From: Desulfovibrio sp.
Lineage (GTDB): Bacteria; Desulfobacterota; Desulfovibrionia; Desulfovibrionales; Desulfovibrionaceae
Direction of reading: 5' to 3'
Assembly (NCBI GenBank): GCA_017415765.1
Contig: JAFQED010000031.1
Span: 1-39,446 of the forward strand
DNA length: 39,446 bases
Position 1 is the first letter of the stretch. Every line of letters starts with the position of its first letter. The position numbers were made by a program, and so were the translations under genes. The notes below the pieces were generated by a model. It saw only the letters and a program-made list of their open reading frames with translations, was not told the origin of the DNA and ran no database searches. This document shows, piece after piece, positions 1 through 39,446 of the stretch.

Positions 1-25
1 ACTGCACAAACAAGGAAGGTTTCTT

Positions 26-1534
26 ATGAAGAAGATCGCTACGCTCGTTCTGGCGGCCGGTCTGGTGCTGAGTGCCGTTACCGGCGCACAGGCCATTGAT
101 TTCAAGGCCAAGGGTCAGTGGATCATGAGCTTTGACTACGGTCAGAACGGCAATTTCAGCAACAGCCGTGGCTGGGACAGCAAGGCTGACCCCGATGAAG
201 ACCAGTTCGGTGCCCGTCAGCGCGTGCGCTTGCAGTTGGACGCCGTGGCTTCCGAAGCCCTGTCCGGTACTGTCTTTTTTGAAATCGGCGAACAGGCTTG
301 GGGCAAAACCAGCGATGGCGGTGCCCTGGGTGCTGACGGTAAAATGGTCAAGGTAAAGAACGCCTACATCGACTGGATGCCGCCTTCCACTGACCTGAAG
401 GTGCGCATGGGTATCCAGGGCCTGAAGCTGCCCAGCTTCACCACCGGCAGCATGGTGCTGAATGACGATGTGGCCGCTGTGGTAGCCAGCTACAAGTTCA
501 CCGACAACGTGGGCCTGACCGCCCTGTGGGCTCGCCCCTACAACGACAATGGTACTTATAAAAGCGTCAATGGTTACAACAGCCGTGATGGCTACATGGA
601 CAACTTTGACGCTTTTGGGCTGCTCCTGCCCCTGACCTTTGACGGCATCAAGGTGACCCCGTGGGCCGTGTTTGCCGCTATGGGTCCCGGTGCCCTTACT
701 AACGCAGACCCCAACGTAAAGTACCCCAGTGGTTATACTAAGGCTGGGATGTTCCCTGTATCTGCCCCCCTGTATCGCAATGGTGCTAAGGCCACTGGTG
801 CTCCCCTGCCTGATAGCTACGCCACCGCGTGGTGGGCTGGCCTGACCGGCGATGTGACCATGTTCGATCCCTTCCGCTTTGCCTGGGATTTCACCTACGG
901 CTCCGTGAACTGGGAAGACGCTGGCCGCTACAACCGCTCCGGCTGGATCCTCTCCGCCCTGTTCGAGTACAAGATGGATTGGGCTACCCCCGGCATCGTG
1001 GGCTGGTACTCCTCCGGTGACGACAGCAACCCGGCCAACGGCTCCGAACGTCTGCCCGCCATCGGTACCAACAACACCAACGGCTTCTCCAACTTTGCCT
1101 TTGACGGCGATCCCTACATTGCCCGTGACGCCGTTTTGGGTAACAGCATGGCCGGCACCTGGGGCATTGGCGCACGCCTGAAGGACATGAGCTTTGTGGA
1201 AAACCTCAAGCACACCTTCCGCGTCAACTTCATGGGCGGCACCAATTCCCCCAAGATGGGCCGTAAGCTGGCTGAACATGGCATCTACGCCAATAGTGGT
1301 GCGTTGGGCATGGAAGCCATGTACCTGACCACCGAAGATCAGGCACTGGAAATCGGCCTGACCAATACCTACAAGATGTACGACAACTTCCTGATCAATC
1401 TGGAAGCCGACTACGTTGCCCTGTGGCTGGAAGACCGTGATGGCAATGGCAAGCACTTCTCGCGTGTTGCCGGTGATAGCAACAAGGTCAAGGACGCTTG
1501 GAACGTCAACCTGAGCTTCGTGTACTCCTTCTAA
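26..1534 (+). CDS. Outer membrane homotrimeric porin, Desulfovibrio type
   Basis: This is a 502-residue outer-membrane beta-barrel that should let small solutes pass into the periplasm. Residues 1-23 form a clean Sec signal peptide (KK, hydrophobic core, cut after GAQA). The mature part has many alternating aromatic/polar strands and Asn/Asp/Gly-rich turns. The last residue is Phe (VYSF), the usual C-terminal aromatic signal for outer-membrane insertion. The start follows a strong ribosome site (aaggaagg), and codon use looks strongly biased, as expected of an abundant protein. It is monocistronic, closed by a terminator just downstream. Size and style match the homotrimeric porins common in Desulfovibrio; substrate preference cannot be read from the sequence. 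Confidence 0.93.
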   Translation: MKKIATLVLAAGLVLSAVTGAQAIDFKAKGQWIMSFDYGQNGNFSNSRGWDSKADPDEDQFGARQRVRLQLDAVASEALSGTVFFEIGEQAWGKTSDGGALGADGKMVKVKNAYIDWMPPSTDLKVRMGIQGLKLPSFTTGSMVLNDDVAAVVASYKFTDNVGLTALWARPYNDNGTYKSVNGYNSRDGYMDNFDAFGLLLPLTFDGIKVTPWAVFAAMGPGALTNADPNVKYPSGYTKAGMFPVSAPLYRNGAKATGAPLPDSYATAWWAGLTGDVTMFDPFRFAWDFTYGSVNWEDAGRYNRSGWILSALFEYKMDWATPGIVGWYSSGDDSNPANGSERLPAIGTNNTNGFSNFAFDGDPYIARDAVLGNSMAGTWGIGARLKDMSFVENLKHTFRVNFMGGTNSPKMGRKLAEHGIYANSGALGMEAMYLTTEDQALEIGLTNTYKMYDNFLINLEADYVALWLEDRDGNGKHFSRVAGDSNKVKDAWNVNLSFVYSF

Positions 1535-1558
1535 GGGCAGTACAAAGCGCAGTCTTGC

Positions 1559-1586
1559 GAGGGGGGCTTCGGCCCCCCTTTTTTGT
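1559..1586 (+). terminator. Rho-independent terminator after the porin gene
   Basis: A GC-only stem (ggggggc, loop ttc, then ggcccccc) is followed directly by six T residues, 25 bases after the porin stop codon. Confidence 0.9.
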
Positions 1587-1649
1587 GTACAGCGTAGTCT
1601 GCGCCGTTCGTGTGCCAATGCTGCACGAGAGCCAGTACCCGATACAGGG

Positions 1650-1726
1650 TTCTCCCCCCCAAATGAGGGGGTCTGGGGGAAATCATTTCCCCCAGCGGGG
1701 TGCGGGGTGGAACCCCGCAACAGAAA
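1650..1726. repeat. Cluster of intergenic palindromes
   Basis: The 296-base gap between the porin terminator and argA holds no gene that I can support. It carries three inverted repeats in a row: a C-run facing a G-run around 1653-1671, a perfect 8-bp-arm hairpin at 1675-1693 (gggggaaa, loop tca, tttccccc), and gcggggt paired with accccgc around 1695-1718. This resembles a REP/BIME-type intergenic element. No second copy was found in the window. Confidence 0.5.
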
Positions 1727-1830
1727 AATCCCCCCTACAGCAATGCTACGCGCTCCACAGAAATCTGCTTGAAGCATGTGCCGCAATCGGCTAGACTAAA
1801 GGTTTGGATACAAACACGAGGTAGCACGCC

Positions 1831-2376
1831 ATGCCCATTGCCATTCCCCGTCTGCAAGGCGGGAGCGAGATCGTCCCCGATGTGCGCATCGACACTGCCG
1901 CAAGCCTGACCATCCGCCCGGCGCGGGTCGGGGATGTACACGGCATGTCCGCACTCATCAACCACTACGCATCATCCAATGTCATGCTGGCGCGCGGCCC
2001 GCAGTACCTCTATCAGCATATCCAGGATTACATGGTGGCCACCGCCCCTGCCGTGGACGATGGGCGGGAAACCGTTGTGGCCTGTGGCTCGCTGCATGTG
2101 CTGTGGGAAGACCTGGCCGAGATCCGCTCCATTGCCGTGCATGCGGCCTGTCAGGGCCAGGGGCTTGGCAGGCGGCTGGTGGACGCGCTGGTGGAACGCT
2201 GCCGCGTGCTCGGCATCCCACGGGTTTTTGTGTTCACACTGGCCGAGGGCTTTTTTCGGCATTGCGGCTTTACCGACTATCAGCGCGATGCTCTGCCGCC
2301 CGTGGTCTGGGTGGAATGCAGCAAATGCCCCAAGTTTTACTGCTGTGACGAAATCGTCCTGAGCCGCGTCCCCTAG
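1831..2376 (+). CDS. argA: Short N-acetylglutamate synthase (GNAT), first step of arginine synthesis
   Basis: This is a 181-residue GNAT acetyltransferase that probably transfers acetyl from acetyl-CoA to glutamate, the committed step of arginine synthesis. The acetyl-CoA loop QGQGLG lies at residues 108-113. The C-terminal stretch with Cys163, Cys166, Cys171 and Cys172 is typical of the stand-alone short NAGS proteins, which lack the amino-acid-kinase domain of classical ArgA. The ATG is preceded by gagg nine bases upstream. argF starts 34 bases downstream in the same direction, which supports the arginine role. A general GNAT with another substrate is the alternative. Confidence 0.82.
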
Positions 2377-2410
2377 CCTTGCCACTTTCCCGCCCTGTGA
2401 CGGAGCTGCC

Positions 2411-3424
2411 ATGAACAGATTGCACACCAGAGACTTTTTGAAGGAACTCGACTTCACGCCGGATGAGCTGCGCTATCTGCTGGATCTGGCAGCGCGGCTC
2501 AAGGCTGCCAAGAAGGCCCGCCATGAACCGCAGTTCCTGCGCGGCAAGAATATCGCCCTGCTCTTTGAAAAGGATTCTACCCGCACTCGCTGCGCCTTTG
2601 AGGTGGCGGCCCATGACCAGGGGGCGCATGTCACCTGGCTGGGGCAGTCCGGCTCCCAAATGGGCAAGAAGGAATCGCTGGCAGACACGGCCCGCGTGCT
2701 TTCGCGCTTTTTTGACGGCATCGAGTATCGCGGCTTTGGGCAGGAACGGGTGGAGACCCTTGCCCGCTTTGCCCATGTGCCTGTCTGGAACGGCCTGACC
2801 GATGAGTGGCACCCCACCCAACTGCTGGCAGACATGCTGACCATGCGCGAACATTGCCCCCGCCCCCTGCACGAGCAAAGCCTTGCCTATATCGGTGACG
2901 CCCGCTTCAACATGGGTAATTCCCTGATGATAGGCTCGGCCATGCTGGGGGTGGATTTCCGCTCCGTGGCCCCCCGCGCCCTGTGGACATCGGATGAAAT
3001 TTTTGAGACCGCCTGCCGTATTGCCGCACAGACCGGGGCCAGGATCAGCCGCACCGAATCGCTGGATGAGGGCGTGCGCGGCTGCGACTTTTTGTATACG
3101 GATGTCTGGGTCTCCATGGGGGAGGACGACGCCGTCTGGCAGGAGCGCATCACGATGCTCACCCCCTACCGCGTCACCATGCAGGTGATGGAAAAGACCG
3201 GCAAGCCGGAAAGCAAGTTCCTGCACTGTCTGCCCGCCTTCCACAATCGGGAGACCAGCGTTGGCGAGGAGATCTTCCAACGCTTCGGCATCGACTGCAT
3301 GGAAGTGGCTGAAGAAGTCTTTGAATCCCCTCGCAATGCGGCCTTTGACGAGGCAGAAAACCGCCTCCACACCATCAAGGCCGTGATGGTCGCCACCCTG
3401 GCCGAGGATGCGCTGGATTTTTGA
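2411..3424 (+). CDS. argF: Ornithine carbamoyltransferase
   Basis: This cytoplasmic enzyme (337 residues, normal length) makes citrulline from ornithine and carbamoyl phosphate. The carbamoyl-phosphate motif STRT is at residues 56-59 and HPTQ at 134-137. The ornithine side has DVWVSMGE around 231-238 and the catalytic HCLP at 272-275. These separate it from aspartate carbamoyltransferase. Its ribosome site is ggag, seven bases before the ATG. It follows the argA-like acetyltransferase and probably shares its transcript, giving the first and sixth steps of arginine synthesis together; the other arg genes are not in the window. Confidence 0.95.
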
Positions 3425-3495
3425 GCCGACACGGCCAAACGCTTGTGGCGGGGCAAAAAAAGTGCAAGAAAAGACTTTACAAAACAGGGCTTTTT

Positions 3496-3524
3496 TCTTA
3501 AACAGGAATCTCTCTTGTTAAAGA
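3496..3524. promoter_or_regulatory. Imperfect dyad upstream of rubrerythrin, possible redox-regulator site
   Basis: tcttaaacag at 3496-3505 is matched by the inverse of ttgttaaaga at 3515-3524 (8 of 10 bases, 9-base spacer), in an AT-rich stretch about 65 bases before the rubrerythrin start. Rubrerythrin genes of this group are often under PerR/Fur-type control, so an operator is plausible. The match to a known box is not tested. Confidence 0.3.
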
Positions 3525-3589
3525 AAATCTGGAATATCCTCAAGGGATACTGTACACCAATCCACTTCGTTGTCCAAAAGGAGACTGAA

Positions 3590-4093
3590 ATGAGCAAGAC
3601 CCAGGAAAATCTGATGGCCGCCTTTGCCGGTGAATCTCAGGCCAACCGCAAGTACCTTGCCTTTGCCGATGTGGCCGACAAGGAAGGCCTGCCCCAGGTT
3701 GCCAAGCTCTTCCGCGCTGCTGCCGCTGCCGAAACCATCCACGCCCATGCCCACCTGCGTAACGCTGGCATGATCGGCGACACCGCTGCCAACCTTCAGG
3801 CCGCCATTGACGGTGAAACCTACGAATTTACCAAGATGTATCCTGACATGATCAAGGATGCCCAGGCCGAAGGCAATGCCCCTGTGGCCAAGTACTTTGA
3901 ATACGCCAACAAGGTGGAAGAAGTACACGCCAACCTGTACAAGAAGGCCCTTGCCAACCCCGGCGGCCTGGCTGATGTGGACTACTATGTCTGCAAGGTG
4001 TGCGGCTACACCCACGAAGGCCCCTGCGACTCCTGCCCCGTCTGTGGGGCTGCTGCCGCCGCCTTCTTCAAGGTGGGCGACTGCTGCAAGTAA
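3590..4093 (+). CDS. rbr: Rubrerythrin (peroxide-reducing di-iron protein)
   Basis: This 167-residue cytoplasmic protein reduces hydrogen peroxide to water and protects anaerobes from oxidative stress. The four-helix domain carries the di-iron ligands Glu15, Glu48/His51 (ETIH), Glu79 and Glu110/His113 (EEVH). The C-terminal rubredoxin-like domain has Cys135/Cys138 and Cys149/Cys152 with only a short loop between them, plus an extra Cys146 and a terminal CC pair. The frame is open 49 codons further upstream, but the ATG at 3590 has a clear aaaggag site seven bases before it and matches the family N-terminus. A terminator follows, so it is monocistronic. Confidence 0.94.
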   Translation: MSKTQENLMAAFAGESQANRKYLAFADVADKEGLPQVAKLFRAAAAAETIHAHAHLRNAGMIGDTAANLQAAIDGETYEFTKMYPDMIKDAQAEGNAPVAKYFEYANKVEEVHANLYKKALANPGGLADVDYYVCKVCGYTHEGPCDSCPVCGAAAAAFFKVGDCCK

Positions 4094-4117
4094 TTGCTGG
4101 CAGGATGGATTTTTTCG

Positions 4118-4147
4118 GGAGGGGCCGCAAGGCCCCTTCTGCTTTTT
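4118..4147 (+). terminator. Terminator after rubrerythrin
   Basis: The stem ggggcc / ggcccc closes over a gcaa loop at 4121-4136 and is followed by a T-rich stretch ending in ttttt. Confidence 0.85.
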
Positions 4148-4165
4148 CAAGCAGACGGGCACATT

Positions 4166-4199
4166 AGAGCGAAATGCCATTGAAAATGGCAGTCGCTCT
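4166..4199. repeat. Dispersed hairpin repeat, copy 1 of 3
   Basis: This 34-base palindromic unit has outer arms agagcga / tcgctct and inner arms tgccatt / aatggca around a gaa loop. Near-identical copies lie at 8438-8471 and 17839-17872. All three are intergenic. Confidence 0.85.
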
Positions 4200-4366
4200 G
4201 GCGGACGCGCTTGTCCAGCTTCGCTGGGAGAGCGGACGCCCGCGCCGTTAGCAAGCGGGACTTGTCCAGCTCCGCTGGGAAACCGCGCTTTTCCCGCGCT
4301 TGTCCCGCCATGCGGGGAAGCGTAGGCAGCGTATGGATTGAAACACAGAGTGTTTCAATCAGAAAG
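4200..4366. repeat. Hairpin-rich intergenic stretch with a direct repeat
   Basis: No gene is supported between rubrerythrin and the FkbM gene. Two 20-base direct repeats (4210-4229 and 4261-4280, 19 of 20 bases the same) each contain the small hairpin ccagc/gctgg. At 4336-4360 there is an 11-bp-arm palindrome (gattgaaacac, loop aga, gtgtttcaatc). Part of that last motif (tgtttcaatca) recurs at 8502-8512 after copy 2 of the dispersed repeat, so the mobile unit may be longer than the 34-base core. Confidence 0.6.
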
Positions 4367-4386
4367 GCTCTAGGAGATGGAAAAGA

Positions 4387-5493
4387 ATGACCCTGTTCCA
4401 GAAAAGACTTGCCAAGGCTGTTATCGAACGTCTTGAAAACAGGAAATTTCGGTATATCGACAACAGCCTGGCTTATTACAGCGATCCCGTACCTGCCAAT
4501 ATGCAGGAAGACAAGGAATGGTTTGCCAAATGCAGGTTCCCTTCCCCGCAAAAACTCCTCGAACAACTACACTATGCCATCATGCAGGAAGGTATCAACA
4601 AAAGCCGCCTCTACGATCTGCTGGCTGACAGCCATTCGCGGGAAACCCTGCTCCTGGTATCACTCTATGCCCTTTTGGGGCATCGCTTCGTCAAATTCCC
4701 CTACTACGGAGCGCAGACCCTGCAACGGCGGGAGCAACTTCGGCAGCGTTATGCTGTTGCCGATGCAGAGCCTATCCCTGCCAACCGCAGTGCCCTCAGT
4801 TATCCCCTGCATCTGTATCGCTTTCCGCTGGCGGCTGAAGAGATCACCTGCTACTGCACGGCAGAATTTCTGTATCAGGCCGTCTATTCTCCCCAATATC
4901 GCTATGCCTTCGGGCCGACCACTGTGGATGTGAACAGGGGGGACCATGTGCTGGACTGCGGTGCCTGTGTGGGGGATACCGCCCTCTACTTTGCCGCCAA
5001 GGCCGGGCCACAGGGGCGGGTGGTATCGTTTGAGCCACACCCCACCCTTGGCGAGATATGGCAGACGAACCGCCAGCTCAATCCCCGCCTTGCCCCGCAC
5101 ATGGAGCTGATGCCCGTGGCTACCAGCAATGAATGTGGCACAACGACCTTTTCTCTGAGTGGGCCGGGCAGCCACATGGGCGGCGGCAACAGCCGTCTGC
5201 AACAGGTCACGGTACGGCGGATGACACTGGACGAGGCCGCACAGGGCCTTGGCATGGACAGGGTGGACATGATCAAGATGGACGTGGAAGGTGCAGAGCT
5301 GGAAACCCTGCAAGGTGCGACAGGTCTCTTGCGCCGCCACCGTCCCCGGCTGGCCGTCTGTCTCTATCACAAGCCGCAGGATCATCTGGAGATCCCGGCC
5401 TTCCTGCACGGACTTGATTTGGGCTACCGCTTTTATCTGGAACACCACTTCGTGAATGCGTGGGAGACCGTACTCTATGCCCTGCCGGAATAG
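4387..5493 (+). CDS. FkbM-family SAM-dependent methyltransferase
   Basis: This is a 368-residue protein whose C-terminal half is an FkbM methyltransferase. The SAM-binding motif I (VLDCGACVG) is at about residues 188-196, followed by the acidic end of beta-2 (VVSFEP) and the family motif MDVEGAE about 90 residues later. The N-terminal 180 residues match nothing I recognise. FkbM proteins O-methylate sugars, lipids or small molecules; the substrate here is unknown. It stands alone between a repeat-rich gap and a convergent operon, so neighbours give no clue. Ribosome site ggag lies about ten bases before the ATG. Confidence 0.85.
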   Translation: MTLFQKRLAKAVIERLENRKFRYIDNSLAYYSDPVPANMQEDKEWFAKCRFPSPQKLLEQLHYAIMQEGINKSRLYDLLADSHSRETLLLVSLYALLGHRFVKFPYYGAQTLQRREQLRQRYAVADAEPIPANRSALSYPLHLYRFPLAAEEITCYCTAEFLYQAVYSPQYRYAFGPTTVDVNRGDHVLDCGACVGDTALYFAAKAGPQGRVVSFEPHPTLGEIWQTNRQLNPRLAPHMELMPVATSNECGTTTFSLSGPGSHMGGGNSRLQQVTVRRMTLDEAAQGLGMDRVDMIKMDVEGAELETLQGATGLLRRHRPRLAVCLYHKPQDHLEIPAFLHGLDLGYRFYLEHHFVNAWETVLYALPE

Positions 5494-5532
5494 CCGGTGA
5501 CCCAAAGCGATCGTATGACGTAAGGCCAGCGA

Positions 5533-6087
5533 TTACTGCTGCCGGGCCTGACGCTGGCGCACGGCTTCTGCCAGGCTGCGGAGCTGCGCATCCGGCGCAT
5601 CAGCTATGCCCTGCCAACCCTGCGCTGCCAGACGGCTCAGGCCTTCCAGCAACGTCAGCCCCGCCTCCAGCTCATCCACCCAATGGGAAACAGCCCCATG
5701 CAGCATCAGGCCCGGAGCTTCCAGCGGCCCTCGGATGCCCAGCACCGGCACGCCAGCCCCGGCTGCCAGCCCCACTTCCACCCCGGCATCCTGCCCGGAT
5801 GTCCCGTAATAGATCACCAGATCCGCTGTGATACAGGCCTGATGACAAAAGGCATAGACCTGCCCGCCGTCCCTGTCCGTATCCATCCAGATCCGCCGCT
5901 GGGCCGGGGTAAGGCCCGGCGGTGGCACAGCCTTTTCCGTCCAGTCCAGGATACGGCAGCCCATGCGGCGCAATTCCCGCCCCAGAAGGCGCACGCCATG
6001 CTTGTGCCGGAATGAGCCGGCAATGTAGATGGTCAGCAAGGGTGTGACGGCATGGCGGGCAGCAGCGGCCTGTGCAAATGTCTGCAT
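5533..6087 (-). CDS. Nucleoside 2-deoxyribosyltransferase-like protein
   Basis: This is a 184-residue protein. The opening IYIAGSF, the middle DLVIYYGTSGQDAGVEVGLAAG and the following VPVLGIRG fit the nucleoside 2-deoxyribosyltransferase-like Rossmann fold, in which a GxDxG/xE element binds the nucleoside sugar. The exact substrate is not clear. It is the last gene of an operon with a secreted protein, AmrS and CobO, and starts only seven bases after the cobO stop. A role in nucleotide or cofactor salvage would suit that setting but is inferred. Confidence 0.62.
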   Translation of the reverse strand: MQTFAQAAAARHAVTPLLTIYIAGSFRHKHGVRLLGRELRRMGCRILDWTEKAVPPPGLTPAQRRIWMDTDRDGGQVYAFCHQACITADLVIYYGTSGQDAGVEVGLAAGAGVPVLGIRGPLEAPGLMLHGAVSHWVDELEAGLTLLEGLSRLAAQGWQGIADAPDAQLRSLAEAVRQRQARQQ

Positions 6088-6094
6088 GGAAGCC

Positions 6095-6598
6095 TCAGAA
6101 TTCTATGCCGGGGGTTGCCTTGACGCCCGTTTGCCAGGGGTGCTTGACTTCTCCCATGTCCGTGACAAGGTCTGCCGCCTCTACCAGCCAGTCGGGCGCG
6201 CCCCGGCCGGAAAGCACCAGATGCCGCCCCTGCTCGCGGGCCAGACGCATCAGCGTTTCCAGCTCCTCCCGCCGCAGGAGGCCGTTTTGCAGGGCGTAGA
6301 GACTTTCGTCCAGCACAAGCATATCCACATGCGGCAACTGCCGGTGCGCCCAGGCCAGGAGCTGCCCGGCAGCAGCGCGGTGGCGGGGGCGATCTTCTTC
6401 CCGCAGCAAAAAGCCCTGGCCTCCGGCGCAGAAGCTCTGCCCCAGCCAGCGGGCCAGTTGGGCCTGTTCCCCGGCCTGACCGTCCTGCTTCATGAACTGC
6501 CCAAAGGCCACCCGCAGTCCCTGCCCCAGTGCGCGCACGGTCTGCCCCACACAGGCAGAGGTCTTGCCCTTGCCGTTACCCGTATATACAAGGATCAT
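6095..6598 (-). CDS. cobO: Cob(I)yrinic acid a,c-diamide adenosyltransferase
   Basis: This 167-residue enzyme transfers the adenosyl group of ATP to reduced corrinoid, making adenosylcobalamin or its precursor. The family P-loop GNGKGKTS is at residues 7-14, and the fold continues with VDMLVLDES and a typical C-terminal VTDMGEVKHP. The ATG at 6598 overlaps the upstream stop as ATGA and has GGAG seven bases before it; a TTG two codons earlier (6604) is the alternative. Translational coupling to AmrS suggests coordinated production. Corrinoid-dependent methyl transfer is common in sulfate reducers, so the role fits. Confidence 0.93.
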   Translation of the reverse strand: MILVYTGNGKGKTSACVGQTVRALGQGLRVAFGQFMKQDGQAGEQAQLARWLGQSFCAGGQGFLLREEDRPRHRAAAGQLLAWAHRQLPHVDMLVLDESLYALQNGLLRREELETLMRLAREQGRHLVLSGRGAPDWLVEAADLVTDMGEVKHPWQTGVKATPGIEF

Positions 6599-7599
6599 CG
6601 CCAAACTCCGGCCAGTTGTGTTTTACAGGCAGGGCACTGGCCGGGCGTACCCCGGCGTTTTACCTGCCAGCCTTGCCTGTCCATGACCACCCCATGGCAG
6701 TTGGGACACAGGGTAGAGCTGCCGAGCAGACTCGGCAGATTGCCGATATACACATGGTGCAGACCAGCCTCCCGGCCAATGCGCCAGGCCTCTTCCAGCT
6801 TGGGGAGGGGCGTGGGGGGATGGTCCACCATCTTGTACGCGCCGTGGAAGGCCGTCACATGCCAGGGGGTGTCCGGGCCAAGCTCTGTACAGATAAAGTG
6901 CGCGATCTCCTGCAATTCTGCGGGGCTGTCATTGCAGCCGGGGATGACCAGGGTCGTGACTTCCAGCCACCAGCCCAGGGCTTTGACGGTTTTGAGCGTG
7001 TCCAGCACGGGTTGCAGACGGCCGCCGCAGAACTCCCGATAAAAATCGTCCCGAAAGGATTTGAGATCGATATTGACGGCGTCCACCCGCCGCTGCAAGG
7101 CGTACAGACAGGCATCTGACATGAAGCCGTTACTGACAAGGATCACCCCCAGCCCGTGGGCCTTGGCCTGTGCGGCGGCCTCATGCACCAGCTCGAAAAA
7201 GACCGTTGGCTCATTGTAGGTAAAGGCCACGCTGCGGGCCTTGTGCTGGAGAGCCAGCTGCCAGAGCTTGTCTGGCGCGATACGCTTGCCGGGCACGATA
7301 CCGTCCCCGGACATTTGCGAGATCTGGCAGTTCTGGCAGAAACGGCAGCGAAAATTGCAGCCTGCGCTCCCTACCGAAAAGGTCTTGCTGCCGGGCAGGT
7401 AGTGGTAGAGAGGCTTTTTTTCCACCGGGTCAAGCTGGCAACTGCTGACGACATCCCGCACAAGGCTGACCATATCGCCGTTCAGGTTGCTGCGCACACC
7501 GCACAGGCCGGTCTGTCCCTTGCGTATGGTACACCCATGCGGACACAGGCGACAACGCACCTGATTGCCCGGCAGGGGATCCCAAAGCATGGCAGCCAT
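6595..7599 (-). CDS. amrS: AmrS-type radical SAM protein (AmmeMemoRadiSam system)
   Basis: This is a 334-residue radical SAM enzyme. The cluster motif CNFRCRFCQ gives Cys81, Cys85 and Cys88. An N-terminal Cys group (Cys16, Cys19, Cys23, Cys33) and a C-terminal CPNC...CPAC pair suggest extra metal binding. The layout matches AmrS, the pyruvate-formate-lyase-activase-like partner of AMMECR1 and MEMO1 proteins, but neither partner gene is nearby. The ATG at 7599 overlaps the upstream TGA as TGATG and has GGGAGG six bases before it. The frame stays open upstream only because it shadows the preceding gene. The physiological reaction is not established. Confidence 0.88.
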   Translation of the reverse strand: MAAMLWDPLPGNQVRCRLCPHGCTIRKGQTGLCGVRSNLNGDMVSLVRDVVSSCQLDPVEKKPLYHYLPGSKTFSVGSAGCNFRCRFCQNCQISQMSGDGIVPGKRIAPDKLWQLALQHKARSVAFTYNEPTVFFELVHEAAAQAKAHGLGVILVSNGFMSDACLYALQRRVDAVNIDLKSFRDDFYREFCGGRLQPVLDTLKTVKALGWWLEVTTLVIPGCNDSPAELQEIAHFICTELGPDTPWHVTAFHGAYKMVDHPPTPLPKLEEAWRIGREAGLHHVYIGNLPSLLGSSTLCPNCHGVVMDRQGWQVKRRGTPGQCPACKTQLAGVWR

Positions 7600-8228
7600 C
7601 AGCGGCCTCCCATCCCCGGCATGGGCCGTGGCGGCATGGGCTGCGGTGGTACGGGCCGAGGCATGGCAGGTGGTTGCGGCCCTGCCTGTGGCCCATGTGG
7701 CCTGAACTGTGGGCCAGCCCATTGCCCCTGTCCAGGGGGTGGCGGCGGGTTCGGCATCTGAGGCCGCCCCCAGTGCGGGCCTGTCTGCGCAGGATCCCCC
7801 GGCATCGGCCCTGCCATATTCCCCCAGCCTGGCTGTCCTACCCCGTGTGGGCCGTACTGCGGGCCGTCCGGGCGGCCATGCTCTCTGCCGGGTCTGCCGC
7901 CAGACGGGCCATCGTGCCAGTGGCCGGGCCTGTTATGCTCGTCCCCGGTGTACTCACCGCCGGGACTGATGACAGGAGCTGCATATACAGGGCCGTCCCC
8001 CTGCGGCTGCACAGGCTGACGCGGGGCAATGACCGAGGTGATGATATCGCCGCTTTCCGGGTCATTCCATGTACCGGCAAAGCCCGGAGAACCGCTGTAA
8101 CGGTTGTCAATGATCACATCCCCGTAATGGGCCGGGGGGGGCTGGCTGCCCTGCCCGTCAATGGCCGCAGCGGGCTTACTGGCCCCCAGCAACAGCAAAC
8201 AGCAGGAAACAAGAGCAATGGCGCGCAT
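7599..8228 (-). CDS. Exported Pro/Gly-rich protein of unknown function
   Basis: This is a 209-residue protein. Residues 1-22 are a Sec signal peptide (charged start, LLLLGASKPAAA). A short conserved-looking segment follows (YGDVIIDNRYSG, then a stretch ending DIITSVI). The remainder is low complexity, rich in Pro, Gly, Gln and His, with runs of PPPPP and repeated PxPPxPMPP near the end. It is likely periplasmic or surface-exposed and disordered. It is the first gene of the AmrS-CobO operon and is coupled to amrS by a one-base stop/start overlap. Start chosen for the signal peptide and the GAGG site. I do not recognise a family. Confidence 0.75.
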   Translation of the reverse strand: MRAIALVSCCLLLLGASKPAAAIDGQGSQPPPAHYGDVIIDNRYSGSPGFAGTWNDPESGDIITSVIAPRQPVQPQGDGPVYAAPVISPGGEYTGDEHNRPGHWHDGPSGGRPGREHGRPDGPQYGPHGVGQPGWGNMAGPMPGDPAQTGPHWGRPQMPNPPPPPGQGQWAGPQFRPHGPQAGPQPPAMPRPVPPQPMPPRPMPGMGGR

Positions 8229-8251
8229 GGTTCTTACCTCTTCTGCAAAAC

Positions 8252-8280
8252 AGTATATCAATGCCCACTGGCGGGGTCTA
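8252..8280 (-). promoter_or_regulatory. Candidate sigma-70 promoter of the AmrS-CobO operon
   Basis: On the minus strand TAGACC, 17 bases, then TATACT lies 24 bases upstream of the start codon of the Pro/Gly-rich gene. It matches consensus at 4 of 6 and 5 of 6 positions. Confidence 0.4.
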
Positions 8281-8437
8281 TGAAAAAGAGGGGGAAAAAA
8301 GGGGAGGAATGAAAGCGTATCGTGTTGCAGGACTGCCAGGCAGGTAGAAATTTTACACAATTCACCCTGAAAAATAAAGAGCAATCTTCAGATAATATCC
8401 GATTTTATCTGAGAGTAAGCCTGTACGACTATGGCAT

Positions 8438-8471
8438 AGAGCGAAATGCCATTGAAAATGACAGTCGCTGC
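8438..8471. repeat. Dispersed hairpin repeat, copy 2 of 3
   Basis: Same 34-base unit as at 4166-4199, with one inner-arm change (aatgaca) and a degraded right end. The whole gap 8229-8607 (379 bases) holds no supported gene. It contains the operon promoter, this repeat, and an AT-rich right half in which tgtttcaatca at 8502-8512 matches the trailing palindrome of copy 1. Confidence 0.8.
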
Positions 8472-8607
8472 TTTAGAGACTTTTTTGATTTATATACTTT
8501 ATGTTTCAATCATAAAATACCTTCGATATATAAGTTTGCTTCTTTTCGCAAAAGTATTCTATATCCGTTACTTCTGGCAGAAAAGCCACAGGATGGACTT
8601 CGCAGCA

Positions 8608-8892
8608 TCAGCACTGTGGTCGTATTACAATCTGAATTTTCTTACCTACCGCAGTAGCATAACGGCGTAAAGTCTTGATAGACACATTTTTGCCGGACTC
8701 CATCCTTGCAACTGCAGGTTGCGTAACACCAAGCCGCGCCGCCACATCAGACTGAGACATCCCTGCCTCGGAACGGGCCTTGATAAGGGCACGGGCTATG
8801 GCGAATTCTGACTCCAAAGCCTCATATGCCTCTTTGTATTCGGCATTGGTATGCAGCATCTCATTGTGATAATCAAAAAAATCAAGACTCAT
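8608..8892 (-). CDS. higA: HigA-type antitoxin, XRE helix-turn-helix
   Basis: This is a 94-residue DNA-binding protein. A Cro/C1-type helix-turn-helix spans about residues 40-75 (MSQSDVAARLGVTQPAVARMESG), followed by a basic segment typical of HigA antitoxins. It lies three bases after the toxin gene, in the toxin-first order of HigBA systems. It should neutralise the toxin and repress the shared promoter. The 16-bp palindrome at 9226-9241 is the probable target. Confidence 0.85.
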   Translation of the reverse strand: MSLDFFDYHNEMLHTNAEYKEAYEALESEFAIARALIKARSEAGMSQSDVAARLGVTQPAVARMESGKNVSIKTLRRYATAVGKKIQIVIRPQC

Positions 8893-8895
8893 GGT

Positions 8896-9216
8896 TCAAA
8901 TCTCCTTTGCGCGTTTCAACGCAATCCTGATTTCCTCCGGGGGGGTCTTGGCTGTCTTTTTTGCAAAAGAGCGGACAATGATGACCTCCCTGCCTGATAC
9001 AGTAACATAGAGGCTCCGCCCGATTCCGTCTTTTCCCCTCCCCCTGATCTCCCATAATTTCCCCTGAATGTGGCGTACATAAGGCATCCCTGTCCGCTCC
9101 AGCCCATGTTCACGGATGAGAGTCATGACGCGGGCTATGCTCGCCTGAATATCCGTTGGGAGTTTACTGAACTCCTCTTTCACCGCTTCATTCAAAAATC
9201 TCACAGACCATTGCAT
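8896..9216 (-). CDS. higB: HigB-type toxin, RelE/Gp49 superfamily
   Basis: This is a 106-residue toxin of the phage-derived Gp49-like HigB group: basic, starting with VRFLNEAVKEEFSKLP, then KLWEIRGRGKDGIGRSLYV, and VIIVRSFAKKTAKTPPEEI before the C-terminal helix. Such proteins cut mRNA on the ribosome. The start is ATG at 9216, only nine bases from a palindromic promoter region and without a visible ribosome site, so it may be translated from a leaderless transcript. Its gene precedes the antitoxin, as in other HigBA pairs. Confidence 0.85.
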   Translation of the reverse strand: MQWSVRFLNEAVKEEFSKLPTDIQASIARVMTLIREHGLERTGMPYVRHIQGKLWEIRGRGKDGIGRSLYVTVSGREVIIVRSFAKKTAKTPPEEIRIALKRAKEI

Positions 9217-9222
9217 ACAGGG

Positions 9223-9251
9223 TATATAAAATATATTTTATGGAATAACAA
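9223..9251 (-). promoter_or_regulatory. higBA promoter overlapping a 16-bp palindromic operator
   Basis: On the minus strand TTGTTA, 17 bases, then TATATA ends six bases before the higB start codon, which places the likely transcript start at or next to the A of ATG. A perfect palindrome (ataaaatatattttat, 9226-9241) lies between and over these elements. It is well placed for autorepression by HigA. Confidence 0.55.
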
Positions 9252-9400
9252 GGGCAAAAGACTCTGAAAGCAGGGCTCCAGGCGGGCATATGCTTTACAA
9301 ACTCCAACTTTGGGGCTATGAATGGATATTGATTTGCAAAAAATAATCTTTGCCAGGATCACACCCAAACCGGCCTCGCCCGGACTCCGGCGGAGGATAT

Positions 9401-9763
9401 ATGGAACATAACGATTTAGAATATTTCCGTAAACTCTTGTCCAACATGCTGGAAGAAGCCCAGCAAAAAGGCGACAGCACCATTGAGGAACTGACCGACA
9501 GCAACGAGGTTTTTGCCGACCCCGCCGACCGCGCTACGGCAGAATCCGACCGGGCCTTTACCCTGCGGATACGCGACCGCGAACGCCGCCTCATCCGCAA
9601 GATACAGTCTGCCCTCCAGCGCATGGCTGACGGCACCTACGGGATTTGCGATGAATGTGGCGAGGACATCAGCATTGCCCGCCTCAAGGCCCGTCCTGTG
9701 ACCCGCCTGTGCATCAACTGCAAGGCTCGACAGGAAGAAGAGGAACACTTGCGGAGCGAATAG
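9401..9763 (+). CDS. dksA: DksA/TraR-family transcription factor
   Basis: This is a 120-residue protein that binds in the RNA polymerase secondary channel and, with ppGpp, adjusts transcription of rRNA and amino-acid genes. It has an N-terminal coiled coil with acidic residues (DPADRATAESDRA) and a C4 zinc finger, CDEC followed by CINC, spaced as in DksA. The frame is open 17 codons upstream, but the ATG at 9401 has a strong ggagg site and gives the usual N-terminus (MEHNDLEYF). A terminator follows at 9786, so it is monocistronic. Confidence 0.93.
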   Translation: MEHNDLEYFRKLLSNMLEEAQQKGDSTIEELTDSNEVFADPADRATAESDRAFTLRIRDRERRLIRKIQSALQRMADGTYGICDECGEDISIARLKARPVTRLCINCKARQEEEEHLRSE

Positions 9764-9785
9764 CCCGCAGCAAAGGCACTGACTG

Positions 9786-9817
9786 GCCCGACCGGGAAAA
9801 GCCTGTCGGGCTTTTTT
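9786..9817 (+). terminator. Terminator after dksA
   Basis: Arms gcccgac (9786-9792) and gtcgggc (9805-9811) are followed by six T residues. Confidence 0.9.
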
Positions 9818-9862
9818 GTTTGCTGGCTGACTGGCTGAAAAGATCAACATAACCTATGAGGG

Positions 9863-11209
9863 ATGTCCGTGTTATCCGCTGAGCGATCATGTCGAGCCGT
9901 AAGACACCATTTTGAAGCATCCATCATCATTCCAGTATTCAATCAATGGCACCTTACACGGGCCTGTCTCAGAGCACTGGCGGCTACGACAAAAGGCAAG
10001 TCTGTTGAAGTCCTTATTATGGATAATGCTTCTACGGATGACACACCTGAAGCCTGTCCACTGCTTGGCAAGCAACTGTTTGGCGATGCGTTCCGCTATT
10101 TTCGCAGCTCGCAAAACATAAACTTTGGCCCAGCTTCCAATCTGGGCGCAAAACATGCACAGGGAAAGTATCTTATCTTTCTCAATAATGACACAATCCC
10201 CTTGCCAGGCTGGTATCAGCCACTCATTGATGATTTCACCAAATTCCCCCACATTGCCGCTACAGGGCCTTTGCTTCTGTATCCAGAAAGCACACCGTTT
10301 GGCTATACTGTCCAGCATCTTGGGGTGGCCGTGACCCCACTGCTTCGTGTCACCCATCTTTATGAGGGCATCCCGGCAGACTCCCCCCTGGCCCGAAAGC
10401 GACGCTTTTTTCAGATCATCACCGCCGCGTGCATGGTTATTCCTCGCACACTGTTCATGGAAGCAGACTTGTTTGATGAAAAACTTATCAATGGTTTTGA
10501 AGACGTTGACCTTTGTCTGCGGCTTAAGCAGCAGGGATACCAGATGACGGTGAATCCCGGTACAAGGGTAGTGCATTACACAAGTCAGACGCCCGGCAGA
10601 CATACGTTTGAGAAAAAAAATTCCATTTACGCCTTCAATAAATGTGCCAAAATGCTTGTACCTGATTGGCATGAACATCTGAAATATGACGGCCTGGCCC
10701 TGCGTATAGGGACATGGCAGGATATTGGGGTTTTTTGCCCATCGGAAACGTGCCATCAACTGGATAGTATGGCAACCGCAGCTTCCTATGAGAGTCTGAA
10801 ATCACTTCTTCTGCGTCATCCCTTTTGGGAAAAAGGCTGGGAACTTTTGCTATCGTCATGTCCCAATGAACGTGAAAAGGCGATATTACAGTCTATATCA
10901 TATCGGCTATACCCTGATGCAAATAAAGCCCTGGAATTTTATGCCTCGGCCATGGTAGCTGGAGACAGGCAAAGGGCGGCAGACTGGCTCAACAAGTCAA
11001 AAAGCTTTCTGGTCTCGCTCAAAAAATATGTCAATAAGGGCAAGGAACTGCGTTCCTGGTGTGACTCCATTGGCTTCGCCGATCTGGCTGGACAATACAC
11101 AGATTGGCTTGCCCATGCTGAACGCTTCAGCAAAGAACAACTACAGCCTTTTCTTGCAAAGCAAAAGCAGGCTTTTGCGGAATTCTCCGCCCAGGCTGCG
11201 CCTCGGTAG
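9863..11209 (+). CDS. Family 2 glycosyltransferase
   Basis: This is a 448-residue protein with an N-terminal GT-A domain (about residues 18-265): SIIIPVFNQW, then VLIMDNASTDDT, the metal-binding FLNND, and ENGFEDVDLCLR-like chemistry in INGFEDVDLCLRLK. This is the layout of rhamnosyl/GT2 transferases that build surface polysaccharides. The last 180 residues are helical and unassigned. A second start is possible: GTG at 9869 has a better-spaced gaggg site than the ATG at 9863. No other polysaccharide genes are adjacent. The sequence looks somewhat AT-richer than its neighbours, which may hint at transfer. Confidence 0.85.
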   Translation: MSVLSAERSCRAVRHHFEASIIIPVFNQWHLTRACLRALAATTKGKSVEVLIMDNASTDDTPEACPLLGKQLFGDAFRYFRSSQNINFGPASNLGAKHAQGKYLIFLNNDTIPLPGWYQPLIDDFTKFPHIAATGPLLLYPESTPFGYTVQHLGVAVTPLLRVTHLYEGIPADSPLARKRRFFQIITAACMVIPRTLFMEADLFDEKLINGFEDVDLCLRLKQQGYQMTVNPGTRVVHYTSQTPGRHTFEKKNSIYAFNKCAKMLVPDWHEHLKYDGLALRIGTWQDIGVFCPSETCHQLDSMATAASYESLKSLLLRHPFWEKGWELLLSSCPNEREKAILQSISYRLYPDANKALEFYASAMVAGDRQRAADWLNKSKSFLVSLKKYVNKGKELRSWCDSIGFADLAGQYTDWLAHAERFSKEQLQPFLAKQKQAFAEFSAQAAPR

Positions 11210-11230
11210 TGCATTCAGATACCGCCCGCC

Positions 11231-12337
11231 TTACCGTCCCCTCTGAGTCGGCTCCGGCGGCCCCTGAATGACCGGCGGGGACGTCTGTAACTCTGGCGGT
11301 GGGGGGATCTGGGGCAAGTTGGCCCCGCTGCCCAGATACTGCAGGAAAAACTCTGCCAGGACGCGTTGCAGCTTCTGCTGCACAGCCTGACGTGTGGCAG
11401 GGCTGACAGAGCGACACAGCTCCGGCAACTCTTCAGCAAGGATAGGAGGGCAAGGGGACATCAACGCGCCCTGGTCAGCATCGGGCAGGGTGATGTGCCG
11501 GGCCTTGTTGCCCAGTATCCTGGCCAGTGCGCCACTGTGCAGACGGGACGGGTTTGTGCTGTCAGCTCCAGCACTGACCAGCAGCAGCGGCGGGTACAGA
11601 TGGCGGAAGGCATCCACTCCGAACAACATAGCAAAGCCCGGAGCCACAACAGCCACGGCCCGGATGCGCGGGTCAGCCAGACTGCGGCGCAGCGGCAAGC
11701 TGCGGCAAAGGGTGCTGATACGTTCACGCCCCCAATGGTTACAATACGCATCCTCGGCCTCAGCCTGAGCGCACCAGCCGGGCCAGTCCGCACAGTTGGG
11801 CAGCGCGCCGCCCAACAGCAGGGCTGCTGTGCCCCCTGCCCCAAAACCTGCCAGCCCGATGCGTTGCGGATCGATGCTGGGGGCCAGCACTTCATCTGCC
11901 AGCAGGATATCAATGGTAGCAGAAAGCTCCCGGCAGCGGCCCAGAAGCTGCTCCCAACTGAACCGCTGGCTCATATCGTGCAAGCTGTCACGCGGGTGCG
12001 TAGGGGCGGCCACCACAAAACCGCAGGAGGCCAGCCACGCGGCCAGGCTATGGTAGCTGAAGCGGTCGGCCGGGGAGGCATGGGAAAGCAGCACAAGAGG
12101 AAAACGGCCAGCCGCAGCCTTGCCATTGCGGGCGGCATGGAGCGTCCACGGTGGAAAGTCCAGTCTGCGGGGCGCACGGATACTGGGATACCAGATATTG
12201 CAGTCCAGCCGGATGCCGTCTTCTGTATTGACCCCAAGGGTGCGCAGCCCTACCCGGTAGCCGCTGGCGGCCATTGCGGGCGTCAGCCAGCCCCACAGCA
12301 GGGTCAGAGCAAGAAGTACGGTAGTCAGACGCAACAT
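11231..12337 (-). CDS. Exported alpha/beta-hydrolase-fold protein, dienelactone-hydrolase-like, nucleophile missing
   Basis: This is a 368-residue exported protein: residues 1-23 are a signal peptide (cut after AMA). The body has the layout of the predicted dienelactone hydrolases: a beta strand FPLVLLSHA near 79-87, YHSLAAWLASCGFVVAAPTHP, and an elbow IGLAGFGAGG. The expected Gly-x-Ser-x-Gly reads Gly-Phe-Gly-Ala-Gly at 164-168, so the nucleophile Ser is a Gly (166), and no obvious Gly-His motif is seen in the last third. It may be an inactive homologue or bind a ligand. The C-terminus is Pro-rich. Divergent from dedA. Confidence 0.7.
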   Translation of the reverse strand: MLRLTTVLLALTLLWGWLTPAMAASGYRVGLRTLGVNTEDGIRLDCNIWYPSIRAPRRLDFPPWTLHAARNGKAAAGRFPLVLLSHASPADRFSYHSLAAWLASCGFVVAAPTHPRDSLHDMSQRFSWEQLLGRCRELSATIDILLADEVLAPSIDPQRIGLAGFGAGGTAALLLGGALPNCADWPGWCAQAEAEDAYCNHWGRERISTLCRSLPLRRSLADPRIRAVAVVAPGFAMLFGVDAFRHLYPPLLLVSAGADSTNPSRLHSGALARILGNKARHITLPDADQGALMSPCPPILAEELPELCRSVSPATRQAVQQKLQRVLAEFFLQYLGSGANLPQIPPPPELQTSPPVIQGPPEPTQRGR

Positions 12338-12395
12338 TTGGCAGTTGTGCCACAATGCGGCATGAGGTACAAGTCTTGTTTGCCAAGGAGGATAC

Positions 12396-13049
12396 ATGGA
12401 ATTTGCAGCCTGGCTCATTGACTTCATCCTGCACATTGACGCGCACCTGTTTGAACTGGTGGAGCAATACGGCCTGTGGATATATGGTATCCTGTTCGTT
12501 ATCGTCTTTTGTGAAACTGGCCTTGTGGTGACGCCCTTTCTGCCGGGGGATTCTCTGCTCTTTGCCTCCGGCGTGGTGGCTGGAGCGGGTCTGATGGGCT
12601 ATACTGAGGTCATGCTGGTTTTGCTTCTGGCGGGTATTCTGGGGGATGCGGTCAATTATTTCATCGGGCGGCATGTGGGGCCACCCATCTTTGCCCGTGA
12701 GAGCCGCTTTATCAAGAAGGAGCATTTGCTCAAGGCCCACAACTTTTATGAACGCCACGGCGGCAAGGCCATTGTGCTGGCCCGCTTCATCCCCATCGTG
12801 CGGACATTTGCCCCCTTTGTGGCCGGCATTGCCCTGATGCACCCGCCCACCTTCTTCTTTTACAATGTGACGGGCTGTATCCTCTGGGTGGGGAGCCTTG
12901 TTTCGGCTGGCTATTTTTTGGGGAATTTACCGTGGGTGCAGCAAAACTTCAGCCTGATAGTCTATGCCATCATTCTGATCTCTGTACTGCCCATCGTGAT
13001 CGAATTTGCCCGTGCCCGATGGGGCAAATCCAGAGCCGGGGAAAAGTAG
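12396..13049 (+). CDS. DedA/SNARE-associated family membrane protein
   Basis: This is a 217-residue inner-membrane protein. It has the DedA signature: ETGLVVTPFLPGDSLLF near residues 45-61, then GDAVNYFIGRHVG and the FYERHGGKAIVLARFIPIVRTFAPFVAG block with its conserved Arg and Pro. Members flip undecaprenyl phosphate or phosphatidylethanolamine across the membrane or support membrane potential. Several hydrophobic segments follow. An aaggagg site precedes the ATG. It is transcribed away from the hydrolase-like gene from a 58-base gap. Which lipid it handles is not readable here. Confidence 0.9.
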   Translation: MEFAAWLIDFILHIDAHLFELVEQYGLWIYGILFVIVFCETGLVVTPFLPGDSLLFASGVVAGAGLMGYTEVMLVLLLAGILGDAVNYFIGRHVGPPIFARESRFIKKEHLLKAHNFYERHGGKAIVLARFIPIVRTFAPFVAGIALMHPPTFFFYNVTGCILWVGSLVSAGYFLGNLPWVQQNFSLIVYAIILISVLPIVIEFARARWGKSRAGEK

Positions 13050-13080
13050 GCTTGTTTGCCGGGCACAAGGCAACATCTGC

Positions 13081-13772
13081 TCAGGCGGCAAAATTGCTGA
13101 CAACACAAAAGGCAAGACCAGCCAGAAGCACCAGATAAAGATTGCGGGTACGCAGCGTCAGGGCCGCCCCCGGTAAGGCGATCACCAGCAGCAAGCCCCA
13201 GCCTGTTACAGGGATCGTTGTCGGTATGCCAAGGATGTGCGCCGTGTGCATGGTCAGCAGAAGCAGACCAAAGCAGACGCCATAGAGCGAAAAGTGGATC
13301 AGGGCGCGTTGCAGGGCCATCCGCCCTACCGCTGCCGCAGGGGCAAGGCCCATTGCCATACCCGCACAGTGGGCCGCCACCTGTTCTACCAGTTTATTCT
13401 GTCTGACGCGCAGGCTTTGCTCGGCCCATGCCACCAGATTACCCAGCAACAGGCTCAGCAGCAAGGGCACGGCAAGCTGGTCTGGCCCGGCCAGCCCCCA
13501 CAGGTGGGCCAGAGGAAAGAGCAACAAAAAGGCAAAGCTGCCCGAAGGGGCTACCACACTGCCCAGCTCCAGCACATCAAGCCAGAACAGCTCACAAATC
13601 ATGCCCAGGGGCAGGGCCAAGGCCCAATCACCAGTCAGCCAGCCAGCCAGCAGAGCCACAAACAGCGGTCTGTCCACCAGTCCTGGCACACAACTTGTGC
13701 GAGCGGCCCCGGTCAGGACAAAAAAAAAGCGTACACAAGGCCCGTGAGCGCAAGGTCAGAAAAGCTGCACAT
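13081..13772 (-). CDS. Mannose-family PTS EIIC, frame broken at an A9/T9 run
   Basis: This is the membrane subunit of a mannose-family PTS. The main frame (13689 down to 13081, 202 codons, first possible start GTG) has hydrophobic segments and the motif GLVDRPLFVALLAGW, but lacks the usual N-terminus and a ribosome site. The missing part is in another frame: ATG at 13772, with GGGGG just upstream and overlapping the end of the IIB gene, gives MCSFSDLALTGLVYAFF and then hits a stop after the T9 run (13720-13728). One added base would join both into a 230-residue protein. It may be a real mutation, phase variation, slippage, or a sequencing error. No EIID gene follows. Confidence 0.72.
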
Positions 13773-14214
13773 TGATCCCCCGTGGCTTGTCATCGGGCAC
13801 ACAGCGAAAATCCAGCTGTACCAGCTTGCTGCACAGGCAACGCAGATCCTCACGATCCTGCGCGGACAAGGCCACATGCGGCAAAAGCTGCTGTTTTTCC
13901 GGCCCGTAGTGCAGGTTCCCCATGTTCAGAATCGACATACTGATGCCGTTGTCCGCAGCGCGGCGGGCGTCCTGACAGGTGGCAAACAGTACAAGGCATT
14001 GCTCGCCACAGTCGGTCAGGGTTTTGGGCAATGCAGCCAGTGTCACAAAATGTATCTGGATGCGCTGCGGCACGGCCAGGCTGATTATTTGCTGGCGCAG
14101 ACTGTCCGCAGCAAGCTCATCATTGGCGACCACTAGATGTCGCGCCCCGGTGTAGGGCAGCCACGATTCGATAACCTGCCCGTGTACCAGTCTGTTATCT
14201 ATACGAAACCACAT
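13756..14214 (-). CDS. PTS EIIB, mannose/fructose/sorbose family
   Basis: This is a 152-residue cytoplasmic phosphocarrier. The phosphorylated His is His11 in the family motif DNRLVHGQV; the rest (HLVVANDELAAD, VLFATCQDARRAADNG, MNMGNLHYG-like NMGNLH) is typical EIIB-Man. The ATG at 14214 overlaps the IIA stop as TGATG; a GTG one codon earlier is possible. Its end overlaps the IIC start at 13772. It sits between IIA and the interrupted IIC in the rapZ operon, so in this organism it may serve in signalling rather than sugar uptake. Confidence 0.9.
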   Translation of the reverse strand: MWFRIDNRLVHGQVIESWLPYTGARHLVVANDELAADSLRQQIISLAVPQRIQIHFVTLAALPKTLTDCGEQCLVLFATCQDARRAADNGISMSILNMGNLHYGPEKQQLLPHVALSAQDREDLRCLCSKLVQLDFRCVPDDKPRGINVQLF

Positions 14215-14660
14215 CACTGGCCCGCCTGTTTATCACGGCCTTTATTGCGCAGCATCTCGCCAGCCACCACAATACCTCTGGCCCCGGCCTCGCCAGCCAG
14301 ACGCGCCAGCTCCTCAAGGTTTTTTTCACGGGAGGAAAAGACCTTGAGCAGCATGGGAAGATTGACGCCGGTCACGACCTCCACCCGATGCTTGCCCAGC
14401 AGGGACAGGGCCAGATTGGTGGGCGTGCCGCCAAACATATCTGTCAGGATGATGACCCCGGCCCCCTTGTCCAGCCGTTGGGCAGCGTCCTCCAGGCGTC
14501 GTACGGTTTCCGATACCTCATGCGCCACATCTACGCTGATGGAGCTGCAATCGCTCAACGGGCCGAGGATGAACTCCGCCGTCCGCAACATGGCGGAGCC
14601 GTAATCGGCATGGGCAACAAGGATTATCCCCACATGCCCGGCTTTGCTCTGTTCACTCAT
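14214..14660 (-). CDS. PTS EIIA, mannose family
   Basis: This is a 148-residue phosphocarrier. The active His is His17 in LVAHADYGSAML, and the family signature TDMFGGTPTNLAL follows about 60 residues later. ATG at 14660 has GGGAGG seven bases upstream; a TTG two codons earlier is not needed. It lies 53 bases after rapZ in the rpoN-hpf-rapZ cluster, a position where many bacteria have ptsN or ptsH. It receives phosphate from HPr, which is not encoded here, and passes it to EIIB. Confidence 0.92.
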   Translation of the reverse strand: MSEQSKAGHVGIILVAHADYGSAMLRTAEFILGPLSDCSSISVDVAHEVSETVRRLEDAAQRLDKGAGVIILTDMFGGTPTNLALSLLGKHRVEVVTGVNLPMLLKVFSSREKNLEELARLAGEAGARGIVVAGEMLRNKGRDKQAGQ

Positions 14661-14713
14661 GCTCAAGCCTCCCCCTGAAGCGTTTTCATTGGCAACTCAC
14701 TCCAAAGCCGGAC

Positions 14714-15646
14714 TCAGCCAAGCTCCAGATGGCGATGTTCGATAAAAGCGGGATAGTCCGCCTGTTGCAGCGTCTGTACCACGTCTTCGGCAAGGGCTAC
14801 CGAACGGTGCCGCCCCCCGGTACAGCCAATGGCGATGGTCGTTCTGTAGCGGCCTTCGGCCTCCATCTGCGGCAGCATAAAGAGCAGCAGGTCAAGCACC
14901 CTGGCGCGAAATTCCCGCGCCGCCGGGGTGGCAAACACATGGTCATGCACGGCTTTGTCCCTGCCGGAAAAGGGACGCAATTCCTCTATAAAATAGGGAT
15001 TGGGCAAAAAGCGCAGGTCAAAGACCATATCCGCCTCCCGTGGCACACCGTACTTGAAGCCAAAGGAGATGATATTGACACGGATGGCGCGCAGCCGTCC
15101 CTGTGTGCTGCTCCAGCGTTTCTGGATGGCACGTCGCAGGTCGTGGATGGAAAAACGGGTGGTGTCGATAACCAGATCGGCCATCTCGCGCAAGGGGCGC
15201 AGCCGTTCCCGCTCTGCCATCAGGGCAGCCTCAAGGCCCATGCCCTCGCGTTCCAGTGGGTGCGGGCGGCGGGTCGTGGCGTAACGGCGTATCAGCTCAC
15301 TGTTTTCTGCCTCCAGAAAGAGCAGGAGGGGCCGCTTGCCCTGCACGGCCAGCTGGCCAAGGGCATCATGCAATTCATCCAGAAAGTTGTTTTGCCGCAG
15401 ATCCATACCCAGGGCGATACCGGCAAAGTGGCTCATGGAGGGCAGCCCCATCATGGCGGCCATTTCCGGCGCGAGGCTGGCTGGCAGACCATCCACCGTA
15501 AAGTGGTGCAGATCCTCGAAAACCCGCAGCGCGGTGCTTTTGCCCGCGCCGGACAGGCCGCTGACAATGCAGACAGTGCTGGCCGCAAGGACCGTATCCT
15601 GTACCGGGGCAGCCGGGTTGTCTGATGGGGCGTGCGTTTGTGTCAT
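14714..15646 (-). CDS. rapZ: RapZ/YvcJ-family nucleotide-binding protein
   Basis: This is a 310-residue protein. It has a Walker A motif GLSGAGKST at about residues 30-38, a Walker-B-like stretch DLVIDTT near 156-162, and the typical C-terminal domain ending in [15 protein letters not shown]. In enterobacteria RapZ binds small RNAs and directs RNase E to control glucosamine-6-phosphate synthase; in Firmicutes YvcJ is a nucleotidase. Which role applies here is unknown. It follows hpf after a 68-base gap that includes a strong hairpin, and it precedes PTS IIA. The ATG at 15646 has only a weak ribosome site. Confidence 0.92.
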
Positions 15647-15669
15647 GCTGTAGCCACCGCTTCTGTGCT

Positions 15670-15697
15670 GACCCGCCGGGGCGTGCCCGGCGGGGTC
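15670..15697 (-). terminator. Strong hairpin between hpf and rapZ
   Basis: On the minus strand GACCCCGCCGGG pairs with CCCGGCGGGTC across a short loop, with one bulged base. No T run follows, so it may be a processing or attenuation stem rather than a full terminator. It sits where ptsN is found in many rpoN operons. Confidence 0.4.
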
Positions 15698-15714
15698 AAG
15701 ATATGCTGAACAGG

Positions 15715-16248
15715 TTACAGAACAGGGTCGATCAGGCCGTAGCCGCCAGCACGCCGACGATAGACCACATTGACGCGGTTACTTTCGGCATTGAGAAACA
15801 CCAGGAACTCACTGCCGATATTCTCAAGCTGCATGATGGCTTCGTCCAGCAGCAGGGGCTTGGGGGCAAAGCGTTCCGTACCCACCACCGGGGCTTCTTC
15901 CTCGGCTTCCAGATGGTAGGTAAAGACATCCACCTCGGCATTGCGGGCCTTGCGGCGTTGCTCCTTAACGCGGGAGACCTGTCGCTTGATCTGCGCCTCG
16001 ATCTTGTCTGTCACAAGGTCGATGGCCGCGTACATATCCGAGGTCTGTTCCGAAGCGTTGATGTGCAGACCTTCGCCGCTGACGGTGACTTCGCAACGGT
16101 GGCGGAACTTGTCCACAGTCAGCACGACGTCCACTTCAAGCCCGGCCGACTTGCCATAAAAGCGGCCCAGCTTTTCCATGCGACGACGTGCGTACTTCTT
16201 CAGGTGGTCAGAAGCCTCGAAGTTCTTGAATGCAAAAGAGATGTTCAT
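15715..16248 (-). CDS. hpf: Long-form ribosome hibernation promoting factor
   Basis: This is a 177-residue protein that binds the small ribosomal subunit and pairs ribosomes into inactive 100S dimers in slow growth. The N-terminal domain (about 1-100; [51 protein letters not shown]) is HPF-like. A linker leads to the C-terminal dimerisation domain ([36 protein letters not shown]). The start at 16248 has GGAGG five bases upstream and fits the family. It lies 36 bases behind rpoN and is probably co-transcribed, the usual arrangement. Confidence 0.95.
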
Positions 16249-16284
16249 GCGTTCCTCCAGGGCTTGCAAGGCGCGTACAAAAAA

Positions 16285-17706
16285 CTAAAAATGCTCCTTG
16301 CGTCGTGACGAAGAGGGGATGTCCAGCGCAGTCCTGTACTTGGCTACTGTGCGCCGGGCGATGTTGACTTTCAGGTGATCCTTGAGCATCTCGGCAATAC
16401 GTTCATCACTCAAAGGGGACTTGCTGTCCTCTTCTGCAATGAATTTGCGTATCAGTGCCTTAACACTTTCGGAACCGACCTGGCTGCCGTCATCCAGTTC
16501 AAGACCACTGTTGAAAAAGAACTTGAGTTCAAAAATACCGTGGGGCGTAGCCACATACTTGCTGGTGGTAATGCGGCTGACCGTGGATTCGTGCATCCCG
16601 ATGTCGTCCGCAATGTCCTTGAGGATCAGGGGGGCAAGTTTGGTAACGCCTTCCCGGAAAAAGGGCCCCTGATGCCGGACAATGCTTTCCATGACCTTGT
16701 AGAGCGTGCGCTGCCGCTGGTACAGACTTTTGATGAGCCAGGAGGCTGACCTGATCTTGTCGGCGCAGTATTCTTTTTCCTGCTCGGAACTACAGTCGAT
16801 CCCTGTCTGTGCCAGGGAGGAAATCTGCAAGTGCGGCAAGCCGTCCTCATTGAGCAGGATGACAAACTCCCCGCCCAGCTCATACACGAAGACATCGGGG
16901 CTGACGTAGGTCGGCTCTTCGCTGCCAAAGCTGGCCCCCGGCAGAGGGTCAAGGCTCTGGATGATGTCCAGATATTCGCGCAGCTCCTCCATATCGATAT
17001 GGAACTTGCGCAGGAGGGGCTTGTAGCGTTTGGCTTCCAGGTCTTCAAGGTGCGAGCGCACCAGTTCTGTCAGGATGGGATCGCGGTCGTACTTGAGGCT
17101 CTGCAACTGGATGAGCAGGCATTCACAGGCATCACGGGCTGCCACGCCCACCGGGTCAAACTGCTGGACGCGCTCCAGCACGGGGAGTACTTCAGCCACA
17201 CTTGCCGAGGCAAGCTCGGCGATTTCTTCCAGCGATGCCTGCAGATAGCCCGATGAGCCAAGGTTACCGATGATGACCTCACCGATTTCCTTTTGCTGCT
17301 CGGTCAGCGTGGAAAGGCGCAACTGCCAGAGCAGATGCCCCTCCAGCGAGGGACGTGCAGCGTAGCGGGCTTCCAGCGGGGAAATATCTTCGACTGTTTC
17401 GTGCTCGCGGGGCTGTACCTGACGCGGTGTACTGGCAAACTCGCCAAGGTAGTCCTCCCACGAGGCATCACGGGCAAGCTCCCTGTCATACACCTCTTCC
17501 TTCACGGCAGTGCGCTGGTCGTTCTGCGGCTCTGCCACTTCCTCGCTGCTGCCTTCCTCAAGGAAGGGATTTTCCAGCAATTCCTGCTGCACGGTCTCCA
17601 GCAATTCCACGCGTGAAAGCTGCAACAGTTTGATGGCCTGTTGCAGTTGGGGGGTCATGACCAGTTGTTGGGCCAGCTTCAGTTGCTGACGAAGCTCAAG
17701 TGCCAT
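16285..17706 (-). CDS. rpoN: RNA polymerase sigma-54 factor
   Basis: This is a 473-residue sigma factor for -24/-12 promoters driven by ATP-dependent activators. Region I (LKLAQQLVMTPQLQQAIKLLQLSRVEL) is at the N-terminus, followed by an acidic region II. A core-binding region and the DNA-binding part follow (MHESTVSRITTSKYV, then the RpoN box ARRTVAKYR at 450-458). All parts are present and the length is normal. It heads the rpoN-hpf-rapZ-PTS cluster. The 228-base gap upstream holds its unseen promoter and copy 3 of the dispersed repeat. Confidence 0.97.
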   Translation of the reverse strand: MALELRQQLKLAQQLVMTPQLQQAIKLLQLSRVELLETVQQELLENPFLEEGSSEEVAEPQNDQRTAVKEEVYDRELARDASWEDYLGEFASTPRQVQPREHETVEDISPLEARYAARPSLEGHLLWQLRLSTLTEQQKEIGEVIIGNLGSSGYLQASLEEIAELASASVAEVLPVLERVQQFDPVGVAARDACECLLIQLQSLKYDRDPILTELVRSHLEDLEAKRYKPLLRKFHIDMEELREYLDIIQSLDPLPGASFGSEEPTYVSPDVFVYELGGEFVILLNEDGLPHLQISSLAQTGIDCSSEQEKEYCADKIRSASWLIKSLYQRQRTLYKVMESIVRHQGPFFREGVTKLAPLILKDIADDIGMHESTVSRITTSKYVATPHGIFELKFFFNSGLELDDGSQVGSESVKALIRKFIAEEDSKSPLSDERIAEMLKDHLKVNIARRTVAKYRTALDIPSSSRRKEHF

Positions 17707-17838
17707 GGGCAGCCTTTATCTTGCCGGATTATCTTTTCAAGAACTGTGCCATATCCTGACTGATTATGCAATAGCGGCCAGCCTTCAGCCCAGGGCAATC
17801 GCATGAAGGAGGAGGCATTAAAGGTTTAGATATTTTCT

Positions 17839-17872
17839 AGAACGAAATGCCATTGAAAATGGCAGTCGCTCT
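17839..17872. repeat. Dispersed hairpin repeat, copy 3 of 3
   Basis: It differs from copy 1 (4166-4199) by one base in the left outer arm (agaacga). It lies in the gap between the rpoN start and the terminator of the permease gene. No gene is supported in this gap (17707-17934). Confidence 0.85.
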
Positions 17873-17884
17873 AACATCACACAC

Positions 17885-17921
17885 AAAGCCCTGCCTTGGC
17901 TCTGGCCGGAAGCAGGGCTTT
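17885..17921 (-). terminator. Terminator after the ArsP-like permease
   Basis: On the minus strand AAAGCCCTGC pairs with GCAGGGCTTT around a 17-base loop that itself holds GGCC. It begins 14 bases after the permease stop. The 3' side ends in TTT. Confidence 0.65.
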
Positions 17922-17934
17922 ACTCTTGCAGCAG

Positions 17935-19113
17935 CTATACCAGCCAGGGCTGCGCAGCGTTGAACAGCCAGCCAACCAGCACAAGCGCAAGCCACAGATA
18001 GCCAAGGAAGGCGGCTTGCAGGCGTATGGTCATGATTTGGCGCAGCATGATAACCTCAGGGATACTGGCAACAACAGCCCCCATGCAGAAGGCCAGGGTC
18101 GTCCCCAGCGGCAAGCCCTTGACCAGCAAGCTCTCCATGACAGGGACAATGCCTGTGACATTTGAATACAGCGGGACTCCTGCCAGCACGGCCGCCGGCA
18201 CTGTCCACCACTCTCCGGCACTGAAGTGCTCCGCAAACCAGTTTTTCGGCACAAAGCCATGCAGGGCCGCGCCAATGGCCACACCCGCTATGACCCACAG
18301 CCATATCCGCCTGAAAATGCTCTTTACTTCTGCAAGAGCAAAAATATGCCGCTGGTACGCGGACCGCCGCACTGCCCCGGCTTTATCCCCCTGCTGTGCG
18401 GGCGATGGGATCTGTATATTTGTATGCAGGTCAGCGCGCAGCCAGCGTTCCGCACCGATACTGTCCATCACAAGGCCGCCAGCGATACCTGTCCCCAGCC
18501 CAACGACAACGTATATGACGGCAAATTTCCAGCCCAGCAAGCCCCACAGCATGATGATGGCAATCTCGTTGATAAGCGGCGAAGTGATCAGAAAGGTCAT
18601 GGCGATGCCTACGGGGATACCCGCCGAGGTAAAACCCCAGAACATCGGGACGCTTGAGCAGGAACAGAACGGCGTCACCGCGCCAAGCACAGCCGCCAGC
18701 ACATGCCCCACACCGCGTCGCCTACCAGCAAGCCAGCCTCTGATACGCCCCACCGGCAGGGAGGCACGTCCCCAGGCTATTGCGTAAATAAGGGCTATCA
18801 GCAGCAACAATATCTTTGCCGTATCATAGAAAAAGAACTCCAGGGCTGCCCCGGCCACAGAGTTCTGCGTAAGGCCCAGCAGGTCAAACACAAGCCATCT
18901 GGCAGCCGTTTCCATGCCAGAGTAGGCCACCAGCCATGCCGCTGTCGCCCCTGTGAGACAGGCAAAATACCGTATATACCAGCCCTGTGGCGACCCGTCA
19001 CTGGTGGGAACGGGCTTGTCAGTTCCGCAGCAGCAGGCATTGGGATGGTAGCGCGTCAACTGGATGGACGATCTTTTCGTTTCCTCTGTGGGGGGTGTGC
19101 AGCTACACTTCAT
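17935..19113 (-). CDS. ArsP/DUF318-type permease with Cys-rich N-terminus
   Basis: This is a 392-residue inner-membrane protein with about eight to ten hydrophobic segments. It has the family hallmarks TPFCSCSSVPMFWGFTSAG and FLITSPLINEIAI, and a second repeat half with VPLYSNVTGIVPV. ArsP-type members export organic arsenicals, and related SO_0444-type proteins export copper or zinc. Its 40-residue N-terminal extension carries Cys3, Cys5 and Cys27-29, a likely metal-binding patch. An AAGGAG site precedes the ATG. It is downstream of an ArsR regulator and has its own dyad, which supports metal- or metalloid-induced expression. The substrate is not proven. Confidence 0.85.
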   Translation of the reverse strand: MKCSCTPPTEETKRSSIQLTRYHPNACCCGTDKPVPTSDGSPQGWYIRYFACLTGATAAWLVAYSGMETAARWLVFDLLGLTQNSVAGAALEFFFYDTAKILLLLIALIYAIAWGRASLPVGRIRGWLAGRRRGVGHVLAAVLGAVTPFCSCSSVPMFWGFTSAGIPVGIAMTFLITSPLINEIAIIMLWGLLGWKFAVIYVVVGLGTGIAGGLVMDSIGAERWLRADLHTNIQIPSPAQQGDKAGAVRRSAYQRHIFALAEVKSIFRRIWLWVIAGVAIGAALHGFVPKNWFAEHFSAGEWWTVPAAVLAGVPLYSNVTGIVPVMESLLVKGLPLGTTLAFCMGAVVASIPEVIMLRQIMTIRLQAAFLGYLWLALVLVGWLFNAAQPWLV

Positions 19114-19132
19114 GGCAATCTCCTTATTTTTC

Positions 19133-19154
19133 TATTTGGCAAAACGACCAAATA
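19133..19154. promoter_or_regulatory. Candidate ArsR operator before the permease
   Basis: A perfect dyad TATTTGG, 8 bases, CCAAATA lies 20 bases upstream of the permease start. On the minus strand it overlaps a TATTAT -10-like element. The same half-sites with the same spacing occur before arsR at 19543-19564. Confidence 0.6.
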
Positions 19155-19205
19155 ATATCACAAAAAAATATCTGGGCTGTGGCTGTGCGGCACAAGCGAT
19201 CTGTT

Positions 19206-19529
19206 TCATTCCTCCCGCAGGATACTGAGTTCCGAGACAAGACGGTTTTCCAGCAAGGCCCGCGTGCAGGAGAGGAAATTATCAAGACAGGGCAGGCTGA
19301 GGCGGTAATAGATATTTGTGCCGCGCTTATCCTGCTCCACTATACCGGCCTGACGCAAGACGGCAAGATGCTTGGAAACAGTGGAAATGTCGTCCCCAAC
19401 AAGCTGCCGCAGGTCACAAACGCATTGTTCCCCGTTCCGCAGGGCATCGACCATAAGCAGACGGCTTGGGTGTCCCAGTGCCTTGAATATCTGCGCCTGT
19501 GCTGCCATGTATTGCTTACGTTGCAGCAT
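19206..19529 (-). CDS. ArsR-family metalloregulator
   Basis: This is a 107-residue winged-helix repressor. The recognition helix is near DISTVSKHLAVLRQAGIV, and the metal-sensing motif QCVCDL puts Cys36 and Cys38 in alpha-3, as in arsenic/antimony-sensing ArsR proteins. When the ligand binds, the protein leaves DNA. It is followed after 92 bases by the ArsP-like permease on the same strand. A TTTTTGG-N8-CCAAGCT dyad sits 14 bases before its start and probably gives autoregulation. A later ATG (19508) is possible. Confidence 0.92.
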   Translation of the reverse strand: MLQRKQYMAAQAQIFKALGHPSRLLMVDALRNGEQCVCDLRQLVGDDISTVSKHLAVLRQAGIVEQDKRGTNIYYRLSLPCLDNFLSCTRALLENRLVSELSILREE

Positions 19530-19542
19530 GGTTCTGTTTTCC

Positions 19543-19564
19543 TTTTTGGCTGAATAGCCAAGCT
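19543..19564. promoter_or_regulatory. Candidate ArsR operator before arsR
   Basis: TTTTTGG, 8 bases, CCAAGCT, with inner perfect arms ttggct/agccaa at 19546-19561. It shares TTTGG-N8-CCAA with the permease site. A TTGACA on the minus strand at 19573-19568 could be the -35 element. Confidence 0.55.
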
Positions 19565-19601
19565 ACCGTGTCAAGGACATAATGCAGCCCAAACCAGGCT
19601 G

Positions 19602-19904
19602 CTATCCTCCCAGTCTCCCGGACGCAAGCATTTCCCGACGCAAAATAGTATTTATCCGGCTTTCATAGCCTGCCCCCTGCGCACGCAACCACGCCAGTAC
19701 ATCCGCATCAATACGGATGGTAGTCATTTCGGCAGGTCGGCAGAAACCACAATGGTTTTCCACGGCAGGAATATCCGAATAGTCAATATCACGTTCCGCT
19801 TTACGGGACAAAGTTTCAAGCTCTGCCCGTTCTTCAGCGGTAAGCGGGGGCAGATTGCTGACATCCAGCTCAAAACTGGCAATAGATTTGGCGTTCTTTC
19901 TCAT
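19602..19904 (-). CDS. brnA: BrnA-type antitoxin
   Basis: This is a 100-residue protein with the COG3514 C-terminal motif: TTIRIDADVLAWLRAQGAGYESRINTILRREM, a ribbon-helix-helix DNA-binding domain. The first 60 residues form the toxin-binding part. Its start overlaps the last 35 bases of the toxin gene, so the two are translationally coupled. In BrnT-BrnA systems the antitoxin represses the promoter together with the toxin. Confidence 0.88.
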   Translation of the reverse strand: MRKNAKSIASFELDVSNLPPLTAEERAELETLSRKAERDIDYSDIPAVENHCGFCRPAEMTTIRIDADVLAWLRAQGAGYESRINTILRREMLASGRLGG

Positions 19905-20145
19905 TGGCGTGCCTTGCAGAAATAATACGATAACGATTCCCGGCTTGCCGCTCGGTATATATGACCACGAGTATGGCAGGGTATACCATACCTATAGTCA
20001 ACCAGCGGTCTTCTTCCACACTGTGTTCCACATCATGGCGTTCTATTCTGAGGGGATCTGCAAATACGCGGGCAGCGACCTCAAAACTGACCCCATGTTT
20101 TGCCTTGTTCCGCCTGTTTTTGGCCTCATCCCATTCAAACTGCAT
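19870..20145 (-). CDS. brnT: BrnT-type ribonuclease toxin
   Basis: This is a 91-residue RelE-like toxin. It opens with the family signature FEWDEAKNRRNKAKHGVSFEVAARVFADP and ends with the RIISARHANEKERQIY stretch that carries the catalytic Arg/Glu residues. Such toxins cut RNA and slow translation. The ATG at 20145 follows a GAGGG site. It is the upstream gene of the pair, in usual order. Confidence 0.9.
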   Translation of the reverse strand: MQFEWDEAKNRRNKAKHGVSFEVAARVFADPLRIERHDVEHSVEEDRWLTIGMVYPAILVVIYTERQAGNRYRIISARHANEKERQIYCQF

Positions 20146-20195
20146 ACCACCCTCTGGCTTGCCCCTGTTGTGCCGCTCTGCACTTCACCCCTGCC

Positions 20196-20846
20196 TCACT
20201 GATCCTGCCGCCTTTCCTGATGCGGCCGGATCTCCTTGACAAAGCCACGCCCATTCCACTGGTAGCTCACATCATGGCTCACAGGGACCTGCGTCATGCC
20301 AGTGCTGTCCCAAAATACAGGCTGGGCTTTCAAGCCGCCAAGGCCAAGGCACATCAGCACTGTGGGCTGTACCCCCGGCGGGAGCTTTTGCCCGGCAGCC
20401 AAAAATTCATTGATGGCGGGTTCTGGTGGCGTATCCACAGGCACGGCGCGGCCATCCACATCCACCCGCCACAGCTCCAGCGTACAGATGGGTCTGCCCA
20501 GGGTGCCAATGGCCGCCCTTACCGAACCGTCAGCCGTATTACGAAAAAGGCGCAGGGCCACTGCGCTGTCCCGCAGGGGCAGGGCCGCAAAGACGATGAC
20601 GTCTTCACTCTCGCCCGCCACTTCCCAAAATTCCGACTGCCCTTCAGCCAGCAACGTTTGTTTTTCGGCATCGGAAAGGCCCTCGGCCGTGTTCTCAAAA
20701 ATGCTGACCGGCAGCATGGTGAACACCCCTCGTGCCGTCATGCCATTACACTCGGCCTGTGCGCCAGCAGGAGCCAGCCCGACCAAAACTCCGCACAAAA
20801 GGCACAGAAGCCAAAACGTGCGACTGCTTTGCTGTAAAGTCATCAT
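20196..20846 (-). CDS. Exported protein of unknown function
   Basis: This is a 216-residue protein. A signal peptide covers about residues 1-31 (hydrophobic WLLCLLCGVLVGLAP, cut near AGAQA). The mature part is rich in beta strands and has two Cys pairs in loops (CNGMTARG near the N-terminus, PICTLELWRV and MCLGLGGL later). Start chosen at ATG 20846 because AAGGA stands seven bases before it; the frame is open further upstream. I do not recognise the family. It is transcribed away from the glycogen operon across a 358-base gap. Confidence 0.75.
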   Translation of the reverse strand: MMTLQQSSRTFWLLCLLCGVLVGLAPAGAQAECNGMTARGVFTMLPVSIFENTAEGLSDAEKQTLLAEGQSEFWEVAGESEDVIVFAALPLRDSAVALRLFRNTADGSVRAAIGTLGRPICTLELWRVDVDGRAVPVDTPPEPAINEFLAAGQKLPPGVQPTVLMCLGLGGLKAQPVFWDSTGMTQVPVSHDVSYQWNGRGFVKEIRPHQERRQDQ

Positions 20847-20893
20847 GCCTGTATCCTTGCTTCCGGCTGTGCCGGAATGGTTTGTCAGTATGA

Positions 20894-20922
20894 TGTATAG
20901 GTTTTTTGGGCTGGCTTGTCCA
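20894..20922 (-). promoter_or_regulatory. Candidate promoter of the unknown exported protein
   Basis: On the minus strand TGGACA (5 of 6), 17 bases, then TATACA (4 of 6), 48 bases before the start codon at 20846. Confidence 0.4.
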
Positions 20923-20967
20923 TATTGGCCCTGAACCTTCGCCCACGGGCCGCTGACATTTTTCAGC

Positions 20968-20996
20968 TTGACAATTTTCGGTCTTGCCCGCATAAA
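20968..20996 (+). promoter_or_regulatory. Candidate promoter of the glycogen operon
   Basis: A consensus TTGACA at 20968-20973, 17 bases, then CATAAA at 20991-20996. It would give a leader of about 200 bases before the debranching-enzyme start at 21205. The gap 20847-21204 otherwise holds no supported gene; the frame is open through the leader but lacks a good start until 21205. Confidence 0.45.
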
Positions 20997-21204
20997 TCTG
21001 CCTCCCTTGCCGGTAAAGCCCTCGACAAGGCGATTTGTTTGGGATATTTTTAATGTGTACCAGCAATGGCTGCCCCATGATGGGCTGCCTTGCAGGCCGG
21101 ATGACGCTCCGTTCTGCCAGCGGTCTGTGGTCTTTTCCCTCCTTTTCTCTGCCCAGCCGCAGCGTTTCCGGTCTCACTCCAGCCGTCAGTTCCAAGGAGC
21201 CTCC

Positions 21205-23265
21205 ATGCGGTTCAGCTTCGACAAGGCCGCCTGTCAAAATACGCGCCGGGCATTGCGTAAGGAATGGGTTTTGACCAACGGTCTGGGCGACTATGCCAGC
21301 AGCAGTATCCTCGGCTGCAATACCCGCAAGTACCACGGTTTGCTGGTGGTCAACACCCTGCACGGCAGGCAAGTCCTGCTCTCTACACTTGAGGAATCCG
21401 TGTACGGTGGCGGTAAGGAGTTTTTTCTCTCCACTCGCCAGCACCCCAGTATGCTCTACCCCAACGGGCTGGAGTATCAGGAAAGCTTTGAGCTGGAAGA
21501 TGTCCCCTGCTTCACCTACCGCATAGGGGATGTGCGTCTGCGGCGTGAGGTGCTGCTGGTACACGGTGCAAGCCGTCTTCTGGTACGCTGGACAGTGGAA
21601 GGCCCCAAGGGGATCCCGCCGCTGACGCTGCGCGTCAAGCCGCTGCTGGCCTATCGCGGTTTTCATCAGCTTACCCATGCCAATTCCCATTTGCGGGTAC
21701 GCACCACCCCCATCAAGGGCGGTTTCAGCATTTCGCCCTATGAGGGCATGCCCGATTTCTGCATGCAGAGCAGTCTGCCGCAGACTTTCTTCCCCTCACC
21801 CGACTGGTATTACAATGTGGAATACCTTGCAGAGCGTGCGCGCGGCTTTGCTGACAGCGAGGAATTGTTCCGCCCCGGCATCATGGACATCCCCCTGCCA
21901 GCCCTGCCGGGAGGTGGCAGTGTACTGCTGCACTTTGGGCTTGCCCCCTGCACTGACGACATTGAAACCCTGTGGCAGCAGGAGCTGGAAGCCAAACGCA
22001 GCAAGAGCCATGCTTGCAGCGGCCTTGCCGGGCATCTTGCCGACCAGACGCGCCAGTTCTGCATCACCGGCCCTTCCGGGCGTGAGGCGGTGCTGGCGGG
22101 CTACCACTGGTTTGACGCCTGGGGGCGCGATACCCTCATTGCCCTGCCGGGCCTGACCTTCTGTGCCGGTCAGACAGAATTTGGTCTGCGCGTCCTGGAG
22201 CAGGTGGCCGCCAGTCTGCATGACGGCCTTGTACCCAACTGCTTTGCCGAAAATGACGCCCACGCCTATAATTCTGTGGACGCCTCCCTCTGGTATGCCT
22301 TTGCCGTGCAATGCTACCTGCAAGCCTGCCCCGATGGCCTTGGCTGGGTACGCGAACACGCCTGGCCCGCCATCAAGGCCATTATCAACGGCTACCGCAA
22401 GGGGCCGGGCATGGGCATCTTTGTGGACGACAACGGTCTGCTGCACGCCGGCAATGCCCAGACCCAGCTCACCTGGATGGACGCCCAGGCCAATGGCAAG
22501 CCTGTGACCCCGCGCCACGGCTGCCCGGTAGAGATCAACGCCCTCTGGTACAATACCCTGGCCTTTGCCGACTATCTGGCCGGACAGTTCCGGGAGCCGG
22601 AATGGGAAAGCACCCAGGCTTTGCGTACCCTGCGTGCGGCCTTTTTCGAGCACTTCTGGGTGGCGCATTCCGGCGGCTATCTGGGCGATGTCTGGCGGGA
22701 TGGTATGCTGGATCAGAGCATCCGCCCCAACCAGATATTTGCCGTCTCCCTGCCCTACCCTGTGCTGGAAGAACAATACCAGGCGCAGGTGGTGGAATGT
22801 GTGCGCAACACCCTGCTTACCCCCTATGGTCTGCGCACCCTTGCCCCCAACGACCCGCAATACAAGGGCCGTTACGAAGGCGGCCCGCTGGAGCGGGATT
22901 CTGCCTACCATCAGGGCACTGTCTGGCCGTGGCCACTGGGGCATTATACCGATGCCCTGCTGCGCGTGGCCTGGGATGTGGACGGGGCCGTACAGGGCTT
23001 GCTCGACACCATCATGCCGCTCTTTACCGAACATCTTGCCCGCTCCGGCCTTGGCAGTATCTCCGAGGTCTTTGACGCTTCGCCGCCCTATCGCGCCAGT
23101 GGTTGCGTGGCACAAGCCTGGAGCGTGGCCGAAGTCCTGCGTATGCTCATCCGGCTCCAGCAGGCCGCCCCGGCTGTCTATGCGGCCTGGGAGCCAAGGG
23201 TGGCCCAACTGCTGGCCAAACCCGTGGGGGATACGGCTGGCATCTGCCGTGTGACAGGCCTGTAA
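21205..23265 (+). CDS. Glycogen debranching enzyme (amylo-alpha-1,6-glucosidase)
   Basis: This is a 686-residue cytoplasmic enzyme that hydrolyses alpha-1,6 branches. The N-terminal beta domain (about 1-260) begins RFSFDKAACQNTRRALRKEWVLTNGLGDYASSS, with YHGLLV after it. The C-terminal (alpha/alpha)6 barrel has the catalytic region WFDAWGRDTLIALPGL near residue 302, where the Asp of GRD is a catalytic acid, and later WNTLAF/GTVWPWPLGHY. This matches GDE_N plus GDE_C. ATG 21205 follows aaggag. It is the first gene of the glycogen operon and would trim the branch stubs left by the phosphorylase encoded at its end. Confidence 0.92.
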   Translation: MRFSFDKAACQNTRRALRKEWVLTNGLGDYASSSILGCNTRKYHGLLVVNTLHGRQVLLSTLEESVYGGGKEFFLSTRQHPSMLYPNGLEYQESFELEDVPCFTYRIGDVRLRREVLLVHGASRLLVRWTVEGPKGIPPLTLRVKPLLAYRGFHQLTHANSHLRVRTTPIKGGFSISPYEGMPDFCMQSSLPQTFFPSPDWYYNVEYLAERARGFADSEELFRPGIMDIPLPALPGGGSVLLHFGLAPCTDDIETLWQQELEAKRSKSHACSGLAGHLADQTRQFCITGPSGREAVLAGYHWFDAWGRDTLIALPGLTFCAGQTEFGLRVLEQVAASLHDGLVPNCFAENDAHAYNSVDASLWYAFAVQCYLQACPDGLGWVREHAWPAIKAIINGYRKGPGMGIFVDDNGLLHAGNAQTQLTWMDAQANGKPVTPRHGCPVEINALWYNTLAFADYLAGQFREPEWESTQALRTLRAAFFEHFWVAHSGGYLGDVWRDGMLDQSIRPNQIFAVSLPYPVLEEQYQAQVVECVRNTLLTPYGLRTLAPNDPQYKGRYEGGPLERDSAYHQGTVWPWPLGHYTDALLRVAWDVDGAVQGLLDTIMPLFTEHLARSGLGSISEVFDASPPYRASGCVAQAWSVAEVLRMLIRLQQAAPAVYAAWEPRVAQLLAKPVGDTAGICRVTGL

Positions 23266-23319
23266 GACATGGAAACAACCCCGCGCAGCCCATCTGTAGC
23301 GGGATGCAAGGATACAGTG

Positions 23320-24645
23320 ATGCGAGTGTTAATGTTCGGCTGGGAGTTCCCGCCGCATATCAGCGGGGGGCTGGGCACAGCCTGCTACGGCATGACCCGC
23401 GCCCTGGCCAAAAAAGGTGCGCAGATCATCTTTGTACTGCCGCGCGTTGGCGAGGGTGAACCCAACGACTTTCTGAAGATACGCTCTGCCTCAGGCACGC
23501 CCATTACAGCGGACATGAGCGAACGTATGAGCCATGCCGGGCAGGATGTCTGGCAGGAGAACATCCGCTGGCGCAGTGTGGATAGCCCACTCTTCCCCTA
23601 TATGACGCCCGAAAGCTACGAGGAGTCCCTGCGCTGGGTGCACAAGGCCCATACGGCCGGACATGAGGAGATCCGCCACTGGTCGGGCATCCCCTTCACC
23701 TACAGCCTCAAGGGCGGCTACGGGCCAGACCTGATGAGCGAGGTCAGCCGCTACAGCCAACTGGCCGGAGCCATTGCCGCCGAGGAAGATTTTGACGTTA
23801 TCCACGCCCATGACTGGATGACCTATCCGGCGGGTATGCTGGCCAAGGCCCTGACCGGCAAGCCGCTGGTGGTGCATATCCACGCCACGGAATACGACCG
23901 CTGCGGGGAGAATGTGAATGACATCGTGGCGGGCATTGAACGGGCGGGGCTGCTGGCTGCCGACAAGGTGGTGGCTGTCAGCCGTCTGACCCGCAAGGTC
24001 GTTATAGAACGCTACGGCGTGCCGCCGGAAAAGGTGACCGTTGTCTATAACGCCGTGGCCCGGCATGAGGTGGAACGCCGCTACGAGATCCCGCCGCGCA
24101 TCCGGCACGAAAAACGGGTGCTTTTCCTGGGGCGTGTCACCTTTCAGAAAGGGCCGGAATACTTTATGGAAGCCGCACGCCTTGTGCTGGAAAAGATCCC
24201 CAATGCCCGCTTTTTCATGGCTGGCAGCGGTGACATGCTGCCCCGGCTGATCCGGCGTGCCGGGCAGTTGCGCATCGGCAACCGCTTCCATTTTGCGGGC
24301 TTCCTGCGCGGTGAGGAAGTTGACCGCATGTTCGCCCTGAGCGACCTCTATGTGATGCCCTCGGTTTCGGAACCCTTTGGTATCACCCCGCTGGAAGCCA
24401 TGCTCTATGACGTGCCCGTGTTGCTGTCCCGCCAGTCGGGTGTCTCTGAAGTGCTGGAACACGCCCTCAAGGCCGACTTCTGGGATACACGCGACATGGC
24501 CGACAAGATCTGCGCCGTCCTGCGCTATCCCCGCCTGGCCGAAGCACTGGTCAGGAACTGCCGGGAAGAAATGAAATCCATCCGCTGGGAAAACGCGGCG
24601 GATGAACTGATGCTTGTTTACCGTAACGTCACCGGAGGCAACTGA
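23320..24645 (+). CDS. GT4 glycosyltransferase, glycogen-operon type
   Basis: This is a 441-residue GT-B enzyme. The N-terminal Rossmann domain starts MRVLMFGWEFPPHISGGLGTACYGM and contains VIHAHDWMTYPAGMLA; the C-terminal domain has VLFLGRVTFQKGPEYFMEAARLV and the donor-site motif EPFGITPLEAM (E-x7-E). The first domain resembles bacterial starch synthases with their K/RxGGL loop changed to SGGLG. ATG 23320 has aaggat upstream; a far weaker ATG lies at 23269. It starts 54 bases after the debranching enzyme. It probably uses an NDP-glucose to extend or start an alpha-glucan, which is inferred from the operon. Confidence 0.85.
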   Translation: MRVLMFGWEFPPHISGGLGTACYGMTRALAKKGAQIIFVLPRVGEGEPNDFLKIRSASGTPITADMSERMSHAGQDVWQENIRWRSVDSPLFPYMTPESYEESLRWVHKAHTAGHEEIRHWSGIPFTYSLKGGYGPDLMSEVSRYSQLAGAIAAEEDFDVIHAHDWMTYPAGMLAKALTGKPLVVHIHATEYDRCGENVNDIVAGIERAGLLAADKVVAVSRLTRKVVIERYGVPPEKVTVVYNAVARHEVERRYEIPPRIRHEKRVLFLGRVTFQKGPEYFMEAARLVLEKIPNARFFMAGSGDMLPRLIRRAGQLRIGNRFHFAGFLRGEEVDRMFALSDLYVMPSVSEPFGITPLEAMLYDVPVLLSRQSGVSEVLEHALKADFWDTRDMADKICAVLRYPRLAEALVRNCREEMKSIRWENAADELMLVYRNVTGGN

Positions 24646-26042
24646 TGCCGAGCTTATGTCTTTGCTACGCCGTCCACGAGCCCTACCGTCTGCGCCGTTA
24701 CACGGTCTTTGATATGGGCCAGAATTCGGCCTACGAGGATGACGACCATAACTGCGACGCCCTCCTCCATGCGGCCCGTGCCTGTTATCTGCCCATGAAC
24801 GACGTGCTGATGCGTATTATCCGTCGCCACGGCAAGGCCTTCAAGCTGGCCTTCTCCATTTCGGGCACGGCCCTCGACCAGTTCGAGCAGTATGCCCCTG
24901 AAGTGCTGGACAGCTTCAAGGCCCTGGCCGACACAGGCTGTGTGGAGTTCCTGGCAGAAACCGCGCCCCACTCGCTGGCCTTCCTCTATTCGCGTGAGGA
25001 GTTTGCCCTTCAGGTCAAACAGCACTGTGCGCGCATCAAGCAGGTGTTCGGGGTCAAGCCCACCACCTTCCGCCATACGGAGCTGGTCTATAACAACGAC
25101 CTGGCCGCAGCCCTGCAAGCTCTGGGCTTCAAGGCAGTGCTGGCCGAAGGTACCGACCATGTACTGGGCTGGCGCAGTCCCAACTGGCTCTACCAGCCGG
25201 TCAGTGCCCCCGGCATGGGGCTGTTGCTCCGCAACTGCCAGCTTTCTGCCGACATTGGCCGCCGCTTCAGCGACCAGAGCTGGAATCAATGGCCGCTCAC
25301 GGCCGAGAAATATGCCTCCTGGGTACACAGCCTGGCGGACGAGGCGGAAGTCATCAACATTTTCAATGACTGCCATTCCTTTGGCTTACGCAACCCTGCC
25401 TCTTCGGGCATCTTCGAGTTTATGGAAGCCCTGCCCGATGCCATCCTCGCCCACAAGGATTTCAGCTTTGCCACCCCTGCGGAAGTGGTCAAAAAGCGCA
25501 CGCCCGTGGGTGAAATAGACATGCCCCAGTTCATGTCCTGGGATGACGAGGGGGCCGACCTCACAGCATGGCTTGGCAACGACATGCAGAAGGATGCCAT
25601 CCATTCCCTGTATGCCCTGACAGAACGTGTCCGCAAGCTGGATGCCCCTGACCTGCACCGCGACTTCGAGCGTCTGCAAACCTCGGAGCATTTCCACTAT
25701 ATTTCCACCAAGTGGTTTGCCAACTTCGTGCCTGACAGGCCCAACCCCTTCCAAAGCCCCTACGATGCGTACATTGCCTACATGAACGTACTGGCGGACT
25801 TTGAAATGCGCGTTGGCGCGGCCGAAGCCGCTGCCGCTCCAAAGAAAGCCACGCGCACAGCAGGGCGGAAGGCAGCAGCCCCCGCAACAGACACAGCAAA
25901 AGCCAAAACGACAGGCAGGACGGCCAGCAAGAGCAAGGCGGTCGCCAAACCGGCCAAGGCAGAAAGCCCTGCCGCTGATACATCCCGCCCTGCCAGCAGG
26001 CGCGGGAGCAAAGCCAAAACCGAAACAGTCCGGGGCAGGTAA
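24645..26042 (+). CDS. GH57-family alpha-glucan-acting enzyme with Lys/Ala-rich tail
   Basis: This is a 465-residue protein. The body (1-394) looks like GH57 alpha-amylase: region 1 HEPYRLRRY, FRHTELVYNND, then LAEGTDHVLGWRSPNW with the candidate nucleophile Glu168. Region 4 reads NDCHSFGLR instead of DYETFGEH, keeping the acid Asp242 but losing the flanking Glu and Glu-His. The activity could be hydrolysis, transglycosylation or branching. Residues 395-465 form a disordered tail of Lys, Ala, Thr and Ser like histone H1 C-tails. The ATG overlaps the GT4 stop by one base (TGATG). Confidence 0.85.
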   Translation: MPSLCLCYAVHEPYRLRRYTVFDMGQNSAYEDDDHNCDALLHAARACYLPMNDVLMRIIRRHGKAFKLAFSISGTALDQFEQYAPEVLDSFKALADTGCVEFLAETAPHSLAFLYSREEFALQVKQHCARIKQVFGVKPTTFRHTELVYNNDLAAALQALGFKAVLAEGTDHVLGWRSPNWLYQPVSAPGMGLLLRNCQLSADIGRRFSDQSWNQWPLTAEKYASWVHSLADEAEVINIFNDCHSFGLRNPASSGIFEFMEALPDAILAHKDFSFATPAEVVKKRTPVGEIDMPQFMSWDDEGADLTAWLGNDMQKDAIHSLYALTERVRKLDAPDLHRDFERLQTSEHFHYISTKWFANFVPDRPNPFQSPYDAYIAYMNVLADFEMRVGAAEAAAAPKKATRTAGRKAAAPATDTAKAKTTGRTASKSKAVAKPAKAESPAADTSRPASRRGSKAKTETVRGR

Positions 26043-26085
26043 ACGCCCTGTGGCGTCCCACGATCCCCATGAATGAGGAGCAGAA

Positions 26086-29000
26086 ATGGAGTTCAACAAG
26101 GCCCCGGTGACCCTGTTTGAAGTAAGCTGGGAAGTATGCAACAAGGTCGGCGGTATCTATACCGTTGTGAGCAGCAAGGCCCTGCAGGCCATTGAAAGTT
26201 TTGGCGAGGACTACTTCCTGCTGGGGCCGTGCCTGCAACACAATCCCGGTTTTGAAGAAACCGATGAGCATATCTGGGATTCCCTGCGCCGTGCGCTCAA
26301 TGCCAGGAATCTCAAATGCCGTCTGGGACGCTGGGACATCCCCGGCCGTCCCAAGGCTGTGCTGGTGGAGTTTGACAAACGCTATTCCAGCAACCAGCTG
26401 CTCTACGACCTCTGGAAAAATTATGGGGTGGATTCGCTTTCCGGCGGCTGGGACTATATCGAGCCTGTCATGTTTTCCTCGGCCTGTGGCGAAGTCATCG
26501 CCACCATCCACGAGGCACTGGTGCAGCCGCTGGGTGGGCGTTCGCTGGCTCATTTCCATGAATGGATGTGCGGGGCCGGCCTTTTGATGCTGAAAAAGAT
26601 CGCCCCGGCCATCGGCACGGTCTTCACCACCCACGCCACCATGCTGGGACGTGCCCTTGCCGGCAGCGGGCGGGATATTTACTACGACCTGCGCTCCATC
26701 AACCCCGCCAATGAGGCTGCCGCCCAGAACATCACCGCCAAGTGGTCCATGGAAAGCACCAGCGCGCGTGAGGCCGACGCCTTCACCACCGTCAGCCCCA
26801 TCACGGGCGAGGAATCGGCCGTCTTTCTGGGCCGCCAGCCCGATGCCATCACCGTGAACGGGCTGGACATGCGCGTCATCCCCGACTACTCCACCCAGCG
26901 CGCCACGCCGCTGGCCCATCGCGCCAGGGTGCTGGCCGCCGCGCAACGCTTCCTGCGCTGCTTCCTGCCCGAAAATACCCGTATCTTTGCCATTTCCGGC
27001 CGGTACGAGCTGCACAACAAGGGCATTGACATCTTTCTGGAAGCCCTGGCCCAGGCAGAAAAAAGCCTTGCCGGTACGGATGCCACCGTTCTGGCCCTCT
27101 GCCTTGCCATGGGCGGGCATACCGGGCCCAATGTGGAAGCCATCGAGGGGCGGCCCGGTGTCAGTGATAATGGGCAGCCCTTCATCTGCACCCACCATGC
27201 CTGGAATGCCCCGCAGGATCCCATCATCACCGCATGCCGGCGACTGGGGCTGAACAACCAGCCGGAAAACCGCGTCAAGGTTATCTTTGTACCGGCCATG
27301 CTGGACGGGAATGACGGCTTCCTGAACATGCCCTATGAGGATGTCATCGCCGCCTGCGACATGGGCTTCTTCCCCTCCTGGTACGAGCCGTGGGGCTATA
27401 CCCCGCAGGAATGTGCGGCCTGGGCCGTGCCTACCCTGACCACCGACCTTTCGGGCTTCGGCATGTGGGCGCGCTCCTACGAGCAGGAACACGGCATCAG
27501 CCAGCCCGGCGTGCTGGTCATGCCCCGGCGCGGCACCACCAACGAACAGAGCGTTGCTACCCTGCACAAGCATGTGGTGGAGGCTGCCACCTGCCCGGCC
27601 GAACGCCTGGCCCAGTGGCGCAAGGAGGCCCGCAAGCAGGCCGAACATACCTCGTGGAGCCACTTTTTCAATCAGTACCTCAAGGCCTTCAATACCGCGC
27701 TGGAACTGGCCGACAGCCGCCTGTTTGGCGCAGACTGTGACAATGAGAGCATGAGGCGCGTGCTGGCTGCCTCCTCCTCCGCAACGCCCTTCCTGCGCCA
27801 GATGACGGCTGTGGCCGAGCTGCCGGAGGCCCTGTCACGGCTGCGCGACCTTTCGCGCAACCTCTGGTGGTGCTGGAGCGACAAGGCCAGGGCACTCTTC
27901 ATGGGACTCAATCCCCAGCTCTGGGACGAATGCCACAACCCCATCCGTATGCTGGAAGAAGCCGATGCAGAACGGCTCAACTACCTGGTGTACAATGAAG
28001 AATACATGCGTACCTACGATGAGGTGCTGGCAGAATTCGACGCCTACATGGCCGAAAGCCCCCACGTCCTCAGCGAACATGTGACGCCGCAGTACCCGGT
28101 GGCCTATTTCTCCACCGAGTACGGCATCAACGAATCCGTGCCCATCTATTCCGGCGGCCTGGGCGTCCTTTCCGGCGACCACCTCAAATCCGCCTCGGAT
28201 CTGGGCATCCCGCTCATCGGCATCGGTCTGCTTTACAAGCACGGCTATTTCCAGCAGGTCATCGACGAACATGGCCGTCAGGTAGCCACCTACCCCATCA
28301 ACAACCTCAGCCAGCTTCCCGTTGAGCAGGTCTGCGATACAGCGGGCGAACCTGTCTATATCCAACTGGAGCTGCCCGGCCGTATCCTGTACGCCAAGAT
28401 ATGGAAGCTCCAGGTAGGCCGTGTGCCGCTCTACCTGCTGGACAGCGACAGCAACCGCAATACCGAGGAAGACCGCCACATCACCGACAAGCTCTATGAA
28501 GCCAATCGTGAAGTGCGCCTCCTGCAGGAAATACTTTTGGGTATGGGTGGCATCCGCCTTATCCGTACCCTGGGTATCACGCCCCATGTCTTCCACATGA
28601 ACGAAGGCCATTCGGCCTTCCTTGTCATCGAGCGTTTGCAGGAATGTATGCGTACGGGCATGACCTACGCGGAGGCCACGACACGGGTACGCTCCAATAC
28701 GGTCTTCACCACGCATACCCCTGTACCGGCGGGCAACGAAGCCTTCTCCCTTGACCTGGTGGAACGCTACTTCAGCGGTATTGCCGCCAATCTCGGCCTT
28801 TCCTGGGCACAGTTCGCCCAACTGGGCCAGATGGAGGGCGGCAACACGCACAACTTTGAAATGACTGTGCTGGCCCTGCGGCTTTCCTCGTGGGCCAATG
28901 GTGTCAGCCGTATGCACGGCGAGGTTTCGCGCCATATGTGGAACAAGCTCTGGAAGAGCCTGCCCCTGGCCGAGACCCCCATCACCCATGTGACCAACGG

Positions 29001-30345
29001 CATCCATACGCCGTCCTATGTGGGTATCCACATGAACTCCCTGCTGGAGCAGTACCTTGGGCCAGACTGGCTGCAGGCCTCGCCCGAAGACCCCATCTGG
29101 GAGAAGGTGGACGACATCCCCGACGAACTCTACTGGAACACGCGGCTGGCCCAGAAGGAAAACCTGCTTGAGGCCCTGCGTGCAGGCATCCCCGCCTTTG
29201 TGCAGAAATTCCATCTTTCTGCCGAAGCCCGGCAGCGCATGGAGCGCGCCCTGCGGCCGGATACGCTGGTCATCGGTTTTGCCCGCCGCTTTGCCCCCTA
29301 CAAGCGGGCGACCCTGCTCTTTGCCGACCCTGACCGGCTGGCCCGTATCCTTAACGACCCCAAGCGTCCTGTCTGCTTTGTCTTTGCCGGCAAGGCCCAT
29401 CCGGCGGACGTGGCCGGCATCGACCTTATCCAGGAGGTGCTGCGCCTCAGCCGCGATGAACGCTTCCTCGGCAAGATATTCTTTATGGAAAACTACAGCC
29501 TTGCCACCTCGCGTCTGCTTTCGCAGGGTTGCGATGTCTGGCTGAACACGCCGCGCCGTCCGCACGAGGCTTCCGGCACCAGCGGCATGAAGCTGCCTGT
29601 CAACGGCGGCATCAACCTGAGCATTTCCGACGGCTGGTGGTGCGAGGGCTATAACCGCGCCAACGGCTGGACCATTGGCCCGGTCTATACCACGGATCTG
29701 CCCAGTGAAGCGCAGAACGACTACGATGACGCCGAATCGCTCTACAAGCTGCTGGAAGGCGCGGTGCTGCCGCTCTACTTTGACCTGAACCCCGCAGGGC
29801 TGCCCGCCAACTGGATCGCCGTGTCCAAGCGTTCCTTGAAGAGCCTTACCGCCATGTACAGCAGCAATCGCATGCTGGCCGACTATGCGCGAGAAGCCTA
29901 CCTGCCCGCCGCCGAGCGGCGCGACCTGCTGGCCGAGAATTCCTGGGAGCTTTGCCGCAAGGTAGCGGCCTGGCAGGCGGAAGTACCGAGCCGCTTCGGT
30001 ACCCTGAAGCTGGAAGAAGTCATCCTCAGCGGCGTCAAGGACAATGTCATGACCTGCGGCGAACCCATCAATGTGCGTCTGCACATGCACCTGGGCGAAA
30101 TGAAGCCGGAGGAGATCCTTGTCCAACTGGTCATTGGTCGCACCTATCATAATGGCAACTTCCGGGGCAAGCCCGAGATACTGCGGCTGGAACCGCGCCC
30201 GGCCGATCATGGCACGGACGGCATGAACTACAGCGCGACCTACATCCCACCGCACAACGGGCAGTACCGCTTCGGCATCCGGGTCATCCCGGTCTGCAAG
30301 GGCCAGTCCACCCTGCTGGACAGCGGGCTGGTGCTTTGGGCGTAA
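26086..30345 (+). CDS. Fusion of GT3 glycogen synthase and GT35 alpha-glucan phosphorylase
   Basis: This 1419-residue protein joins a synthase and a phosphorylase. Residues 1 to about 560 resemble GT3 (eukaryote-type) glycogen synthase: [53 protein letters not shown], and EPWGYTPQE with Glu434 and Glu442 (E-x7-E). From about 575 comes a DUF3417 start ([13 protein letters not shown]) and then the phosphorylase of the short type, with HMNEGHSAF and the PLP-lysine motif [13 protein letters not shown] (Lys1169). The gene is intact, with no stop between domains. The start follows gaggag. It would both make and break glycogen; the balance must be set by ligands or protein state, which I cannot see. 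Confidence 0.9.
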
Positions 30346-30371
30346 GGACGCCGGAACATATCTGATATGCG

Positions 30372-30402
30372 AGAGGGCACTCCCACGGGAGTGCCCTCTT
30401 TC
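30372..30402 (+). terminator. Terminator of the glycogen operon
   Basis: A 13-bp near-perfect stem (agagggcactccc / gggagtgccctct) with a minimal loop, then ttt, 27 bases after the stop codon. Confidence 0.88.
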
Positions 30403-30518
30403 ACATAAGGATACAGTGTGTCCATCCATGGCGCAGATGCTGTATATCGTTACCATGTCCCAAAAAGCACAATAAAAACAATATATTGACAGAAAATCCG
30501 CAATTTTTTGCATGGTTA

Positions 30519-30547
30519 TTGACCCTTGCGCCAAAGTCCAGTAAAAG
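30519..30547 (+). promoter_or_regulatory. Candidate promoter of the YeiH-type transporter
   Basis: TTGACC, 17 bases, TAAAAG (5 of 6 and 4 of 6 to consensus), 35 bases before the start codon. A second TTGACA lies at 30486-30491 without a good partner. Confidence 0.3.
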
Positions 30548-30582
30548 TAAAAAATCACAAACGTGTCCGCAGGAGGATAGGC

Positions 30583-32307
30583 ATGTCTCAGGCAAATAGC
30601 GATGTCGTTATCGACAGGGGGAAGTCCTCTTGGTCTGACCTTTGGACCAAGGAAGACTACTGGGCAATCTGGATCGGCGTTTTTATTCTCGCCGTGACGC
30701 TTGGCTGCATCTGGAGCAACAAATCCGGGCTGGAAACCAAGTACAACGAGTACGCGGCCATCATCAAGGCCGAGAAGGAAAAACCCATCAAAACCATCGA
30801 GTTCTTTGAAGCCACTGCCAAGCAGAAGGGCCTCAAGGGCAGCTCTTTGGACACCGTCAAGTCTTTCATCGATACCATGAAGACCCCGGCCCGCTGGTCG
30901 GACAACCCCATGGACTCGCTCATCCTGAGCAAGGCCGCTGCCGACAAGGCCAATGAAGCCGTCAAGCCCAAGGTGGACGCCGCTGCCGCTGCCGAAAAGG
31001 ACGCCCTTGCCGCCGCCCGCGTGGCACAGGACGCCGCTGCTGCTGCCTCCTATGCTGACGCCGCCCTCAATGCCGAGGCGGAAAAGGCCATCGGCGAATG
31101 GCAGAAGGCCAAGAAGGCCACTGCCGATGCCAAGAAGAAAATCAAGAAGCCCTTCAACCGCATCCCCGGCCTGATCATCCTTGGCCTGGTGCTGGGCGGT
31201 CTGGTCACCCTTGGCGCGGCCGTCATGGGCTACAACCCGCTCAAGTTCTTCCTGGGCTTCCTGGGCGTCTATGTGCTTTGCGTGCTGGCCAATATCTTCG
31301 GCAACCAGCTTACGGGCCGCAAGTACGGCCTGAACGCCGAAGTCTGGTCCATCATCCTCGGCCTTCTTATCGCCAACACCATCCGTACGCCCAAATGGCT
31401 GGAATACAGCGCGCAGACCGAATACTACATCAAGACCGGTCTTGTGCTGCTGGGTGCGGAAGTGCTCTTCCACAAGATCATGGCCATCGGTATCCCCGGC
31501 ATCTTCGTGGCCTGGGTGGTCACGCCCATCGTGCTTGTGGTGACCTACCTCTATGGTCAGCACGTCCTGAAGATCCCTTCCAAGACCCTGAACATCACCG
31601 TCTCGGCCGACATGTCGGTGTGCGGTACCTCGGCAGCCATTGCCACCGCCGCTGCCTGCCGCGCCAAGAAGGAAGAACTGACCCTCTCCATCGGTCTTTC
31701 CATGGTCTTCACGGCCATCATGATGATCGCCATGCCCGCCATGATCAAGGCTCTGGGTCTGCCCGGCGTGCTGGGTGGCGCGTGGATCGGCGGTACTGTT
31801 GACTCCACCGGTGCCGTGGCCGCTGCCGGTGCCTTCCTTGGCAATACCGCCATGCAGGTGGCCGCTACCGTCAAGATGATCCAGAACGTGCTCATCGGTG
31901 TCACCGCCTTCTTCGTGGCCCTGTACTGGACCACCAAGGTGGACGTGGCCGAAGGCGAAAAAGTGGGCCTGATGGAAATCTGGCACCGCTTCCCCAAGTT
32001 CGTCATCGGCTTCCTGGGCGTATCCGTCTTCTTCTCCCTGCTGGCCAGCAACCTGGGCAGCTTTGGTGCCGTGATCGTGGATAACGGTGTGCTGGGTGTC
32101 TCCAAGGCCGGTCGCGGCTGGTTCTTTGCCCTGGCCTTCACCTCCATCGGTCTGACCACGGACTTCCGCGCTCTGGCCAAGTACTTCAAGGGTGGCAAGC
32201 CGCTCTTCCTGTACGTTGCCGGTCAGTCCTTCAACATCGCACTGACCCTGCTCATGGCCTGGATCATGTTCTACAAGGTCTTCCCCGAAATCACCGCCAA
32301 GATCTAG
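30583..32307 (+). CDS. YeiH-family putative sulfate/anion exporter with Ala-rich insert
   Basis: This is a 574-residue inner-membrane protein. The first membrane helix is at about 24-46, followed by a 140-residue soluble insert rich in Ala, Lys, Glu and Asp with heptad-like spacing (about 50-190). Then come about ten helices. The membrane part has the YeiH/UPF0324 features GLNAEVWSIILGLLIAN, VSADMSVCGTSAAIA, and SIGLTTDFRAL. These proteins are predicted anion exporters, without firm proof of substrate. Typical members lack the insert and are about 340-350 residues. ATG 30583 has an aggagg site seven bases upstream. Confidence 0.88.
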   Translation: MSQANSDVVIDRGKSSWSDLWTKEDYWAIWIGVFILAVTLGCIWSNKSGLETKYNEYAAIIKAEKEKPIKTIEFFEATAKQKGLKGSSLDTVKSFIDTMKTPARWSDNPMDSLILSKAAADKANEAVKPKVDAAAAAEKDALAAARVAQDAAAAASYADAALNAEAEKAIGEWQKAKKATADAKKKIKKPFNRIPGLIILGLVLGGLVTLGAAVMGYNPLKFFLGFLGVYVLCVLANIFGNQLTGRKYGLNAEVWSIILGLLIANTIRTPKWLEYSAQTEYYIKTGLVLLGAEVLFHKIMAIGIPGIFVAWVVTPIVLVVTYLYGQHVLKIPSKTLNITVSADMSVCGTSAAIATAAACRAKKEELTLSIGLSMVFTAIMMIAMPAMIKALGLPGVLGGAWIGGTVDSTGAVAAAGAFLGNTAMQVAATVKMIQNVLIGVTAFFVALYWTTKVDVAEGEKVGLMEIWHRFPKFVIGFLGVSVFFSLLASNLGSFGAVIVDNGVLGVSKAGRGWFFALAFTSIGLTTDFRALAKYFKGGKPLFLYVAGQSFNIALTLLMAWIMFYKVFPEITAKI

Positions 32308-32329
32308 CTTGTGGCGTACAAATGACGAA

Positions 32330-32358
32330 GGGGGCCGCCATTGCGGCCCCCTTTGCTT
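32330..32358 (+). terminator. Terminator or attenuator after the transporter gene
   Basis: Stem gggggccgc / gcggccccc with a catt loop, then tttgctt. The next gene starts 14 bases later, so partial read-through is likely. Confidence 0.75.
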
Positions 32359-32371
32359 GGAGCATCCTTCC

Positions 32372-32656
32372 ATGCAGAAAGTTCTGGTCATGGTGTTCTG
32401 GCTTGTGGGCCTTGGTGCTTTCTTTCTGGTCGGTTCTCCCTACATGGACAAACTGTTCCCGGACTGGGCGCGCTTCAACGAGATCCAGGAAGTACACGGA
32501 GTCGATAACGCCCACCTCTATTACACCGACCTGCCCATCATCCAGGATGCCGAAGCCGCCAGCCGCGCCGCCGTGCGTGAAGGTATGCAGGCCCGGCGCG
32601 AGGCCGCAGCAGCCAAACGGCAGAAGGCTGCAAGCGGTAACGATGATGCAATGTAG
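32372..32656 (+). CDS. Small one-helix membrane protein of unknown function
   Basis: This is a 94-residue protein. A membrane helix at about 3-22 (VLVMVFWLVGLGAFFLVG) is followed by an aromatic-rich part (YMDKLFPDWARFNEIQEVHGVDNAHLYYTDLP) and a C-terminal charged helix ending in Ala/Arg/Lys. The ATG at 32372 has ggag ten bases upstream. It immediately follows the transporter gene, so it may be an accessory subunit of it. I do not recognise a family. Confidence 0.7.
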   Translation: MQKVLVMVFWLVGLGAFFLVGSPYMDKLFPDWARFNEIQEVHGVDNAHLYYTDLPIIQDAEAASRAAVREGMQARREAAAAKRQKAASGNDDAM

Positions 32657-32715
32657 GGCTGTCAGCGGCTATACGCGCCGGGAAGAACAAAACGCTTCAG
32701 CACAGGAGGTGTCAG

Positions 32716-33006
32716 ATGGGCATGAGCAGCGAAGACCTGCTTAAGGCATATATGGATATGTTCCGCAAAAACGCCAGAGAATGGGCGCGCGGCTCCACAA
32801 AATATGAGGAACGCCATCGCAAGGTCCCTTTCAATCAGGTCATGCGGAATATGGCGGCATTCGTAAAGCGTTTTATCGGTCTGCAAAAATATGGTGAAGT
32901 AAACCCGAAACTGGAAAAATACCTACTCCTCAACAACTATATCATCAGGAACAGCAAGGGAGAATTTGACGTTTTACCTGCCAGATACGATGAATACAAG
33001 GAGTGA
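32716..33006 (+). CDS. Small helical protein of unknown function
   Basis: This is a 96-residue, basic, mainly helical protein without signal peptide or membrane segment. It has an aggagg site nine bases before the ATG. It lies 59 bases after the one-helix gene. Sequence features include MFRKNAREWARGSTKYEERHRKV and an aromatic C-terminus (ARYDEYKE). I recognise no family. Its ribosome site and clean stop support it as a real gene. Confidence 0.65.
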   Translation: MGMSSEDLLKAYMDMFRKNAREWARGSTKYEERHRKVPFNQVMRNMAAFVKRFIGLQKYGEVNPKLEKYLLLNNYIIRNSKGEFDVLPARYDEYKE

Positions 33007-33082
33007 CCGTCCAGGCTACAGGCTGACTGACGTCCGGGATTTTTCGCATATTTGAGCTGGCACTTTATGCGACTCCCCCGCG

Positions 33083-34426
33083 TCAGGCCGGATGCTGCCC
33101 TGCCAGTGTCGCGTCGCCGGCCAGTGTCAGCACATGGGCGTAACGACCGCTCCTGCGGGCAAGCCCGGCCAGCCGCAGCCCCTCAGCCACACACGCCGGG
33201 CAGGCATGGCGCGGCGTCAACAGGCACAGCGAGCGGGCGACCCGATCCGAGGCCGTTTCCATACGGCCAAGGCCCGAACAGTCCGGGCAAAGCCGCCATG
33301 CCTCTGTCTGCATCTCGCGCAGCATATCGGTATCATAAAATATCTGCTTGCGGCGTACCCACCAGCCGTTGTCCTCCTGCCCTTCCGCCGGTCGCGCCGG
33401 AGGCCGCCGCCACAACTCCACGACCTGCTCACAAATGCGGGCCACCTGCTCCATCTGTCCGGGAGTCTGGCGTGTCACTGCCCCGCTCAAACCTGGCTCC
33501 ACTATGTCACCGGCATCCAGCCCAGCCAGGGCCAGACAAATGCCCATATTCACATAGGGCAAGGCCCCCCGGATGGAATAGCCCCCTTCCAGCACGGCAA
33601 TGTGCGGATCCAGCGCGGCATTGAGGGCCGCATAGCCTTGCGCGGTCAGGCGCATATTGGCCAGCGGGTCGGTAAAATGGTTGTCCTGCCCGGCAGAATT
33701 GATGACAAGGTCGGGCTTGAACTCTTCAAGGATGGGCAATACCGCATGGTTGATGGCGTACAGATAGCCTGCGTCCGATGTTTCCGGCGGCAGGGGGATA
33801 TTGATGGTACGCCCCAACGCACCCGGCCCTCCGTATTCATGCAGGAAGCCCGTACCGGGGTAAAGGGTACGCCCGTCCTGATGCAGGGAAATGAAGAGGG
33901 TGTACGGATCGTTCCAGAAAATATCCTGCGTGCCATCGCCGTGATGCACATCGGTATCCACGATGGCTATACGCAGGGGGCGGCCATCGGGCGCGGGCCA
34001 GTGATCGCGGATATACTCCACCATCACGGCTTCATTGTTGATATTGCAGAAGCCCCTGTTACCGTGGCTCACCCGCATGGCGTGGTGCCCTGGCGGCCGC
34101 ACCAGGGCAAAGGCCCTGTCCTCCTGCCCTTCCATGACCAGCCGTGCCGCAGTGATGGCCCCGCCAGCGGCTGCCAGATGAGAATCCGTAGCCACTGCCC
34201 CCACCGAAGGCAGACAAAAATGCGCCCGTACCAGCTCGTCCTGCGTGGCGAAAATGGGCCGATGTTCGCTGATGCCGGGGATGTCGAACAGCCCTTCTTC
34301 CTGCAACTGGTCACGGGTGTAGAGCAGCCGTTCTTCCCGTTCGGGATGGGTGGGAGAGATGGCCCAGTCAAAGGCCGGAAAAAAGACCACTCCCAGACGG
34401 CGGCGGGCTGTCAGAGCTTCAGGCAT
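33083..34426 (-). CDS. Histone deacetylase/acetylpolyamine amidohydrolase-family enzyme with C-terminal zinc-ribbon-like part
   Basis: This is a 447-residue zinc hydrolase. The catalytic set is complete: His114-His115 in RPPGHHA, Asp159 and His161 in DTDVHHGDG, Asp248 in NSAGQDNHFTDPL and Tyr283 in LEGGYS. In bacteria such enzymes remove acetyl groups from polyamines, acetoin-related compounds or proteins. The C-terminal 100 residues add Cys380/Cys383 and Cys409/Cys412, a probable zinc ribbon not normal for the family. ATG 34426 overlaps the end of the upstream gene by eight bases, so translation is coupled. The substrate is unknown. Confidence 0.88.
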   Translation of the reverse strand: MPEALTARRRLGVVFFPAFDWAISPTHPEREERLLYTRDQLQEEGLFDIPGISEHRPIFATQDELVRAHFCLPSVGAVATDSHLAAAGGAITAARLVMEGQEDRAFALVRPPGHHAMRVSHGNRGFCNINNEAVMVEYIRDHWPAPDGRPLRIAIVDTDVHHGDGTQDIFWNDPYTLFISLHQDGRTLYPGTGFLHEYGGPGALGRTINIPLPPETSDAGYLYAINHAVLPILEEFKPDLVINSAGQDNHFTDPLANMRLTAQGYAALNAALDPHIAVLEGGYSIRGALPYVNMGICLALAGLDAGDIVEPGLSGAVTRQTPGQMEQVARICEQVVELWRRPPARPAEGQEDNGWWVRRKQIFYDTDMLREMQTEAWRLCPDCSGLGRMETASDRVARSLCLLTPRHACPACVAEGLRLAGLARRSGRYAHVLTLAGDATLAGQHPA

Positions 34427-34748
34427 CGTCCTCACCCACGTTTTCATAGATGTCTGCGCCGTAACGGGCCTCTGCCACCAGCCTGCCAAAATGGGCCAGC
34501 CCGTGTGCCCAAAGCAGAGCGTTCCCGGCTTTGGCCACCAGCAGGGCTGCGCCATCCCGGTCATGCAGCACAAAAAGCCCTCCCGGCCCGTCCACCTGCC
34601 GCCAGACAGCACAATGGATGAGTTCCGGGTCTCCCAGACGGGCCACCAGCTCATGGCCCGCCGGGCGGGCAAGATCTGTCCCGTCTGCCGGGCAGGGCAG
34701 AAAATCCAGGGCAGACCCTGCCATTTCCAGCGTATAAGATTCGCTCAT
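34419..34748 (-). CDS. Small protein of unknown function between tmk and the deacetylase
   Basis: This is a 109-residue soluble protein: LEMAGSALDFLPCPADGTDLARP, then VARLGDPELIHCAVWRQ, LFVLHDRDGAALLVAKAGNALLWAHG and a C-terminus of acidic residues. The start at 34748 overlaps the tmk stop as ATGA, with GGGGGCTGGA upstream; the frame is open another 17 codons but those lie in tmk. It overlaps the deacetylase start. I recognise no family, though the tight coupling on both sides suggests a shared role. Confidence 0.75.
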   Translation of the reverse strand: MSESYTLEMAGSALDFLPCPADGTDLARPAGHELVARLGDPELIHCAVWRQVDGPGGLFVLHDRDGAALLVAKAGNALLWAHGLAHFGRLVAEARYGADIYENVGEDDA

Positions 34749-35398
34749 TCCAGCCCCCTGCCCCGCCGCTGCAGGGCTGTTTCCACCGCTGAAAGACATT
34801 GCAAAAGCACGTCTTCCGGGGCCTGCCCGGCATCTATCACGGCAAAGCGTTCCGGCTCTGCAGCGGCCAGCTCCAAATATCCACGGCGTACCCGTTCATG
34901 GAAGTCCAGGCTTTCCGCATCAAAGCGGCCCTCCGAAACGGTAGTCCCTGCCTCCCGATTACGGCGGCCAGCCCGTTCCAGCCCCTGCGTTACGGGCAGA
35001 TCCAGCAACAAAGTCAGATCCGGCACAAGGCCGCCCGTGGCCATATCGTTGACACTGCGCAGTTGCTCTGCCGCAAGCCCCCTCCCACAGCCCTGATAGA
35101 CATAGGTGGAATCACAATAGCGGTCGCACAAAACTATCTGCCCGGCCTCCAGGGCCGGGTTGATCACCTCGGCCACATGCTGCGCCCTGTCTGCCAGAAA
35201 AAGATACAGCTCTGCCCGGCCAGAAATGCCACGGGTGCGCGCATCCAGCAAAATGGAGCGCAAACTGCGCCCCAGACCACTGCCCCCCGGCTCACAGGTC
35301 AGCACAGGGTCAAAACCGCGCTCGCGCAGGGTTTCGGCCAGAAGACGCATGGCCGTGGACTTTCCAGAGCCTTCTATACCTTCAAAAGTGACAAACAT
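34745..35398 (-). CDS. tmk: Thymidylate kinase
   Basis: This is a 217-residue enzyme that phosphorylates dTMP to dTDP, essential for DNA synthesis. It has the P-loop GIEGSGKS at residues 7-14, the DRYCDSTYVYQG substrate segment and the TCEPGGSGLGR segment with its conserved Arg. Length is normal. The start lies 25 bases inside the upstream HD-domain gene, so the two frames overlap; both protein ends look genuine. The operon order tmk-unknown-deacetylase is unusual. Confidence 0.95.
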   Translation of the reverse strand: MFVTFEGIEGSGKSTAMRLLAETLRERGFDPVLTCEPGGSGLGRSLRSILLDARTRGISGRAELYLFLADRAQHVAEVINPALEAGQIVLCDRYCDSTYVYQGCGRGLAAEQLRSVNDMATGGLVPDLTLLLDLPVTQGLERAGRRNREAGTTVSEGRFDAESLDFHERVRRGYLELAAAEPERFAVIDAGQAPEDVLLQCLSAVETALQRRGRGLE

Positions 35399-36399
35399 TC
35401 TTCTTTCACCGCCTTCTTGCGCTCACGCGGAGCGGCTTCCGGGGTGGGCATGGCCCGGTGCATATGCCGACCAAGGGTGGGCTGGTAGGGTGTCCAACCG
35501 GGATCGCTGCCCTCAAGCTGTTCAAACAGGCCGCGACACTGGGCCATTTTGGCGTCCAGATTGTCAGCAAAGTGCAGGGCCAGGGCCTCGGCCGTATGGG
35601 GGGGGCGCACCGCGCCAAACTGCATTTCTCCGTGATGGCTGAGGATCAGATGCTTGAGGTGTCGCTGCAATTCCTCTTCCAGCCCGGATCTTTCCAGAGC
35701 CGGGGCCAGCATTTCCAGCCCCAGCATGATGTGGCCCAAAAGCCGCCCCTCATCGGTATAATCATTGGTCAGCCCGCCGGAAAATTCGCGTATCTTGCCA
35801 AAATCATGGAAAAGTGCCCCGGCCAGCAGGGTCTGCCTGTCCAGTTGGGGGTAATGGTCGGCAATACGTCGGCACAAGGTAAAGACACCAAGGGTATGTT
35901 CCAGCAGACCGCCCACATAGGCATGGTGTACGCCCTTGGCTGCCGGGCACAGTCGGAATGCCGCCTGCCACTGCCCCTCCAGCATGGTCAGGGCCAGCTT
36001 GCGCCAGGGCTTGTGCCGGAACTCCTCCTTGCAGAGGGCCACAAGCTCGGCCAGCATGGTATCAGGGTCATACGGGCTGGCAGGCATGAGCAGGGCGTGA
36101 TCCACACTGGCGGCCTCGTCCGCCGAAAGGAGACGCAGCCCTTCCAGCGTCAACTGCATCTGGTCACGGAACAGGGCTGTCCGCCCCTCGGCCCAGACCA
36201 GAGAACCCGCCGGGATGTCCTGAAACTCCCCACTGAGCGGATGCCATATCTTGGCCTCTACGCTGCCGCTGGCATCGGCCAGGGTCAGCCGCCAGTACGG
36301 GCCGTTGCGCGACTGCGCCTGTGCCGCCTGTGCCACCACGAACAGCCCTGCGGCCACACCTGCCGCAACCATGTCTTTGACGTAATGCCCTTTTTCCAT
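35374..36399 (-). CDS. YhaM-like HD-domain protein (probable 3'-5' exoribonuclease)
   Basis: This is a 341-residue protein. It has an OB-fold nucleic-acid-binding part at about 30-95 (PYWRLTLADASGSVEAKIW) and an HD-type hydrolase domain: GGLLEHT (His168), LFHDFGK (His198, Asp199), LGHIML (His223) and LSHHG (255-256). The layout matches YhaM/CBF1, which degrades RNA or DNA from the 3' end. It heads the tmk operon and is divergent from surE across 69 bases. The start region has only a weak ribosome site, and the family start could be a few codons later. Confidence 0.85.
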   Translation of the reverse strand: MEKGHYVKDMVAAGVAAGLFVVAQAAQAQSRNGPYWRLTLADASGSVEAKIWHPLSGEFQDIPAGSLVWAEGRTALFRDQMQLTLEGLRLLSADEAASVDHALLMPASPYDPDTMLAELVALCKEEFRHKPWRKLALTMLEGQWQAAFRLCPAAKGVHHAYVGGLLEHTLGVFTLCRRIADHYPQLDRQTLLAGALFHDFGKIREFSGGLTNDYTDEGRLLGHIMLGLEMLAPALERSGLEEELQRHLKHLILSHHGEMQFGAVRPPHTAEALALHFADNLDAKMAQCRGLFEQLEGSDPGWTPYQPTLGRHMHRAMPTPEAAPRERKKAVKEECLSLLKV

Positions 36400-36468
36400 A
36401 TACAGTCCATGTGCCGCTGCTGTGCGGTCTCTTTTTCACAGCTTCCATCCTTTCCGGGGGATTGTCAA

Positions 36469-37242
36469 ATGGACGTTCTGCTGACCAATGACGATGGCAT
36501 CCGCGCCACAGGCTTACGCGCCCTGTACGCTGCCCTGCGTGAGGCCGGGCATACAGTGCATGTGGTGGCCCCCATGCGCCAGCAATCGGGGGTGGGGCAC
36601 TCCCTGACAGTGTTTGAACCGCTGCGGGCAGTGCGCGTGGAGGAAGGAGATTTCAGCGGCCTTGGCGTATATGGCACACCTACGGACTGCGTCAAGCTGG
36701 CCCTGGCCTGTCTGCTGCCCGTGCGGCCGCAGCTGGTCATCTCCGGCATCAATGCCGGGGCCAATGTGGGGCCGGACATCCTGTATTCCGGCACGGTGGG
36801 GGCAGCAACGGAAGCCGCCCACGAAGACCTGCCGAGCCTTGCCGTCTCGCACGATGATCACGCACCGCAGCTTGACCTGCTGCCGCAGGCCCGCCATGCC
36901 GTGGCCCTTGCCGCGCGCATCGACTGGGGACGGCTGGCCCCACGCAGGGTGATCAACCTCAATTATCCTGCCGGAGAACTGGCCTGTGCCAAGGGCCTGC
37001 GCATAGCCCCGCAGACCAGTGCCGTCTGGAAAAACGCCTATGCGGAACGCCGCGACCCGCGTAACGCGCCCTACTGGTGGCTGGAAGGAGAGATCCCGCC
37101 AGAGACCATCAACGCCGGTTCTGACAAGGATCTGCTCAACCGGGGCTATATCACCCTGACGCCCCTGCGCTTTGAGTTTACCGACCATGCGGGCATGGCC
37201 GCGCTGGAGGATATGCCCCTGACGGAGGGGGTGCCGCGCTGA
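36469..37242 (+). CDS. surE: 5'/3'-nucleotidase SurE
   Basis: This is a 257-residue phosphatase acting on nucleoside monophosphates and short polyphosphates, linked to stationary-phase survival. Its hallmark MDVLLTNDDGI gives Asp8 and Asp9, then QQSGVGHSLT, TPTDCVKLAL and ISGINAGANVGPDILYSGTVGAATE, the metal-binding and active-site blocks. The frame stays open far upstream, but the ATG at 36469 has gggggatt upstream and is the family start. It is divergent from the HD gene and convergent with the lipoprotein gene. Confidence 0.96.
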   Translation: MDVLLTNDDGIRATGLRALYAALREAGHTVHVVAPMRQQSGVGHSLTVFEPLRAVRVEEGDFSGLGVYGTPTDCVKLALACLLPVRPQLVISGINAGANVGPDILYSGTVGAATEAAHEDLPSLAVSHDDHAPQLDLLPQARHAVALAARIDWGRLAPRRVINLNYPAGELACAKGLRIAPQTSAVWKNAYAERRDPRNAPYWWLEGEIPPETINAGSDKDLLNRGYITLTPLRFEFTDHAGMAALEDMPLTEGVPR

Positions 37243-37264
37243 CGAGAGCTGACCTGCCCTGGCC

Positions 37265-37816
37265 TTACCGCAGACGCTGGGGCAGCATCAGATAGCTGGT
37301 CACCTCGCTGACGCCCTTGACCTTGCGGGCTGTGCGGATGGCGATATCCTTTTCCTCCTCGTGCGCGACCACCCCCAGCAGGACGACACGCCCCGCATTG
37401 ACCTCGGTATCGATACGGGTGGAGGAAAGCCCCCTGGCCTGGATAAGGTCGGCACGCAAGGTCGCCGCCAATGAGAAATCGCTGTTTTCAGCCTTGCCCG
37501 GCGTAAACCAGTGTGCCGTCAGGCTGCGCGGCTTGTAGCGACGTGCGATGGCAAGGGCCTTCTCCTGCATGGCAGCGGGGACTTCTCCCACAAGAAAGAC
37601 ATTGCCATAATAGGAATACACGGCAATTTCCCAGCCCTTGCTGAAATCGGCATCCATCAGTGCCGTTTTGACGGTGGTGGCCAGCTTCTTGTCATCGGCA
37701 ATGGTATCCATAAGACGCTGGTCGTCATACAAGCCGTAGGCAGTATAGCCGCACCCCTGCAGGGTTGGCAGTGCAAACAGCATAAGTACTAGGATCAGCC
37801 GGGGTAATCGTCGCAT
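37265..37816 (-). CDS. BON-domain lipoprotein
   Basis: This is a 183-residue lipoprotein: signal peptide 1-21 and lipobox LQGC with the lipidated Cys22. Two BON domains follow (about 45-110 and 115-180; the second has STRIDTEVNAGRVVLLGVVAHEEEKDIAIRTARKVKGV), of the OsmY/DolP type that bind phospholipids and help maintain the outer membrane. ATG 37816 has GGGAGG six bases upstream; an ATG at 37834 overlaps the murA stop but has no usable site. It probably follows murA on one transcript. Confidence 0.9.
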   Translation of the reverse strand: MRRLPRLILVLMLFALPTLQGCGYTAYGLYDDQRLMDTIADDKKLATTVKTALMDADFSKGWEIAVYSYYGNVFLVGEVPAAMQEKALAIARRYKPRSLTAHWFTPGKAENSDFSLAATLRADLIQARGLSSTRIDTEVNAGRVVLLGVVAHEEEKDIAIRTARKVKGVSEVTSYLMLPQRLR

Positions 37817-37830
37817 GCCTGACCTCCCTC

Positions 37831-39081
37831 TCATTCCTGTTCTCGCCTGATGCGGGCACCCACGGCATTGAGCTTGTGCTCTATCTGCTCGTAGCCGCGA
37901 TCCAGATGGTAGATGCGCCGGACTTCCGTAACACCTCTGGCCGCCAGCCCTGCCAGCACCAGCGAGGCACTGGCCCGCAGATCCGAAGCCATCACCGGCG
38001 CACCGGTCAGGCGGCGTACACCGCGCACCATAGCCGTATGGCCGGAGACCCTGATTTGTGCGCCCATCCGCATCAGTTCCAGAACGTGCATGAAGCGGTT
38101 TTCAAAAATGCTCTCTTCCACCACGCTGGAGCCTTCAGCCAGGCACATCAGGGCCATGATCTGGGCCTGCATATCGGTGGGGAAGCCGGGATGAGGCCGG
38201 GTGGTCACGTCCGTACCGCGCAGAGGGCCAGCGCACCTGGCCAGCACACCTTCCGCTGTGGTGGTGATGGACATGCCCATACCCTGCAACTTGAGGATGA
38301 CGGCCTCCAAGTCCGAAAAAGGGCATTGCCGGAGCAGGAGTTCCCCGCCGGTGATACCCGCCGCCACCAGAAATGTCCCGGCCTCGATACGGTCGGGCAT
38401 AACGGCATACGCCGCCCCTTGCAGACTGCTGACGCCCCGAATACGGATGCAGCTTGTGCCCTGCCCCTCGATCTGCGCCCCACAGGCCACAAGGAAGTTG
38501 GCAAGGTCAACCACTTCCGGCTCTCGCGCCACGTTTTCCAGCACGGTTTCCCCCTCGGCCAACACCGAGGCCATGAGCAGGTTTTCCGTACCGCCTACCG
38601 TGGGCATATCAAAGGTGATGTGCGCTCCCTTGAGCTGACGGCAACGCCCAAGGATGTAGCCTTCTTCCAGCTCAAAGCGGGCACCCATCTGTTCCAGTGC
38701 CTTGAGGTGCTGATCCACCGGGCGCGCCCCGATGGCGCAACCGCCGGGCAGGGCCACCCGCGCCTGCCCGATGCGGGCCAGCAGTGGCCCAAGGCAAAGC
38801 ACAGAGGCCCGCATGGTACGCACAAGATCGTAGGGAGCCTCGGCCTTGAGCTGGCCGGGCGTCACCAGCACACGGTCAGCCTCGCGCTGGCAGTCACAGC
38901 CCAGCATCTCCAACAGACGGAGGGTGGTCTGTATATCCCGAAGCCGGGGCACATTACCCAAATCTGCCGTACCGTCCACCAGTATGGCGGCAAAGAGGAT
39001 GGGCAGGGCCGCATTTTTGGAACCGCTGACATCAATACTGCCCGTCAGGGGCACGCCACCTTCAATGACCAGTTTGTCCAT
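37831..39081 (-). CDS. murA: UDP-N-acetylglucosamine 1-carboxyvinyltransferase
   Basis: This is a 416-residue enzyme that joins phosphoenolpyruvate to UDP-GlcNAc, the first committed step of peptidoglycan synthesis and the fosfomycin target. It has Lys22 and Asn23 in [13 protein letters not shown] and the active-site Cys115 in [15 protein letters not shown]. All six fold repeats appear present and the C-terminus is normal. The frame runs 50 codons further upstream (to 39231), but ATG 39081 with AGGA five bases ahead is the family start. An IS-type transposase end lies about 200 bases upstream. Confidence 0.96.
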
Positions 39082-39280
39082 GATCTTCCTAGTGCTTGGG
39101 CGGAGCACAACTGCCGCGCCGGTGAGGGATATGCCGAGGCCGGGAAGGCCGAGCGTCCAAGATACCCTGCCTTCCCGATAGGGACACAGGGACTGACACA
39201 CTTCCCGGCACAGTTCTTTCCATTCGTCCAAGCCTAGTGTTTTTTCTTAACAAAATCCAGACCAGGTTTAGATAGTGTCG

Positions 39281-39446
39281 TCAAATTATTTTTGCCCATA
39301 ATGAAATGCACCTGATTTGCACGGCTGCAAGGAAGGAGAGGCTTCGTTTTGCATAACGTGTAGCGATGCCACGCCATCTCTTCAGGTGAAGAAAGGCGTT
39401 CTCTACCAGGTGGCGTACACGGTATAGAGCTTTATCATAATCGCGC
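39281..39446 (-). CDS. IS5-family transposase, C-terminal part (cut by window edge)
   Basis: Reading the minus strand from the window edge gives about 55 residues beginning RDYDKALYRVRHLVENAFLH, then LKRWRGIATRYAKRSLSFLAAVQI and a stop at 39281-39283. This is the standard end of IS5-family DDE transposases: the YR-RHxVEN segment with the catalytic Glu, and the LKxWRxIATRYxK tail. The remainder lies outside. The IS end should be at about 39260-39280, 180-200 bases upstream of the murA start; I could not define its terminal repeat. Confidence 0.8.
   Translation of the reverse strand, partial: RDYDKALYRVRHLVENAFLHLKRWRGIATRYAKRSLSFLAAVQIRCISLWAKII

Follow-up and report, generated by a model that had tools for sequence, protein, structure and literature searches.

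The window, a 39,446-nucleotide stretch of Desulfovibrio sp. DNA, encodes a glycogen synthase of family GT3 and a glycogen phosphorylase of family GT35 on one 1419-residue protein, as the preliminary description had proposed and as the open reading frame, Pfam and NCBIfam analyses agree. The fusion is probably (about 0.62) a glycogen turnover enzyme with two active sites, predicted to extend and to phosphorolyse glycogen chain ends. The 1419-residue frame has no internal stops, and its features are the following.

26086..30345, plus strand: GT3 glycogen synthase–DUF3417–GT35 alpha-glucan phosphorylase fusion, 1419 amino acids (open reading frame, Pfam, NCBIfam)
26119..27153, plus strand: GT3 half, first part of PF05693, profile positions 1-353 (profile match; alignment with human and yeast glycogen synthase)
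27175..27747, plus strand: GT3 half, second part of PF05693, profile positions 410-598 (profile match, alignment)
27385-27387 and 27409-27411, plus strand: codons of the E434/E442 pair (sequence motif, column conservation)
27721..27819, plus strand: linker, residues 546-578, its start overlapping the end of the PF05693 match
27820..28137, plus strand: DUF3417 (PF11897), the N-terminal part of alpha-glucan family phosphorylases (Pfam)
28099..29904, plus strand: GT35 phosphorylase half (NCBIfam profile TIGR02094)
within 28099..29904, plus strand: sequence motif of the GT35 half, residues 1065-1074 (sequence, conservation)
29590-29592, plus strand: codon of the PLP lysine K1169, inside the GT35 half (motif EASGTSGMK)
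29905..30342, plus strand: C-terminal region, residues 1274-1419, with no Pfam match of its own

In protein coordinates, the GT3 half extends from residue 12 to about 545 and is followed by a linker of about 33 residues, DUF3417 (579-684) and the GT35 domain (672-1273); a region homologous to residues 1274-1419 is matched in most full-length relatives. Domain searches identified both halves. The N-terminal half is matched by PF05693 (Glycogen_syn) in two stretches (1.9e-99; 334.5 bits against a curated cut-off of 27), and the rest by PF11897 (1.3e-30; 106.5 bits, cut-off 25), PF00343 (Phosphorylase, 1.9e-26) and the alpha-glucan family phosphorylase model TIGR02094 (789.6 bits over residues 672-1273, cut-off 191.7), while the protein fails TIGR02095, the model for GT5 GlgA, which is the usual synthase of bacteria (19.5 bits, cut-off 328.45). 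In phmmer comparisons the N-terminal half matched human (5.9e-85) and yeast (8e-79) glycogen synthase, and the C-terminal half matched the solved alpha-glucan family phosphorylases 9l6i (1.8e-180) and 20yr (1.2e-179). A Shine-Dalgarno-like GAGGAG lies 5 nt upstream of the ATG, and the coding-like GC content by codon position (0.62/0.44/0.78) continues across the junction.

Judged by alignment, both halves are complete and keep their essential residues. The fusion sequence carries a KVGG motif beginning at K20, THATxLGR and GRYExxNKG motifs starting at residues 182 and 305, the E-x7-E pair E434/E442, and EASGTSGMK at 1161-1169 with K1169 as its last residue; the glutamates and the lysine are where the earlier account had put them. 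Its statement that all key residues are apparently present held in an alignment of 53 representative GT3/phosphorylase pairs. H183, R189, Y417, E434 and G437 of the GT3 half are invariant, R306, K312, T439 and E442 are kept in 52/53, and K20 is less strict (48/53). In the phosphorylase half H877, R1068, Y1072, K1073, E1161, G1164, T1165 and K1169 are invariant (53/53); presumably K1169 as the PLP lysine and R1068 and K1073 at the phosphate site act as in the rabbit enzyme. Enzyme folds can be recruited as binding modules, and one half could mainly bind glycogen or regulate, leaving just the other catalytic in the cell. Three observations fit such a role: a GT4 enzyme of the same gene cluster is another possible synthase, the second GT3 glutamate is absent in one of the 53 representatives, and the GT3 part of one short-type Planctomycetota copy contains two in-frame TAGs. 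However, apart from these cases the catalytic columns in both halves are invariant or shared by 52/53 representatives, which come from several phyla. A module released from catalysis would not be expected to show such conservation, and we regard this explanation as very improbable.

The GT3 half resembles the eukaryotic enzymes (human GYS1, yeast Gsy2) in an alignment that covers nearly its whole length and in the E-x7-E pair and surrounding motifs. It differs in the attached phosphorylase and in the absence of an insert of human GYS1, since at residues 356 to 364 only 7 query residues face 56 human ones (phmmer). The human N- and C-terminal tails have no counterpart, so that the GT3 half lacks both the insert and the tails of the eukaryotic regulated type, and the arginine-rich stretch near the C-terminal end is kept only in part. 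Long-type bacterial GT3 proteins, which occur in some Bacteroidota and Planctomycetota with frames of 607-797 aa, share PF05693 and the tested conserved residues except K20, but they stand alone, match the profile over nearly its full length (563-706 bits) and form a separate clade (100* support). The whole C-terminal half, DUF3417 included, is like the alpha-glucan family phosphorylases (TIGR02094 with DUF3417; PDB 9l6i, 20yr), whereas the match to the archaeal phosphorylase model NF041129 lies below its cut-off. No GT3 is encoded in frame with the solved 9l6i and 20yr chains, 852 and 872 aa long, or with the 19 stand-alone relatives of the tree, and fused and stand-alone phosphorylases fall on opposite sides of a branch with 100* support. 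Each half of the Desulfovibrio protein groups with those of other fused proteins and both lie on one frame; the protein is a member of a fused GT3-GT35 clade. Other pairs of glycogen-pathway enzymes on one chain have been described, TreS-Mak and the GlgA-GlgB of Waddlia, whose branching half is described as non-functional (PMC7935935, PMC11046441); as described there, those pairs join steps of synthesis, whereas the GT3-GT35 fusion joins opposing reactions.

A survey of fused and separate genes showed the fusion to be widespread. The same architecture, in one frame and with both halves complete, was found in 73 relatives, and by frame length or junction crossing the fusion occurs in well over 100 sampled genomes; therefore, chance and a chimeric contig fail as explanations, and a frameshift or assembly artefact is likewise ruled out. 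All 52 GT3 copies of the family sample are fused (in 51/199 genomes and 8/44 genera, a patchy presence), as are all 26 short-type copies of the Planctomycetota sample, which cross the junction in one frame. Among the 129 copies listed for the Bacteroidales sample, 101 are fused, 26 split and 2 not assigned. Both halves share one stop-free frame in each of the 20 Bacteroidales and Planctomycetota copies fetched whole. In the phylum sample 4/118 genomes, the Desulfovibrio genome included, had a copy over the cut-off, and in the Bacteroidota sample (118 genomes) the sole fused copy over the cut-off was that of the centre genome, chosen for having one. The Bacteroidales, Bacteroidota and Planctomycetota samples represent the order or phylum of centre genomes (L058, L065, L050) that were picked because they carry the genes; the counts include them and, in the Planctomycetota sample, also the L064 genome. 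The view that GT3 is typical of eukaryotes and a few bacterial groups needs qualification: in the Bacteroidales sample GT3 is far from rare, with a match over the cut-off in 132 of the 149 genomes. Six apparent exceptions to fusion, all short frames from the family and Planctomycetota samples, were rejected, since five of them (725, 877, 880, 674 and 744 aa, the last with two in-frame TAGs in its GT3 part) reach a contig end across the junction and the sixth is a fused frame of 1251 aa. Open frames of up to 1891 aa raised the possibility of a triple fusion with GH57, which was also rejected: the upstream parts tested had no Pfam match, and the six examined read as shadow sequence rich in Arg, Ala, Gly and Pro, in which a Met lies some 14 to 22 residues ahead of KVGG.

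The two halves have been inherited together. Identities computed half by half are correlated (Spearman 0.734, with 0/999 permutations as high), and the GT3 and phosphorylase trees show the same main clades. In both trees the 14 split representatives group as a single clade inside the fused ones; therefore, the fusion looks ancestral and the split state the product of one later fission. Accordingly placed are the adjacent Bacteroidales genes (for example annotated as two in the Parabacteroides distasonis and Bacteroides finegoldii records), which encode the same proteins in the same order and differ in being separate. The trees were built by a "quick" method with SH-aLRT support only, from 103 loci thinned at 68% identity to 52 plus the query, and the phosphorylase outgroup comes from one phylum. 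The GT3 tree contains no archaeal sequences and takes its root from the long-type bacterial ones; L064 and L072 have no settled place in it, and L065 is placed differently in the two trees. Eleven phosphorylase-tree rows labelled as alone within the fused clade were artefacts of the filter on the GT3 half: ten (L042, L048, L054, L055, L059, L060, L062, L078, L191, L242) have GT3 sequence on the same frame, and the other (L041) begins at a contig start exactly at the junction and is assignable neither as fused nor as stand-alone. The true stand-alone rows, 19 of 30 stand-alone loci in a tree that took the first 30 of 41 rows, all lie across the branch from the fused halves.

In 24 of the 26 split copies the phosphorylase gene adjoins the GT3 gene, with a gap of 1 to 168 nt measured to the Met nearest the phosphorylase domain. 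A recent fission by a single stop codon was rejected, as just 11 of the 24 adjacent pairs are in the same frame, close to the expected one in three, and 3 are separated by a single stop. In a first split set both genes were in the same frame at all 8 loci (L058 belongs to both sets); tblastn can merge two halves that share a frame into a single high-scoring match, which probably enriched that set for such loci. As the split copies show, the covalent link is dispensable, and the adjacency of the split genes points to equal dosage or a common particle as possibly the more important factor. These short gaps, together with a variable linker sequence, would also suit a precursor whose halves act separately after proteolysis of the linker, or whose phosphorylase is also made from an internal start, so that fusion only fixes the ratio. 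However, linker length is nearly constant (38-51 residues over query positions 540-581 in 73 fused relatives), more like a structural tether, and a precursor is in our judgement highly unlikely. An ancient join kept by descent with functionally uncoupled halves, which is compatible with two activities, could account for the single fission on the trees and its viability in a Bacteroidales clade. It is harder to reconcile with the persistence of the fusion in several phyla despite its patchy presence in the family, or with the lack of split copies there (0/52) and among the short-type Planctomycetota copies (0/26); neutral fusion seems unlikely, although it deserves some weight.

The reading of the protein as a turnover enzyme fits its surroundings, where the fusion gene is the last of a cluster of four that may be co-transcribed.

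20968..23265, plus strand: glycogen debranching enzyme (GDE_N and GDE_C) that opens the cluster (archaeal-type model TIGR01561, 375.5 bits, cut-off 364.15)
23269..24645, plus strand: GT4-type glycosyltransferase, GlgA-like in sequence (129.9 bits to TIGR02149, under the cut-off of 302.4)
24645..26042, plus strand: GH57 glycoside hydrolase of 465 aa, immediately before the fusion gene
30373..30398, plus strand: 12-bp inverted repeat GAGGGCACTCCC-ACG-GGAGTGCCCTC followed by TTT, a terminator-like end of the cluster (read from the sequence)

Among the 50 loci, fused or cut by a contig end, that have 5300 nt or more of upstream sequence, GH57 and GT4 genes lie directly upstream in 44 and the debranching gene as well in 43; the cluster is not directly upstream in the other 6. 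The GlgA-like GT4 could also be a synthase. In the Desulfovibrio genome a GlgB-like enzyme is encoded elsewhere, outside the cluster, and a search of that genome with the GT3 profile found the fusion as the sole match. It is also the sole TIGR02094 match, with no second alpha-glucan-family phosphorylase by that search, which detects classical-length phosphorylases only weakly in other genomes. No GlgC was present among the five NTP-transferases found in the Desulfovibrio genome, and one GalU was over the cut-off; UDP-glucose is therefore the likely donor. As this genome is 91% complete, absences in it alone are weak, but GlgC was over the cut-off in 0/199 family genomes (189 had weaker matches below it) against 7/14 control genomes. 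Prevotella bryantii reportedly makes glycogen by way of UDP-glucose (PMC4432691, which cites Lou et al. 1997).

From these data we infer a mechanism in which the GT3 half would add glucose from GalU-made UDP-glucose to the non-reducing ends of glycogen, and the PLP-dependent GT35 half would use phosphate to remove glucose from the same kind of ends as glucose-1-phosphate. Because both are on one chain, the halves would be made 1:1 and held on the same particle, so that separate expression would do less to set the net direction than metabolite levels (UDP-glucose versus phosphate and glucose-1-phosphate). Channelling of glucan chains between the halves, or a single switch from storage to use, both raised in the preliminary description, would be speculative further benefits. 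With the debranching, GT4 and GH57 enzymes of the cluster and the GlgB-like enzyme, the fusion could constitute a compact UDP-glucose-based glycogen system without GlgC. The same arrangement admits a phosphorylase that mainly serves synthesis, trimming or making short chains for the GT3 half to extend and thereby replacing a primer system; the model is the role of plastidial phosphorylase in plant starch synthesis. The phosphorylase reaction is reversible, and the fusion holds both halves at the same chain end. Eukaryotic GT3 enzymes are reported to require a primer (PMC11046441). We consider a synthesis-serving phosphorylase decidedly improbable.

No published description of a GT3-GT35 fusion was found in the literature searched. 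According to a 2023 review on glycogen genes in the gut, Bacteroidetes have no GlgC and their enzymes may be closer to human ones (PMC10395257); the words "fused" and "fusion" are absent from its main text. The sole NCBIfam model that the fusion passes above cut-off is the phosphorylase model, and genomes that carry it may therefore look as if they had no glycogen synthase. Fibrobacter succinogenes, the best-documented case of bacterial glycogen cycling, is reported to have separate synthase and phosphorylase genes (PMC6204037). Glycogen synthesis and breakdown are a textbook pair of opposing, separately controlled reactions, and a conserved single chain with both, present in several phyla, makes coupling in one enzyme directly testable. 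Tentatively, and as a doubtful extension, the fused form may be the ancestral and still the commonest version of bacterial short-type GT3, the product of a single joining event that preceded its spread across several phyla, and may run a glycogen substrate cycle within one enzyme. The two active sites of a chain bound to a glycogen particle would then communicate, and one metabolite signal would raise synthesis and lower phosphorolysis, in place of the control by kinase and glucose-6-phosphate that acts on the eukaryotic pair. If so, communicating sites and a substrate cycle of this kind might bear on bacterial glycogen cycling.

The frame at 26086-30345 (+) is uninterrupted over 1419 residues in a genome of 2.1 Mb that is 91% complete. 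Searches with Pfam and NCBIfam profiles placed on it the following domains:

Residues 12 to about 545-554, in two stretches: PF05693, the GT3 glycogen synthase half
Residues 579-684: DUF3417
Residues 672-1273: TIGR02094, the GT35 alpha-glucan family phosphorylase half

The closest named relative of the fusion gene, from a Desulfovibrio MAG (L003), shares 84% identity across residues 1-1419, which suggests that the genome is Desulfovibrio-like. An open antisense frame at 27835-32391 (-), which at 1518 amino acids exceeds the fusion gene in length, is by its codon-position GC a shadow frame opposite the coding strand.

The integrity of the two halves was assessed in 53 representative pairs, 39 fused (the query included) and 14 split into two genes. 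From studies of the enzymes of yeast and rabbit, the scored columns are presumably catalytic or substrate-site positions. A check of the sequence confirmed the positions named in the preliminary description for two glutamates of the GT3 half (E434 and E442) and the PLP lysine (K1169). In the GT3 half, H183, R189, Y417, E434 and G437 were invariant; R306, K312, T439 and E442 were kept in 52 of the 53 pairs, E159 in 51 and K20 in 48, and position 156 was variable (H in 33/53). In the phosphorylase half, H877, R1068, Y1072, K1073, E1161, G1164, T1165 and K1169 were all invariant. Human GYS1 and yeast Gsy2 aligned (phmmer) with the N-terminal half from the beginning up to about residue 543. Compared with human GYS1, only 7 query residues stand opposite 56 human residues between query positions 356 and 364, and the N- and C-terminal tails of the human enzyme have no counterpart. 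Additional helices let eukaryotic GT3 enzymes form tetramers, according to a review (PMC11046441). We infer that these helices are the part missing from the bacterial protein.

The fusion gene is the last of a tight cluster and is followed by a terminator-like repeat:

20968-23265: debranching enzyme
23269-24645 (+): GT4 glycosyltransferase, with GlgA-like similarity below the curated cut-off
24645-26042: GH57 enzyme
26086-30345 (+): GT3-GT35 fusion

The GT4 gene is possibly a second synthase. At least 5300 nt of upstream DNA was available for 50 loci, fused or contig-cut; GH57 and GT4 genes preceded the fusion in 44 of them, and the debranching gene was also present, in the same order, in 43; the exceptions were L031, L052 (debranching gene inverted), L055, L064, L065, L072 and L077. 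No GH57 match was seen in the five split loci with upstream DNA of this length. Past the cluster, a 593-residue frame (30526-32307, +) carries a C-terminal Cons_hypoth698 / YeiH-type putative sulfate exporter domain.

The fusion is found well beyond this genome. In the sample of the window's own family, 51 of 199 genomes, in 8 of 44 genera, held GT3 (52 copies); 49 frames were 1414-1479 residues long and the remaining three cross the junction between the halves to a contig end. In the own-phylum sample, 4/118 genomes, the window's included, scored above the cut-off, all with frames of 1421-1441 residues, and two more had weak matches below it. Frames of at least 1300 residues were scored as fused by length; full sequences were retrieved for 20 copies from Bacteroidales and Planctomycetota, and every one held both halves in one stop-free frame. 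Above-cut-off matches occurred in 40 of 246 Planctomycetota genomes, comprising 14 stand-alone GT3s of the long type and 26 of the short type (the fused or split kind). Of the latter, 23 had frames of at least 1300 residues, one was fused on 1251 residues and two continue past the junction until the contig ends. In one of the latter pair (L244:25-2181, genome G660), two in-frame TAG codons lie inside the GT3 part, the frame still spanning the junction; it may be a decayed copy, contain sequence errors or use another code. In Bacteroidales, 132/149 genomes had a match above the cut-off. Among the matches listed, outside which genomes G467, G473 and G587 fall, there were 3 long-type copies and 129 short-type N-terminal matches (101 fused, 26 split and 2 ending at contig ends before the junction). 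The 101 fused copies comprised 96 frames of at least 1300 residues, three (777-1183 residues) and one (647 residues) that cross the junction before a contig end or frame break, and one gene apparently in pieces over two contigs. In the wider Bacteroidota sample, 3/118 genomes scored above the cut-off: two carry the long type, and the single fused copy is that of the centre genome itself.

The phosphorylase gene lay directly downstream in 24 of the 26 split Bacteroidales copies, with gaps of 1 to 168 nt by nearest Met; for the other two (L249 in G482 and L250 in G528), none was found in the 14.5 and 15.0 kb of DNA retrieved. In plasmid-collection records from Parabacteroides distasonis and from Bacteroides finegoldii, the match covers two annotated genes. 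The GT3 tree, of 72 rows, united the 14 split rows in a single clade (99*), which starred branches placed within the fused rows of Bacteroidota, and a 100* branch parted all short-type rows from the long type. Split rows were again one clade (100*) in the phosphorylase tree (83 rows), where a 100* branch separated 64 fused, split or contig-cut rows from 19 own-phylum phosphorylases that stand alone. The identities of the two halves were correlated (Spearman 0.734; 999 permutations gave no value as high). The simplest history would be a single ancient fusion, inherited in one piece and with some transfer from phylum to phylum, and one fission. MAGs titled Deferribacteraceae (L042) and Betaproteobacteria (L079) contain fused-type or phosphorylase-half sequences at 50-56% identity, and in the phosphorylase tree L042 lies within the Desulfovibrionaceae clade; transfer or mis-binned contigs may account for them. 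Unfused long-type Planctomycetota GT3s (L137-L140) are also followed, on the same strand, by a phosphorylase-like frame, so the GT3-phosphorylase neighbourhood is not confined to the fused clade.

Elsewhere in the window's genome there is a GlgB-like GH13 gene, for which branching-enzyme models scored highest but below their cut-offs; the profile search gave no second TIGR02094 match. Five NTP-transferases were found, RfbA, GalU, glucose-1-phosphate cytidylyltransferase and GlmU above their cut-offs and a fifth above none, and GlgC was absent among them. GlgC did not exceed its cut-off in any of 199 own-family genomes (189 had weaker matches); the same model did so in 7 of 14 control genomes.

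The fusion would be a bifunctional enzyme, in which the GT3 half would elongate chains fed by UDP-glucose and the GT35 half of the same protein would carry out phosphorolysis. We infer the activities, the donor and any benefit of fusion, and give the whole package a probability of about 0.6 (the probabilities of rival readings are not mutually exclusive). The domain pair is, we assume, listed in sequence databases (Pfam/InterPro architectures, CAZy double listing), and the architecture is probably already catalogued. The components are known; no description of the fusion or of its function was found in the literature searched, which covered few subscription journals and some sources in part. 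A review from 2024 on prokaryotic alpha-glucan enzymes covers, in its accessible part, the GT3s of Bacteroidetes and PVC, with a GT3 tree, and there makes no mention of the fusion. A covalent switch between the halves is a possible, hypothetical role for the single chain. That a split clade is viable speaks for a covalent link that is helpful rather than essential.
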